Source: Mycobacterium paragordonae (GTDB taxonomy: Bacteria > Actinomycetota > Actinomycetes > Mycobacteriales > Mycobacteriaceae). From it: 64,000 nt of DNA. The stretch lies in NCBI RefSeq assembly GCF_003614435.1, contig NZ_CP025546.1, forward strand, positions 5,084,001-5,148,000. The letters run 5' to 3'. This document shows positions 1-64,000 of the stretch, in pieces. The first letter of the stretch is position 1; each line of letters starts with the position of its first letter. Made by a program: the position numbers and the translations under genes. The notes under the pieces were generated by a model that saw only the letters and a program-made list of their open reading frames with translations, was not told the DNA's origin and made no database searches.

Positions 1-128
1 CCTGCGGAACCTACAAAAATCACCCGAACGTGATCTGGAGCAACGAGGGCAAGCTCATGCTCAGCGACGTGTTCGGTGATCCGGCAACGATCGACGACCT
101 GCACAACTGGTGGGCAAAGTACGGCTGA
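1..128 (+). CDS. C-terminal end of a receptor-type Ser/Thr kinase (partial)
   Basis: Reading from base 3 to the TGA at 126-128 gives about 41 residues that closely match the C-terminus of the next kinase: both share a CGxYK motif, then VMWSNE/VIWSNE, then a final WWAK. Only the end of the extracellular sensor domain is in the window. I infer that the full gene is a paralogous membrane Ser/Thr kinase, so the array holds at least three kinases; it could instead be a stand-alone secreted or lipoprotein copy of the sensor domain. The stop lies 64 bp before the next start, on the same strand. Confidence 0.6.
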   Translation, partial: CGTYKNHPNVIWSNEGKLMLSDVFGDPATIDDLHNWWAKYG

Positions 129-192
129 CCGACAGCCGGCCGGCGCGTAAGAGTCCAATGCTCAAGCGGCACAACGACAGTGGATGGTCGCG

Positions 193-1989
193 ATGAGCGA
201 GGAGCCGGGCTCGCGTGCCGGGTCGACGTTCGGGCCCTATCACCTCAAGCGGTTGCTGGGCCGTGGCGGGATGGGCGAGGTCTACGAGGCCGAACATGCG
301 GTCAAAGGGTGGACCGTCGCGGTCAAGCTGATGTCGGAGACCGTGAGCAGCGACCCGGTGTTCCGCGAACGGATGAAGCGGGAAGCCCGCATCGCCGGCC
401 GATTGAAGGAACCGCACGTCGTGCCCATCCACGACTACGGCGAAATCGACGGGCAGATGTACCTCGAGATGCGCCTCATCGAGGGCACCGACCTCGATAG
501 CCTGCTCACCCGCTACGGTCCGCTGCCGGCCCCGCGCGCCGTCGCCGTCATCACGCAGATCGCCTCCGCGCTCGACGCCGCCCACGCCGCCGGGGTCATG
601 CACCGTGACGTCAAACCTCCCAACATCCTGGTCACCCGCGACGACTTCGCTTACCTGGTGGACTTCGGCATCGCCAGCGCCACCACCGACGAGAAGATCA
701 CCCAACTCGGCACCGCGGTCGGCACGTGGAAATACATGGCGCCCGAACGGTTTTCCAGCGATGAGATCACCCACCGGGCCGACATCTACGCGTTGGCCTG
801 CGTCCTGTTCGAGTGCCTGACCGGTAGCGCGCCGTACCCGTCGGAGAACGCCGGCGTACTGATCAGCGCCCACATGATCAACCCCATCCCACGCCCCAGC
901 GCAGCGGGACGCGACGTGCCGAGGTCGCTGGACTCCGTCATCGCGCGCGGCATGGCCAAGAAACCGGCGGACCGCTACGGCAGCGCCGGTGATCTGGCGC
1001 GCGACGCGCACAAGGCGCTCAGCCACCCCGACCAGGACCACGCCACCGACATCGTGCGGCGCAGCCAGGAGTCCACCATACCTGAGCATCTGCGCAATCC
1101 ACCTGCGGCGCAACGGTTTTCCCATCCCGGCCCGCCCGCGCCGGCACGACCGCCGGCCGCTTCGCCCCGCCCGCCCGCTGCACCCCGGCCGCCAGGGCCG
1201 GCCCGCCCGCCCGCACCGCCACGTCCACCGACGCCGCCCCGTCCGCCGGCGCCGCAACATCCGTCGGCCGCTTCGCCCGGCGCGCCCCGCCAACCAGGTC
1301 CACCGGGTCCAGCCCCGGCGTTCACCGGGCCATGGCCTGCCACCAGCCCGGCCGAGCACTCGCGCGCTCGCAACCCGTGGGCGATCGTGGCGGGTGTCGC
1401 CGCCGTCGTTCTCGTCCTCATGCTGAGCGGCATCGGCATCTGGGCACTCAACAAAGACGACGACACACCGCAGGCCAACCGGCAGCGGACCACCACGACG
1501 CGGCCCACCACGTCGACCACCACGCGCACCACGACGACACCGTCGTCGAGTGCACCGCCGGAGGCGCAGTCCCGATTGATGAGCCTGCTGCCCGCCGGCT
1601 ATCCCGCCGGAGCCTGCACGACGGACACGAAAACGATGCCGGGCGCCCTGGTTTCGGTGTCGTGCGGACAGAACACCGATGCCAACGGCCCCAAAGTGTC
1701 GGCCTACGGGCTGTTCCCCGACGTTGCCTCCCTGAAGAAGGCCTTCACCGCATTCACCACCACCTTCACCATCCAGCAGTGCCCCGGCGGCAAGGCGTCT
1801 CCAGGCAACTGGTGGCACACCCAGGACCCGAAAACCGTTCTGGGCCAGATGGCCTGCGGCATCTACAAGAGCGACGACCCGCAGGTGATGTGGAGCAACG
1901 AACAGACGCTGGTCTACGCGCTCGTCGGGGGGAAACAGCAGATACCCAACCTCGACCAGCTCTACAAATGGTGGGCCAAACACTCGTAG
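193..1989 (+). CDS. Transmembrane Ser/Thr protein kinase, PknH-like catalytic domain
   Basis: A 598-residue membrane kinase of the mycobacterial Pkn family. The N-terminal catalytic domain has the glycine loop GRGGMGEVY (about residues 23-31), invariant Lys45, the catalytic HRD at 137-139, DFG at 157-159 and an activation loop with several Thr ahead of the APE motif. A long Pro/Ala-rich juxtamembrane linker follows (about 310-385), then one membrane helix (about 394-419), a Thr-rich stretch, and an extracellular domain of about 140 residues with four Cys that could form two disulfides. That domain differs from the PknH sensor and I cannot name its ligand. I chose ATG 193 over 184 because MSEEPGSRAG aligns with the PknH start. 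It lies 47 bp before an FHA-ABC transporter, a likely substrate by analogy with PknF and Rv1747. It could be an orthologue of another named Pkn; I leave the symbol blank. Confidence 0.9.
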   Translation: MSEEPGSRAGSTFGPYHLKRLLGRGGMGEVYEAEHAVKGWTVAVKLMSETVSSDPVFRERMKREARIAGRLKEPHVVPIHDYGEIDGQMYLEMRLIEGTDLDSLLTRYGPLPAPRAVAVITQIASALDAAHAAGVMHRDVKPPNILVTRDDFAYLVDFGIASATTDEKITQLGTAVGTWKYMAPERFSSDEITHRADIYALACVLFECLTGSAPYPSENAGVLISAHMINPIPRPSAAGRDVPRSLDSVIARGMAKKPADRYGSAGDLARDAHKALSHPDQDHATDIVRRSQESTIPEHLRNPPAAQRFSHPGPPAPARPPAASPRPPAAPRPPGPARPPAPPRPPTPPRPPAPQHPSAASPGAPRQPGPPGPAPAFTGPWPATSPAEHSRARNPWAIVAGVAAVVLVLMLSGIGIWALNKDDDTPQANRQRTTTTRPTTSTTTRTTTTPSSSAPPEAQSRLMSLLPAGYPAGACTTDTKTMPGALVSVSCGQNTDANGPKVSAYGLFPDVASLKKAFTAFTTTFTIQQCPGGKASPGNWWHTQDPKTVLGQMACGIYKSDDPQVMWSNEQTLVYALVGGKQQIPNLDQLYKWWAKHS

Positions 1990-2036
1990 ACCGGTCGTCG
2001 TAGCATCACGGTCCGCGGGAGTAACGGAGGCAGGCG

Positions 2037-4595
2037 ATGGGCGAGATCGTGGGGCTGGTGGTGCGCGGGGGTGGGCGCAGTTGGCAGGTGGCTCCGGGGC
2101 GGGCGTGGACGGTGGGGCGTTCGGGTGAGTCCGATATTCAGTTGGACAATCCGCGGATCTCGCGGGTGCATGCGGTGTTTGAGCCCACCGAGTCGGGGTG
2201 GGTGTTGTCCAATCGCAGCAGCAACGGCATGTATGTGCGGGGCGCGCGGGTCGAACAGGTGCTCATCGACGAGGAGCCGGTGACGGTCGTTCTCGGGTCG
2301 GTCACCTCGGGCCAGGAGATCGAACTGGCTCCTGATGCGGGACAGCCGGTTTCGATCGGGGAGGCAACGACCATGGTGGGGCAGTTTCCGCCATTGCCAT
2401 TGCCATTGCCGTTGTCGTCGCCGCCCGAGTCGCTGGCGAAGACCACCGAGATCCCGCTGCCGCCGCTGTCCACGGCGTCAGGACAGACGGCTTCAGGGCA
2501 GACGGCTCCGTGGGAATCGACTTCGGGGCAGACGGCGCCGGGGCAGACGGCGTCGGGGCAGACGGCGTCGGTGCGGACGCCGACTGCGGTGCACGCGATC
2601 GATCAGGCGACGGTGAGCATCGGGCGGGCCCCGGAGAACACCGTGGTCCTGCACGACCTGCTGGTCTCACGCCGCCACGCCCTGCTGCGGCGCAGCAGCG
2701 CCGGCTGGGAACTGATCGACAGCCACTCCGCCAACGGCACCTACGTCAACGGCACCCGCATCACCCGCGCCCTGATCGGCCCCGACGACATCGTCGGCAT
2801 CGGCCACCAACTACTGCACCTGTCCGGCGACCGCCTCGTCGAATACATCGACACCGGCGACATCTCCTATGAAGCCGCCCACCTGCACGTCGAAACCGCC
2901 AACGGCACAGTCCTACTCGATGACGTCAGCTTCGTCCTGCCCCAACGCAGCCTGCTGGCCGTCGTGGGCCCCTCCGGCGCCGGCAAATCCACCCTGCTGG
3001 GCGCCCTGACCGGATTCCGCCCCGCCACCACCGGCACCGTGCGCTACGACGACCGCGACCTCTACGACAACTACCCCGAACTACGCCACCGCATCGGCTT
3101 CGTCCCCCAAGACGACATCCTGCACACCCCCCTAACCGTGCGCCGCGCCCTGAACTACGCCGCCCGCCTGCGCTTCCCCCAAGACGTCACCGCCACCGAA
3201 CGCCAACACCGCATCGACGAAGTCCTCACCGAACTCGGCCTGGCCGCCCACGCCGACCAACGCATCGACTCCCTCTCCGGCGGACAACGCAAACGCACCA
3301 GCGTCGCCCTGGAACTGCTCACCAAACCCTCCCTGCTGTTTTTGGACGAACCCACCTCCGGCCTGGACCCCGGCTACGAAAAATCCGTCATGCAAACCCT
3401 GCGCACCCTGGCCGACGACGGACGCTCCGTGGTCGTGGTCACCCACAACATCGCCCACCTCAACATGTGCGACCGCCTGCTGGTCCTGGCCCCCGGCGGA
3501 CGCCTGGCCTACTTCGGCCCACCCCAACAAGCCCTGGCCTACTTCGGCTGCACCGACTTCGCCGACCTGTTCATCCTGCTCGAAAACGACACCGACACCG
3601 ACTGGACCACCCGCTACACCAACTCCCCCCTGCACGCCGCCTTCACCCCCACCGAACACCCACCCACCACCCCCACCCCGACCCCGACCCCGGCCAACAA
3701 ACCCAAACCCAAAGCCCAACAAAGCCCCGCAGCCCAATTCGCCATCCTGGCCCGCCGCTACCTCGCCGTCATCGCCGCCGACCGCCAATACACCCTGTTC
3801 CTCCTCGCCCTGCCCCTGCTGCTGAGCCTGTTCACCTACGCCGTCCCCGGCGACGCCGGTCTCTCCCTGGCCAACGCGATCACCCAGCAGTCCAAGCAAC
3901 CCACCCAGTTGCTCGTGCTGCTCATCATCGGCGGCGCGCTGATGGGGTGTGCCGGCTCCATCCGCGAGATCGTCAAGGAGCAGGCCATCTACCGCCGCGA
4001 GCACGGCATCGGGCTGTCCGGCGGCGCCTACCTCGCCTCCAAACTCGTTGTGCTGGGCGCAATCTCGGCCCTACAAGGATTGATCCTCGGCTTCCTCGGG
4101 GTCGCTTTCCTGCCGCCGCCCGACGACTCGCTGCTGCTGCAGTCCGGCAGCACCGACATGCTCCGGCATGTCGGTTCGGCCGAGATCGCGGCGGCCGTCG
4201 TCGCCGTGACCGTGGTGTCGATGATCCTGGGCCTGCTCATCTCCGCACTGATCAGCAACGCCGACCGCGGCATGCCCCTGCTCGTCGTCGTCGTCATGGC
4301 CCAACTCGTGCTCTGCGGCGGCATGTTCGCCGTCAACGACCGCATCCCGCTCGAACAACTCGCCTGGCTCTCCCCCTCCCGCTGGGCCTACGCCATGGCG
4401 GGCTCTTCGCTCGGGGTGAACTACATCCGCCTCACCGACCCGGACCCGATGTGGACTCATGACCGCGCGCACTGGCTGACGGCGCTGGGCATGTGTGCGG
4501 CGTTGGGAGTGGTGATGGTGATACTGCTGGCGGCGCGGTTGTACGGTCTCGATCGGCACCGCAGGGCCCGCAAGCGACCCAGGCCGTTTGCTTAG
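2037..4595 (+). CDS. FHA-FHA-ABC transporter, Rv1747-like (copy 1)
   Basis: An 852-residue ABCG-type half transporter with two N-terminal phosphothreonine-binding FHA domains. FHA1 (about 10-90) shows GRSGESDIQL, SRVHA and SNGMYV; FHA2 (about 190-265) shows IGRAPENTVV, SRRHAL and NGTYVNG. The ATPase has Walker A GPSGAGKST (about 311), signature LSGGQRKR (about 413), Walker B LLFLDEP (about 435) and a VVTHN switch. The C-terminal third is an ABC2-type membrane domain with about six helices. The linker between the FHA domains carries several SGQTA-like units, a plausible Thr phosphorylation target. In M. tuberculosis Rv1747 is phosphorylated by PknF and is implicated in export of cell-envelope lipids; substrate here is inferred. 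A good GGAGG site precedes the ATG. The core is nearly identical in DNA to the second copy at 5967-8516. Confidence 0.92.
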   Translation: MGEIVGLVVRGGGRSWQVAPGRAWTVGRSGESDIQLDNPRISRVHAVFEPTESGWVLSNRSSNGMYVRGARVEQVLIDEEPVTVVLGSVTSGQEIELAPDAGQPVSIGEATTMVGQFPPLPLPLPLSSPPESLAKTTEIPLPPLSTASGQTASGQTAPWESTSGQTAPGQTASGQTASVRTPTAVHAIDQATVSIGRAPENTVVLHDLLVSRRHALLRRSSAGWELIDSHSANGTYVNGTRITRALIGPDDIVGIGHQLLHLSGDRLVEYIDTGDISYEAAHLHVETANGTVLLDDVSFVLPQRSLLAVVGPSGAGKSTLLGALTGFRPATTGTVRYDDRDLYDNYPELRHRIGFVPQDDILHTPLTVRRALNYAARLRFPQDVTATERQHRIDEVLTELGLAAHADQRIDSLSGGQRKRTSVALELLTKPSLLFLDEPTSGLDPGYEKSVMQTLRTLADDGRSVVVVTHNIAHLNMCDRLLVLAPGGRLAYFGPPQQALAYFGCTDFADLFILLENDTDTDWTTRYTNSPLHAAFTPTEHPPTTPTPTPTPANKPKPKAQQSPAAQFAILARRYLAVIAADRQYTLFLLALPLLLSLFTYAVPGDAGLSLANAITQQSKQPTQLLVLLIIGGALMGCAGSIREIVKEQAIYRREHGIGLSGGAYLASKLVVLGAISALQGLILGFLGVAFLPPPDDSLLLQSGSTDMLRHVGSAEIAAAVVAVTVVSMILGLLISALISNADRGMPLLVVVVMAQLVLCGGMFAVNDRIPLEQLAWLSPSRWAYAMAGSSLGVNYIRLTDPDPMWTHDRAHWLTALGMCAALGVVMVILLAARLYGLDRHRRARKRPRPFA

Positions 4596-4720
4596 AAGCC
4601 GAAAAAGAGGTCTGGCCAAGCGAATACCGGCAGGTTTACGCTATTCGCTGGCTTTGGTGCGTCCTCCAGATGTGTTTGCCCCGTGGCAACGTACCGGTTG
4701 CCTCAACGAAGGAGATGTCT

Positions 4721-5455
4721 ATGAAACTGAAGCTCTGGTCCCGCGCCGGCGTCGGCGCCACAGCCGCGGTAATGGTGACGGCGCTCGTGCTGGCCGGCTG
4801 CGGGAGTCCCAAGAACAACAGCTCGGGCAGCGGATCCAACGCGCCCAACGCCGACGCCGCGAGCACCGTCAAACAAGCTGCGGACGCGATGCGCAAAGTC
4901 ACCGGAATGCACGTCAGCCTCACCGTGCAGGGAGCGGTGCCCAACCTCGAGGTGACCAAGCTCGACGGTGACGTCTCCAATACTCCGCAGACCGTGGCCA
5001 ACGGGACGGCGACGCTGACCGTCGGCAAGAGTCCCGTCGACTCGAAATTCGTCTTCGTCGACGGCCACCTCTACTCCGACGTCGCCGAGCCCGGCAAATT
5101 CACCGATTACGGCAACGGCGCATCGATCTATGAGGTCTCCACGCTGCTCGACCCTGATAAGGGTCTAGCCCACCTGCTGGCCAATCTGCAGAACCCCAAG
5201 GTGGGCGGCAACGAACAGGTCAACGGCGTCGCCACCACGAAGATCACCGGCACGTCGTCCACCGACGACGTCGCCACCCTGGCCGGATCGCGCCTGAGCC
5301 CGCAGAACGCGCCACCCACCCCGACCAGTGTCTGGATCGCCTCGGACGGCTCCTACCACCTGGTCAAGATCGAGATCACCCCGGTTGAGAACGGAACGGT
5401 GTCGATGACCTTGTCGGAATGGGGCAAGCAGGTCACCGCGACCAAGCCGGTTTAG
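4721..5455 (+). CDS. lprA: Lipoprotein LprA (LppX/LprG/LprA family)
   Basis: A 244-residue secreted lipoprotein. The first 25 residues form a lipoprotein signal peptide ending in the lipobox LAGC, so Cys at about 28 should be acylated. The rest fits the LppX_LprAFG fold, a half-barrel with a hydrophobic pocket that carries (glyco)lipids in this family. Length matches my memory of M. tuberculosis LprA (Rv1270c, a TLR2 agonist). Start at ATG 4721 is set by the GGAG six bases upstream; an ATG six bases earlier overlaps the ribosome site. Followed on the same strand by the Rv1269c-like gene, the same pair as in M. tuberculosis, but here flanked on both sides by FHA-ABC transporters. Confidence 0.88.
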   Translation: MKLKLWSRAGVGATAAVMVTALVLAGCGSPKNNSSGSGSNAPNADAASTVKQAADAMRKVTGMHVSLTVQGAVPNLEVTKLDGDVSNTPQTVANGTATLTVGKSPVDSKFVFVDGHLYSDVAEPGKFTDYGNGASIYEVSTLLDPDKGLAHLLANLQNPKVGGNEQVNGVATTKITGTSSTDDVATLAGSRLSPQNAPPTPTSVWIASDGSYHLVKIEITPVENGTVSMTLSEWGKQVTATKPV

Positions 5456-5511
5456 GCCGGTCCAGCAGCTCCGTGGAACCCGAACTTCTTCAGTCGCCGA
5501 AAGGAACCATC

Positions 5512-5901
5512 ATGGGATTGACCGCTTTTCGGGCGCGCTTTCCAAGAGGCGCGGTGGTCGCACTGACCAACGTCGCGGCGGTGACGGCGACGCTGATCGC
5601 GCTGGCCCCCGCCGCGCACGCCGACGGCCAATACGGCGCGATCGCCTACTCGCCGTCGGGGCAGCTGTTCGGCCGGACCAAAGACGCCCCATCGCGCGCC
5701 GCCGCGGAAAGCGGCGCGATGGGTGCCTGCGGCAAGTCCGACTGCAAGGTTCTGGTCTCCTTCTCGGAATGCGGTGCGGTCGCCGAGAACAACGCCGGAG
5801 ACCACGCCGGCGGGTACGGCTCAACCCTGCTCAGCGCCGAGCAGGACGCCATGAAGCGGCTGGGCACCGCGGGATGGATCGGCACCTGGCTCTGCAACTA
5901 A
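5512..5901 (+). CDS. Small secreted DUF4189-type protein, Rv1269c-like
   Basis: A 129-residue protein with a Sec signal peptide (hydrophobic core about 14-32, cleavage probably after AHA) and a compact mature domain of about 90 residues. It begins with YGAIAYSPSG and contains four Cys (CGKSDC, SECG, WLCN), which suggests two disulfides. This is the pattern of the DUF4189 family, whose mycobacterial members include Rv1269c and Rv1813c. The biochemical role is unknown. It lies 56 bp after lprA with an AAAGGA ribosome site and is probably co-transcribed with it. There is no other obvious family assignment. Confidence 0.85.
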   Translation: MGLTAFRARFPRGAVVALTNVAAVTATLIALAPAAHADGQYGAIAYSPSGQLFGRTKDAPSRAAAESGAMGACGKSDCKVLVSFSECGAVAENNAGDHAGGYGSTLLSAEQDAMKRLGTAGWIGTWLCN

Positions 5902-5966
5902 AGTCGATGCGCCCGCCCGCCCGTACGCTCACCGGGGCGGCGTCGTCGGTGTAGCGGAGGCGTGGG

Positions 5967-8516
5967 ATGGACCGTGGGATGGACGACGTGCTGGGGGTGT
6001 CGGGCCCGGTTGGGTTACAGGTGCGCGGGGGTGGGCGCAGTTGGCAGGTGGCTCCGGGGCGGGCTTGGACGGTGGGGCGTTCGGGTGAGTCCGATATTCA
6101 GTTGGACAATCCGCGGATCTCGCGGGTGCATGCGGTGTTGGAGCCCACCGAGTCGGGGTGGGTGTTGTCCAATCGCAGCAGCAACGGCATGTACGTGCAC
6201 GGCGCGCGGGTCGAACAGGTAACCATCGACGAGGAGCCGGTGACGGTGGTGTTCGGCTCGGCGACCTCCGGACAGGTGGTGGAGTTCGAGCCCGGAGCTA
6301 CCGGTGCGCCGGGACCGGTGTCGATCGGGGAGGCGACCACGACCGTGGCCCCGCTGCCGACCGGTCCTGAGGTCGGCGCCGGGAACACCGAGATCCCGGC
6401 CCCGCCGCTCCCGACGGGTCCTGAGGTCGGCGCCGAGACGACCGAGATCTCGGTCCCGCCGCTTCCGACAACCTTCACCTCGGAACTGGGGCTGGGGGAG
6501 CTGACCACGTCCGGGCAGACGGCGTCGGTGCGGACGCCGACCGCGGTGCACGCGATCGATCAGGCGACGGTGAGCATCGGGCGGGCCCCGGAGAACACCG
6601 TGGTCCTGCACGACCTGCTGGTCTCACGCCGCCACGCCCTGCTGCGACGCAGCAGCGCCGGCTGGGAACTGATCGACAACCACTCCGCCAACGGCACCTA
6701 CGTCAACGGCACCCGCATCACCCGCGCCCTGATCGGCCCCGACGACATCGTCGGCATCGGCCACCAACTACTGCACCTGTCCGGTGACCGCCTCGTCGAA
6801 TACATCGACACCGGCGACATCTCCTATGAAGCCGCCCACCTGCACGTCGAAACCGCTAACGGCACAGTCCTACTCGATGACGTCAGCTTCGTCCTGCCCC
6901 AACGCAGCCTGCTGGCCGTCGTGGGCCCCTCCGGCGCCGGCAAATCCACCCTGCTGGGCGCCCTGACCGGATTCCGCCCCGCCACCACCGGCACCGTGCG
7001 CTACGACGACCGCGACCTCTACGACAACTACCCCGAACTACGCCACCGCATCGGCTTCGTCCCCCAAGACGACATCCTGCACACCCCCCTAACCGTGCGC
7101 CGCGCCCTGAACTACGCCGCCCGCCTGCGCTTCCCCCAAGACGTCACCGCCACCGAACGCCAACACCGCATCGACGAAGTCCTCACCGAACTCGGCCTGG
7201 CCGCCCACGCCGACCAACGCATCGACTCCCTCTCCGGCGGACAACGCAAACGCACCAGCGTCGCCCTGGAACTGCTCACCAAACCCTCCCTGCTGTTCTT
7301 GGACGAACCCACCTCCGGCCTGGACCCCGGCTACGAAAAATCCGTCATGCAAACCCTGCGCACCCTGGCCGACGACGGACGCTCCGTGGTCGTGGTCACC
7401 CACAACATCGCCCACCTCAACATGTGCGACCGCCTGCTGGTCCTAGCCCCCGGCGGACGCCTGGCCTACTTCGGCCCACCCCAACAAGCCCTGGCCTACT
7501 TCGGCTGCACCGACTTCGCCGACCTGTTCATCCTGCTCGAAAACGACACCGACACCGACTGGACCACCCGCTACACCAACTCCCCCCTGCACGCCGCCTT
7601 CACCCCCACCGAACACCCCCCCACCACCCCCACCCCGACCCCGACCCCGGCCACCAAACCCAAACCCAAAGCCCAACAAAGCCCCGCAGCCCAATTCGCC
7701 ATCCTGTCCCGCCGCTACCTCGCCGTCATCGCCGCCGACCGCCAATACACCCTGTTCCTCCTCGCCCTGCCCCTGCTGCTGAGCCTGTTCACCTACGCCG
7801 TCCCCGGCGACGCCGGCTTGTCACTCACCAAGGCCATCGAGAAGGTATCGACCCAGCCGGGTCAGCTGCTGGTGCTATTGATCATCGGCGGAGCCTTGAT
7901 GGGCTGCGCTTCCTCGATCCGCGAGATCGTCAAGGAACAGGCCATCTACCGCCGCGAGCACGGCATCGGGCTGTCCGGCGGCGCCTACCTCGCCTCCAAA
8001 CTCGTTGTGCTGGGCGCAATCTCGGCCCTACAAGGATTGATTCTCGGCTTGCTCGGGGTCGCCTTCCTACCACCCCCGGATCAGTCGGTGGTCATACCCT
8101 GGCCGCGGATCGAAGTGGCGGTGGCGGTCGTCGCCGTGACCGTGGTGTCGATGATCCTGGGCCTGCTCATCTCCGCACTGATCAGCAACGCCGACCGCGG
8201 CATGCCCCTGCTCGTCGTCGTCGTCATGGCCCAACTCGTGCTCTGCGGCGGCATGTTCCCGGTAAAAGACCGCATCCCGCTCGAACAACTCGCCTGGCTC
8301 TCCCCCTCCCGCTGGGCCTACGCCATGGCCGCCTCGACCGTCGACCTCAACGATCTGCGGCGCACGGCCGGCGGCGACCAGGATCCGATGTGGGATTACG
8401 ACGTCAGTAGCTGGTTGATCGCCGCCGCGGCCTGCCTCGTGCAGGCGGCCGTGCTGGTGCTGTTCACCGTGCTGCGGCTGAGGCGCATGGGACCGCAACG
8501 AAGGGCGAAGAGATAA
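5967..8516 (+). CDS. FHA-FHA-ABC transporter, Rv1747-like (copy 2)
   Basis: An 849-residue paralogue of the transporter at 2037-4595 with the same order: FHA1, linker, FHA2, ATPase (GPSGAGKST, LSGGQRKR, LLFLDEP) and an ABC2-type membrane domain. The N-terminal 16 residues, the FHA linker, one extracellular loop and the C-terminus differ between copies, while about 1.3 kb covering FHA2, the ATPase and the first membrane segment is almost identical in DNA. The linker here carries two copies of a PLPTGPEVGA...TEI unit instead of the SGQTA units of copy 1. The start at ATG 5967 follows a GGAGG. It lies 118 bp upstream of pknH on the same strand, so PknH is the natural candidate kinase. Substrate unknown. 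Confidence 0.92.
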   Translation: MDRGMDDVLGVSGPVGLQVRGGGRSWQVAPGRAWTVGRSGESDIQLDNPRISRVHAVLEPTESGWVLSNRSSNGMYVHGARVEQVTIDEEPVTVVFGSATSGQVVEFEPGATGAPGPVSIGEATTTVAPLPTGPEVGAGNTEIPAPPLPTGPEVGAETTEISVPPLPTTFTSELGLGELTTSGQTASVRTPTAVHAIDQATVSIGRAPENTVVLHDLLVSRRHALLRRSSAGWELIDNHSANGTYVNGTRITRALIGPDDIVGIGHQLLHLSGDRLVEYIDTGDISYEAAHLHVETANGTVLLDDVSFVLPQRSLLAVVGPSGAGKSTLLGALTGFRPATTGTVRYDDRDLYDNYPELRHRIGFVPQDDILHTPLTVRRALNYAARLRFPQDVTATERQHRIDEVLTELGLAAHADQRIDSLSGGQRKRTSVALELLTKPSLLFLDEPTSGLDPGYEKSVMQTLRTLADDGRSVVVVTHNIAHLNMCDRLLVLAPGGRLAYFGPPQQALAYFGCTDFADLFILLENDTDTDWTTRYTNSPLHAAFTPTEHPPTTPTPTPTPATKPKPKAQQSPAAQFAILSRRYLAVIAADRQYTLFLLALPLLLSLFTYAVPGDAGLSLTKAIEKVSTQPGQLLVLLIIGGALMGCASSIREIVKEQAIYRREHGIGLSGGAYLASKLVVLGAISALQGLILGLLGVAFLPPPDQSVVIPWPRIEVAVAVVAVTVVSMILGLLISALISNADRGMPLLVVVVMAQLVLCGGMFPVKDRIPLEQLAWLSPSRWAYAMAASTVDLNDLRRTAGGDQDPMWDYDVSSWLIAAAACLVQAAVLVLFTVLRLRRMGPQRRAKR

Positions 8517-8634
8517 CTCGGTCGGGCCACAGCGAATACGCTGGTGATGGCTTCAGCGCGCATATCGCGGTTGGCGCCCAGACCTGGAGGTGGTTGATAG
8601 TGTCGGCGACGTTGGTTGATTGGGAGGATCAGCG

Positions 8635-10563
8635 ATGAGCGACACGCAGGGCTCGCGGGTGGGGACGATGTTCGGGCCCTACGAACTCAAGCGGTTGCTG
8701 GGCCGTGGCGGGATGGGCGAGGTCTACGAGGCCGAGCACACCGTCAAGGAGTGGACGGTCGCCATCAAGGTCATGACGGCGGAGTTCAGCAAGGATCCGG
8801 TGTTCCGGGAGCGCATGAAGCGCGAGGCCCGCATCGCCGGCCGGCTGCAGGAACCCCACGTGGTGCCGATCCATGACTACGGCGAGATCGACGGCCAGAT
8901 GTACCTCGAGATGCGCATGATCGAGGGCATCGACCTGGACGCGGTGCTGAAGCGTTTCGGGCCGCTGACCCCGCCGCGTGCGGTCGCGATCATCACCCAG
9001 ATCGCCTCGGCCCTGGACGCCGCGCACGCCGCCGGGGTCATGCACCGCGACGTCAAACCTCCCAACATCCTGGTCACCCGCGACGACTTCGCCTACCTGG
9101 TCGACTTCGGCATCGCCAGCGCCACCACCGACGAGAAACTCACCCAGCTGGGCACCGCCGTCGGCACCTGGAAATACATGGCCCCCGAACGGTTTTCCAA
9201 CGAGGAAGTCACCTACCGCGCCGACATCTACTCGCTGGCCTGCGTGCTCTACGAATGCCTCACCGGCGGTCCGCCCTACCGAGCCGACAGCGCCGGTTCC
9301 TTGGTCACGGCCCACTTGATGAACCCGGTGCCGCAGGTCAGCACCGCACGCGCCGGCATCCCCAAGAGCTTTGACGCGGTCATCGCCCGCGGCATGGCCA
9401 AGAAGCCCGAGGACCGCTACGCCAGTGCCGGCGACCTGGCCTTGGCCGCGCACGAAGCACTCAGCTCGCCGGACCAGGACCACGCCGAGAACATCCTGCG
9501 CCGCAGCCAGGAGGCGACCCTGCCCGGGCCGCCGACCGCGTCGTCGCCGCCCACCATGCCCGCGGTGACACCGCCACCGCGGCCCGGTCCGCCGAGCACG
9601 CCGCCGCCCGCGCCGCGGTCTTCGGGCCCGCAGTACGGCGGTGGCTCCGGACCGCAGGGACCGTCTGGTCCGGCGCCACAGCAACGTCCGCCCAATCAGC
9701 CCGGCCATCCCGCCTGGAACCCGGTCAGCGGCCCGATTCCGGCGTCCGGCCCGCAGAACAATCCGCAGTACCCCCAGAGCGGCGGGTGGGGCGGCGGACC
9801 ACCCAGCCCGCAGATGTCCTCCGGCCCGATGCCGTCGGCCTGGAACCAGGGACACCGGCCGCCGGCCCCGGCCAAACGCAATCCATGGCCGATCGTCGCC
9901 GCCGTCGTCATCGTGCTGGTTCTCGTCGTCGGCGGTGTGATCATCTGGCAGGCGACCCGGCCCGAGCCCGCGGCCAAGGTCAAACCCATCGCCGAGGACC
10001 GGCTGAGCTCGATGCTGCTGAGCTCCTCCGAGGTCAACGCGGTGATGGGCTCATCGACGATGCAGCCCGGCAAACCGATCACGACGGTGGACTCCTCACC
10101 GGTCACGCTCTCGATTCCGGACTGCCAGGGCGCGATGTACGGCAGTCAGGGTCCGGTGTACGCCGGTAGCGGCTATACCGGCATCAGTGGGCTGGTCTCG
10201 TCGGAGCCCGGCGACAACTACGACCACTGGCTCAACCAGGCGGCCATCGCCTTCCCGACCGCCGACAAGGCGAAGTCTTTCCTGCAGTCCTCACTCAGCA
10301 AGTGGAAGGGTTGCGCGGGCAAGACCGTCACCGTCACCAACAAAGGCAAGACCTACCGGTGGACGTTCTCCGAAGTCCAGGGCAGCTCACCGAGGATCAC
10401 GGTGGTGGACGCTCAGGAAGGCGCCAACGGCTGGGAATGCCAGCGGGCCATGGAGGCGGCCAACAACGTGATCGTCGACGTCAACGCCTGCGGCTACCAG
10501 ATCACCGACCAGGGTGGGCAGGCGGCCGACAAGATCGTCGCCAAGGTCAACAAGGAGAAGTAG
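8635..10563 (+). CDS. pknH: Transmembrane Ser/Thr protein kinase PknH
   Basis: A 642-residue receptor kinase. Catalytic residues match the family: glycine loop GRGGMGEVY at 23-31, Lys45, HRD 137-139, DFG 157-159 and an activation loop TTDEKLTQLGTAVGT. A long Pro/Gly/Gln-rich linker leads to one membrane helix at about 417-440, then an extracellular sensor domain with four Cys (PDCQG, GCAGK, WECQR, NACGY) as in the PknH_C domain, where they form two disulfides. Both halves agree closely with M. tuberculosis PknH as I remember it. PknH phosphorylates EmbR, DosR and others; embR is not next to it here, where a FHA-ABC transporter lies instead. ATG 8635 is chosen because GGGAGG lies 9 bases upstream; an in-frame ATG at 8620 has no such site. 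Confidence 0.95.
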   Translation: MSDTQGSRVGTMFGPYELKRLLGRGGMGEVYEAEHTVKEWTVAIKVMTAEFSKDPVFRERMKREARIAGRLQEPHVVPIHDYGEIDGQMYLEMRMIEGIDLDAVLKRFGPLTPPRAVAIITQIASALDAAHAAGVMHRDVKPPNILVTRDDFAYLVDFGIASATTDEKLTQLGTAVGTWKYMAPERFSNEEVTYRADIYSLACVLYECLTGGPPYRADSAGSLVTAHLMNPVPQVSTARAGIPKSFDAVIARGMAKKPEDRYASAGDLALAAHEALSSPDQDHAENILRRSQEATLPGPPTASSPPTMPAVTPPPRPGPPSTPPPAPRSSGPQYGGGSGPQGPSGPAPQQRPPNQPGHPAWNPVSGPIPASGPQNNPQYPQSGGWGGGPPSPQMSSGPMPSAWNQGHRPPAPAKRNPWPIVAAVVIVLVLVVGGVIIWQATRPEPAAKVKPIAEDRLSSMLLSSSEVNAVMGSSTMQPGKPITTVDSSPVTLSIPDCQGAMYGSQGPVYAGSGYTGISGLVSSEPGDNYDHWLNQAAIAFPTADKAKSFLQSSLSKWKGCAGKTVTVTNKGKTYRWTFSEVQGSSPRITVVDAQEGANGWECQRAMEAANNVIVDVNACGYQITDQGGQAADKIVAKVNKEK

Positions 10564-10571
10564 CTTTCGGG

Positions 10572-11135
10572 CTAGGCCTGGCCGGGCAGGTCTGGGCCCT
10601 GTGCGCGGAGGTCGTCGACCGCCGACATGGCTTCACGCAGCTTGGCCAACCACTCCTCGGTGTGCTCGCCGACCAGCTTGACCGACCAGGCCAGCGCGTC
10701 GGCGCGTGATCGCGCGACGCCCGCGTCCACCAGGGTGTCGAGCACCTGGCGTTCCGGTTGCTTGAGCCGCGTCATGACCGGTACGGCGATGTGGGTGAAC
10801 AGGATTCGGTTCCCGTTGACCTCGACGCCCCAGGAGACCTTGCGCCCGTAGCGTTCCTGCGCTTCGTCGGCGATGGCCATCCGTTCCGCCCGGGTGTCTT
10901 CGCGGAACCGCGAGACGCGTCCCTCGGCGCGGGCGGAGCTTTCGTCGGCGGCTTCCGGCAGCGCGCCGACGACGGTGATCTCTTCGCGGTCGACGATGAC
11001 CGTCGGGTCACCGTCGAACCATGCTTCGGGAAGGCGGCCGGCGAACCACTCAGGCGCGCCGCTGGCATCGGGTTGCTCGGCTTGCTGCCAGCCCCCGGGA
11101 CGCCCGTGTCGGCGCCCATGATGGTGAATGTTCAT
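10572..11135 (-). CDS. Conserved hypothetical protein, possible RHH-like regulator
   Basis: A 187-residue soluble protein whose family I do not recognise for certain. The N-terminus is His/Arg/Gly-rich (MNIHHHGRRHGRPGG), a middle part (about 50-130) is predicted mixed alpha/beta, and the last 55 residues look helical with ARSRADALAWSVKLV, which resembles a ribbon-helix-helix second helix. Its position between the adenylyl cyclase and pknH is that of Rv1265 in M. tuberculosis, but I cannot confirm homology. It converges on pknH with an 8-bp gap. The start codon sits right beside a repeat-rich palindrome (11136-11167), which suggests autoregulation. It could also be an antitoxin-like or nucleoid-binding protein. 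Confidence 0.7.
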   Translation of the reverse strand: MNIHHHGRRHGRPGGWQQAEQPDASGAPEWFAGRLPEAWFDGDPTVIVDREEITVVGALPEAADESSARAEGRVSRFREDTRAERMAIADEAQERYGRKVSWGVEVNGNRILFTHIAVPVMTRLKQPERQVLDTLVDAGVARSRADALAWSVKLVGEHTEEWLAKLREAMSAVDDLRAQGPDLPGQA

Positions 11136-11167
11136 GCTTACATGATTACACCGTTACACATGTAAGC
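11136..11167 (-). promoter_or_regulatory. Palindromic operator with three 8-bp repeats
   Basis: Perfect 9-bp inverted arms GCTTACATG (11136-11144) and CATGTAAGC (11159-11167) flank a 14-bp centre. Read on the minus strand the same stretch contains GTGTAACG, GTGTAATC and ATGTAAGC, that is TGTAA three times at an 8-bp period. It directly abuts the ATG at 11133-11135, so it must overlap the promoter or the leader of that gene. Binding by the encoded protein is an inference. Confidence 0.6.
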
Positions 11168-11415
11168 AAATAGCGTTTCACCCCAGGCGAACAGCGGTCC
11201 GGTGAGCACTTGCTCCGGGCCGCCGGAAACCGTTGCCATCGGCCATGCACAGTTGTATTTTTAGGAGCGAAGCAGGCCCGGAAGTGACCGAATCTCAAGC
11301 GCCGGAAGAAGGGTGAAAAACGGCCGCGTAAGACCCGCAGTAGTCGGTGTCAACAACGCCCCCGCGAGTCACGCCGGGCCTGCCCATGTGTCAGGAACCT
11401 GTAGCCAGGCGCGTT

Positions 11416-12540
11416 TCAGTCGCGGCGGACCCGGAATAGTTTCGCGTCACTCTTGATGCCTTTGAGCCGACGGGCGCCGGCGAATGAGAATTGAAACCCC
11501 GCGTCTTCGCCGACGGCGTCACTGACGGCGTCGGTCGCCAGCACGGTGCCCGGTCGCGCCACACCGGTGACCCGGCTTGCCGCATTGACCGGACTGCCGA
11601 ACCAGTCCCCCGCCCGGCTCACCGCCATGCCCGCAGCGACACCGGCCCGCAGCCGGGGGAAGTCATTGTCGTTGTCCACCATGTCGACCAGCTTGAGGAC
11701 GGTGTCCAGCAACGGCGCCGGCTCGGGGCAGACGAACATCACCGCGTCGCCGATCGTCTTGATGAACCGTACCGGCGGCGCGGTCAGGTCCCGGGCCAGA
11801 TCCGCCAGCCGCCCGGCCAGCTGGCTCAGCTCCTCGGCCGAAACCACTTCACCGAGCTTGGTGAACCCGACCAGATCGGCGAAGGCAACCGCGACCGGGC
11901 GGGCTCCCGGCAGCGGCTTGCCCGCGGCCCGCTCCCCGGCGTTGACAGCTTCGGACTCCATCATGTGCCGCAGATGCAGGAACAGCATCTGGTGAATCAT
12001 CGGGCCGAGCAATGGCGCGATCTGGTTGATCAGTGCCTTGGATCCCTGCGCGATCTGCACTTCGGTGGCACCCGGCTTGATGATCGCTGCCAGGGCGGTA
12101 TACCGCATGACCTCGGCCGCGTGGGAAAGGCCGTCGGCGAGCACGCGCACCACGGACACCACCTGATCGGGATTGAGCCCCAGGTCGACGAAACGCTGCG
12201 CGAACGCGGCGGCCTCGCCGTCGGCGCGCATGTGGACGACCGCGTCCGGGTCGTCCACCCGGGCCAGGCCGATGGCCCGTTGCACCCGTTGCAGCAGCTC
12301 CAGGTCGATGCCGTAGGTTTCGCTGATCTCCCGCGCGGACACATAGGTGCCGTCGTCGCCGATGACGTGCCGGGAGGCCAGCAACAGGGGCGGGTTGGTC
12401 GTTCGGATCTCCTCGGCCGTGACGCCCTGTTCGAGCAGCCAGCGCACCAGGTCGGCGCGCTCGGCGCGCGCCTGGCCCTCGAGTCCGTTGAGCAGGTCGT
12501 CGATGTCGCGGTCGTCCGCTGGTTCGGCCACGTCATCCAC
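11416..12540 (-). CDS. pH-sensing class III adenylyl cyclase, Rv1264-like
   Basis: A 374-residue soluble cyclase making cAMP from ATP. The N-terminal 200 or so residues form the helical autoinhibitory domain known from Rv1264, which switches activity with pH. The C-terminal catalytic domain shows the metal-binding Asp in [14 protein letters not shown], the Lys and second Asp in [11 protein letters not shown], and the Asn/Arg pair in [13 protein letters not shown]. All key residues of a homodimeric class III enzyme are present, so activity is expected. The start is the GTG at 12540. It is divergent from the glycosylase gene with only 33 bp between starts, and upstream of the hypothetical gene at 10572 on the same strand. 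Confidence 0.92.
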
Positions 12541-12573
12541 GTTAGAGCCCGGGCCGCGCCATCATGTGACGTG

Positions 12574-13074
12574 ATGACCGAACCGCTGCTCGACGGGCTC
12601 CCACCGGTGATCGACGACCGCGCCCGGGTGTTGATCCTGGGCTCGTTTCCCAGCGTCCGCTCGCTTGCCGAAGGTCGGTACTACGCGAACCCGCGCAACG
12701 CATTCTGGCCGATTGTCGCTGAACTGTTCGAATTCGATTGCACCGCAACATATTCCGAAAGAATAGCGGCGCTGCAGTCGCATAACGTGGCCCTGTGGGA
12801 CGTGGTGCGCAGCTGCCGCCGGGCCGGGAGCGCGGACGCCGCGATCGACCCGAAAACCCTGGTGATCAACGACTTTGACTGGTTGTTCGGTAGCTATCCG
12901 AGGGTCACCCGGGTGTACTTCAACGGGGCGGCGGCGGCCAGGCTGTTCGAGCGGATGGTGCGCCGCCCGGCGACCGTGACGTGCCAACGGCTGCCCTCGA
13001 CGAGCCCGGCTCACGCCATTGCGCCGGCGGTGAAACTCGCCGCGTGGGCCCGGCTTACCGATGCCGGTTCATGA
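12574..13074 (+). CDS. DNA-deoxyinosine (hypoxanthine) glycosylase, UDG family 6
   Basis: A 166-residue member of the uracil-DNA glycosylase superfamily. The motif LGSFPSVRSLAEGRYYANP followed by RNAFWPI, and a C-terminal LPSTSPAHA, are those of the hypoxanthine-DNA glycosylase (HDG, family 6) group, which removes deaminated adenine from DNA; family 6 uses the Asn of the NPxNxFW motif, present here. The ATG at 12574 follows the divergent cyclase start. The 3' end overlaps the convergent amidase by 6 bp. I do not recall this gene at this locus in M. tuberculosis, so it may be lost there. Activity on uracil cannot be excluded. Confidence 0.82.
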   Translation: MTEPLLDGLPPVIDDRARVLILGSFPSVRSLAEGRYYANPRNAFWPIVAELFEFDCTATYSERIAALQSHNVALWDVVRSCRRAGSADAAIDPKTLVINDFDWLFGSYPRVTRVYFNGAAAARLFERMVRRPATVTCQRLPSTSPAHAIAPAVKLAAWARLTDAGS

Positions 13075-14457
13075 CACCGGCGGCCGCCGCTGTGCCCACG
13101 GCCGGGCGGCTTCGATCTGCGCGGACAACGACAGCAGCGTCGCCTCGTCGTAGGGCCGGCCGACCAGTTGCACCGACATCGGCAACCCGTCATCGTCGAA
13201 GTCCCACGGCACCACCGCCGCGGGCTGCCCGGTGAGATTCCAGATCTGCTGATACGGAACCCGTTGCGCCACCAGCAACAGCGTGGACACACCGCCGCGC
13301 CGCTGGTAGGCCCCGACGCGGGACGGACCGGCCGAGGTGCCCGGGGTGATGACGACATCGACGTCGTCGAAGATCGCCTGAATGCGGGCGTCCAAACCGG
13401 TCTCGGCCGCGCGCAACCTGGCCATCGTCCGATCGGAGAAGAAGGAACCGAGGCGGGCGATGGCGCGGGTGCGCGGTTCCAACCGTTCGGGGTGGGCCTG
13501 CGCGTCGGCGTCGTCGCTGATGCCCCGGAGAAACCGGGGCAGGTAGTTCGCATACAGCGAGGCCGGATATGCGGGGTCCCGCTCGATCACCTCGTGGCCG
13601 AGGTCGCGCAGCAACGCACCCGCCTGCTCCACGGCCGTCAGCTGCGCCTTGCCGACCCGCACGGGCATCGGCGTCGGCACCTTGGTACTCAATGCGATTC
13701 GCAACGGACCTGGCTCGCGGGCGGCGGCGGCGGCGAACTCCCCTTCGGGGCCGGGCACCGTGTTCGTCGCGTCGAGCAGCAACGCGGCATCGAGTACCGA
13801 CCGCGCGATCGGTCCATTGACGCTCAGCCCCTGCCAGGCGTCGTCGTGCGGTTCCAGCGAGACCCGGTCGCGCTGTGGTTTCAGCCCGAACAGACCGCAC
13901 CAGGTCGCCGGGATCCGGATCGAGCCGCCGCCGTCGGATCCCAGGGCCAACGGCGCCAGACCCGCGGCGACCGCGGCGGCGCTGCCGCCGCTGCTGCCCC
14001 CCGGTGTGCGACGCGGATTCCACGGGTTGCGGGTGGCGCCGAAGGTCAGCGACTCGGTGAAGGGCATGATCATCAGCTCCGGCACCGAGGTCTTGCCGAT
14101 GATCACCGCGCCTGCCGCGCGCAGCCGGCGCACGACTTCGGCGTCGTCGGTGACGGCCGGCCCGTGCGCGCCACTGCCGTACGTCGTCACCTCGCCGGCG
14201 ACGTCGACGTCGTCCTTGATCGCGATCGGCACACCCAGCAGCGGTCGCCGCTCCCCGGCATCCAGGCGTCGCTGGGCGATCTCGGCCTCCTCGCGCGCGG
14301 CGTCGTAGCGCACCACGCGATAGGCGCGCAGCTCGCTGTCCAGCCGCTCGATGCGTTCCAGATAGAGCTCGAGGAGTAGCGGGGCGTCGATGTCACCGTC
14401 GGCCAGCATGCGCGCCTGTTCAGCCGCGCCGGCGAACGCGAGATCGCGGGGGTCCAC
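13069..14457 (-). CDS. amiB2: Amidase AmiB2
   Basis: A 462-residue amidase-signature enzyme, the same length as Rv1263. The Ser-cisSer-Lys triad is visible: Lys in GVPIAIKDDVDV, the Gly/Ser-rich TPGGSSGGSAAAVAAG, and the Ser in GSDGGGSIRIPA. These enzymes hydrolyse carboxylic amides to acid and ammonia; the physiological substrate is unknown. I chose the GTG at 14457 (VDPRDLAFAGAAEQ), which aligns with the annotated M. tuberculosis start, over an upstream ATG that would overlap the divergent HIT gene. It is convergent with the glycosylase gene, overlapping by 6 bp. Confidence 0.92.
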   Translation of the reverse strand: MDPRDLAFAGAAEQARMLADGDIDAPLLLELYLERIERLDSELRAYRVVRYDAAREEAEIAQRRLDAGERRPLLGVPIAIKDDVDVAGEVTTYGSGAHGPAVTDDAEVVRRLRAAGAVIIGKTSVPELMIMPFTESLTFGATRNPWNPRRTPGGSSGGSAAAVAAGLAPLALGSDGGGSIRIPATWCGLFGLKPQRDRVSLEPHDDAWQGLSVNGPIARSVLDAALLLDATNTVPGPEGEFAAAAAREPGPLRIALSTKVPTPMPVRVGKAQLTAVEQAGALLRDLGHEVIERDPAYPASLYANYLPRFLRGISDDADAQAHPERLEPRTRAIARLGSFFSDRTMARLRAAETGLDARIQAIFDDVDVVITPGTSAGPSRVGAYQRRGGVSTLLLVAQRVPYQQIWNLTGQPAAVVPWDFDDDGLPMSVQLVGRPYDEATLLSLSAQIEAARPWAQRRPPVS

Positions 14458-14515
14458 TGCCGCAGCGTATCTCGCGGGCCGGGCGGTGCCGGTTGGCGCC
14501 CAGTACCGTGGCGAC

Positions 14516-14944
14516 ATGTCCTGCGTATTCTGTGCGATCGTCGCCGGAGAAGCCCCGGCCATCCGGATCTACGAAGACGACAGCTATCTGGCGATCCTCG
14601 ACATCCGCCCCTTCACCCGCGGCCACACCCTGGTGATCCCCAAGAAGCACAGTGTCGACCTCGACGACACCCCGCCGGAGACCCTGGCCGGAATGATCAC
14701 GATCGGCCAGCGCATCGCCCGGGCAGCCAAGGCCACCGAACTCGCCGATGCGACCAACATCGGCATCAACGACGGCCGCGCCGCTTTTCAGACCGTTTTC
14801 CACGTTCACCTGCACGTACTGCCGCGGCGCAACGGCGACAAGCTCTCGGTCGCCAAGGGCATGCTGGTGCGCCGGGATTCCGACCGGGAGGGCACCGCGC
14901 GCCTGCTACGCGAGGCCCTGGCCCGCATCGAGGCGAGCAACTAG
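14516..14944 (+). CDS. HIT-family nucleotide hydrolase, Rv1262c-like
   Basis: A 142-residue histidine-triad protein. The catalytic triad HVHLHVLPR lies at about residues 98-106, and the N-terminus CVFCAIVAGEAPA and RPFTRGHTLVIPKKH are typical for the Hint branch, which hydrolyses adenosine 5'-phosphoramidates and related nucleotide conjugates. The two Cys of CVFC may bind zinc, as in some bacterial Hint proteins. It is divergent from amiB2 with 58 bp between starts. The length agrees with Rv1262c as I recall it. Confidence 0.92.
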   Translation: MSCVFCAIVAGEAPAIRIYEDDSYLAILDIRPFTRGHTLVIPKKHSVDLDDTPPETLAGMITIGQRIARAAKATELADATNIGINDGRAAFQTVFHVHLHVLPRRNGDKLSVAKGMLVRRDSDREGTARLLREALARIEASN

Positions 14945-15073
14945 CAGCGACCCCGGCGTTGGACCCGCCCTCAGTAGTGCCGCCGCGACCATGCGCCGCG
15001 GTTTATTCTGAGAGAACGGTGAAGCTCCTAGGTCCTTCGCCTGCCTGATTGCATGTGCGAGCTGGAGCGACCA

Positions 15074-18000
15074 ATGATGCGCTGGACGGGGATGCGATGC
15101 CCGTTCACCGGGCTGACCCTGGGGGTGACCTCTTCCGTCGTCGGCGGCTATTGCCTGGCCGCTGCCCTGGTCACCGCGTCATCGGTGTGGGGCTGGCAAG
15201 GCCCCTATGCCACCCGTCCGGCGGTACAGGCCGTGACCGTGCTCTGCCTGGCCTTCGCCGCCGCCTGCGCCGGCCGGGCGGCTCGGCACTCGGTCGGACG
15301 CCGCCGCTGCGGCTGGGCGGCAATGGTTGTGGCGCTGGCCGGCTGGGCTGCCGGGGAGATCATCTGGTCCGTCTACGACGTGCGGCCCGACATCGAACAC
15401 GCCAGCCATCCGGCCGCCGCGGAGATCGTGCTGCTGCTCTACCCACTCGGGGCGTTCACGGCAATGGTGCTGCTCTCGCAAACTCCTAGTGGTCATAGTC
15501 TCTGGCGGCTAGTGCTGGACGGCGTCATCGTGTCAATGTCGCTGTGGGTGGCCTCCTGGGTCTTCGTTCTCGACAAGGTTCTGAGGACCGACAGCAGCTC
15601 TCGGCTCGTCACGTTGATACACGTCGGCTCCGACGTCGTGCTGATGACGACCGCGATTCTGCTGTTGTCGAGAAATCGTCCCGGCAGGCGGCGCAGCGTC
15701 AACCTGTTCGCCAGTGGTGTCGCAACGATCATGCTCGCCGACATGCTGGTCCTGTTCCAGACCGGGATCGGCAGCTACCACACCGGTGACCTGGTCGACG
15801 TGAGCCGGGTGGCCGGGTTGGGCCTGATGGCGCTGGCGGGTCTGGTCAGCGTCCAAGAGCCCGCCGTGGTGAACACGAGTCCGGAAATCACTTCCCACAC
15901 CCGGCTGTGGCTGCCGTACCTGCCGTTGTTGTTGGCCGCCGCCCTCGGGTTGGGGCACGCGGTGCGCTTGATGCGGCACGGGCCGCTGGTGGTGGGGCTG
16001 GGAATCCTGGTCGCGGCGGTGCTTGCCCGGCAGTTCGTGGTGCTGGTCGAAAACCAGGGCTTGTTGACGGAGGTGGCCGAGGAAGCCTTCCGGGACAGCC
16101 TGACCGGCCTGGCCAATCGTGCCAATTTCCTGCACAAGCTGGAGCAGGCCGTCGCGCGGCGCGGCGAGAACTCCGCACCGATTGCCGTCATGTGCCTGGA
16201 CCTCGACAACTTCAAGTCGGTCAACGACGCACTCGGCCATCCGGCCGGCGACGAACTTCTGGTTCGGGTCGCCGGTCGGCTCACCACCACTCTGGGCGAA
16301 CAGGGCACCGTAGCGCGGCTCGGTGGTGACGAATTCGCGGTACTGATCGAGGGCCCGGTGGAGGAGTCGCACGCGGCAGCCGAGCGCGTACTCGAATCGT
16401 TCAATGCCGCAATCGTTGTCGACGGCGTTCCGTTGGCGGTCCGGCCCAGCATCGGTTTCACGGTGGCCGCGGCGGAATCCACGCACACAGTCGACGAACT
16501 GCTGCGCCACTCGGATCTGGCTATGTATGCCGCCAAACGCGAAGGCGGACACTGTATTCGCAGTTTCGTGCCGGATCTGCCGCTGCCCTACGCGCTGCGT
16601 GAGCTCAACGACGAGTCGATGCTGGCGCTGAAAAACAGCCTGGAGAACGGATTCGACGGCGCGCGTCTCTATCGAAACGCCACCAACGCCAGCCCTTCTT
16701 TGATGGCGCGGGCGATCAAACCACTTGCTGCCACCCCGAAGTCGACGTCAGACGAGCTTCACGACCCACCGCACAGTGTCCGATGGCCCCCGACGGCCGT
16801 TCGAATCTGTCTGGGGGCGTTGGCAATCGGCGTCCTTATCTTCGCGTCGACGTGCCTGCCCGACCCGCACGCCGACCACTCCCCGTTCTTCGCCAACGTC
16901 TTCTACCCGTTCTTGAACTTCTGTGCGGCGGCGCTGATCGCTTATCGCGCCTACCGGGTCCAGGCGGACCGGAGGGCATGGCTACTGATCGCAGTGGGCA
17001 CGGCAGTGTCGGCGCTGGGTGACGTCATCTACGCCAAGTGGGTTCCCGACGGCCAGTCGCCGTCGATCGCCGACCCCGCATATCTCGCCTATTACCCGTT
17101 CATCTATGCCGGCTTGGTGCTGCTGATGCGGTCGCGCCTGAAGCGGGTGCCGCTGCCGGTACGGCTGGACTGTGTGGTGTGCGGGTTGGTGATGGCTTCG
17201 GTGGCCGCCGCCCTGGCCGCAGGACCCATCCACGCGGCCGCCATGAAAGCACCGGCGACCGTGCTGGTGGGACTGATCTATCCGTGGCTCGACCTGTTGT
17301 TGGTGGCGCTGGCCGCCGGGATGCTGCCGATTCTCGGCTGGCGCCACGAGTTCCGCTGGGGCCTGCTGGTCATCGGGTTCGTCCTGTTCGCGGCCGCCGA
17401 CACCGCGTACCTGTTCGAGACTTCGGCTGGGTCCTACCGGGTCGGCACCATGCTCGACGCGTTCTGGCCCGCGTCGTTTCTGCTGATCGCCGTTGCCAGT
17501 TGGACGGCGTGGTCGTCGACGCCCCCGATGCCCAAACGCTCGCTGGGGTCCTACGCGGCGCCGGTGGCATGCACCATCGTCGCGCTCGCGGTCACCGCCA
17601 TGAGCAACGAGTCACGGGTCGCGTCGATACTTGCTGCGCTCAGCCTGATCGCGGTGGCGGCGCGGTTCTCGGTGACCTTCCGCGAAGTGAGCATCATGGC
17701 CGAGAGTCACAAGCAGGCCATGACCGATCAACTGACCACGCTGCCCAATCGGCGCTCGCTGGCGACGACGCTGACGGCCGCACCGCTCACCCTCCCGCCG
17801 GCGATCGGTCCCGCGCTGAACACTCGCGGGCCGGCCCGTCGGGCACTGCTGCTGTTGCAGCTCTACGAGTTCGACGAAATCACCGACACGGTCGGCCACC
17901 GCTTCAGCGACGATTTGCTGTGTCAGATCGCCGGTCGCCTGAACCAGAATGTGCGTCGCGAGGACATGCTGTCCCGTGCGGGCGACGACGAGTTCGCGAT

Positions 18001-19060
18001 CCTGCTGGCCGAGGGCGCCGATCTCATCGCCGCGCGCGCGCAGGCGGGCCGGCTGCTGGAAGCGATGAACGAACCGTTCACGGTGGATCCGATGACCGTG
18101 CAGGTCGATGCCCGGATCGCCATTGCCCTGTTCCCCGACCACTGTGATCATCCGCAAGAACTGCTCACCCGCGCCGAGATGGCCCTTCCGCACGCCAGAT
18201 CCGCCAAGAGCAAGATCGCCGTGTACGACGCCGCGTACGAGTTGTACCGCGATAACGACCCCAGCCTCGTCGAGGAGCTGCGCGCTGCGCTGGCCGACGG
18301 CAACGAGCAGCTGACCTGCCACTACCAGCCGAAGATCAACGCGAGCGACGGCAGCGTGCACAGTGTGGAGGCGCTGTTGCGCTGGCACCATCTCCACCGC
18401 GGGCTGCTGCTGCCCGAGGAGTTCCTGCCGGCCGCCGAGCGTGCCGGTCTGATGCGCAAAGTGGCCAACCGCACCGTCAACCTCGCCCTCGACCAGGTCC
18501 GGAGTTGGCGCGACCAGGGCGTGGCGCTGACCGTCGCGGTCAACCTGTCGACCACCAACCTGCTGGACCTCGACCTCGTCGGCAATATCGAGCAGCAACT
18601 GAAGACCCACGGGCTGCCCGCCGATGAACTCATCATCGAGATCACCGAGAGCACGCTGGTGGACTCGGCGCGGTCCCGCAACACCGTCGCCGCGCTGCAG
18701 CGCCTCGGCGTGCGGATCTCACTGGACGACTACGGCACCGGCTGGTCGTCGCTGGCCCGGCTGCAGGACGTCTCGGTCGACGAGTTGAAACTCGACCGGG
18801 TGTTCGTGGCGCGGCTGGCGCAGGACCCGCGCTCGGTGGCGATCGTGCGTTCGACGGTGGCGCTGGCCGAAAGCCTGGGCGCGGACCTGGTCGCCGAGGG
18901 TGTCGAGGACGAGGTGACGCTGCGGGCATTGCGCCAGTACGGGTGCACCATCACCCAGGGGTTCGTGCACAGTCCGCCGATGCCGGCCGGCGATCTGCTG
19001 CAGTGGATCGCCGAGCACGCTCCGGATGTGGCGCCTGAGGAGGCCGGCGTGACGGACTAG
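15074..19060 (+). CDS. Membrane GGDEF-GGDEF-EAL protein, c-di-GMP turnover
   Basis: A very large signalling protein of about 1328 residues. Order: eight or so membrane helices (about 10-320), GGDEF1 (about 335-500), a second multi-helix membrane module (about 570-860), GGDEF2 (about 880-1045) and an EAL domain (about 1065-1320). GGDEF1 has the intact RLGGDEF at 417-421 but no RxxD inhibitory site. GGDEF2 reads GDDEF at 970-974 yet keeps an RxxD (961-964). The EAL domain keeps EALLRW (1099), the Asn of VNLSTTN, IEITES, LDDYGTGWSS, ELKLDR and VAEGVED, so phosphodiesterase activity is likely. The layout suggests fusion of two membrane-GGDEF units. M. tuberculosis has the smaller GAF-GGDEF-EAL protein Rv1354c instead. 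ATG 15074 follows a GGAG; ATG 15053 is the alternative. Confidence 0.9.
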   Translation: MMRWTGMRCPFTGLTLGVTSSVVGGYCLAAALVTASSVWGWQGPYATRPAVQAVTVLCLAFAAACAGRAARHSVGRRRCGWAAMVVALAGWAAGEIIWSVYDVRPDIEHASHPAAAEIVLLLYPLGAFTAMVLLSQTPSGHSLWRLVLDGVIVSMSLWVASWVFVLDKVLRTDSSSRLVTLIHVGSDVVLMTTAILLLSRNRPGRRRSVNLFASGVATIMLADMLVLFQTGIGSYHTGDLVDVSRVAGLGLMALAGLVSVQEPAVVNTSPEITSHTRLWLPYLPLLLAAALGLGHAVRLMRHGPLVVGLGILVAAVLARQFVVLVENQGLLTEVAEEAFRDSLTGLANRANFLHKLEQAVARRGENSAPIAVMCLDLDNFKSVNDALGHPAGDELLVRVAGRLTTTLGEQGTVARLGGDEFAVLIEGPVEESHAAAERVLESFNAAIVVDGVPLAVRPSIGFTVAAAESTHTVDELLRHSDLAMYAAKREGGHCIRSFVPDLPLPYALRELNDESMLALKNSLENGFDGARLYRNATNASPSLMARAIKPLAATPKSTSDELHDPPHSVRWPPTAVRICLGALAIGVLIFASTCLPDPHADHSPFFANVFYPFLNFCAAALIAYRAYRVQADRRAWLLIAVGTAVSALGDVIYAKWVPDGQSPSIADPAYLAYYPFIYAGLVLLMRSRLKRVPLPVRLDCVVCGLVMASVAAALAAGPIHAAAMKAPATVLVGLIYPWLDLLLVALAAGMLPILGWRHEFRWGLLVIGFVLFAAADTAYLFETSAGSYRVGTMLDAFWPASFLLIAVASWTAWSSTPPMPKRSLGSYAAPVACTIVALAVTAMSNESRVASILAALSLIAVAARFSVTFREVSIMAESHKQAMTDQLTTLPNRRSLATTLTAAPLTLPPAIGPALNTRGPARRALLLLQLYEFDEITDTVGHRFSDDLLCQIAGRLNQNVRREDMLSRAGDDEFAILLAEGADLIAARAQAGRLLEAMNEPFTVDPMTVQVDARIAIALFPDHCDHPQELLTRAEMALPHARSAKSKIAVYDAAYELYRDNDPSLVEELRAALADGNEQLTCHYQPKINASDGSVHSVEALLRWHHLHRGLLLPEEFLPAAERAGLMRKVANRTVNLALDQVRSWRDQGVALTVAVNLSTTNLLDLDLVGNIEQQLKTHGLPADELIIEITESTLVDSARSRNTVAALQRLGVRISLDDYGTGWSSLARLQDVSVDELKLDRVFVARLAQDPRSVAIVRSTVALAESLGADLVAEGVEDEVTLRALRQYGCTITQGFVHSPPMPAGDLLQWIAEHAPDVAPEEAGVTD

Positions 19061-19062
19061 AC

Positions 19063-19107
19063 GTGGCGATCGCAAGCGCGGCGCAGCCGGGCGCTGCGGG
19101 TCGCCAC
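19063..19107. terminator. Stem-loop between convergent genes
   Basis: Arms GTGGCGA (19063-19069) and TCGCCAC (19101-19107) pair perfectly, with an inner CGCAGC/GCTGCG stem. There is no clear U tract, as is common in mycobacteria. It lies between the c-di-GMP gene (+) and the flavin monooxygenase gene (-), so it could end transcription both ways. Confidence 0.55.
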
Positions 19108-19128
19108 CATCAAATACGCGGCGATCGA

Positions 19129-20169
19129 CTAGAACAGCTCCTTGGCGAGCAACTCCAGCGTGGCCACCCGGGCCGGGCCCGTCCTGGGATCGGTGCCGCG
19201 CCGAGCGGACGCCACCGGGTGCACCATCACCTCGTCGACGTCGAAGCGTTCGGCCAGCGCCCGCACCTGCTCGGCCGCCTCGGCGGGCGAGCCGACGACG
19301 GCGCGGGCCATCCCGCTGTCCACGATGTGCTGCTGCTGCGGTGTGAGGGTGGCCTGGTGGGCCTCTTCGACGAGCTGCACCGGCCCCAGCGGCTGCCCGG
19401 TACGCAGCCGGGCCATCATCTGCAGGTTCGGCAGCATCAATTCCATTGCCTCATCCCGGGTTTCGGCCACCGACGCGTTCACGGTCAGGAAGGTGACCGG
19501 CTGGGGCGTGAGATCGCTGGGCCGGAAATGGGCGCGGTAGTAGTCCAGCGCCTCTTCGGTGCCCTGCCCGGAGAAGTGATGGGCGAAGACGTAGGGCAGT
19601 CCCTTTGCGGCGGCCAGACGCGCCGAGTACATCGACGACCCCAGTAGCCACAGTCGCGGTTCGCTGGCGGCCGCCGGCGTCGCCTTGAGGGTGTAATCAC
19701 CCGAACGCAGCGGCACCCGCACGCCGCGGGCGCTCATCAACGCGACCACGTCGTCGAGGTACTCCGGGAAGTTCTCGATGTCGCGGTCGTCGCGGCCACC
19801 GCGGAGTGCGTAGGACGTGACGGGATCGGAGCCGGGGGCACGGCCGATGCCGAGGTCGATGCGGCCCGGCGCGGCCGCCTCCAGCAGGGCGAACTGCTCG
19901 GCCACCGCGAGCGGCGCGTGGTTGGGCAGCATGACCCCGCCCGAGCCCAGGCGCAACTGGTCGGTCTGCGCGGCGAGGTAGGCGATCAGGACAGGTGGGC
20001 TGGTGGCGCCCACCGAGGGCATGTTGTGGTGTTCGGCGACCCAGTAGCGCGTGAAGCCCAGCCGGTCGGCGGTCTGCGCCAGCGACACCGTGGCCGCGAG
20101 CGCGTCGCCGGTGGACTGGTCGCTGCGCACCGGGACCAGGTCGAGGACGGAAAGATGCACGGTCGGCAC
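19129..20169 (-). CDS. LLM-class flavin-dependent oxidoreductase
   Basis: A 346-residue bacterial-luciferase-like TIM barrel. Features include YWVAEHHNMPSVGATSP near residue 42, LRLGSGGVMLPNHAPLAVAEQFA and DLGIGRAPGSD, which are typical of the group 1 LLM enzymes (YhbW/MsnO8-like) that use FMNH2 and oxygen or F420. Substrate cannot be read from the sequence. The start is GTG 20169. It lies 46 bp downstream of the FAD monooxygenase on the same strand and may belong to the same operon as udgB. I do not recall an equivalent between Rv1260 and Rv1262c in M. tuberculosis. Confidence 0.85.
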   Translation of the reverse strand: MPTVHLSVLDLVPVRSDQSTGDALAATVSLAQTADRLGFTRYWVAEHHNMPSVGATSPPVLIAYLAAQTDQLRLGSGGVMLPNHAPLAVAEQFALLEAAAPGRIDLGIGRAPGSDPVTSYALRGGRDDRDIENFPEYLDDVVALMSARGVRVPLRSGDYTLKATPAAASEPRLWLLGSSMYSARLAAAKGLPYVFAHHFSGQGTEEALDYYRAHFRPSDLTPQPVTFLTVNASVAETRDEAMELMLPNLQMMARLRTGQPLGPVQLVEEAHQATLTPQQQHIVDSGMARAVVGSPAEAAEQVRALAERFDVDEVMVHPVASARRGTDPRTGPARVATLELLAKELF

Positions 20170-20215
20170 AACGCGCCCTGGCGGGCAGATGTTCCCCGGC
20201 TCAGTAGTTAAGCAT

Positions 20216-21337
20216 TCAGTAGTTCAGCAGCGTGAACGAGTTGACGATCATGTCGAACTGCTCCTGGGAGATGGGTGCGCCGCCGGGGATGCTGTCGCTG
20301 GCCAGGAACTGGGTGCGCTGCGTGTACGGGTGAAAGCGCTTGAAGTAGTTGGCGAATCCGAGGCCGTGATCGGTACGGGCGAGTTTGAGTTCGCCCGCCA
20401 GGACCGCCGCGCCCAGCAACGCCAGGCTGGTGCCCTGGCCGGACAGCGGAGAGGCGCAGTACGCGGCGTCGCCCACCAGAGCCACCCGGCCAATTGACCA
20501 GTGGTCCATCACAATCTGCGACATCTCGTCGAAGTAGAAGTCCGGCGCCGAGCGCATCAACTCCAGCAGCTTTGGTCGGACCCAGCCGTCGTCGGCCATC
20601 CGCCTTTCCAATTCGGCAAACTGAGTTTCGGTGTCGCGGTGGTCGATTCGCAATTCGGGGTCCATGAATCCCAGCATGGCCCGCGCCTCGGAGTTGCGGC
20701 GCGCACTGTAGATCCCGGCCATGCTGGAGTCGCCGTAGTGCCACTGCTGCCAGTAGTCCAGGTCCAGGAAGTTGGGCACGGTGAAAATTGCGGCAAATGT
20801 GCCGAGCCGCTTGATGAATCGCTCTTCGGGGCCGAACACCAGCCGGCGCACGTTGGAGTGCAGGCCGTCGGCGCCGATCACCAGGTCGAAGCTGCGGGGC
20901 TCGGCCGTCTCGAAGGTGACGTTGACCGCGGGACCGAGATTCTCCAGGGTGGCGATGGTGTCGTCGAACAGGAACTCGGTTTTCAATTTCGTTTCGTCAT
21001 AAAGCAATCCGACCAAGTCGTCGCGCAACAGCTCGATGTCCGAGTTGTTGATCGGCCCGCCCGTCGGCGTCGATTCGGTGTCCTCGGAGAGCACATTGCC
21101 GTCCCGGTCCACCACCGACGATCCCCGGATGTCGGTCTTGCAGGTCTCGGCTGCGTTGCGCAGGCCCATCCGGTCCAGCACCTCGAGCGCGGGGCCGCGC
21201 ACGTCGATCGCCTGACCGCCCGGCCGCAACCCGGGATAGCGCTCCACCACGGTGACCGCATAGCCGTTGCGCTGCAGCCAGTAGGCTGCGGTGAGCCCCG
21301 CCACACTGGCGCCAGACACCAGAACCGATTCCACCAT
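20216..21337 (-). CDS. FAD-dependent monooxygenase, Rv1260-like
   Basis: A 373-residue class A flavoprotein of the PHBH/tetracycline-hydroxylase type. The N-terminal Rossmann motif GASVAGLTAAYWLQRNGY binds ADP of FAD, DLVIGADGLHSNVRR is the DG motif for FAD/NAD(P)H, and GDAAYCASPLSGQGTSLAL is the GD motif near the flavin ribityl. It probably hydroxylates an aromatic or similar substrate, unknown here. The ATG overlaps the udgB stop by one base (TAATG), so the two are translationally coupled, the same pairing as Rv1259-Rv1260. Length agrees with Rv1260. Confidence 0.9.
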   Translation of the reverse strand: MVESVLVSGASVAGLTAAYWLQRNGYAVTVVERYPGLRPGGQAIDVRGPALEVLDRMGLRNAAETCKTDIRGSSVVDRDGNVLSEDTESTPTGGPINNSDIELLRDDLVGLLYDETKLKTEFLFDDTIATLENLGPAVNVTFETAEPRSFDLVIGADGLHSNVRRLVFGPEERFIKRLGTFAAIFTVPNFLDLDYWQQWHYGDSSMAGIYSARRNSEARAMLGFMDPELRIDHRDTETQFAELERRMADDGWVRPKLLELMRSAPDFYFDEMSQIVMDHWSIGRVALVGDAAYCASPLSGQGTSLALLGAAVLAGELKLARTDHGLGFANYFKRFHPYTQRTQFLASDSIPGGAPISQEQFDMIVNSFTLLNY

Positions 21338-22137
21338 TACCTGATTCCTGCCAGCCTCTTCGCGTCCGTGAAAACCTCGTCGAGCATTGCCGGAGTCAAC
21401 CTACCTGTGAACATGTTCTGCTGGCTTGGGTGGTAGCAGCCCAGCAGCCGCAGGCCCGAGGGTAGCTCGGCGACGGCGCCGTGGCCGAACTTCGGCTTGA
21501 GCGTGCCGCCCGTCAGGCGTAGCGCGATCTGCCAGGCGAACCCGCCCAGAGCCACCACTACCCGGACGTACGGGGCCACCAGCCGCCACTCGGCGTCCAG
21601 CCACGGTGCACAGGTGTCCCGTTCCGCGGGCGTCGGGGCATTGGCCGGCGGCGCGCACCGAACCGGTGCCGCAATGCGAATGTGCTTGGTGTGCAACCCA
21701 TCCGCGGCGTCGACGCTGGTGGGCTGATTCACCATTCCGGCCCGGTAGAGGGCCGCGTAGAGCTGGTCACCGGAACGGTCACCGGTGAACATCCGGCCGG
21801 TCCGGTTGGCGCCATGCGCGGCCGGGGCCAAACCGACAATCAGCAGCCGCGGCCGCTCCGACCCCCAGCCCGGCACCGGACGTCCCCAGTACGGCTGGTC
21901 TGCGAAGGCGCGCCGTTTGGCCAGGGCGACGTCCTCGCGCCAGGTGACCAGCCGCGGGCAGGCCCGGCACACGCTGATCGCGGCGTCGAGTTCGGCGATC
22001 GATCCGGCCGCGTTCGCCAGCGCGGCGACGTTGGCGGCGTCGGCGGCCACGGGTGTCCGCGGCGTCGCCGGGTCGCCCGGCCACCCGGACCCCGGCGGTA
22101 CCGGCGAGGTGTAACTCCGGCCGGTATTGGGATGCAT
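21337..22137 (-). CDS. udgB: Family 5 uracil-DNA glycosylase UdgB
   Basis: A 266-residue DNA-repair enzyme that removes uracil and other deaminated bases. Family 5 marks are clear: motif [20 protein letters not shown] near the C-terminus, and four Cys (CRACPRL, then two further Cys around [15 protein letters not shown]) that bind a 4Fe-4S cluster. The start at ATG 22137 is the best in-frame choice; Rv1259 is annotated somewhat longer, and a GTG two codons upstream is possible. It is divergent from the Tap pump gene and coupled to the downstream FAD monooxygenase. Confidence 0.93.
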
Positions 22138-22159
22138 GAGCACACGACCATCCTGCACG

Positions 22160-22203
22160 GCCCCGAAAATCAGTGGTTTCGGTCGGGGCTTTGGCGTTAG
22201 ATT
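22160..22203 (+). promoter_or_regulatory. Possible promoter or attenuator upstream of tap
   Basis: GCCCCGAAA and CGGGGC with TTT form a bulged hairpin at about 22160-22190, followed by TTTGG. A TAGATT (22198-22203) sits 16 bases before the ATG, with GTGGTT 19 bp further upstream and an A/T-rich GAAAAT just before that. This could be a WhiB7-type promoter, as tap is in the WhiB7 regulon in M. tuberculosis, or a leader hairpin. The evidence does not decide between them. Confidence 0.35.
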
Positions 22204-22218
22204 CAGCCGCGATATCCC

Positions 22219-23451
22219 ATGACCGAAAAAAGCCGAGGCCCGGCATTTCTGCTCCTGTTCGCCACTTTGATGGCATGTGCGGGCGATGGCATCTCGATCG
22301 TCGCGTTCCCGTGGCTGGTGCTGCAGCGCCAGGGCAGCGCGGGTCAGGCGTCGATCGTGGCGGGGGCGACGACGCTGCCCCTGCTGTTCTCCACCCTGCT
22401 GGCGGGCACCGCGGTCGACTACTTCGGCCGTCGCCGGGTGTCGATGGTTGCCGACGCCCTGTCGGGGTCCGCGGTGGCCGCGGTGCCGGTGATCGCGTGG
22501 GCGTACGGCCCGGCCGGGGTCAACGTGGCGGTGCTGGCGGCGCTGGGTGCGTGTGCGGCCGCCTTCGACCCGGCCGGAATCACCGCCCGGCAGTCGATGT
22601 TGCCGGAGGCCGCCGCGCGGGCGGGCTGGTCGCTGGACCGGGTGAACAGCGTGTACGAGGCCATGCAGAACCTCGCTTTCATGGTCGGACCGGGCGTCGG
22701 CGGCTTGATGATCGCCACGGTCGGCGGCGTCAACACCATGTGGATCACCGCGGGGGCATTCGCGTTGTCCATCGTGGCGATCGCCCTGCTGCGCCTGGAC
22801 GGAGCGGGTAAGCCGGTGCACGCCGCCCGCCCCGAGGGGCTGGTGTCGGGGATCTCCGAGGGGCTGCGCTTCGTATGGAGCCTGCGGGTGCTGCGCACGC
22901 TGGCCCTGATCGACCTCACCGTCACGGCGCTGTATCTGCCGATGGAGAGCGTGCTGTTTCCCAAGTACTTCAGCGACCGCCACCAACCGGGTCAGCTGGG
23001 CTCGGTGCTGATGGCGCTGTCGCTGGGCGGTCTGATCGGCGCGCTGGGTTACGTCGGTCTGGTGAAGCGGTTGTCGCGGCGCACCATCATGCTGACCGCG
23101 GTCCTCACGCTCGGTGTGGCGGCGGCCGTCATCGCGCTGTTGCCGCCGTTGCCGGTGATCTTGGCGCTGGTAGGCCTGGTGGGCCTGGTGTACGGGCCGA
23201 TTCAGCCGATGTACGCGTACATGATCCAGACCCGGGCGCCGGCACATCTGCGGGGCCGGGCGGTCGGGGTGATGACGTCGCTGGCCTACGCCGCGGGCCC
23301 GCTGGGGCTGTTGCTGGCCGGCCCGTTGACCGATGCCGCCGGGTTGCACGTGGCGTTTCTCGCGCTGGCGCTGCCGATCCTGGTGACCGGGGTGTTCTGT
23401 GTGCGGCTGCCGTCGTTGCGGGAGCTGGACGCGGTGCCCTCGACCGTCTAA
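22219..23451 (+). CDS. tap: Tap-type MFS multidrug efflux pump
   Basis: A 410-residue MFS transporter with about 12 helices. The motif [21 protein letters not shown] between helices 2 and 3 is the MFS motif A, and most of the protein closely matches Rv1258c (Tap) as I recall it, including [10 protein letters not shown] and [21 protein letters not shown]. Tap exports aminoglycosides, tetracycline and other drugs and is induced by antibiotics through WhiB7 in M. tuberculosis. It is divergent from udgB with 81 bp between starts. Its stop codon lies in the first copy of a 17-bp tandem repeat. It is about ten residues shorter than Rv1258c at the C-terminus. Confidence 0.93.
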
Positions 23452-23487
23452 GTCGTTCGGCCGTCTAAGTCCCTCGACCGTCTAAGT
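23437..23487. repeat. Three 17-bp tandem repeats across two stop codons
   Basis: Units at 23437-23453, 23454-23470 and 23471-23487; copies 1 and 3 are the same CCCTCGACCGTCTAAGT and copy 2 differs at a few bases. The tap stop (TAA, 23449-23451) lies in copy 1 and the stop of the convergent SHOCT gene (TAG, 23482-23484) in copy 3. Confidence 0.85.
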
Positions 23488-24108
23488 CCCGAGGATCCGG
23501 CGCTTCTGCTGCTCGAATTCCTCGTCGGTGAGCACACCGCGGTCTTTGAGGGCGGCGAGTCGTTCCAGCCGGTCGAGGGGGTCTTGGCTCGCGGCCGGCG
23601 CTTGCGGCTGCATGGCCTGCATTGCCTGTTCCTGCATCTCGGCGGCCCGGCGCATCATCTCGGTGCGGAAGCCGCCGGGGTCGGACATGGCCTGCCGGAT
23701 CACGTCGCCCATCGGCATCCCCAGCACCGAGGCACCGCTGAGGTCCGGGCGGTTGGCGGTGATGGCGTCGACCACGGTCTCGGCTGGGGCCTGGTGGTCC
23801 AGCTGGATGCGGCTGTGATCCTTCGGGTCGTAGAGCACCGCCAGCCGGGTGCCCGGTCGCGGCCACATCGCTTGGGGCAGCAGCGTTTTGAGGTTTGTTT
23901 CGAAGGATGGCTCGTGCTCCGGTGTGACGCGCAGCCGCAACGTCCAACGCACTTCGGTGTTGTTCACCAGGTTCGGGTTGCCGACGGTGACGGAGACGAT
24001 GGACTGTTCGGCATTGAGCACGTCCGCGAACGCGCGGACACCGACTTTGTTGAGATTCCGCTGTCCGAACAAGTCGAGGCACCTACCTTCGTTGCGTCCC
24101 TCCAGCAT
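23482..24108 (-). CDS. SHOCT-domain protein of unknown function
   Basis: A 208-residue soluble protein. The last 33 residues, DPLDRLERLAALKDRGVLTD then EEFEQQKRRIL, are a SHOCT domain, a short oligomerisation module often found at C-termini. The N-terminal 120 residues resemble a beta-rich domain (VSVTVGNPNLVNNTEVRWTL) of the kind seen in mycobacterial proteins with a repeated YP-type strand pattern; I cannot name it. A Met/Gln/Ala-rich helix joins the two. The start is ATG 24108, with 84 bp to the divergent FAD oxidase start. Function unknown. Confidence 0.75.
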   Translation of the reverse strand: MLEGRNEGRCLDLFGQRNLNKVGVRAFADVLNAEQSIVSVTVGNPNLVNNTEVRWTLRLRVTPEHEPSFETNLKTLLPQAMWPRPGTRLAVLYDPKDHSRIQLDHQAPAETVVDAITANRPDLSGASVLGMPMGDVIRQAMSDPGGFRTEMMRRAAEMQEQAMQAMQPQAPAASQDPLDRLERLAALKDRGVLTDEEFEQQKRRILGT

Positions 24109-24192
24109 CCCGAGCGCAGGTGAAGGACCGCTCAAATCTACGCCGATCGGCTGCGGTAATCGGCACGTTGCGGCGGCCGTAGGATCGATCCG

Positions 24193-25560
24193 GTGAATAC
24201 CGGTTTGCTGGAGGCGCTGATCGCCGAACTGCCCGAGGGCATGGTGGTCACCGATCCCGCCGTCACCGAGGGATACCGGCAGGACCGGGCGCTGGACCCG
24301 TCGGCGGGCAAGCCGCTGGCCGTGGTCCGGCCGCGGCACACCGAAGAGGTGCAGACCGTGGTGCGATGGGCTGCGGCGCACAAGGTGCCGGTGGTGACCC
24401 GCGGCGCGGGCAGCGGACTGTCCGGTGGCGCGACGGCGGTGGACAACGGCATCGTGCTCTCGACCGAGAAGATGCGCGACATCGCCATCGACCCGGTGAC
24501 CCGCACCGCGGTGTGCCAGCCCGGGCTGTTCAACGCCGAGGTGAAGCAGGCCGCTGCCTCGTATGGGTTGTGGTATCCGCCGGATCCGTCGTCGTACGAG
24601 ATCTGCAGCATCGGCGGCAATATCGCCACCAACGCCGGCGGTCTGTGCTGCGTCAAGTACGGCGTCACGACGGACTACGTGCTGGGCATGCAGGTGGTGC
24701 TGGCCGACGGCACGGCCGTCCGGCTGGGCGGGCCTCGCCTGAAAGACGTTGCGGGACTTTCTCTTACGAAGCTGTTCGTCGGCAGCGAAGGAGCGCTCGG
24801 GATCGTCACGGAGGTAACCCTGCGGTTGCTGCCGGCGCAGAACGCGTCGAGCATCGTGGTGGCCAGCTTCGCCACCGTCGAGTCGGCCGTCGACGCCGTG
24901 CTGGGAGTCAGTGCGCGCCTTCGGCCCTCGATGCTCGAGTTCATGGACCAGGTCGCGATCAACGCCGTCGAGGACACCTTGCGGATGGACCTGGACCGTT
25001 CGGCGGCCGCCATGCTGGTGGCCGGTTCGGACGAACGCGGGCGAGCCGGCACCGAGGATGCCGAGCTGATGGCCGCGGTATTCGCCGAACACGGTGCGAC
25101 AGAAGTCTTTTCGACCGACGATCCGGACGAGGGCGAGGCGTTCGTCGCCGCCCGCCGGTTCTGCATCCCGGCGGTGGAGGCCAAGGGATCGCTGTTGCTC
25201 GAAGACGTCGGGGTGCCGTTGCCGGCGCTGGGGGCGCTGGTGACCGGTATCGCCCGGATCGCTGACGAGCGCGACCTGATGATCTCGGTGATCGCCCATG
25301 CCGGTGACGGCAACACGCACCCACTGTTGGTGTTCGACCCGGCCGACGCGGCCATGGCCGAGCGCGCCCAGCTGGCCTACGGCGAGATCATGGATCTGGC
25401 GGTCGGCCTGGGCGGGACCATCACCGGCGAGCACGGGGTCGGCCGGTTGAAGCGGCCGTGGCTGGCCGACTACCTCGGCCCCGATGTCATGGACCTGAAC
25501 CGGCGCATCAAGGCGGCGCTGGACCCGGACGGAATCCTCAACCCCGGATCGGGGATCTAG
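24193..25560 (+). CDS. FAD-linked oxidase (GlcD / D-lactate dehydrogenase type), Rv1257c-like
   Basis: A 455-residue flavoprotein of the PCMH/VAO superfamily. The FAD-binding half holds VVTRGAGSGLSGGATAV, YPPDPSSYEICSIGGNIATN and the LFVGSEGALGIVTE stretch; the C-terminal substrate half has HAGDGNTHPLLVFD and TGEHGVGRLKRPWL, typical for glycolate oxidase subunit GlcD and D-lactate dehydrogenases. It should oxidise a 2-hydroxy acid; which one is not decided by sequence. There is no Fe-S domain fused. The start is GTG 24193. It precedes cyp130 by 115 bp, the order seen in M. tuberculosis (Rv1257c, Rv1256c, Rv1255c). Confidence 0.92.
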   Translation: MNTGLLEALIAELPEGMVVTDPAVTEGYRQDRALDPSAGKPLAVVRPRHTEEVQTVVRWAAAHKVPVVTRGAGSGLSGGATAVDNGIVLSTEKMRDIAIDPVTRTAVCQPGLFNAEVKQAAASYGLWYPPDPSSYEICSIGGNIATNAGGLCCVKYGVTTDYVLGMQVVLADGTAVRLGGPRLKDVAGLSLTKLFVGSEGALGIVTEVTLRLLPAQNASSIVVASFATVESAVDAVLGVSARLRPSMLEFMDQVAINAVEDTLRMDLDRSAAAMLVAGSDERGRAGTEDAELMAAVFAEHGATEVFSTDDPDEGEAFVAARRFCIPAVEAKGSLLLEDVGVPLPALGALVTGIARIADERDLMISVIAHAGDGNTHPLLVFDPADAAMAERAQLAYGEIMDLAVGLGGTITGEHGVGRLKRPWLADYLGPDVMDLNRRIKAALDPDGILNPGSGI

Positions 25561-25628
25561 CGCCGTTTCCCGCGGTGCGCCCACTGTGAATCCTGCGACG
25601 GATCCGCCGCGTGTCGCGTCGTCAGATT

Positions 25629-25670
25629 CACTGTCGACGGTTGACACGGTGGACAGTGTGTCGTACCAAT
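25629..25670 (+). promoter_or_regulatory. cyp130 promoter with overlapping palindromic operator
   Basis: CACTGTC (25629-25635) and GACAGTG (25652-25658) are perfect inverted arms 16 bp apart. Between them lies a consensus -35 TTGACA (25641-25646), followed at 17 bp by a weak -10 TACCAA(T) (25664-25670). A start about 6 bases later would fall on or next to the ATG at 25676, so the transcript may be leaderless. The TetR encoded at the end of the operon is the likely repressor. Confidence 0.6.
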
Positions 25671-25675
25671 AAGAC

Positions 25676-26917
25676 ATGACTGCGGTTATGTCTCATGAAG
25701 CCCCGGCGAAGTTCGTCCTGGCTACCGCCGAGACCTGGTCCGACCCGTGGCCGATGTACCGGGCGCTGCGGGACCACGACCCGGTGCATCACGTCGTGCC
25801 GGCGGGTCGTCCCGACCACGACTACTACGTGCTGTCCCGGCACGCCGACGTCTGGGCGGCGGCCCGCGATCACGAGACGTTCTCTTCCGCGCAGGGCCTG
25901 ACCGTCAACTACGGCGACCTGGACATGATCGGGCTGCGGGATAACCCGCCGATGGTGATGCAGGACCCGCCGGTGCACACCCAGTTCCGCAAGCTGGTTT
26001 CGCGCGGTTTCACGCCGCGCCAGGTCGAGGCCGTCGAACCCAAGGTGCGCGAGTTCGTCGTCGAACGCATCGAGAAGATCCGCGCCCGCGGCGAGGGTGA
26101 CATCGTCACCGAGTTGTTCAAGCCGCTGCCGTCCATGGTCGTCGCGCATTATCTCGGTGTGCCCGAGCAGGATTGGGCGCAATTCGACGGCTGGACCCAG
26201 GCCATCGTCGCGGCCAACACCGCCGAGGGCGGTATCGCCGGCGCGCTGGAGACCGTCGGGGACGCGGTGGGCACGATGATGGCCTACTTCACCGCCTTGA
26301 TCGAGCGGCGCCGGACCGAGCCCGAGGATGACACGATATCCCACCTGGTCAGTGCCGGCGTCGGTGCGGACGGCGACATCTCCGGCATTCTGTCCATCCT
26401 GGGATTCACCTTCACCATGGTCACCGGCGGCAACGACACGGTCACCGGAATGCTCGGCGGCTCAATGCCTTTGCTGCACGAGCGGCCCGACCAGCGGCAG
26501 CTGCTGGTGGATGACCCCGGGCTGATCCCGGACGCCGTCGACGAACTGCTGCGGCTCACCTCGCCGGCGCAGAACCTGGCCCGCACGGTCACGCGCGACG
26601 TCACGATCGAGAACACCACCATCCCGGCCGGTCGCCGGGTGCTGCTGGTGTACGGGTCGGCCAACCGCGACGAACGCCAATACGGTGAAAACGCGGGCGA
26701 ACTCGACGTCACCCGCTGCCCGCGCAACATTCTGACCTTCAGCCACGGCGCGCACCACTGCCTCGGGGCTGCCGCGGCGCGGATGCAGTCGCGGGTCGCA
26801 CTGGGCGAATTGCTCGGTCGCTGCCCTGATTTCGAGGTCGACGTGGACGACATCGTGTGGTCCGGCGGCAGCTACGTGCGCCGCCCACTGTCGGTTCCCA
26901 TCCGGGTGCGGGCCTGA
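25676..26917 (+). CDS. cyp130: Cytochrome P450 CYP130
   Basis: A 413-residue soluble P450. The haem-binding loop FSHGAHHCLGAAAARM supplies the Cys ligand, ELLR is the K-helix ExxR, and the I-helix reads VTGGNDTVTGML, with Gly-Asn-Asp-Thr where many P450s have AGxxT, as in Rv1256c. CYP130 of M. tuberculosis binds azoles and N-demethylates dextromethorphan-like compounds; the natural substrate is uncertain. Electron partners (ferredoxin) are not encoded next to it. Its TGA overlaps the TetR ATG (TGATG). Confidence 0.93.
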   Translation: MTAVMSHEAPAKFVLATAETWSDPWPMYRALRDHDPVHHVVPAGRPDHDYYVLSRHADVWAAARDHETFSSAQGLTVNYGDLDMIGLRDNPPMVMQDPPVHTQFRKLVSRGFTPRQVEAVEPKVREFVVERIEKIRARGEGDIVTELFKPLPSMVVAHYLGVPEQDWAQFDGWTQAIVAANTAEGGIAGALETVGDAVGTMMAYFTALIERRRTEPEDDTISHLVSAGVGADGDISGILSILGFTFTMVTGGNDTVTGMLGGSMPLLHERPDQRQLLVDDPGLIPDAVDELLRLTSPAQNLARTVTRDVTIENTTIPAGRRVLLVYGSANRDERQYGENAGELDVTRCPRNILTFSHGAHHCLGAAAARMQSRVALGELLGRCPDFEVDVDDIVWSGGSYVRRPLSVPIRVRA

Positions 26918-27513
26918 TGGCGGGTGACTGGCTGGGCGACCGGCGCAGTGAAGTCGCCGCGGACCGGATCCTCGACGCTGCCGAGCGGCTGTTCACCGAG
27001 CAGGATCCCGCGTCGGTCGGCATGAACGAAATCGCCAGGGCCGCAGGCTGTTCCAGGGCGACGCTGTACCGGTACTTCGACAGCCGGGAATCGTTGCGCA
27101 CCGCCTACGTACACCGCGAGACGCATCGGTTGGGACGCGACATCCTCGGGCGGATCGAACGCATCGAGGACCCACAGGAGCGGCTGGTGGCCGGGATCAC
27201 CGCGACCTTGCGGATGGTTCGCGAAAACCCGGCACTGGCAGCATGGTTCGGCTCCACCCGGTTGCCGATCGGCGGTGAGATGGCGGGACAGTCGCAGGTG
27301 ATCACCGCGCTGGCCTCCGGATTCCTCGCCTCATTGGGCCCCGCGCCAGGTCCCGACGACGCCGCCCTCGAACGCCGAGCGCGGTGGGCGGTGCGGGTGA
27401 TCATCTCGATGCTGATGTTCCCCGGCCGCGGCGAGGAGGACGAGCGAGCGATGATCGAAGAGTTCGTGCTTCCGGTGCTGGCGCCGGTATCGGCCGGTCA
27501 GGCCACCCAATAA
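26917..27513 (+). CDS. TetR-family transcriptional regulator, Rv1255c-like
   Basis: A 198-residue TetR repressor. The N-terminal helix-turn-helix is clear: AADRILDAAERLFTEQ, then VGMNEIARAAGCSRATLYRY with FDSRESLRTAYV. The C-terminal ligand domain (about 75-190) is divergent, as usual. The start overlaps the cyp130 stop (TGATG), so it is translationally coupled, and the palindrome upstream of cyp130 is the probable target. It ends 16 bp inside the convergent siderophore-interacting gene. Confidence 0.92.
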   Translation: MAGDWLGDRRSEVAADRILDAAERLFTEQDPASVGMNEIARAAGCSRATLYRYFDSRESLRTAYVHRETHRLGRDILGRIERIEDPQERLVAGITATLRMVRENPALAAWFGSTRLPIGGEMAGQSQVITALASGFLASLGPAPGPDDAALERRARWAVRVIISMLMFPGRGEEDERAMIEEFVLPVLAPVSAGQATQ

Positions 27514-28208
27514 GCTTGCGACTTAATGGATTTCCGCGGAATCCCGAAGTCCTCCCGCAGCACCTTGACAACCGAGCGGGTGGTTCGGCTGTCGCAGGCC
27601 ACCCAGCCGAAATGGCAACCCCCGTCACACGCCGCCGACCGCACCGCTTCCAGCAGCGCCCCGTCCTTGCGGTCCACCCAGGTGATGTCGACGTCGCGCA
27701 CTACCGGTAGATGCCGGTCGTCGTCGCAGCCGGCCTCCAGGAACACTTGTGCGGGAGCATCGCCGATGGCCGTCAGCAGCGAATTGATCGCGGGCAGTGA
27801 GGCGCAGTCACCGACGATGATGTACCCGGCCGGCTGCGGGTCGGGAATGGCGAACTTGCTGCCCATCACGGTCGCCTCGATGGTGTCGCCGGGCTGGGCA
27901 GCCCGCGCCCAGTTCGATGCGATGCCGTCGTGCAGCGCGAACTCGATGTCGAAGGTGTCGGCCGCGGGGTTGGGGTTGACCAGCGTGTAGCCGCGTTGGT
28001 GTGACTTGTCGCCGTCGGCGAACCACAACCGGATCCACATCGTCGGATGCACCTCATGCGCGGTGAGCAACCCGCCCGCCTCGAAGCTCAACCGGTGGTA
28101 GTGCGGGCTGACTTCCTCCCGACCGGTCACGGTGAGCCGATAATCTCCCGCTCGCAGCAGTTTCAGCACTGCCCCGGCAAAACCTCGAGACGCCTTCTGT
28201 TCGCCCAT
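27498..28208 (-). CDS. Siderophore-interacting FAD protein (ViuB/SIP type)
   Basis: A 236-residue SIP family ferric-siderophore reductase. It has the N-terminal FAD-binding barrel with RGYTLVNPNPAADTFDIEF and ALHDGIASNWARAAQPGD, and the NAD(P)H part with YIIVGDCASLPAINSLL and GWVACDSRTTRSVVKVL. These proteins reduce ferric siderophores in the cytoplasm to release iron. An IdeR box 38 bp upstream supports iron control. The family includes ViuB (Rv2895c) and the N-terminal domain of IrtA; this gene is not at this locus in M. tuberculosis, so I leave the symbol blank. Its 3' end overlaps the TetR gene. Confidence 0.9.
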   Translation of the reverse strand: MGEQKASRGFAGAVLKLLRAGDYRLTVTGREEVSPHYHRLSFEAGGLLTAHEVHPTMWIRLWFADGDKSHQRGYTLVNPNPAADTFDIEFALHDGIASNWARAAQPGDTIEATVMGSKFAIPDPQPAGYIIVGDCASLPAINSLLTAIGDAPAQVFLEAGCDDDRHLPVVRDVDITWVDRKDGALLEAVRSAACDGGCHFGWVACDSRTTRSVVKVLREDFGIPRKSIKSQAYWVA

Positions 28209-28246
28209 CCGTTCCCTGACCCTTCGTCGCTATCGCGTCGTCCAAC

Positions 28247-28265
28247 TTAGGTTAGGGTAACCATC
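28247..28265 (-). promoter_or_regulatory. IdeR iron box
   Basis: The 19-mer TTAGGTTAGGGTAACCATC matches the mycobacterial IdeR consensus (TTAGGTTAGSCTAACCTAA) at about 15 of 19 positions, with the central dyad GGTTAGGGTAACC kept. It lies 38 bp upstream of the siderophore-interacting gene start. Iron repression of that gene is the expected effect. Confidence 0.85.
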
Positions 28266-28337
28266 CCAGCCGGATTTAACCCGGGGTGACGGCGACGATG
28301 CAGGCCGGAAGGCCCGAGGAGAAGCCGGCGCAATTAT

Positions 28338-31300
28338 CTACGCCGAGCCGGCACCGCCGGAACCACCGGAACCGCCGGACCCGCCGACACCTCCGGTGGA
28401 GCCGCTGCCTCCGGTGGGGGCGTCGCCGGTATTGCCCGCGGCGCCAGTGCTGCCACCGGTCCCGGTCTTGCCGCTGGAGCCGGTTCCGCCGACACCGCCG
28501 GTGCCTCCGGAGCCGCCGTTGCCGCCGAATCCGCCCAGTTCGCCGCCGGTGCCGTTGCCGCCGACGCCGCCGGTGCCACCCGCGCCGCCCGTGCCGCCGG
28601 TCCCGCCGGTGCCGGCCGCGTTCAGGCCGCCCGCCCCACCGGTACCGCCCTTGCCGCCGTGACCGGCGTTCGCGGCGGCGCCGCCACTGGCCGCACCGGC
28701 GGCCCCGGCGCCGCCGACGCCACCCTGGCCTCCGGCGCCGCCGACACCGGCGTTGTGGCCGGCGGTAACAGTGGCACCACCCACGCCGCCGCTGCCGCCC
28801 TGGCCGCCGGCGCCACCGACACCCGCGGTCCCTCCCGAACCGCCGGTGCCCACCGCGCCGCCGGCGCCACCCAGGCCACCGGTGCCGCCGGTACCGCCGG
28901 CGCCCGCGTTATTGCTGCCGTCATCGGCGAACCCGGCGCCGCCGGCACCACCCTGGCCGCCGATCCCGCCGGCGCCTCCCTTGCCGTTGGTGGCTCCGAC
29001 CACCGCCCCACCGCCAACACCGCCGGCGCCCCCTTGCCCACCGCCGCCACCGGCAGACCCTGCCGCGCCGGTCGCACCCACGGCGCCGATGCCACCAGCA
29101 CCCCCGGCGCCACCGGCACCACCGGCACCGGCGGTGTTGCCGACCGTGGTGGTCGCCCCGCCCTGGCCGCCTGCGCCGCCCTTGCCGCCGGCTCCTGCCG
29201 CTCCGGCGCTACCCCCGGATCCGCCGGTACCCGCCGCTCCGCCGTCGCCGCCGAGACCACCGGCCCCGCCGGTTCCACCGGCGCCCGCAGCGTTGCCGCC
29301 GCCTTCATTGGTCCCGGCGCCACCGGCGCCACCCTGGCCGCCGACGCCCCCAATACCGCCCTTTCCGTTGGTAGCCCCGGCCACCGCGGCTCCGCCGGAA
29401 CCGCCGGCGCCGCCCTGCCCACCGGTACCACCGGACGAGCCCGGAGCGCCGGCGACACCCACCGCCCCGGCGCCACCCGCACCGCCCTGCCCACCGGCTC
29501 CGGCGGTGTGGCCGTTGATATTCGTGGCCCCGCCCGCGCCGCCGATGCCGCCTTTGCCGCCGGCCCCGGCCGTCCCGGCACTGCCACCTGACCCGCCACT
29601 GCCCAGTGCACCGCCGGCGCCACCGACTCCGCCGGTCCCACCGGTTCCGCCGGCGCCCGCGTTGTCGCTGCCGCTATCGGCGAACCCGGCACCGCCGGCA
29701 CCACCTTGGCCGCCACCGCCCCCGATGCCACCGTTGCCGCGGACGGCGCCGGTCACCGCGCCACCGCCGGTGCCACCGGCACCGCCCTGCCCGCCGACGC
29801 CACCGACAGATCCCGTCCCGTTGGGCCCGCTCGCGGCGCCGGCGCCACCCGCACCGCCCTGGCCTCCATTGCCGCCGGCGCCCGAGGTGTTACCCGCGGT
29901 GGCCGTGGCGCCCCCCACGCCGCCGTTGCCACCCAGACCACCGGCTCCGGCCGCGCCCGCGGTGCCGCTGATACCGCCACTACCCGCAGCGCCGCCCACG
30001 CCGCCGGCGCCACCGGTCCCGCCGGTTCCGCCGGAGCCCGCATTGTTGCTGCCGCCGTCGGTGAACCCGGCGCCGCCGGTACCGCCCTGGCCGCCGGTGC
30101 CTCCGATGCCCCCGTTGCCACTGACGGCGGACCCGACCGCCTTCCCACCGGCGCCACCGGCGCCACCCTGCCCACCGACACCACCGGCAGAGCCCGCAGC
30201 GCTCGGCGCGCTCACGGCACCGACGCCACCGGCACCACCCTGTCCTCCGGCCCCGCCCGCACCGGCGACGTCCCCGGCCAGGGTGGCGGCCCCACCCAGG
30301 CCGCCAACGCCGCCGTTTCCGCCGGCGCCCGCCGCGCCCGCACTGCCCCCCGTGCCGCCGCTGCCCACCGCACCAGCAGCACCGCCGACACCGCCGGTCC
30401 CGCCGGTTCCGCCGGCACCCGCATTGTCGGTGCCGGTATCGGTGAATCCAGCGCCACCGGTACCACCCTCGCCACCGGCACCGCCGGCGCCTCCAACGCC
30501 ATTCGTGGCCCCGCTCACCGCCGCGCCGCCGGCACCGCCGGTGCCACCCTGGCCACCGACACCGCCTGCGGACCCTACGCCGCTGGGCGTACTCGCGACC
30601 CCGGCGGCGCCCTGCCCGCCGGCACCGCCGGCGCCGCCGGCACCCGCGGTGTACCCGGTGGTGGTCACCGCTCCGCCCAGGCCGCCGACGCCGCCCTTGC
30701 CGCCGGTCCCAGCAGCTCCGGTGCTGCCCCCGGAGCCGCCGGTGCCCGCCGCACCGCCCACGCCGCCGACACCACCGGTCCCGCCGGTCGCGCCGGCGCC
30801 GGCATTGTTGCTGCCGTCATCGGCGAACCCGGCGCCACCGGCACCGCCCTGACCGCCGACACCGCCGGCACCTCCCAGGCCATTCGTGGCTCCGGCCGCC
30901 GCATTGCCACCGGCACCGCCGGACCCGCCCTGGCCACCGACTCCACCGGCGGCCGCCGAACCTCCGAGCACGCCGACCGCCCCGGCACCGCCGGCGCCGC
31001 CCTGGCCACCGGCACCGCCCGCGCCGCCTGCCTTACCCACGGCCGCTTCGCCACCGACTCCGCCCTGACCACCCGCACCACCAGCGCCGCCGACACCCGC
31101 GGAGCTCGCGGTGCCGCCGGTGCCCATCGCGCCGCCCACGCCGCCCACGCCGCCGGTACCACCGCCACCGCCCGCGGTCGCGTCGGTGATCCCGCCATCG
31201 GTAAACCCGCCACCGCCGTTTCCGCCGGCACCACCGATGCCGCCCACGCCTCCGGCGCCGACGGTGCCACCGGCGCCCGAATTTCCGCCGGCACCGCCGT

Positions 31301-34259
31301 GACCACCGGCCCCGCCGTTTCCGCCGGTGCCGCCGTTAACGCCCACCGTGGTGCTCGTCTGACCCTGCAGTCCCGCGCCGCCGGTACCACCTGCACCACC
31401 CTGGCCGCCGGTGCCATAGGCGCCATCCACGCCCGCCGCGCCTCCAGTACCGGCCTTGCCGCCGGCCCCGGCAGCACCACCCTGGCCACCGGTGCCTCCG
31501 GCGGTCGCCGCGTCGACCCCGTTGTCAGCAAACCCGGTACCACCCTGGCCACCGGCACCACCGGTACCGCCCACGCCGCCGGCGCCGGCCGTGCCACCGG
31601 CACCCGAACCACCGCCCGCCCCACCCTGGCCGCCCGCGGCCCCACTACCGCCGGTGCCGCCGGTGACGCCCGCCGTCGTGCTTGTCTGTCCCTGCAGTCC
31701 GGCGCCGCCGGTCCCGCCGCCACCACCCTTGCCGCCTGTCCCGTAAGCGCCGTCGACACCCGCCGCGCCACCACTACCGGCCTTACCGCCGGCGCCCGCG
31801 GCACCACCCTGGCCACCGTCACCCCCGGCCGTCGCCGCATCGACCCCGTTGTCAGCAAACCCGGCGCCACCCTGGCCACCGGCACCACCGGTACCGCCCA
31901 CGCCTCCGGCGCCGGCCGTGCCACCGGCACCCGAACCACCGCCCGCACCACCCTGGCCGCCCGCGGCACCAGTACCGCCGGTGCCGCCGGTGACGCCCGC
32001 CGTCGTGCTCGTCTGTCCCTGCAGGCCGGCGCCGCCGGTCCCGCCGCCACCACCCTTGCCGCCCGTCCCGTAAGCGCCGTCGACACCCGCCGCGCCACCA
32101 CTACCGGCCTTACCGCCGGCCCCGGCGGCACCACCCTGACCACCGTCACCCCCGGCCGTCGCCGCGTCCACCCCATTGTCAGCAAACCCGGCACCACCCT
32201 GACCACCCGCACCACCGGTACCGCCCACCCCGCCGGCGCCGGCCGTACCACCGGCACCCGAACCACCACCCGCACCACCCTGGCCACCCGCAGCCCCATT
32301 ACCGCCGGTGCCCCCGGTGACGCCCGCCTTCGTGCTCGTCTGTCCCTGCAGCCCGGCGCCGCCGGTCCCGCCGCCACCACCCTGGCCGCCCGTCCCGTAA
32401 CCGCCGTCGACACCCGCCGCGCCACCCGTACCGGCCTTGCCACCGGCGCCCGCGGCACCACCCTGACCACCGTCACCACCAGCCGTCGCCGCGTCCACCC
32501 CGTTGTCAGCAAACCCGGCACCACCCTGGCCACCGGCACCACCGGTACCGCCCGCCCCGCCGGCGCCGGCCGTGCCACCGGCACCCGAACCACCGCCCGC
32601 CCCACCCTGGCCACCCGCGGCCCCATTACCGCCGGTGCCGCCGGTGACGCCCGCCTTCGTGCTTGTCTGTCCTTGCAGCCCGGCCCCACCGGTACCACCG
32701 GTGCCACCCTGGCCGCCGGTACCGTAGCCGCCGTCGGGACCCGCCGCGCCGCCGGCCTTGCCGCCGGCACCGGCGGCACCACCCTGGCCACCGTTACCCC
32801 CGGCCGTCGCCGCGTCGACCCCGTTGTCGGCGAACCCGGTACCACCCTGGCCGCCGGCACCACCGGTACCGCCGACGCCGCCGCCGCCACTGGCGCCACC
32901 CGCGATGGCGGCACCACCGACTCCGCCCTGGCCGCCCGAGCCACCGTTTCCGCCGAGGCCGCCATCGACGGCCGCCGTCGTACTCGTCAGACCCAGCGCG
33001 CCCGCACCGCCGGTGCCACCCTGGCCACCCTGGCCGCTCGCGCCGCTCGCTCCGGCGGGACCCAGCAGCCCGCCGGCTCCGCCGGCGCCGGCTACTCCTC
33101 CGGTTCCGCCGGTGCCGCCCGTTCCACCGGTACCCGCGTTGCCCACGCCGACGCCACCGGTGCCGCCCTGGCCGCCCTGACCGCCGGCACCGCCGGCCCC
33201 GCCGCCGCCACCGATCAGCGAATGAACCGCGCCGCCGAGCCCACCGGCTCCGCCAGTCCCGCCCTGACCTCCGTTGCCACCGCCCGGACCGGTCACCCCA
33301 ATACCGCCTGCCCCGCCGGCTCCGCCGTCACCCGCGGAGCCGCCGATCAAAGCGGAAACCGTTCCACCCGCGCCGCCGGACCCACCGTCGAAGCCGCCGG
33401 CCGCGCCGGCACCGCCCGCGCCGCCCGCTCCCCCGCTGCCGTAGATCACCCCGCTGTTGCCGCCGGCACCACCGGCGCCACCGACACCGGTGGCCCCGGC
33501 TCCGCCGGCCCCACCGGCACCGCCGTTGCCGAAGAATCCCGCGGATCCGCCGATACCCCCGGCGGCTCCGGCGCCACCCACGCCTCCGGTGCCGCCGGCG
33601 CCGTAGATGAACGAGCCCGCGCCGCCCCGGCCCCCTACCGCGCCGGCACCGCCGACGCCGCCGGTGCCGCCGGTGCCGAACAAGAAGGCGGCAGAGCCCC
33701 CGTCACCACCCGCCGCACCGACACCACCGACGCCCCCGGCGCCGCCGTTGCCGAAGAAGATCCCCGCCGCACCGCCGGCGCCGCCGGCCTGGCCGGGAGC
33801 GCCGGAACCCCCGTTGCCGCCGTTGCCCAACAGGATTCCGCCGGCGCCGCCGGCTTGACCGGTACCGGGTGCCCCGTTCGTGCCATCGCCGATCAGTGGT
33901 CGGTTCAACAGGAACTTGGTCGGAGCATTGATCACCAGCAGAATGTCGTCGACCACGGTCTGCAGCGGGTTGACGCTGGCCGCTTCGGCCGCCCGATAGG
34001 CATTGCCCGCACCGGTCAGGGCCTGCACGAACTCGTTGTGGAATGCCGACAGCTGCGTGCTGATCAACGCATAGTCCTGGGCGAAACCGCCGAACAGCCG
34101 CGCTATCGCCTCCGACACCTCGTCGGCGGCCGCGGGCAACACCTCGGTAGTCGAGGCGGCCGCCGCCGCATTGGCCTGGCTGATCGTCGCGCCGAGCCCG
34201 GCCAGGTCCGCGGACGCCGCCGCAAAGGCCTCGGGTACAGCGATCAAGTACAAGGACAT
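28338..34259 (-). CDS. PE_PGRS family protein, 1973 residues
   Basis: Residues 1-95 are a PE domain ([20 protein letters not shown], then [20 protein letters not shown]), the ESX-5 secretion module. A linker with [18 protein letters not shown] leads to about 1830 residues of Gly-Gly-x repeats (PGRS), expected to form a sandwich of polyproline-II helices at the cell surface. Five copies of a 109-residue unit lie in its middle. Later parts carry many FADxGSxNAGAG units. It ends with a short Ser/Gly tail without a separate C-terminal domain. ATG 34259 follows AGGGGAG and gives the canonical PE start; an ATG 13 codons earlier is not. Length is near the upper end of the family. Role: surface antigen, specific function unknown. 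Confidence 0.93.
31340..32980 (-). repeat. 327-bp tandem repeat inside PE_PGRS
   Basis: The segment coding [13 protein letters not shown] recurs at 31501, 31828, 32155, 32482 and 32803, that is at 327, 327, 327 and 321 bp. Each unit encodes about 109 residues including LQGQTST and VDGxYGTGG. Copies look above 90% identical by eye, so the array is recent or homogenised, and copy number could vary between strains or be mis-assembled from short reads. Confidence 0.85.
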
Positions 34260-34387
34260 CCCGGCTCCCCTGGCATTCGACGGCACCAAACAGCTCACGA
34301 TCGTTGCAGAACTCTACGCGTGTCTGATACGGGCCTTGGCCGGAACACGAAAGACTTTGAAAACGCCGAGATTTCGCTGCGGCAGAG

Positions 34388-35524
34388 CTATCGAACCCGG
34401 GTGAACCGGTGTAGCAACCAGGCCAGCGGGACGGTCACCACCACGGTGGCGATGAACAGGTTCAACATCGGGCCCGTGTACACGTGCGCCCGGACGATGT
34501 AGACCATCGCGAATTCCATTGTGATCAGGTGGATCAGGAAGATCTCATAGGAGATCTCGCCGAGCCACACCATCGGCCGGCTGGCCAACACCTGCGAATA
34601 CCAGCCCTGATCTCCCAGGGCCAGCGGCGCCACCGCCAGCGTGGCGATGACCGCGTAGAACCCGGTCTTCCACAGCGCTTCCGGCAGCGAGGCCGGCGAG
34701 GTGGTGGGCGCGCCCGCGATCGGAGTGGAGACGATGAAGTAGCAGATCACCGCCAGCGGGATGGCCACGAACGCGTAGCAGCGCACGCCCATCTGCTGCA
34801 GAACCGTCAGCATCATGCCGCCCAGGAACCAGGCCAGGTAAGTGGGCAGCCACAGCCGTGCGCCGTCGGGAAAGAACCGGTCTATGTGCACCAGCACCAG
34901 CCAGCCCGGGCTGATCAGTGTCAACGCCGCCAGCGCCGCCAGGACCAGCTTGGGCTGCCACCGTCGCCGGCTGAGCAGCACCAGCAACAGGTAGGCCAGC
35001 AGCGGCAGCGTCACGTAGAAGGCGGCCTCGACCGCCAGGCTCCACATCTGGGTCAAGCCCTGGTGCAGGTACTTGCCGAGGTAGCCGTCGGTGTAAATCT
35101 GTGTCAGCGTGAGGTTTCGGGTCAGACCGAGCCAGCTGTGCCCGGGGTTGGGTCCCGCTTCGCGGTAGTGATATAGCACGTAGGCGAACAGCACGGTGAC
35201 GACGTAGGCCGGCATGATGCGCCGCACCCGGTTACGCGCGTAGCGACGCACCGACGGCCACGGACTGCCGGTGGCCGCGGATTTGACCCACGGGCGGAAC
35301 AGCAGGTATCCGGATAGGACGAAGAACATCGGAACGCCGATCTCCATGCGCGCGCCGACCAGACCCCAGTAGCCGTGGGTGTATTTGCCGGTGGTGTAGG
35401 CGGCGTGGGTGCCCACCACCAGCAGCGCGGCGACGGCCCGGACTCCGGTGAGCGAAGCGACCCGGTCGACGCCAGCGGTCTGCTCGAGGCCGCCCTGGGC
35501 GTCCTCGGCTTCCGACACCGTCAT
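34388..35524 (-). CDS. Membrane acyltransferase (acyltransferase 3 family), Rv1254-like
   Basis: A 378-residue integral membrane protein with about ten helices, family acyltransferase 3 (OafA/NodX type). The N-terminal RVASLTGVRAVAALLVVGTH and VPMFFVLSGYLLFRPWV carry the conserved His and Arg. Such enzymes transfer acyl groups to sugars or lipids of the envelope; the acceptor is unknown. Its ATG overlaps the deaD stop (ATGA, 35521-35524), so it is translationally coupled to deaD, the same pair as Rv1253-Rv1254. Confidence 0.9.
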   Translation of the reverse strand: MTVSEAEDAQGGLEQTAGVDRVASLTGVRAVAALLVVGTHAAYTTGKYTHGYWGLVGARMEIGVPMFFVLSGYLLFRPWVKSAATGSPWPSVRRYARNRVRRIMPAYVVTVLFAYVLYHYREAGPNPGHSWLGLTRNLTLTQIYTDGYLGKYLHQGLTQMWSLAVEAAFYVTLPLLAYLLLVLLSRRRWQPKLVLAALAALTLISPGWLVLVHIDRFFPDGARLWLPTYLAWFLGGMMLTVLQQMGVRCYAFVAIPLAVICYFIVSTPIAGAPTTSPASLPEALWKTGFYAVIATLAVAPLALGDQGWYSQVLASRPMVWLGEISYEIFLIHLITMEFAMVYIVRAHVYTGPMLNLFIATVVVTVPLAWLLHRFTRVR

Positions 35525-37266
35525 GCGTCGCGCTTCCGGCTCGGCTTTCCCTTGCCGGCGGGTTTTCGCGGGGCGCGGGAATTTTCCCGGCCGCCCGGAT
35601 GGCTCCGGCCGCCGGCACTGCCGGAGCCCCGGTCCGGCCGCAGGTTGATCAGCACACCCGAAATACGGGTATGTTCAAGCTTTTTCAGCGTTTCCCGGGG
35701 CAGCTTCGCCGGAAGTTCCACCATCGAGAAATCGGGCCCGATCGCGATATGACCGAAATCGCTACGGTGCAAGCCTCCCTCGTTCGCGATGGCGCCGACG
35801 ATCGCGCCCGGGCCGATCCGGTGCCGCTTGCCCACGTCGATCCGGTAGGTCGTGAAAGGCTTTGTTTGCCTTGGCCGTTCGGGGCGCTCGCGACTTTCGT
35901 CCCGTTCCTTGCGCTCTTTGCGCCGCTCCGGCGGCGGATCCGGCGAGAGCAGGAAGGCTTCACCGTCGCGAGATTGCAGCGCCAGCGCTGCGGCGATGTC
36001 AGCCATCGGCACGTCGTGTTCGCGTTCGTAATCCTCCACCAGCCGGCGGAACAGCTCGATGCCTTGGCTGCCGAGGGCGTCGGTGATCGAGTCGGCGAAC
36101 TTGGCTACCCGCTGGGCGTTGACATCCTCCACGGTAGGCAGTTCGGCCTCGACAAGTGTTTGCCGCGTGGCCTTTTCGATCGCCTTGAGCAGGTGGCGCT
36201 CCCGGGGCGACACGAACAGCAACGCACTGCCGGACCGGCCGGCGCGGCCGGTGCGCCCGATGCGGTGCACATAGGACTCGGTGTCATGCGGGATGTCGTA
36301 GTTGAGCACGTGGGAGATGCGCTCCACATCCAGTCCGCGGGCGGCGACGTCGGTGGCCACCAGGATGTCGATGCTTCCGTCCTTGAGTGCCGCGATCGTT
36401 CTCTCCCGCTGCCCTTGCGGGATGTCGCCGTTGATGGCAGCCGCGGAAAAGCCTCGGGCGCGCAGTCTTTCGGCCACCTCTTCGGTGGCCTGCTTGGTGC
36501 GCACGAAGACGATCATCGCTTCGAACGGCTCGACCTCGAGCACCCGCGTCAGCGCATCCATCTTGCGTGGGCCCGCCACCTGGATATAGCGCTGCGAAAT
36601 ATTCTCGGCGGTAGCCGTTTTCGCTTTAGACGTGACTTCCAGCGGATCGTGCAGGTACTTGGTGGTGATCTTGCGAATGGCCGGCGGCATGGTCGCCGAG
36701 AAGAGGGCCACCTGCTTGTATTCCGGCGTTTCGGACAGGATGCGGTCGACCTCTTCGGCGAAGCCCATGGTGAGCATCTCGTCGGCCTCGTCGAGCACCA
36801 GGTAGTCCACCCGGGACAGATCCAGCGTCCCGCGCTCCAGGTGGTCGATGACGCGGCCCGGGGTGCCGACGACGACCTGGGCGCCGCGGCGCAGACCGGC
36901 GAGTTGCACGCCGTAGGAGGCTCCGCCGTAGATCGGCAGGACGGTCAGGTTCCGCAGTGCCCCGTAGCGGCTGAAGGCCTCGGCCACCTGCAGTGCCAGT
37001 TCGCGGGTGGGGGCCAGCACCAGCGCCTGGGTGGCTTTGCTGGTGGTGTCGATCTTGGACAGGATCGGCAGCGCGAAGGCGGCCGTCTTGCCGGTGCCGG
37101 TCTGCGCCAGGCCGACGACGTCGGAACCGGCCATCAGCGCCGGGATCGTGGCCGCCTGAATCCCGGTCGGGGATTCATAGCCGACGGCAGCGATCGCACG
37201 CACCACATCGGGGTGGATCTGCAGGTCGGCGAAGGTTTCGGGGGGAGAATTCTCCGGGAGGTCCAT
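35521..37266 (-). CDS. deaD: DEAD-box RNA helicase DeaD (CsdA)
   Basis: A 581-residue ATP-dependent RNA helicase. Motifs in order: Q motif GYESPTGIQ, Walker A AQTGTGKT, PTRELA, TPGRV, DEAD in VLDEADEML, SAT in FSATMP, ARGLDV and HRIGRTGRAG. After the core a DbpA-type RNA-binding domain follows (RIDVGKRHRIGPGAIVGAIA), then a basic Arg/Lys/Gly tail ending RKRDA. It should act in ribosome assembly, RNA decay and cold adaptation. The start MDLPENSP at 37266 is the first Met of the reading frame. It is coupled to the downstream acyltransferase. Confidence 0.95.
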   Translation of the reverse strand: MDLPENSPPETFADLQIHPDVVRAIAAVGYESPTGIQAATIPALMAGSDVVGLAQTGTGKTAAFALPILSKIDTTSKATQALVLAPTRELALQVAEAFSRYGALRNLTVLPIYGGASYGVQLAGLRRGAQVVVGTPGRVIDHLERGTLDLSRVDYLVLDEADEMLTMGFAEEVDRILSETPEYKQVALFSATMPPAIRKITTKYLHDPLEVTSKAKTATAENISQRYIQVAGPRKMDALTRVLEVEPFEAMIVFVRTKQATEEVAERLRARGFSAAAINGDIPQGQRERTIAALKDGSIDILVATDVAARGLDVERISHVLNYDIPHDTESYVHRIGRTGRAGRSGSALLFVSPRERHLLKAIEKATRQTLVEAELPTVEDVNAQRVAKFADSITDALGSQGIELFRRLVEDYEREHDVPMADIAAALALQSRDGEAFLLSPDPPPERRKERKERDESRERPERPRQTKPFTTYRIDVGKRHRIGPGAIVGAIANEGGLHRSDFGHIAIGPDFSMVELPAKLPRETLKKLEHTRISGVLINLRPDRGSGSAGGRSHPGGRENSRAPRKPAGKGKPSRKRDA

Positions 37267-37329
37267 TTGACATGGGAGTCTAGCCAGTCCCGGTGCCGGA
37301 CACGCGCCCTCGGGTCGGAGCGGCCCCGG

Positions 37330-39483
37330 CTACGTCAGGCCGTGCCGCCCGCGTTTGCCGGTCACTTGCCCGGCGGCGCCGCCGGCACCGCCGGCACCAT
37401 TGGTCGTCCCGTACCCGCCATTGCCGCCGTTGCCGCCGTTGCCGGTCTGACCGGCGTCGCCGCCCTTACCGCCGGCGCCGCCCTGTCCGGTTCCATTCGC
37501 AGCCGCCAGACCACCTGCGCCGCCGTCGCCCGCGTTGCCGTATTGGCCGGCGTTGCCACCGGCGCCACCGTGTCCGCCGTTGACGCCCGGCCCACCGGCA
37601 CCACCGCCGCCACCGAAACCGAACTGGGAGCCGCCGTCACCTCCGGCGCCGCCCGCTCCGCCGGTGCCGCGCGCCGAATATCCGCCGCTTCCGCCGGAGC
37701 CACCACTGCCCAGTGCTCCGGTGGCGTCGCCGCCGGCGCCGCCCGCACCACCCGTCTGGATCCCGCTGCCGCCGGCGCCTCCGTTGCCGCCGGGTGCGAA
37801 CTGCCCGCCGGCCCCGCCGGCACCTCCGGTACCTCCGATGGTGGTTCCGATGCCTCCGGTACCACCGGAACCACCGCCGCCCAACAGCCCGCCGGCCCCG
37901 CCCGCGCCGCCGGCGCCGGCCACCCCCGCCCCGGTGCCCACCCCGCTGGAATTCCCGCCGCTCCCGCCGTTACCGCCCAGACCGAACAGCCCCCCGGCCC
38001 CTCCGGTACCCCCGGCGCCGCCCGGACCCGCGTAGCCGTAGCCGCCGCTGCCGCCGGCCCCGCCGCTACCGAACCAGCCACCCGCTCCTCCGTGACCACC
38101 GGTCTGGCCTGCTCCCCGAGGCCCGATCGCACCGGAGCCGCCCGCGCCACCGGAGCCCATCAGGAGTCCGCCGGCCGCGCCGTCTGCCCCGGTTCCCGGG
38201 GCGGCGTTGACGCCGTTGCCGATAAACGGACGTCCGAACACCAACTCGGCGGGCGCATTGAGCGGAGCCAGCGTCTGCTGTAGCGAGCCGTTGAGAATCA
38301 AGCCCCCCGCGCCGGCGCTGCCGGAGCCCGTCAGGCCCAGGCCGCCGTTGCCGCCGTTGCCGGCCGTGCCGATCATCGAGCCGGCCCCGCCGGTGCCACC
38401 GTGACCGCCGAATCCGGGCGACCCCCCGGCGAACCCGCCTTCGCCGCCCGCGCCGCCGAAGCCGAACGCGGAGCCGGCGTCGCCGCCGCGACCGCCGGCA
38501 CCCCCGTTGAAGTTCCCGTAGCCGCCGACCCCGCCGGTGCCTCCGTCGCCGTACAGCAGGCCCGCGTGGCCGCCGGCACCGCCGGTGCCTCCGGTGGCCC
38601 CGCCTCCCCCGCCGACGCCTCCGGCGCCGCCAAAGCCGAATTGGCCGCTGGCGCTGCCGCCCGCACCGCCGGCCCCGCCAGTGCCGTCGCCGGCCCCGAG
38701 TGCGCTGTTGCTGCCGAAGCCGCCGTTGCCGCCCGTGCCACCCGTGCCGAAATCCCCGGCATTCCCGCCGTTTCCGCCGGCACCGCCGAAGCCGACTCCG
38801 TTGCCCCCCATCCCGCCGGGACCCCCGACGCCGAAGATGCCCCCGGTACCGCCGTCGCCGCCGGCTCCGCCGACGCCGGCGGTGTTGAAGCCGCCCGTCC
38901 CGCCGGCGCCGCCGTTGCCGAACAATCCGGCCGCCCCGCCACTGCCGCCTGCCCCGGACAGGTAGCCCGCTCCACCCGCACCGCCGTTGCCGAATAGCCC
39001 GCCGGCCCCGCCGCGACCGCCGGCGAGGTGGTTGGCGCCACCCGAGCCTCCGGCGCCACCGTTGCCGATCAAAATCCCGCCGGGTGCCCCGTCGGCCCCG
39101 GAGCCCGGCGCGCCGTTGGCGCCGTTGCCGATCAGCGGCCGATTGACCGTCGCCATCGTGGGCGCGTTGATCGCGTCGAGGACGGGCTTCATCGCCGCGA
39201 CATTGACGGCCTCGGCGGTGGCGTACGCGCCGGCGCCGGCTTGCAGTTGCGATACGAGCTGACTGTGGAAGGCCGACACCTGTGTGCTGATCGCCTGATA
39301 GGTCTGTGCGTGCGAGCCGAACAGCGCGGCGAGGGCCGTCGAGACCTCGTCCTGGGCGGCGGTCAACACACTGGTGGTGCGGCCGGCCGCGGCGGCGTTG
39401 GCCGCGGTGATGGTGTCACCTATCCCGCTCAGGTCGCGAGTGGCTGATGTCAGCGCCCCCGGCGCCGCGATGAAAAACGACAT
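37330..39483 (-). CDS. PE_PGRS family protein with an internal second PGRS head
   Basis: A 717-residue protein. PE domain at 1-95 ([20 protein letters not shown]), linker with [20 protein letters not shown] at about 120-145, then PGRS repeats. At about residue 415, in the middle of the repeats, a second linker appears: [20 protein letters not shown] followed by [15 protein letters not shown], then more repeats. So two linker-PGRS units are joined behind one PE domain. The repeats are richer in Phe and Tyr ([15 protein letters not shown]) than in the neighbours. ATG 39483 follows GAAGGGCTGG and gives the canonical PE start. It sits between deaD and lprE, which are adjacent in M. tuberculosis, so it is an insertion relative to that genome. 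Confidence 0.92.
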
Positions 39484-39659
39484 TGACCAGCCCTTCGCTG
39501 CGACGTGCCTGTTCGGATAGTCCGAGCTGGAGTGATATCCGGTTGCGATGAAGGGATCCCCGAGCATTTATGAAATCCCCTAGCCAGGACCGCTGAGTGC
39601 CGGCAACTTGGCAGCTGCCCGGCCATGCCTGCCACAACCGGAAGCGGGCTGACGGTACC

Positions 39660-40244
39660 GTGCCCGGTGTGTTGTCGCTGCCCTGCCGTGCTGCCGCCCT
39701 GGCTGCCGCATGCATCCTGGCGTTAGCCGGATGCGGGTCGGGGGACTCCACGGTCGCCAAGACCCCGCAGGCCACCAAGCCCACGTCGGCGGCCATGACA
39801 GCGGGGCCGGCGAACCCGCCGCCGGGCACGGCGGCCCCACCCAGCACGAGCGAGCCGCCACCGGACCCGTGCGCGGTAAATCTCGGTTCGCCCACCATCG
39901 CCAAAGTGGTCTCGGAGCTGCCCCGGGACCCGCGCAGCCAACAAGCCTGGAACCCAGAACCGTTGGGCGGCAACTACAACGAGTGCGCGCAGCTGTCCGC
40001 GGTGATCATCAAAGCCAACACCAACGGCGACAGCCCGACCACCCGCGCGGTGCTGTTCCACCTGGGCAAGTTCATCCCGCAGGGCGTGCCAGACACCTAC
40101 GGCTTCAATGGGGTGGACGCGGCGCAGAGCACCGGGGACACCGTTGCGCTGACGTATGTCAGCGGGGTGGGTCTGCCCGCCACGGTGAGGTTCCGGTGGA
40201 ACGGCAGCGGCGTGGAGATCATCGGTAATACTTCGGGGCGCTGA
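39660..40244 (+). CDS. lprE: Lipoprotein LprE
   Basis: A 194-residue secreted lipoprotein. The signal peptide (about 1-24) ends in the lipobox LAGC; a Pro/Thr/Ala-rich, low-complexity segment follows (about 35-70), then a conserved domain with PTIAKVVSELPRDPRS, WNPEPLGGNYNECAQLSAVI and DTYGFNGVDAAQS that closely resembles Rv1252c (LprE), which in M. tuberculosis is reported to affect macrophage immune responses. I chose GTG 39660 (VPGVLSLPC) by analogy with LprE; GTG 39669 and ATG 39597 are alternatives. Divergent from the PE_PGRS gene at 39483 across 176 bp. Confidence 0.87.
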   Translation: MPGVLSLPCRAAALAAACILALAGCGSGDSTVAKTPQATKPTSAAMTAGPANPPPGTAAPPSTSEPPPDPCAVNLGSPTIAKVVSELPRDPRSQQAWNPEPLGGNYNECAQLSAVIIKANTNGDSPTTRAVLFHLGKFIPQGVPDTYGFNGVDAAQSTGDTVALTYVSGVGLPATVRFRWNGSGVEIIGNTSGR

Positions 40245-40426
40245 GCGTCAGGACCGTCCAGGAGGCTGCGAGCCGCTGCGGTATCCGACGCCTGTCTCAT
40301 GTGGGTGCGCCGCACAACGAGCTCAACACTCTGTCGTCCCGGTGCCGACCGGAGCATCGGTTATCCAGCCGTGAAGCCCCGGCCCCGCGCCGCCACTGCG
40401 ACCGGGCCGTGGCGTCACTGCCGGTT

Positions 40427-43400
40427 CTACGGGTTATCCGAGCCGTTCGTACCGGTCGCGACCGCGTTGTCCGCGCTGATCGGCCCCGGCGGCAGGTTCT
40501 GGGCATAGACGTCGCCCTCGCTACCGTCGCCGCCGGTGTGGCTGCTACCGCCAAAGCCGCCGTTGCCGCCATTGGCGGTGGCGTTATCCGCATGGGGTTG
40601 GTCGGCAGCCGTCCCAGTGGAGTTAAGCCCGGCCCCGATGTTAGCGTCGGCCCCCTTGCCGCCGACGCTGCCCACACCGTCACCGGTACCGCCGTGGCCA
40701 CCCAAGGCGTGACCGTTTTGAGCAGAGGTGTTCGCGCCCAGTGCGACGATCCGGCTGGATCCAGGGTTGCCCGTTGCGTCGCTGCCGCCGCCCGTACCAC
40801 CATTCAGCCCGTCACCACCGGCACCGCCTTCAGACGTGCCGCTGGCCACAGCGTTGAGCCCGCCGGCGGCGATAGACGACTTGCCGCCGTTGCCACCGTG
40901 ACCACCGCCGGTCGCGTTGCCGCCGGCGCCGCCGGTCGACGTACCGCTGGCCGTCCCGCCGTCGCCGCCTGCTGTTGGGTTATCGAAGAACTGAGTCGTC
41001 TTGCCGCTCTGGATATCAGAGCTCTGGCCGTTACCGCCGACGCTGTTCAGGCCGGTACCCGTACCGCCGGCACCACCGGTGGACTGACCGTACGAGGTGC
41101 CCAGCGCTCCGGCCTCAACCTCACCGAAGCTGCCGTTTCCACCGTGACCGCCGCTGATGCCGGCTCCGCCGTTGCCGCCTGTGGCCACGGCTGGGTGGCC
41201 GACACCGCCGATGGTGCCGCCGGCAGCGCCTGAGGTGCCGTCGACAACCAGGTAGCCGCCGCCACCGGAGCCGCCGAGGCCGGTGGCACCGTCGCCGGAT
41301 CCGCCGTTCCCGCCGATGGCGGTGCCCCCGATCACACTGCCGCCGTGAAGAGCGCCCGTGCTGGGATCGAAGCCGATGACGGCCGACCCGCCGGCGCCAC
41401 CTGCTCCACCGTTGGTACCAGTGCCGCCGTTGCCACCGGTGGCGTGGCTGTCAGTGATGGCGCCGCCCCCGGCCGCGGAGGCAATGCCGTCGCCGGCCGC
41501 GCCGCCGTGGCCGACGCCACCGGCCCCGCCGTTCCCACCGGTGGCGGTGCTGCCTGTGACGGAGCTTCCTGCGCCCGCGGCGGCGATGGTGCCGGCGCCA
41601 CCGCTGACGCCGGCCGCGCCGGCTCCGGTCGCTGTGCCGTCACCGCCTACCCCGCCGATCCCGCCGGTCGCGGTGCTACCGGTAATGGTCCCACCGCCGC
41701 CAGTAACGAAGCTCCCGGCGCCGCCGCCACCACCAGCGCCACCTGCGAAATTGGTCCCGCCGTGCCCACCCTGGCCGCCGGCGCCGCCGACCTGGGTGCT
41801 GTTAGAAACGTTTTGCACGGTGAAGTCGGCGGGTGTGGCGCCGTTGCCGCCGGCACCGCCAGTGCCACCGACGCCACTGCCGCCGACGCCGCCGGTGCCG
41901 CCGTGACCGCCGATACTGCCGATGCCGGTGATGGTCGTGGGGTTAGCTGCCGATTGCAGTTGGACATTGGCATTACCACCGAGACCACCGGCACCACCCT
42001 TCGCGCCATTCGTTCCGTTGATGCCGCCGTCACCGCCGTCGCCACCGATCGCAGTGCTGTTGGAAATATGTGAGCCTGCCGGGTTAACCGCTTGTACCCA
42101 GGCCCGACCGCCTTTGCCGCCGTCACCACCGTTGCCATCGCCCCCAGAGCCGCCCGTCAAGACGTTGTCACCGGTGACGGTCCCCCTGAACGCGCTCAAA
42201 TTGGCGCTATTACCGTCGCCGCCTTTGGCGCCGGCAGCGCTCGCGTTGCCGCCATCACCGCCGGTAACTGTGCCGGAAGCTTCGGCGCCAGTGCCGCCGG
42301 CCAAGATACTTCCACGGTCGCCATTGCCGCCGATTCCGCCGGAGGTGGCGTTACCACCGCTTCCGCCTGTGGCGGTACCGTGTGCGGTCCCACCGCCCCC
42401 GGGAACTTCTGGCCGGGCGCTCTCGATAATGCCATTCAGACCATTACCACCGATGCTGCCGACATCGGTACCCCTACCGCCATTACCACCGGTCGCGCTG
42501 CCGTAGGAGACGCCACCCGCACCGTCAGCCTCGAGTTCACCAAAGCCCGCATTGCCGCCGGTCCCGCCGGCAATGCCAGCTCCACCGTTGCCACCCTTCG
42601 CAATGGCAGCTCCAGCGGCGCCACCGACGGTGCCGCCGGCGGAGTCGACTACCAGGTACCCACCGCCGCCGTTGCCGCCTTTAGCGCCGGCAGTGCCGCC
42701 GTCGCCGCCGACGCCGCCGATTGCTGTGCCAATCGCGGAGCTGCCTGCACCGTTCGCAACGATGGCGGCACCACCGCCGGTGCCACCGTGGCCGCCCGCT
42801 GCAGTGAGGGTGCCACCACCACCGGCGCCGCCGACACCGCCCGTGGCCGTGCCAGACGCAGTGCCGGTGGCTGTGCCCTGGATGATCGCACCGCCACCAC
42901 CGCCACCGCCCCCACCACCAAGGCCGGGCGCGGCCGCGTTGCCGGCGGCGCCCACGCCGCCAGCACCGCCGGCACCTGCCGTTGCGCCGGTGCCGATGGC
43001 CGCTCCGGCGCCGCCCATACCGCCGTCGCCGCCGTCCCCGTGGACAGTCCCCGTCCCGCCAGTGCCGCCGGTGCCGCCGTAGCCGCCGTTACCTTTGCTG
43101 ACAGTCGAGTTGAAGTCGCCTGTAGCGCCAACACCACCCTTGCCGCCCTCACCACCGAAGGTAGTCGCGGAACCGCCGGTTCCAGCCGCGCCGGCATGTC
43201 CGGTGCCGACCGCACCGCCGGTACCGGCAGCTCCACCGGCGCCGCCGGTGGCATAAGCAGTGCCGGCGTTGCCACCATTGCCGCCATGGCCACCGGTGCC
43301 CAAGCTGAGAGCTGAGTTGAAGTCGCCCGTCGCGCCGGTGCCCCCGGTGCCGCCGACCCCGGCGTTACCACCGTTACCACCGTTACCGCCGTCACCGTTT

Positions 43401-44383
43401 GCACCCGAAGCGCCGAACAAGCCGCCGGCGCCGCCGCCGCCACCGCTGCCTCCGTTGCCCGCGGCGCCTCCGATGCCGCCGTTGCCACCGTCGCCGCCAA
43501 CGCCCGAACCAGCGGTGAAACTGCCGGTCAAACCGGTGCCCCCAGTGCCCCCGGTGCCGCCGTTACCCCCGACCCCGCCGACACCGCCCGCACCCCCGGT
43601 GCCAAAGAGCGCGTGCGCGACACCGCCGGCGCCGCCGGTCCCCCCTTGGCCGCCCGTCGCGCCGTTTCCACCAACGGCCCCGACGTTGTTGGTGAGGCCA
43701 ATGCTGCCCATCCCACCGGCACCGCCTACACCACCAGCCCCGCCGTTACCCCAAAGCCAGCCACCGGCACCACCGGCCCCGCCGGTGCCCCCCGTGCCAC
43801 CGTTTGAACCGTTGACCCCGGCATATCCGACACCACCGGCCCCGCCAGTGCCGCCATGGCCGAACAGGAAGGCGGACCCACCGGCCCCACCGGTGCCGCC
43901 GGTGGTAGTGGCCGTGCCGGCCACGCCGGAGCCACCATTACCTCCGTTGCCCCACAGCCAACCGCCGTCGCCGCCCCGTTGGCCAGTGCCTGGGGCACCA
44001 TTGGCGCCGTCACCGATGAGAGGGCGGCCGGTCAAGAGCTGGCTGGGCGCGTTGATCACACCCATTATGTCCTGCTCCAGCGTCTGCAGCGGCGAAGCGG
44101 CAGCAGCATCAGCCGCCCCATACATCAGTCCACCCGAGCTCAAGGTCTGCACGAACTGGTCATGAAACAACGCCATCTGAGAACTGAGTGCTTGATACTC
44201 CTGGCCGAAATTGCCGAATAAGGCAGAAATCGCCGCTGACACCTCATCCTGGGCCGCGACCGCCAGCTGCGTGGTCGAGCTCGCAGCTGCGGCGTTGGCC
44301 GCCTGGATCGACGACCCGAGACCGCTCAAATTTGAAGACGCGGCGGCCAAGGCATCAGGTGCTGCGATCACGTAAGAGGACAT
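40427..44383 (-). CDS. PE_PGRS family protein with atypical C-terminal repeats
   Basis: A 1318-residue protein. PE domain at 1-95 ([20 protein letters not shown]), linker with [18 protein letters not shown], then ordinary Gly-Gly-x repeats to about residue 430. From there the repeats change: Gly-rich turns alternate with short Ser/Thr/Val/Ala stretches such as [20 protein letters not shown] and SSIAAGG, at roughly 35-60 residue spacing. Two long sections (with [11 protein letters not shown](V/L)EA, SYGxxTGG and a SNG-type segment) repeat in the same order, pointing to an internal duplication. It ends in a less Gly-rich tail ([19 protein letters not shown]). ATG 44383 has a GGAG seven bases upstream. 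It borders the AT-rich parA region. Confidence 0.9.
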
Positions 44384-44531
44384 CTGTAACTCCAGTAGCT
44401 ATGCGGTGACACAAACTCTGAGCGGTCTCGCTCGAACGTTTGGAACAATACGCCCGGCGCTTCATTTTGCAGCCATTTTCAGGAATTTATTTTTTGCCAC
44501 TTCTTAACCCACAACTATGCGTTTATAGAAG

Positions 44532-44567
44532 TACATATGCGTATTCATATGGATGTACATATGGCTA
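44532..44567. repeat. Three 12-bp iteron-like repeats
   Basis: Units tacatatgcgta (44532-44543), ttcatatggatg (44544-44555) and tacatatggcta (44556-44567) each contain CATATG at exactly 12-bp spacing (44534, 44546, 44558). Each CATATG is itself palindromic. Such phased short repeats are typical of centromere or operator sites of small DNA-binding proteins. Assignment as a partition site is an inference from the nearby parA cassette. Confidence 0.6.
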
Positions 44568-44759
44568 TGTTTACCGCTGGAGACTATGACTTATTTAACT
44601 GCATCCTGCAACGAATATACTTCGCCACATTAATTTGCTGCTATCGAGACCTTCAGCTCTAGATTTAGCTGTCTGACGCTGTTTTAGATGTTTGGATTGC
44701 ATGGCTTCTAGTTAGCTGAATACCCCTGCCTCCGGTATAGAGATATGTCGTAACAACGA

Positions 44760-44773
44760 TAGTGTCGACACTA
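44760..44773. repeat. 14-bp perfect palindrome
   Basis: TAGTGTCGACACTA is fully self-complementary. It lies in the AT-rich stretch between the PE_PGRS gene and the parA cassette, about 335 bp past the end of the RHH gene. It could be an operator for a dimeric regulator; it is not the chromosomal parS sequence (GTTTCACGTGAAAC). Confidence 0.5.
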
Positions 44774-45108
44774 AGGTTGCAGTCGCGAGTTGAAGGAAAG
44801 CGACCACCGGCACGGGTCCGCAGCGCAGTTTACGGACAGTCGGATGTTGACGCCGGCCAGAGCAGCGACGACTCCATTGCTGACATTTACGGAGGCCGCA
44901 GAATGCCGCAGTTATTGACGTAGACGTTGAATTTCGTGGCGGTTGCTCAGCTTTTCAACCGCCGTATCACGGGTTCAAGCGGATCGAACCGCTGCCCGAC
45001 GCTGGGCGACGACGCTGCGACCGGCCCTTGAGCGCTACCAGTGGTGCAGCCCTTCGGCGCAGGCGCTACCGCTGGGCGCGGACCCGAAAACCGGGCCGGC
45101 TGAAACCA

Positions 45109-45570
45109 CTAATCGAGGTCCGGGCAGTTCTGCAGGACGGCCGTCACAATCAGCGCTTGCAAGCTCGTGTCCTGATCCGCCGCCAACAGCTTGAGGGTCC
45201 GGTGCACAGCCCGGGGCAAGTCGAGCGTGGTCCGCACACCACCGCTCTCGCCGCGGTGCGCCATCGACGCACGCGCCAGTGCTTCGGGGTCTTGGAGCCC
45301 GGCGCTGATAGCGGCCCGAATCAGGTCACCCATGGTGGTGTCCAATTCCAGCGCACGCCGCTTAAGGGAACTACGCGTCGTCGGGAGCAGGTGCAGCGTT
45401 GTGCGCATCGCCTCGTAAGCCATTTGCGACGGCGGCGGTAGCGGAGTGCTCCGAACGGCATCTTCGTAACCTTGGAACGCACTCGCGGCCCGGACTCTCG
45501 CCGCGGCCCCAGTGGGCCGGCGGATGACCGCATTCCGCACCGCACTGGCTGTCGAAAGCTCTTCCGTCAT
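45109..45570 (-). CDS. Small protein with two RHH-like segments, partner of ParA
   Basis: A 153-residue protein. The N-terminal 50 residues are Ala/Arg-rich and probably disordered. Two segments follow the ribbon-helix-helix pattern of a strand plus two helices: residues 55-92 (MRTTLHLLP, then SLKRRALELDTTMGDLIRAA) and 112-147 (VRTTLDLPRAVHRTLKLLAA, then DQDTSLQALIVTAVL). Its ATG overlaps the ParA stop (ATGA, 45567-45570), the usual coupling of a ParA ATPase with its centromere-binding protein. I infer a ParG/omega-type DNA-binding role; it may also repress its own operon. A two-RHH single chain would be unusual. I know no named homologue. Confidence 0.75.
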   Translation of the reverse strand: MTEELSTASAVRNAVIRRPTGAAARVRAASAFQGYEDAVRSTPLPPPSQMAYEAMRTTLHLLPTTRSSLKRRALELDTTMGDLIRAAISAGLQDPEALARASMAHRGESGGVRTTLDLPRAVHRTLKLLAADQDTSLQALIVTAVLQNCPDLD

Positions 45571-46175
45571 ATTGCCGCGGCTCCCTCCATCCAGGTCGCC
45601 GTCGTCAGTGCGTCGAACACGTCTGCGTAGTCCCCCAAGTGCGCCGGCAAACCGCGGCCAAAGGCGCGCTCGAACTCGGTCCGGCACCGCACGATGCTCT
45701 GCAGGACTGGTGCGTTCTCTGCCGTCAGCGCACGCGGCATCTCCAGCGCCTCAACCTTGCGCATGTCGACCATCGTCAGCAGGATCGTCGTGGGGCGGTG
45801 CTGGGTAATATCCAGGGTTGGCCACATCCGGTCGATGTCCGCGGCGCGAGGACCCGTCGGAATGATGACCAGGTCGGCTACATCGACCGCCGCGTCGATA
45901 GCGGCAGCGACTCCGGGCGGGCTGTCGACCAGAACCAGTTCGCCAGATTCACTCGTCAACGCCCGCACGCCCCCCGCGGTACCCGGGCTAACTTCAAAAG
46001 GCAACGGCGTGCCCCAGTGTGCTGCCCGATCAGCCCAAGACGACGCCGACCCCTGCGGATCGGCATCAATGACACGCACCGGAACTCCGCGCTGTGTTGC
46101 AGCCGCGGCCAAGAACAGCGCTGTTGTCGTCTTCCCTACGCCGCCCTTGGTGTGTACAAGTGACCAAATCACCAT
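45567..46175 (-). CDS. ParA-family partition ATPase
   Basis: A 202-residue ParA/MinD-type P-loop ATPase, the short form without an N-terminal DNA-binding domain (type Ib). The deviant Walker A KGGVGKTT starts at residue 10, the switch region is DADPQGSASSWADR and Walker B is ELVLVDSPPGV. Plasmid type Ib ParA proteins of this size pair with a small RHH protein, as here. The ATG at 46175 puts the Walker A motif at the N-terminus as in the family; the reading frame is open further upstream but without family similarity. This is not the chromosomal parA near the origin, which pairs with a large ParB. Expected role: DNA segregation or positioning of some cargo. Confidence 0.88.
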   Translation of the reverse strand: MVIWSLVHTKGGVGKTTTALFLAAAATQRGVPVRVIDADPQGSASSWADRAAHWGTPLPFEVSPGTAGGVRALTSESGELVLVDSPPGVAAAIDAAVDVADLVIIPTGPRAADIDRMWPTLDITQHRPTTILLTMVDMRKVEALEMPRALTAENAPVLQSIVRCRTEFERAFGRGLPAHLGDYADVFDALTTATWMEGAAAI

Positions 46176-46863
46176 TCTCGCCCCCGCCCCCCAACTAGAG
46201 ACGCGCCTCTTCGCGCGTGACAGAACTCCCCCGGAAGGCACCGTCGACAACTCGTCCAATGCCGGCGTCGCCCCCGCCAGGTCGCACACGTCGCCACTCC
46301 TGCTCACCCCACGACGGCGAAGGACGGTCCCACCCGGAGTCCCAGCGATCAGGCACTCCGATCACGAAGCACGCCAAATTATCCTCCCCTCGGCGCCGAG
46401 TACCGCCAGAACATTTGAATTATGCATGAATTTTGACACCGCGGACCGAGTCCACCCGAAAAAAGCGAAAACTATTCCAAAAGTAGTGAAAATAACCGGC
46501 TTACCGACCCCAGGTTTCCACTCTCGGACGGTGCGCGGTCCGCCCGAACACCAGCTCGGACTGAAGCGTCGCAAGGTGCCGAAGTCGCCCGATTATCCTG
46601 CGAGCGAAGGCATCTCGATGCTCAGCGGCAGAGTGGCAACGAACTCGAGCACCCTGGACACGGAATTTGCGCGCGAGATAATTTTCGCCAGACGGACAGC
46701 TCGCTTTTAATCATTAAATTTACGAATTAATAATGTGGTTAATCATTGCGGCTCGGAGGTTTCGGTTGACGACGCACGTCCGGGCCGCATCAGCGACTCT
46801 GGCCGGCCGCCGGAGCTGTCTGCCAACGCCGCCGTGTCATACCCTTCGCCTACCGTTACAGCT
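46176..46863. other. Intergenic region between parA and the helicase
   Basis: No supported gene in 688 bp. The part from about 46370 to 46750 is AT-rich in patches. TTAATCATT occurs twice as a direct repeat (46707-46715 and 46739-46747), with AATTAATAATG between. It should hold the divergent promoters of the parA operon and the nuclease-helicase gene. Short reading frames such as 46362-46574 (-), with one hydrophobic stretch, are not convincing. Confidence 0.55.
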
Positions 46864-49800
46864 GTGTTCCTCACCGCCGGCAACATCGTCTACAGCGCAT
46901 CGGATCTCGCGTCCGCCGCGCGATGCGAGTACGCGCTGCTGCGGGATTTCGATGCCAAGCTCGGCCGCGGCCCGGCCGTGTCCGTCGAAGACGAATTACT
47001 TGCGCGCACAGCCACTCTCGGTGACGACCACGAGCGCCGCCGGCTGGACCGGCTGCGCGCCCGGTTCGGGGACGAGATCGCCGTCATCGGCCGTCCCGCC
47101 TACACCCACGCCGGACTGACGGCCGCGGCCGACGCCACCCGGCGCGCCATCGCCGACCGCGCCCCGGTGGTCTATCAGGCAGCCATGTTCGACGGCCGCT
47201 TCGTCGGTTTCGCCGACTTCTTGATCCGTGACGGTGAGCGCTACCGCGTCACTGACACCAAGCTGGCGCGCTCGCCGAAGGTCACCGCGCTGTTGCAGCT
47301 GGCGGCTTACGCCGACGCACTCACGGCGGCGGGCGTGCCCATAACCCCGGACGCCGAACTGGAACTCGGTGACGGCACGGTGGTCCGCTACCGCCTCAGT
47401 GACCTGATGCCGGTCTACCGGACCCAGCGCGCGCAGTTACAAACGCTGCTGGACGACCACCACGCCGCGGGCCGCGCCGTGCGCTGGGAGGACGCCGGAG
47501 TGCAGGCCTGCTTCCGATGCCCGCTGTGCACCGAACAGTTGCGCGCACTCGACGACCTGCTGCTGGTTGCCGGCATGCGAGTCAGCCAGCGCGAGAAGCT
47601 AATTGACGCAGGCATCACGACTATCGGCGAGCTGGCCGCCCGCAGCCGGCCGGTGCCCGGTCTGGGCGCCCAAGCCCTGGGCAAGCTGACCGCGCAGGCC
47701 AAACTGCAGATACGCCAACGTGATAGCGGTGCCCCGCAGTACGAGGTGGCCGATCCGCAGCCGCTGGCGCTGTTGCCCGAACCGAATCCGGGTGACTTGT
47801 TCTTCGACTTCGAAGGCGACCCGTTGTGGACCGCAGACGGAAACCAGTGGGGGCTGGAGTATTTGTTCGGCGTCCTGGAAATGGGGCCGGCGGGGAAATT
47901 CCGCCCCCTGTGGGCGCACGATCGCATCGAGGAGCGAGCTGCACTCAAGCAGTTCCTGGCCATGGTGGCCAAGCGCCGTAAGCGCTACCCGAACATGCAC
48001 ATCTACCACTACGCGGCCTACGAGAAGACGGCGTTGCTCCGGCTCGCCGGGCGCTACGGCGTCGGTGAGGACGAGGTCGACGACTTGCTGCGCAACGGGG
48101 TACTGGTCGACCTTTATCCGTTGGTGCGCAAGAGCATTCGAGTGGGCGCCGAAAGCTTGAGCCTTAAGGCACTGGAGCCGCTGTACATGGGCACCCAGTT
48201 GCGCTCGGGTGATGTCACCACCGCCACCGATTCCATCACCTCCTACGCGCGATACTGCGAACTGCTGGCCGCGGGCCGCGCTGACGAAGCGGCGACGGTG
48301 CTCAAGGAAATCGAGGAGTACAACCACTACGACTGTCTGTCCACCCGCAAGCTGCGGGACTGGTTGCTGATTCTGGCCTGGGAATCGGGGGTTACGCCGA
48401 TCGGTGTCCAGCCGGTCCCCGAACGCGACAGCATCAAAGACCACGATCCACTGGCCGTCACATTGACGACGTTCACCGGCGATGCCGCTGCCGGTGAACG
48501 CACGCCAGAACAGACCGCCGTCGCCTTGATCGCCGCCGCGCGCGGGTATCACCAACGCGAGGACAAGCCGTTCTGGTGGTCGCACTTCGACCGGCTGAAC
48601 TACCCCGTCGACGAATGGTCGGACAACACAGACGTTTTCATCGTCGACTCCGCGTCCGTCGTTACCGACTGGCACACCCCGCCGCGGGCCCGCAAACCGC
48701 AGCGAAGGTTGAAGCTGAAAGGCGAACTGGCGCGCGGCGACCTGAGCCACGAGGTGTTCGCACTCTACGAACCGCCGGCTCCGGCCGGCATGGCCGACGA
48801 TCCTGACCGCCGCGGCGCGGGCCGCGCTGAGATCGTCGGCGTCGACGACCCCAGCCTGCCCGCCGAGGTGACCATCATCGAACGAACCGGCAAGGACGGC
48901 AACACCTTTCACCAGCTGCCGTTCGCGCTCACGCCCGGACCGCCGGTGAAGACGACCGCGCTGCGCGAGTCCATCGCGACGACGGCACAAGCCGTCGCGG
49001 ACGGGTTACCGGGCCTGCCCCGCACCGCGCTCCTCGACCTGCTGCTGCTCCGCGCGCCGCGCACCCACGGGGATGCGGCGTTGCCGCGCAGCGACGACAC
49101 CATCGCCGACATCACGTCCGCCACGCTGAGCCTGGATTCGTCCTACCTCGCGGTCCACGGACCCCCGGGGACCGGCAAGACGCACACCGCCGCCCGCGTG
49201 ATCAAGACGCTGGTCACCGAACACTCGTGGCGTGTCGGCGTGGTCGCGCAATCACACGCCGCAGTGGAGAACGTGCTGGACTGTGTGATCGACGCCGGCC
49301 TCGATCCGGCGCTCGTCGCCAAGAAGGGCACCACCGGCGCGCGGTGGCAGGAGATCGACGCGAGCAAGTATGCGGCTTTCATCGCCGACCACGCGGGCTG
49401 TGTAATCGGTGGTACGGCTTGGGATTTCGCCAACGCACAGCGGGTACCGCCGGGCTTTCTGGACCTGTTGGTGATCGACGAGGCGGGGCAGTTCTGTCTG
49501 GCCAATACCATCGCGGTGGCGCCGGCGGCCACCAATCTGTTGCTGCTCGGGGATCCGCAGCAACTGCCGCAGGTCAGTCAGGGCACCCATCCGGAGCAGG
49601 TCGACATCTCCGCGCTGGAATGGCTGGTCGACGGACAGCAGACGCTGCCCGACGAGCGCGGCTACTTCCTGGACCTGTCCTACCGCATGCACCCGCGGGT
49701 GTGCGCCGCCGTCTCGGCGCTGTCCTATGAAGGCCGGCTGCGTTCGCACGCCGAGCGCACCACCGCGCGGCAGCTGGCCGGTCATGAGCCGGGCGTGCGT

Positions 49801-50268
49801 GTGCTTCCCGTTCGCCATCAAGGCAATTCGATCGACAGCCCCGAAGAGGCCGCTGCCATCGTCGAGGAGATCGGGCGGATGCTCGGGCGGCCGTGGACCG
49901 ATGAGCACGGCACTCGCCCGCTGGCCGCCCCGGATGTGCTGGTGCTCGCACCGTACAACGCGCAGGTGACGCTGATCCGTCAGCGGCTCGCGCAGGCCCG
50001 CCTGTCCGGGGTCCGGGTCGGTACCGTCGACAAGTTCCAGGGCGGGCAGGCCCCGGTCGTCTTCATATCCATGACGGCGTCATCGATCGACGAAGTTCCC
50101 CGCGGTATCTCGTTTCTGCTCAACCGCAACCGGCTCAACGTCGCCGTCAGCCGAGCCCAGTACGCGGCCATCATCGTGCGGTCGGAGTCGCTGACCCAAT
50201 ACCTGCCGGCGACCCCGGCCGGCCTGGTGGACCTGGGCGCCTTCCTGGCGCTCACCCGGGGGCAGTGA
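46864..50268 (+). CDS. RecB-like nuclease / DEDD exonuclease / SF1 helicase fusion, Rv1251c-like
   Basis: About 1134 residues in three parts. The N-terminal half of 400 residues resembles the TM0106 RecB-like (PD-(D/E)XK) nucleases; an early Cys (AARCEY) and C-x2-C-x2-C (CFRCPLC, about residue 213) may bind an Fe-S cluster. A DEDD/RNase H-like exonuclease domain follows with LFFDFEGDPLW, HIYHYAAYEKTALLRL and YNHYDCLSTRKLRDWL. The C-terminal third is an Upf1-like SF1 helicase: Walker A GPPGTGKTHTAA, LLVIDEAGQF, LLLLGDPQQLPQV, TVDKFQGGQAPVV and NRNRLNVAVSRAQ. Role: nucleic-acid repair or RNA/DNA processing, not established. GTG 46864 gives a length near Rv1251c; the upstream extension to GTG 46735 has no family support. 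Confidence 0.87.
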   Translation: MFLTAGNIVYSASDLASAARCEYALLRDFDAKLGRGPAVSVEDELLARTATLGDDHERRRLDRLRARFGDEIAVIGRPAYTHAGLTAAADATRRAIADRAPVVYQAAMFDGRFVGFADFLIRDGERYRVTDTKLARSPKVTALLQLAAYADALTAAGVPITPDAELELGDGTVVRYRLSDLMPVYRTQRAQLQTLLDDHHAAGRAVRWEDAGVQACFRCPLCTEQLRALDDLLLVAGMRVSQREKLIDAGITTIGELAARSRPVPGLGAQALGKLTAQAKLQIRQRDSGAPQYEVADPQPLALLPEPNPGDLFFDFEGDPLWTADGNQWGLEYLFGVLEMGPAGKFRPLWAHDRIEERAALKQFLAMVAKRRKRYPNMHIYHYAAYEKTALLRLAGRYGVGEDEVDDLLRNGVLVDLYPLVRKSIRVGAESLSLKALEPLYMGTQLRSGDVTTATDSITSYARYCELLAAGRADEAATVLKEIEEYNHYDCLSTRKLRDWLLILAWESGVTPIGVQPVPERDSIKDHDPLAVTLTTFTGDAAAGERTPEQTAVALIAAARGYHQREDKPFWWSHFDRLNYPVDEWSDNTDVFIVDSASVVTDWHTPPRARKPQRRLKLKGELARGDLSHEVFALYEPPAPAGMADDPDRRGAGRAEIVGVDDPSLPAEVTIIERTGKDGNTFHQLPFALTPGPPVKTTALRESIATTAQAVADGLPGLPRTALLDLLLLRAPRTHGDAALPRSDDTIADITSATLSLDSSYLAVHGPPGTGKTHTAARVIKTLVTEHSWRVGVVAQSHAAVENVLDCVIDAGLDPALVAKKGTTGARWQEIDASKYAAFIADHAGCVIGGTAWDFANAQRVPPGFLDLLVIDEAGQFCLANTIAVAPAATNLLLLGDPQQLPQVSQGTHPEQVDISALEWLVDGQQTLPDERGYFLDLSYRMHPRVCAAVSALSYEGRLRSHAERTTARQLAGHEPGVRVLPVRHQGNSIDSPEEAAAIVEEIGRMLGRPWTDEHGTRPLAAPDVLVLAPYNAQVTLIRQRLAQARLSGVRVGTVDKFQGGQAPVVFISMTASSIDEVPRGISFLLNRNRLNVAVSRAQYAAIIVRSESLTQYLPATPAGLVDLGAFLALTRGQ

Positions 50269-50271
50269 CCG

Positions 50272-51993
50272 TCAGAGCCGGCCGGCGACCGGGTCGTCGG
50301 GATCTGGCTGGCGCGCAGGCTCCGCGAGCCGGCGCACGGCGACCCTGGGCGCACCGTTGCGCCGGGTGAGAGAGACCACCGGTTGCGTGTTGACGTCGTA
50401 GCCGGAGTCCGGTTCCCGGCGCAGGATGTATTCGACGTAGCCGTCATCGTCGTCTTCCGGGTCGTCCTCAGGGTTGTCGCGTTCGTCCGCCAGCGCGTAG
50501 CCGGCCAGGTCGTCCCCTTCGCGCCGGCTCAGGGCCGAACTCACCGCGCCGACCAGGAACAGGGAAGCGACGATCCCGAACAGCGCAATGAACGCCGGCA
50601 GCAGCATCGACTGCGACATCGCAGCCGAGAAGGGTTCGCGCATGAACGCGGGCAGCTGCAGGGCCGCGTCCTCCCCGCTGGGAGCCCCTGCGCCCCCCGG
50701 CACCTCGGCGCCGATGCGCCACGTCATGAACGCGGCCATGCCGGCGCTGCCCAGCACCGCGCCCAACTGCCGGGTGGCGTTGTAGACGCCGGAGCCGGCC
50801 CCGGACTGCTCGATCGGCAGGTTACGGGTCGCGGTCGCGGCCAGCGGCGACCAGATGAACGCCATCCCCACCCCGATCCCGATGAACGGCAGCACCAGCC
50901 GCCAGACCGGAGTGCCGGGCTCGAGTTCCATCGCCAGCCATGTCATCGAGATCGCCAGCGCCGAGAAGCCGAAACCCAGCAGCGGGACCGGGTGGACTCT
51001 GTCGATGATCAGCCCGACGAGCGGGGCGAGCACGCCGCTACTGATGGCCACCGGCGCGATCAATAGGGCCGACCGCGTCGGGGACAAGCCGCACACCGAC
51101 TGGGCATAGAAGGTCAGCGGCAGCATCATCGCCGTGGACGCGAACGAGATGATGCCCACGCCTACGTTGCACAGGCTGAAGTCCCGGTCAGCGAACATGT
51201 TCAGCGGAACCAAGGGCGCGCGCCGGTTGATCGACTGCCAGTAGATGAACGCCGTCATGAAGCCGATGCCGGCGACCAACACCGCCCAGATCCACGGCTT
51301 CCAGTGCGCCGTTTCCCCCTCCTGCAGCCCGAACACCAGCAGGAACATACCCGCGCCGGACAGCGCGACGCCGATCAAGTCGAATCCCTGCGTGCGGACC
51401 GGCAGGACCGGAACCAGCCAGATCGCCAACGCCAGCGCGACCACGCCGACCGGCACATTGACGAAGAAGATCCACTGCCAGCCCAGCCCGTCGACCAGCG
51501 TTCCCCCGGCCAGCGGGCCGACCAGGCTGGCCACGCCTGCGGTGGCGCCCCACATGCTCATCGCGGAGCCACGATGGTGGGCCGGGAAGATCCGGGTGAG
51601 CATCGACAGTGTCTGTGGGGTCAGCAGTCCAGCGCCCACGCCCTGGACCACCCGGGCCGCGATCAACATCGCGGCGCTGCCGGACAGGCCGCACCACACC
51701 GACGCGAAGGTGAAGACCACCAGGCCGATCACGTAAAGATTCTTGGGGCCGTACCGGTCGCCGAGCCGGCCGGCGACCAGCAGCACCACCGCGTAACCCA
51801 GCAGGTAGGCGCTGGTCACCCACACCACGGTGGCGTAGCCGATGTTCAGCGCGGTCATGATCGTCGGATTGGCCACAGCGACGATCGTCGAGTCGAGCAT
51901 GATCATGAAGAAGCCGAGCATCATCGCCCACAGCGCGGCCCAGGGGTTTCCGGAGAGGCGCTCTCCGGTCACCCGGCTCATCGCCGTGCTCAT
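50272..51993 (-). CDS. MFS drug transporter, EmrB/QacA (DHA2) type, Rv1250-like
   Basis: A 573-residue, 14-helix proton-driven exporter. The DHA2 marks are [13 protein letters not shown] in helix 1, [20 protein letters not shown] after helix 2 and [15 protein letters not shown] near helix 6. The C-terminal cytoplasmic tail of about 85 residues is acidic ([20 protein letters not shown]) and then basic. Substrates are unknown. ATG 51993 is fixed by GAGGTG eight bases upstream; upstream Met codons have no support. It is convergent with the helicase gene, with 3 bp between stops. Confidence 0.92.
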
Positions 51994-52203
51994 ATATCGC
52001 ACCTCGTTTCGGCTCCCGTGTCGGGTCACGTGAAGTCCAGCCCGCATTATTCCCGCTGCGTTCCGCGCTTCGCTCTTCGGCTGGGACGGAACCCGGGATG
52101 GAACACAGACCCGGGCGCGGGATTGTGTGAAGCCTTTCTGCCCGGCACTCATCTTGCTGGACGCGCGTTAGCCTGAAGAGACGCCGTCCCGAAGAGAGGC
52201 ACT

Positions 52204-52968
52204 ATGAGCGCTCGACGAAACAAGTCGGTACCGGACCAGCAGCCCAACGGCAACGAAGGGTCCGGAGGCCGGCCGAAGGCATCCAGCAGGGCGTTGGCCC
52301 AGATCATCGAACGTAGCTCGCGCATCCAGGGCCCGGCCGCAGAGGCTTATGTGGCACGCCTGCGCCGGGCGCACCCAGGCGCCAGCCCGGCCGAGATCGC
52401 GACCAAGCTGGAGAAACGCTTCGTGTCCGCGGTGACCGCCAGCGGCGCCGCGGTGGGCGCCGCCGCGACGCTGCCCGCAATCGGCACTCTGGCGGCCTTG
52501 TCGGCGGCCGCCGGTGAGACCGCGGTGTTCCTGGAGGCCACCGCGCTGCTGGTGCTGGCAATGGCGTCGGTCTACGGCATCCCCCTTGACCATCGGGAAC
52601 GGCGCCGCGCCCTGGTGCTGGCCGTGCTGGTCGGTGACAACAGCAAGGCCGCCGTGGCGCAGGTGATCGGCGGCGGCCGCACCAGCGGCGGCTGGGTGTC
52701 CGAGAGCATGGCGTCGCTGCCGCTGCCGGCGGTATCGAAGCTGAACAACAGCCTGCTCAAGCGCTTCGTCAAGAGGTTCGCCCTCAAGCGCGGGGCGCTG
52801 ATGTTCGGCAAGCTGCTTCCGGTCGGCATCGGTGCGATCATCGGCGCGATCGGCAACCGGATGGTGGGCAAGAAGCTGGTCCGCAACGCCCGCTCGGCCT
52901 TCGGCCCGGCGCCGGAACGCTGGCCGGTCACCCTGCACGTGCTGCCGCCCGTCCGGGACGCCAGCTGA
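52204..52968 (+). CDS. Conserved membrane protein, Rv1249c-like
   Basis: A 254-residue protein. The first 35 residues are charged and probably cytoplasmic. A long hydrophobic, Ala/Gly-rich segment (about 80-120, SGAAVGAAATLPAIGTLAAL then AAAGETAVFLEATALLVLAM) is followed by a soluble part and a second short Gly/Ile-rich hydrophobic stretch at about 207-222 (VGIGAIIGAIGNRMVG). This resembles EcsC-like proteins. It keeps the place of Rv1249c beside kgd. Function unknown. The ATG has GAGAGG seven bases upstream; the gene is divergent from the MFS pump. Confidence 0.87.
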   Translation: MSARRNKSVPDQQPNGNEGSGGRPKASSRALAQIIERSSRIQGPAAEAYVARLRRAHPGASPAEIATKLEKRFVSAVTASGAAVGAAATLPAIGTLAALSAAAGETAVFLEATALLVLAMASVYGIPLDHRERRRALVLAVLVGDNSKAAVAQVIGGGRTSGGWVSESMASLPLPAVSKLNNSLLKRFVKRFALKRGALMFGKLLPVGIGAIIGAIGNRMVGKKLVRNARSAFGPAPERWPVTLHVLPPVRDAS

Positions 52969-53161
52969 CGCGGACGGTGGCTAAACCGCTTGGTCTTGCT
53001 CGCGGATCGCGGGCAAAGCGCTAGCCTTTATGGGTCAGAAACGGTCGGTACCCTTCACCGACCACCGAGGGGTGTGAGGCGCCCCGCCACCCGGGGCGCC
53101 AGGAGTGGCAGGCGTTCGCCAAAACGCTTGCAGGACACAAGAATTGAGGCGAACAGCGGCC

Positions 53162-56950
<3,789 letters not shown>

Positions 56951-57129
56951 CGACGATGCGCGCCGCGTAGCGGCGTGAGGTGCAGTCAGGCAATCGGGTC
57001 CCGCCTGACGACAAAGTGTCTCTGACGCGAGCGCGCGCATGTTGCCAACGACACGCCGCATTCCGCGTCAATTTGAGGACGCTCGCGGCGCGACGCGAAC
57101 CCTCGCGACCAGGCCCAAGACCCGAGGGA

Positions 57130-57354
57130 GTAACCCGAGCCGCCGGGACCGCCGGTGGCCCCATTGCTGCCGCTGGCGCCAGCAGTTGACCCTGAACCGC
57201 CCGCGCCACCAGCGCCGCCGCCACCGGCCGTGCCGCCGCCTCCGGGGCTACCTGGCGTCCTGATCCTGTCACCGCCGCCGGTCGCGGTCCCGCCCTTCCC
57301 GCCATCACCACCGTCGCCGCCCCGCCGCCACCCCGGACCACCGGTACCGGCTAA
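57130..57354 (-). pseudogene. PGRS remnant without PE domain
   Basis: The minus strand from 57354 down to 57130 reads LAGTGGPG, then [18 protein letters not shown], then [20 protein letters not shown] and NGATGGPGGSG, a plain PGRS peptide. There is no PE domain, no start codon in frame and a stop soon upstream in the same frame; downstream it runs into unrelated sequence. It lies in the 439 bp between kgd and the SDR gene; the rest of that gap holds nothing I can name. M. tuberculosis has a PE_PGRS gene (Rv1243c) nearby, so this is probably a decayed relative. Confidence 0.75.
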
Positions 57355-57389
57355 TCTCGACCCTGAGCTTCAGACAAGGGAGGGTGCTC

Positions 57390-58214
57390 ATGGAGGGATT
57401 CGCCGGAAAGGTCGCCGCCGTGACGGGCGCGGGTTCGGGCATCGGGCAGGCGCTAGCCATCGAGCTGGGCCGCTCGGGCGCCAGCCTGGCCATCAGCGAC
57501 ATCGACACCGAGGGTCTGGCCGACACCGAGGAGCAACTCAAGGCGATCGGCGTCCAGGTCAAGTCCGACCGGCTGAACGTCACCGAGCGCGAGAGCTTCC
57601 TGCTGTATGCCGACGAGGTCAAAGACCACTTCGGCAAGGTCAACCAGATCTACAACAACGCCGGCATCGGCCACACCGGCAACGTCGAGGTCGAGCAGTT
57701 CAAGGACATCGAACGGGTGATGGACGTCGACTTCTGGGGCGTCGTCAACGGCACGAAAGCCTTTCTGCCGCACTTGATCGCCTCCGGCGACGGGCACGTC
57801 ATCAACATCTCCAGCGTGTTCGGCCTGTTCTCGGTGCCCGGCTATTCCGCTTACAACGCAGCGAAATTCGCCGTCCGCGGCTATACCGAGGCGCTGCGCC
57901 AGGAGATGCGCCAGAGCGGCCACCGCGTCGGTGTCACCACCGTGCACCCCGGCGGCATCAAGACCGCGATCGCTCGCAACGCGACCGTGGCCGAAGGCCT
58001 CGACCGCGACGAACTGGCCCAGCTGTTCGACAAGCGACTGGCCAACACCAGCCCGAAGAAAGCGGCAAAGATCATCCTGAACGCGGTGCGCAAGAACAAG
58101 GCTCGCGTTCTGGTCGGACCGGACGCCGTCGCACTGGACATGATGGTGCGGGTGACCGGTTCGAATTACCAGCGGATCGTCGAACTCGTCACCGGCCGGA
58201 TCATCCCCAGCTAG
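57390..58214 (+). CDS. Short-chain dehydrogenase/reductase, Rv1245c-like
   Basis: A 274-residue classical SDR. The cofactor motif is TGAGSGIGQ (about 13-21), NNAG marks the strand 4 region, Ser in INISSVFG and YSAYNAAK supply the Ser-Tyr-Lys catalytic residues. The Asp in SDIDTE after strand 2 suggests NAD preference. Substrate unknown. ATG 57390 is chosen because GGGAGGG ends six bases upstream; an in-frame GTG two codons earlier lies in that site. It is convergent with lpqZ, overlapping by 4 bp. Confidence 0.92.
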   Translation: MEGFAGKVAAVTGAGSGIGQALAIELGRSGASLAISDIDTEGLADTEEQLKAIGVQVKSDRLNVTERESFLLYADEVKDHFGKVNQIYNNAGIGHTGNVEVEQFKDIERVMDVDFWGVVNGTKAFLPHLIASGDGHVINISSVFGLFSVPGYSAYNAAKFAVRGYTEALRQEMRQSGHRVGVTTVHPGGIKTAIARNATVAEGLDRDELAQLFDKRLANTSPKKAAKIILNAVRKNKARVLVGPDAVALDMMVRVTGSNYQRIVELVTGRIIPS

Positions 58215-59061
58215 CGCCCCAGCGGGTGCTCGCCCAGCCACCCGTCGGCCACCACCTGCGGGTCGGCCCCGCTGGCCACGCGGCGGCGCATGTCGGCCAG
58301 CGCGGCGGTGTCCAGCACCCCGGCAATCTCGTTGACCGCCAACAACTGTCGGGTGGATAATGCGTTGCGCCGGTACAACGGCACCACGTTCTCGGCCTGA
58401 ATCAGCGAGTCTTTGCTGCTGTCGGCTAAAGCGATCAGGTCGGGCGGAATGCCCGGGTCGGCCGAGGTGGCCCAGGCCGCGGTCAGCTCACCGGCGCGCA
58501 GGGCCGCGAACATCGTTGCGTCGTCCGGGAATTCGCGTGGCGCGGGCAACCGGCACGAACCCACCGACGCCGGGACCGCACGCCCGGTCGCCACACCGGC
58601 CACCAACCCCGCGCAGTGCCCGGGCAACAGCGTCAGATCACTGCCGCCCCAGCCGGCGGACGTCGCCGGAGTGACGATCAACGTCGGCTTGTCTTCGGCC
58701 GCGGTGGCGTAGTCCCCGGCGGCCACGCCTTCGGGCAGCGCGGCGTTCATGGCCTGATAGACCTGCTTGTCGGACAGCTCCGCGGCCCCCGGCTGCAGCT
58801 GCCGCAACACCCGACCCGTGTAACCGGGTACGACGGTGAACGCCCCGGCGTCCAATTTGGCCATCGGGTCCGCGGCCGTCTCGGCGTGCGAGGGAAAACC
58901 GTAGGACCGTAGCGCCGAAACATACAGCGCAGCAAGCACTTTCGAATCAATGTCCGAGGTGGATCCGACCACCAGATCCGGGTGACGCGAACCCCCTGGG
59001 CCCGAGCATCCGACGACCATCAGCACCAGGCCGAGCAGCAGCGCGGCCCGCCTGCCGATGC

Positions 59062-59065
<4 letters not shown>
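58211..59065 (-). CDS. lpqZ: Lipoprotein LpqZ, glycine-betaine-type binding protein
   Basis: A 284-residue lipoprotein. After GTG 59065 comes SIGRRAALLLGLVLMVVGCS, a signal peptide with lipobox VVGC. The mature part belongs to the OpuAC/ProX substrate-binding fold: VVGSTSDIDSKVLAALYVSA, VVPGYTGRVLRQLQPGA and WATSADPGIPPDLIALADSS. It should bind a quaternary amine or similar ligand outside the membrane, but no permease or ATPase gene is adjacent. The GTG overlaps the malic enzyme stop by four bases (GTGA), so the two are coupled. Position and family match Rv1244. Confidence 0.87.
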
Positions 59066-60249
<1,184 letters not shown>

Positions 60250-60716
60250 CAGACTACTCAGCCTGGCTAGCAATCCAGAATCGCTGTCCGGGCAAACGTC
60301 GGAATCCCATTTCAGCGCGCTGTGCCGAGCTGTGATTCCAGGCCGGCTCGACGGTCGGCGGCGCGAGGAGACCAAAGAACTACTGTCACCCGCCCTCTGT
60401 TTGCTTCGATCGCATGACCGCCGGCGCCGGCGCGTGTAAATTGCCAGCACGAGCTAGTGCTGTCGCCCCCCGACGAGCCCGCGCAGCGGACTCGATACCG
60501 GTTGACCGGGGGTTGACGGTTGATCCGAGCAGGAGCGTCAGGATGGCGGCGTTGCACAGCAAACAGTTGCTGGCACGAACCCCTCCGATCGCTCGGCTGC
60601 CCTACAAGCCGACAACGCTCGGCCCTTTTGCGCCTACCGCCGCGCCAACTGTTCCGCGCCAGCCGGCGAGTCCTCGCTGACGTCGAAACGCTGACCTCGA
60701 CAGAGAGGACACCCTC
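60250..60716. other. Divergent promoter region of malic enzyme and PKS
   Basis: 467 bp without a supported gene. A reading frame at 60414-60680 (+) has Arg/Ala/Pro-rich composition and no ribosome site, so I do not call it. The last 20 bases contain the AGAGAGGA site of the polyketide synthase gene. No clear promoter boxes or palindromes seen. Confidence 0.5.
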
Positions 60717-63700
60717 GTGACAACGGACGTAGATCAGGGGGCATCCGGGTTTGCGATCATCGGCTACGCGGCGCACTTTCCCGGTGCTGCCGATGCCGAG
60801 GGCTTCTGGGAGGTACTGCGGCAGGGGCGCGATGCCATCTCGGAAATTCCCGGCGACCGGTGGAACATGGACGACTTCTATGATCCCGATCCGGACACCC
60901 CCGGGAAGATGGTGACTCGCCGCGCCGGGCTCATCGAGGACGTCGGATCTTTTGACGCACCGTTCTTCGGGGTGTCGACGCGCGAGGCCGTGTTCATGGA
61001 TCCGCAGCACCGGCTGTTGCTGGAGACAACATGGCAAGCGGTCGAGCACTCCAACACCGCCCCTTCGACGCTGGCGGGCACCAAGACCGGCGTATTCATC
61101 GGTATCTCTACGACCGACTACCTCACGCTGCTGACGAACGCGATGACCGTGGAGGACATCGACGCCTACCTCGCGATCGGCAATGCATCGGCCGCCGCGG
61201 CTGGGCGCATCAGCTATCGACTGGGGTTGGTGGGGCCCTCGGTCTCGGTCGACACCGCGTGCAGTTCGTCCTTGGTGGCGGTGCACCAGGCGTGCCAGGC
61301 GTTGCGGCTGCGGGAGTGTGATCTGGCCCTGACCGGCGGCGTGGGCCTGCTGATGAGCCCGACGACGATGATCAACTTCTCCCGGGCGCACATGCTGGCA
61401 CCGGACGGACGGTGTAAGACATTCGACGCCGCCGCCGACGGGTACGTCCGGGGTGAAGGCTGCGGCGTCATCGTGGTGAAGCGGCTCGATGACGCCATCC
61501 GCGACGGCGATCGGATTCGGGCGGTGATCCGGGGCAGTGCGGTCAACCAGGACGGCGCGTCGGGTGGACTGACGGTACCCAACGGCATCGCCCAGCAGCG
61601 GGTGATCGCCGATGCGCTGCACAACGCCGGTGTGACAGCCCGCGATATCGACTATCTCGAGGCGCACGGGACCGGGACATCGCTGGGTGACCCGATCGAA
61701 CTACAAGCTGCCGGTGCGGCATTCGCTTCCGGTCGCGACGCCACCCGGCCATTGTTGGTCGGTTCGGTGAAGACGAACATCGGCCACCTGGAAGCCAGCG
61801 CCGGGATCGCCGGTCTGATCAAGGTCATCCTGTCGCTGGAACACCAGGAACTGCCGAAACACCTGAACTTCCAGAATCCGTCACCACATATTCCCTGGGA
61901 CCGGATTCCGGTGCGGGTCGTGGCGGAAACCACCCCGTGGGTCCGCAACGGCCGCGCCCGGATCGCGGGAGTCAGTTCGTTCGGTTTCACCGGGACCAAT
62001 GCGCACGTCGTCGTCGCGGAAGCACCGTCAGTGATCAACGCCGACGCCGACCCCCTTAAGGAACCGGACGAAGGACGTTCGAGCATCCTGCCCCTCTCGG
62101 CACGCACGCCGACCGCCTTGGTGGCGCTGGCACACCGATATCGCGAGTGGTTGGCCGCGCACCCGAACGCCGACCTGGCCGACGTCTGCTTGACCGCGGG
62201 TGCGGGCCGATCCCACTTCGGCCATCGTGCCGCGTTGATACTGAACTCCACCGCATCCGCCACCGAGCTGCTCGAGGCGCTCGCCGACGATCGTCCGGCA
62301 TCGGGCTTGGTTCGCGGCGCATGCTCGGACCCACCGAAGACAGCCTGGTTGTTCCCGGGCCAAGGCAGCCAGTACGTCGGAATGGCGCGCAACCTGTTCG
62401 ATGCCGAGCCGGTGTTCGCCGAGACGTTGACCCGCTGCGCCGGCGCCGCTGCCGATGTTCTCGAAAGGCCGCTGCTGGACGTCATTTTCGGGCCGGACAC
62501 CGAAGATGAGTTGCGACACACGTCCTACGCCCAGCCGGCCCTTTTCGCGGTGGAGATGGGCCTCGCGCGACTTTGGCAGTCATGGGGACTCGAACCCGAC
62601 GTGGTGGTGGGCCACAGCGTGGGTCAATACACGGCGGCCTGTGTTGCCGGGGCGTTCAGCCTCGAGGACGGGGCCCAGCTGATGGCCGAGCGCGGCCGAC
62701 TGTTCGGTAGCCTGCCACCCGGCGGCAGAATGGTCGCGGTGTTCGCGGCCGCGGACCGCGTTGAGAGCTTGATCGACGACCACCCACGCCTGTCCGTGGC
62801 AGCCTACAATGGTGCCAACACGGTGCTTTCCGGCCCGGCAGAAGATCTGGAGCGCGCAATAGCGGGACTGGTAGACGAGGAAGTCCGGTGCGACTGGCTC
62901 GATACCAGCCATGCCTTTCATTCCGCTTTGCTCGATCCCATACTGGACGAGTTCGAACAATACCTGGGCCGCTTCGAATTCGCCTCGCCGCAAAAGACAT
63001 TGGTGTGTAACCGCACCGGCGGCGCAATAGCCCGAGACGTGACTCTGGACGGATCGTACTGGCGCCGCCACGCGCGGCAGCCTGTCGAATTCGCCAAGAG
63101 CGTGCGAACGCTTGCCGACCTCGGATGTCGACTATTACTAGAGGTGGGCCCCCAGCCGGTGCTCTCCGCCGCAGCCCTGCGGGCGTGGCCCGACCCGGCG
63201 AACGCACCTCGGGCGATCGCATCGATGCGCCGAAACGCCAACGACCACAACCAGATCACCGAGGCACTCGCCGACACGTACATCGCCGGCCATCGCCCCG
63301 AATTCGTCGCACACCAGCACGGCAGGGGTCACAAGGTCGACCTCCCCACTTACCCGTTCGAACGTCAGACGTACTGGTTCGAAGCACGCAAAGCCCGCGC
63401 GACCGACGCGGTACGCACCGAAACCGTCCGGCTGCTCGAGGAGGAGCGACTCGAGGAGCTTGCCGCGCTGGTCGGCGACCCGCATGACGCCGACGACGCC
63501 ACCAAGACGGTTGGCATGCTGCAACGACTTGCGGCACAACACAACCGGGAACGTAACGTGCAGTCGCTCGCCGAGACACGTTACGAGATCTGTTGGGAAA
63601 AGTTGGCGGTTTCCGGCCCACCCCCGACCCGAGCCCCTGGTGGCGGGGTTACCTGGCTCCTTCTTGCCGACGATGCCGACACGATCGGCCCACTACTGGA

Positions 63701-64000
63701 CGTGCTCACCGCGCACGGTCACCGGCACCGGATCGTTGGTCTGCCGCAGTCCGACGCCGACGAAGAGCACCTGCAAGCGGAACTACGCGATGCCGCAGCC
63801 GAACAGCCCACGTTGCGCATCCTGCACCTGGCAGGCCTGGACCCGGGCGGTGCGGCGTCCACCCGGTCGCTGGATCGGTTGCAGCACCGAGTCCTGCGCA
63901 GTACGCAGCGGTTTATCCGGACCACCATCGCATCCAAGCTGGACCTGAAGATATGGCTGATTACCCGTGGCGCACAACATGTCACGGGATCCGACACCGT
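60717..64000 (+). CDS. Modular type I polyketide synthase (5' part)
   Basis: The first 1094 residues of a PKS that continues past the window. It starts with a ketosynthase (about 10-435): VDTACSSSL with Cys182, EAHGTGTSLGDP and NIGHLEAS give the Cys-His-His triad. An acyltransferase follows (about 540-850): GHSVG with Ser634 and HAFH at 732-735, the signature for malonyl rather than methylmalonyl. After a short post-AT linker (LPTYPFERQTYWFE) and a helical stretch (EEERLEELAALVG), sequence from about 960 (YEICWEKL, GGVTWLLLADD) looks like the structural half of a ketoreductase, so no dehydratase lies in between. No loading domain or N-terminal ACP precedes the KS. GTG 60717 follows AGAGAGGA. 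The product is unknown; in mycobacteria such enzymes build envelope lipids. Confidence 0.92.
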   Translation, partial: MTTDVDQGASGFAIIGYAAHFPGAADAEGFWEVLRQGRDAISEIPGDRWNMDDFYDPDPDTPGKMVTRRAGLIEDVGSFDAPFFGVSTREAVFMDPQHRLLLETTWQAVEHSNTAPSTLAGTKTGVFIGISTTDYLTLLTNAMTVEDIDAYLAIGNASAAAAGRISYRLGLVGPSVSVDTACSSSLVAVHQACQALRLRECDLALTGGVGLLMSPTTMINFSRAHMLAPDGRCKTFDAAADGYVRGEGCGVIVVKRLDDAIRDGDRIRAVIRGSAVNQDGASGGLTVPNGIAQQRVIADALHNAGVTARDIDYLEAHGTGTSLGDPIELQAAGAAFASGRDATRPLLVGSVKTNIGHLEASAGIAGLIKVILSLEHQELPKHLNFQNPSPHIPWDRIPVRVVAETTPWVRNGRARIAGVSSFGFTGTNAHVVVAEAPSVINADADPLKEPDEGRSSILPLSARTPTALVALAHRYREWLAAHPNADLADVCLTAGAGRSHFGHRAALILNSTASATELLEALADDRPASGLVRGACSDPPKTAWLFPGQGSQYVGMARNLFDAEPVFAETLTRCAGAAADVLERPLLDVIFGPDTEDELRHTSYAQPALFAVEMGLARLWQSWGLEPDVVVGHSVGQYTAACVAGAFSLEDGAQLMAERGRLFGSLPPGGRMVAVFAAADRVESLIDDHPRLSVAAYNGANTVLSGPAEDLERAIAGLVDEEVRCDWLDTSHAFHSALLDPILDEFEQYLGRFEFASPQKTLVCNRTGGAIARDVTLDGSYWRRHARQPVEFAKSVRTLADLGCRLLLEVGPQPVLSAAALRAWPDPANAPRAIASMRRNANDHNQITEALADTYIAGHRPEFVAHQHGRGHKVDLPTYPFERQTYWFEARKARATDAVRTETVRLLEEERLEELAALVGDPHDADDATKTVGMLQRLAAQHNRERNVQSLAETRYEICWEKLAVSGPPPTRAPGGGVTWLLLADDADTIGPLLDVLTAHGHRHRIVGLPQSDADEEHLQAELRDAAAEQPTLRILHLAGLDPGGAASTRSLDRLQHRVLRSTQRFIRTTIASKLDLKIWLITRGAQHVTGSDT

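Follow-up and report, generated by a model that had tools for sequence, protein, structure and literature searches.

What does a plasmid-type partition gene pair do in a bacterial chromosome? The question is raised by a locus of Mycobacterium paragordonae in which parA and a small gene coding for an RHH protein lie between two genes that we take to be lprE and Rv1251c (the latter flanking and helicase-like), names carried over from the original prediction made on this DNA. We analysed the locus within a stretch of 64,000 nucleotides, the window (Table 1). We consider it likely that the locus is a plasmid-type partition cassette (type I with an RHH-ParB, formerly called type Ib) residing on the chromosome and, as far as its sequence can tell, apparently complete, with ParA, a tandem-RHH protein and one putative centromere array. 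The introduction of a 2026 paper gives type-I HTH-ParB systems as the only partition type on bacterial chromosomes (PMC13245405), and it is against this statement that an RHH-type cassette with a putative centromere, kept in the chromosome of five genomes, has to be set. The parts are of known kinds; in the searches made we found no description of their combination, an RHH-type parABS that has its array and a probable single-chain RHH protein and is kept on a chromosome. With it, the benefit that a host draws from a plasmid segregation machine can be put to the test.

Table 1. Features of the cassette and its neighbours (positions in the window)
Feature	Position	Strand	Remarks
PE_PGRS gene	40427..44383	-	PF00934, 101.4 bits; same strand as cassette; starts ~130 bp beyond array
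Putative parS-like centromere	44512..44573		CATATG-type half-sites 12 bp apart; motif and shuffles
Spacer, array to RHH gene	44574..45108		no recognisable second-cassette remains (nothing below E 0.3)
RHH gene (putative parB)	45112..45570	-	153 aa; stop TAG 45111-45109
ATGA overlap	45567..45570	-	parA stop and RHH start
parA	45570..46175	-	202 aa; deviant Walker-A ATPase, ParF-like; stop TGA 45569-45567
Region upstream of parA	46176..46734		array seen there in plasmid-type copies is absent
Helicase-like gene	46735..50268	+	locus anchor in relatives

The original prediction described a ParA coupled through ATGA to a 153-residue protein with two RHH-like segments, and its coordinates proved exact. 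The 4-base overlap is common to 17 of the 22 cassette copies compared (among them the broken copy L038 and two duplicates, L034 and L121), with a GTG start in some, and the two genes are presumably co-transcribed. The ParA has the Walker A sequence KGGVGKTT at residues 10-17, no N-terminal HTH domain and a ParF fold across residues 1-195, being ParF-like over 188 residues; it also matches PHROG 164 and NF041546 (E 3e-32, 111.7 bits, below the model cut-off of 180). The RHH gene follows parA directly, as in a type Ib operon. Two RHH units are indicated in the small protein both by Pfam PF20605, which matches it in two stretches (37.8 bits, cut-off 27.2), and by the AlphaFold2 model, with strand-helix-helix units at 54-91 and 112-148. 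Its N-terminal tail is basic, has low pLDDT, carries IRRP and is at least 90% conserved at V15-P19 (V15-I16-R17-R18-P19) and G21-A24 among 44 sequences.

PF20605 is named Antitox_RHH, as would suit the antitoxin of a toxin-antitoxin pair. The partner gene, however, is no toxin gene and codes for an intact ParA ATPase, and of six plasmid records examined around ParA, five show a separate PIN toxin with its small partner, lying divergently beside parA. We rejected this reading, which is extremely improbable.

That one chain with two RHH units could act as a pseudo-dimer had been proposed from the sequence, and structure prediction agrees: the RHH protein is predicted to be a single-chain RHH pseudo-dimer whose model matches TraY of plasmid F best. 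TraY is a relaxosome protein acting at oriT, similar in fold with a sequence identity of ~10%, and to our knowledge it is not a partner of a ParA. ParG (TP228) and omega (pSM19035) are short one-RHH chains that dimerise, so that the ParF-ParG and delta-omega systems have one RHH per chain whereas the window protein has two. Chromosomal ParABS systems differ further, using an HTH-ParB with a CTPase domain where this cassette has an RHH protein. A centromere-binding RHH protein that is likely to work as a single chain would allow the two halves of the recognition ribbon to be examined one at a time.

A third part of the cassette had been overlooked: the AT-rich stretch on the RHH side contains a repeat array, 62 bp long, which starts 535 bp beyond the RHH gene. 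AT-rich repeats bracket plasmid-type cassette copies, and 15 flanks taken from eight such copies served to train a 16-nt motif, with the duplicates L034 and L121 dropped and all chromosomal copies excluded. The six best matches of the 64-kb window all fall in the array (23.2, 17.3, 13.8, 12.5, 8.5 and 8.2 bits), the best match elsewhere reaching 7.7 bits, and the 64 kb contain CATATG just three times (44534, 44546 and 44558). The sequence TATRGANGYACATATG is found without mismatch at only two places in the 7.2-Mb genome, both in the array, and at three further places with two mismatches; with up to three mismatches, it gives 40 matches genome-wide against 63 for a control read backwards. All five intact chromosomal copies have motif clusters downstream of their RHH gene, starting at +535, +881, +214, +849 and +408 bp, with scores reached by none of 300 shuffles in each copy. 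The 40 related loci that lack the cassette (272,621 bp in all, six of the loci being shorter than intended) showed no cluster, and their best single match scored 13.7 bits. Centromere-like repeats near the operon, which are typical of type Ib, are therefore present as far as the sequence goes.

The repeat period was also followed independently of the motif. Pooled self-match peaked at a lag of 12 both in the chromosomal arrays (z 5.6) and in the near plasmid-type flanks (z 9.1), while distant plasmid-type flanks showed lag 8 first (8.3) and lag 12 second (6.2). Among half-site pairs at most 40 bp apart, 18 of 28 are spaced by 12, 24 or 36 bp in plasmid-type flanks and 5 of 12 in chromosomal arrays, three of those five being in the window. 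The irregular half-site spacing in the copies L028 to L031 counts against a complete cassette, as does the missing upstream array: in none of the five chromosomal copies do the 350 bp before parA contain a match of at least 8 bits, whereas five plasmid-type copies scored alike have clusters on both sides (their flanks were in the training set). On plasmids, the upstream array is probably an operator and may also serve as a second centromere. Since it is absent on the chromosome, the regulation of parA must differ from that on plasmids.

The position of the array also permits another reading, in which the RHH protein, with or without ParA, was co-opted to bind the array as an operator and to control the adjacent PE_PGRS gene. 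RHH proteins are often repressors, and in the window the PE_PGRS start has the array ~130-190 bp upstream of it. Beyond the array, a PE gene comes next in four of the five chromosomal loci, where the array could be an operator, a point that counts against a centromere. In L029 (G045), though, the array is followed directly by lprE and the PE gene lies only beyond it; moreover ParA would be needless for repression, yet parA has a lower dN/dS than the RHH gene. We regard such a regulator as unlikely.

How did the cassette reach this place? The original prediction saw it as an insertion into an otherwise conserved gene order, and the comparison bears this out: at E 0.01 neither ParA nor the RHH protein has a match in any of 40 related loci, 21 of which have the end of the lprE match and the extrapolated helicase query start no more than 35 bp apart. 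The placement between lprE and the helicase gene is seen directly only in the window, in L029 and in the relic L038; lprE was not found in the stretch of DNA examined of L028 and L030, and the L031 contig ends before it. The absence of an adjacent tRNA extends to the whole 64-kb window. For the claim that no replication gene or integrase is adjacent, the scope is that of the query proteins: one plasmid rep, resolvase, PIN toxin and small partner gave no match in the window or the other chromosomal loci (E 0.05). In a near relative, L072 (G203, 5238-7001), the gap between lprE and the helicase gene holds a transporter gene on the opposite strand, 62% identical over 468 residues to the window's own transporter. 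It seems that insertions enter this gap again and again.

A plasmid origin had been proposed, and it is supported by the plasmid copies. Relatives of the RHH protein were detected in 12 of 72,556 plasmid records (11 Mycobacterium and 1 Mycolicibacterium, all 12 typed mobilizable), the match covering at least 80% of the query in 10, and relatives of ParA in 173, of which 12 have 60-80% identity and 161 less. In the near copies, found on pVT2 (NC_005016), pJCM17324 and M. chimaera plasmids, ParA is 73-76% and the RHH protein, annotated there as "hypothetical protein", 62-64% identical to the window's; the ATGA overlap is shared, as are repeat arrays of the same motif (these flanks trained it). 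For the best plasmid matches, DNA similarity spans both genes and ends at the gene ends. The pVT2-type plasmids differ in that arrays flank the pair on either side, a PIN toxin pair stands divergently next to it and Walker A reads KGGVAKTT, whereas the window has one distant array on a chromosome and KGGVGKTT. Phage relatives are more remote. The ParA proteins of cluster A phages (RedRock, Lokk) are 44-48% identical to the window's among the 20 listed of 189 records, and the RedRock repeats are of 8 bp, against 12 bp here. A search of 50,697 phage records with the RHH protein gave no match at E 1. Lokk ParB, with 91 aa and a sub-threshold PF20605 match (153 aa and 37.8 bits for the window protein), was the only phage ParB compared by BLASTP and gave no alignment; a distant common origin may remain.

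Within the genus, we searched 396 genomes and found five intact chromosomal copies, in five genomes that each represent one Mycobacterium species, all with open reading frames and all adjoining the same helicase gene; the four others are 65-80% identical to the window proteins. The cassette is rare and patchy among mycobacteria, and not an ordinary feature conserved at this locus in all of them, a situation that the original prediction had named as speaking against it. A sixth copy, L038 (G007, M. asiaticum 1081914.2, 2643-3451), is broken: its ParA lacks the first half (102-190 left), and the RHH frame (1-62) passes at about residue 62 into a PGRS-like sequence rich in glycine, apparently through recombination.

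Is the cassette, then, an inert relic, that is, a plasmid fragment that was inserted and slowly decays, with an array that merely came along? This idea, raised by the original prediction, can draw on that clear relic, on the 40 loci lacking the cassette, on the absent upstream array and on dN/dS ratios somewhat higher than in plasmid-type copies. By NG86, with ten pairs per gene among the five chromosomal copies, dN/dS is 0.09-0.19 for parA and 0.12-0.31 for the RHH gene, compared with 0.05-0.11 and 0.10-0.23 in seven plasmid-type copies. These values are nonetheless far below 1, four other chromosomal copies are open, only the G007 copy is truly broken, and arrays of putative sites are kept although they begin anywhere between 214 and 881 bp from the RHH gene. 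We consider decay improbable; the cassette appears to be kept up and not dead, which suggests that the host uses it. Taken together, the parts, their conservation and an array found downstream of the RHH gene in all five chromosomal copies and absent from the 40 cassette-free loci indicate that this is probably a chromosome-resident RHH-type parABS and not just a relic. The patchy distribution, the broken copy and the discordant histories of cassette and flanks count against this explanation.

Those histories differ as follows. In both trees the chromosomal copies fall on one side of a branch, with moderate support (73/69 for ParA, 92/92 for the RHH protein), but the window groups with L029 and L031 in the cassette trees and with L028 and L030 in the helicase tree. 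Between the window and L028, dS is 0.37 for the helicase gene and 0.29 for the transporter gene, and 0.96 for parA and 0.78 for the RHH gene (values near 1 being close to saturation), so that divergence from L028 at silent sites is 2 to 3.3 times as great in the window cassette as in the flanking genes. A single vertical insertion is insufficient to explain this, and one has to assume chromosome-to-chromosome exchange, repeated insertion or tandem copies that stay hidden. Outside L028/L030, hidden tandem copies may explain the discrepancy; searches of the spacers for remains of a second cassette gave nothing below E 0.3. The L028/L030 pair itself (G006/G047) fits vertical descent, its spacer DNA being 77% identical over 619 bp and its cassette dS (0.66 and 0.58) somewhat above that of the flanks (0.48 and 0.38). 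Because the histories are discordant, part of the purifying selection may date from plasmid life.

If the cassette works as a parABS, each RHH chain would fold as its own pseudo-dimer and bind about one 12-bp repeat, several chains lining or coating the array. Their flexible basic tails, with the conserved IRRPTG, would reach nucleoid-bound ParA and stimulate its ATPase as an arginine finger, and the array would thereby be tethered to the nucleoid and moved over it. We infer these steps (binding of the array, ATPase stimulation and movement) from the parts of the cassette.

What the host would gain can be stated only tentatively. The most likely role, possible though by no means probable, is that the chromosomal centromere and both Par proteins disturb the inheritance of small plasmids using the same system. 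The cassette would then be a domesticated anti-plasmid module, a suggestion that we hold just as tentatively: with a centromere on the chromosome, its own ParA and a single-chain ParB, incoming plasmids of the same specificity would segregate badly. The array and both proteins fit centromere-based incompatibility, which a single chromosomal site may exert only weakly, and a patchy, changeable distribution is what would be expected of a defence trait if the anti-plasmid reading were true. According to passages of PMC10954446, the integrating element SGI1 carries plasmid-type, parS-like sites that can destabilise a plasmid; itself lacking a Par system, it relies on that of the plasmid, whose ParB is modelled with an HTH, whereas the window has its own ParA and RHH protein. 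A passage of PMC7157519 adds that phage parB genes are thought to diversify, avoiding incompatibility.

A doubtful alternative is that the cassette positions its own locus by a tether to the nucleoid or pole, or acts in trans to stabilise resident plasmids that have no par genes of their own. That it positions a chromosomal or protein cargo was also an idea of the original prediction, and it may be so. ParA-family proteins do place chromosomes and other cargo, and the genome has four further contigs that might be served. One of them, however, the 17,187-bp contig C5, has its own diverged ParA-RHH pair (L032, 60% and 42% identical) and no CATATG, which makes help from the chromosome unlikely in its case; as to positioning, the array is a single site ~1.6 Mb from a ParA-like match at C1:6,725,880, presumably the ordinary chromosomal ParA. 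In the C5 flanks no repeat period stood out, and they hold four of the five GCATCTA/TAGATGC words of the contig, two of them 12 bp apart. With these words and without CATATG, the specificity of C5 would be a different one, which would keep it out of reach of the disturbance proposed above. Its first RHH strand reads RTTVTY, against RTTLHL in the window, hinting that this strand could set specificity. No second near-type copy was detected in the five genomes with a chromosomal cassette, which says little as few such plasmids are in the sample.

Some further observations concern the copies themselves. For the RHH and ParA relatives P0003/P0111 and P0135/P0197, a longest contig of 316585 is listed each time, and one of 184277 for P0165/P0166; the identical lengths suggest tandem cassette copies in some mycobacteria. 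In L028 and L030, the opposite strand of the spacer between RHH gene and array is open over stretches of 198 and 142 residues that resemble each other in sequence, perhaps an unrelated small gene. Finally, KGGVGKTT is present in all five chromosomal ParA copies and in the distant L032, L035, L037 and L117, and KGGVAKTT in the near plasmid-type copies and in L036 and L120, making the Walker A variant a possible marker of lineage.
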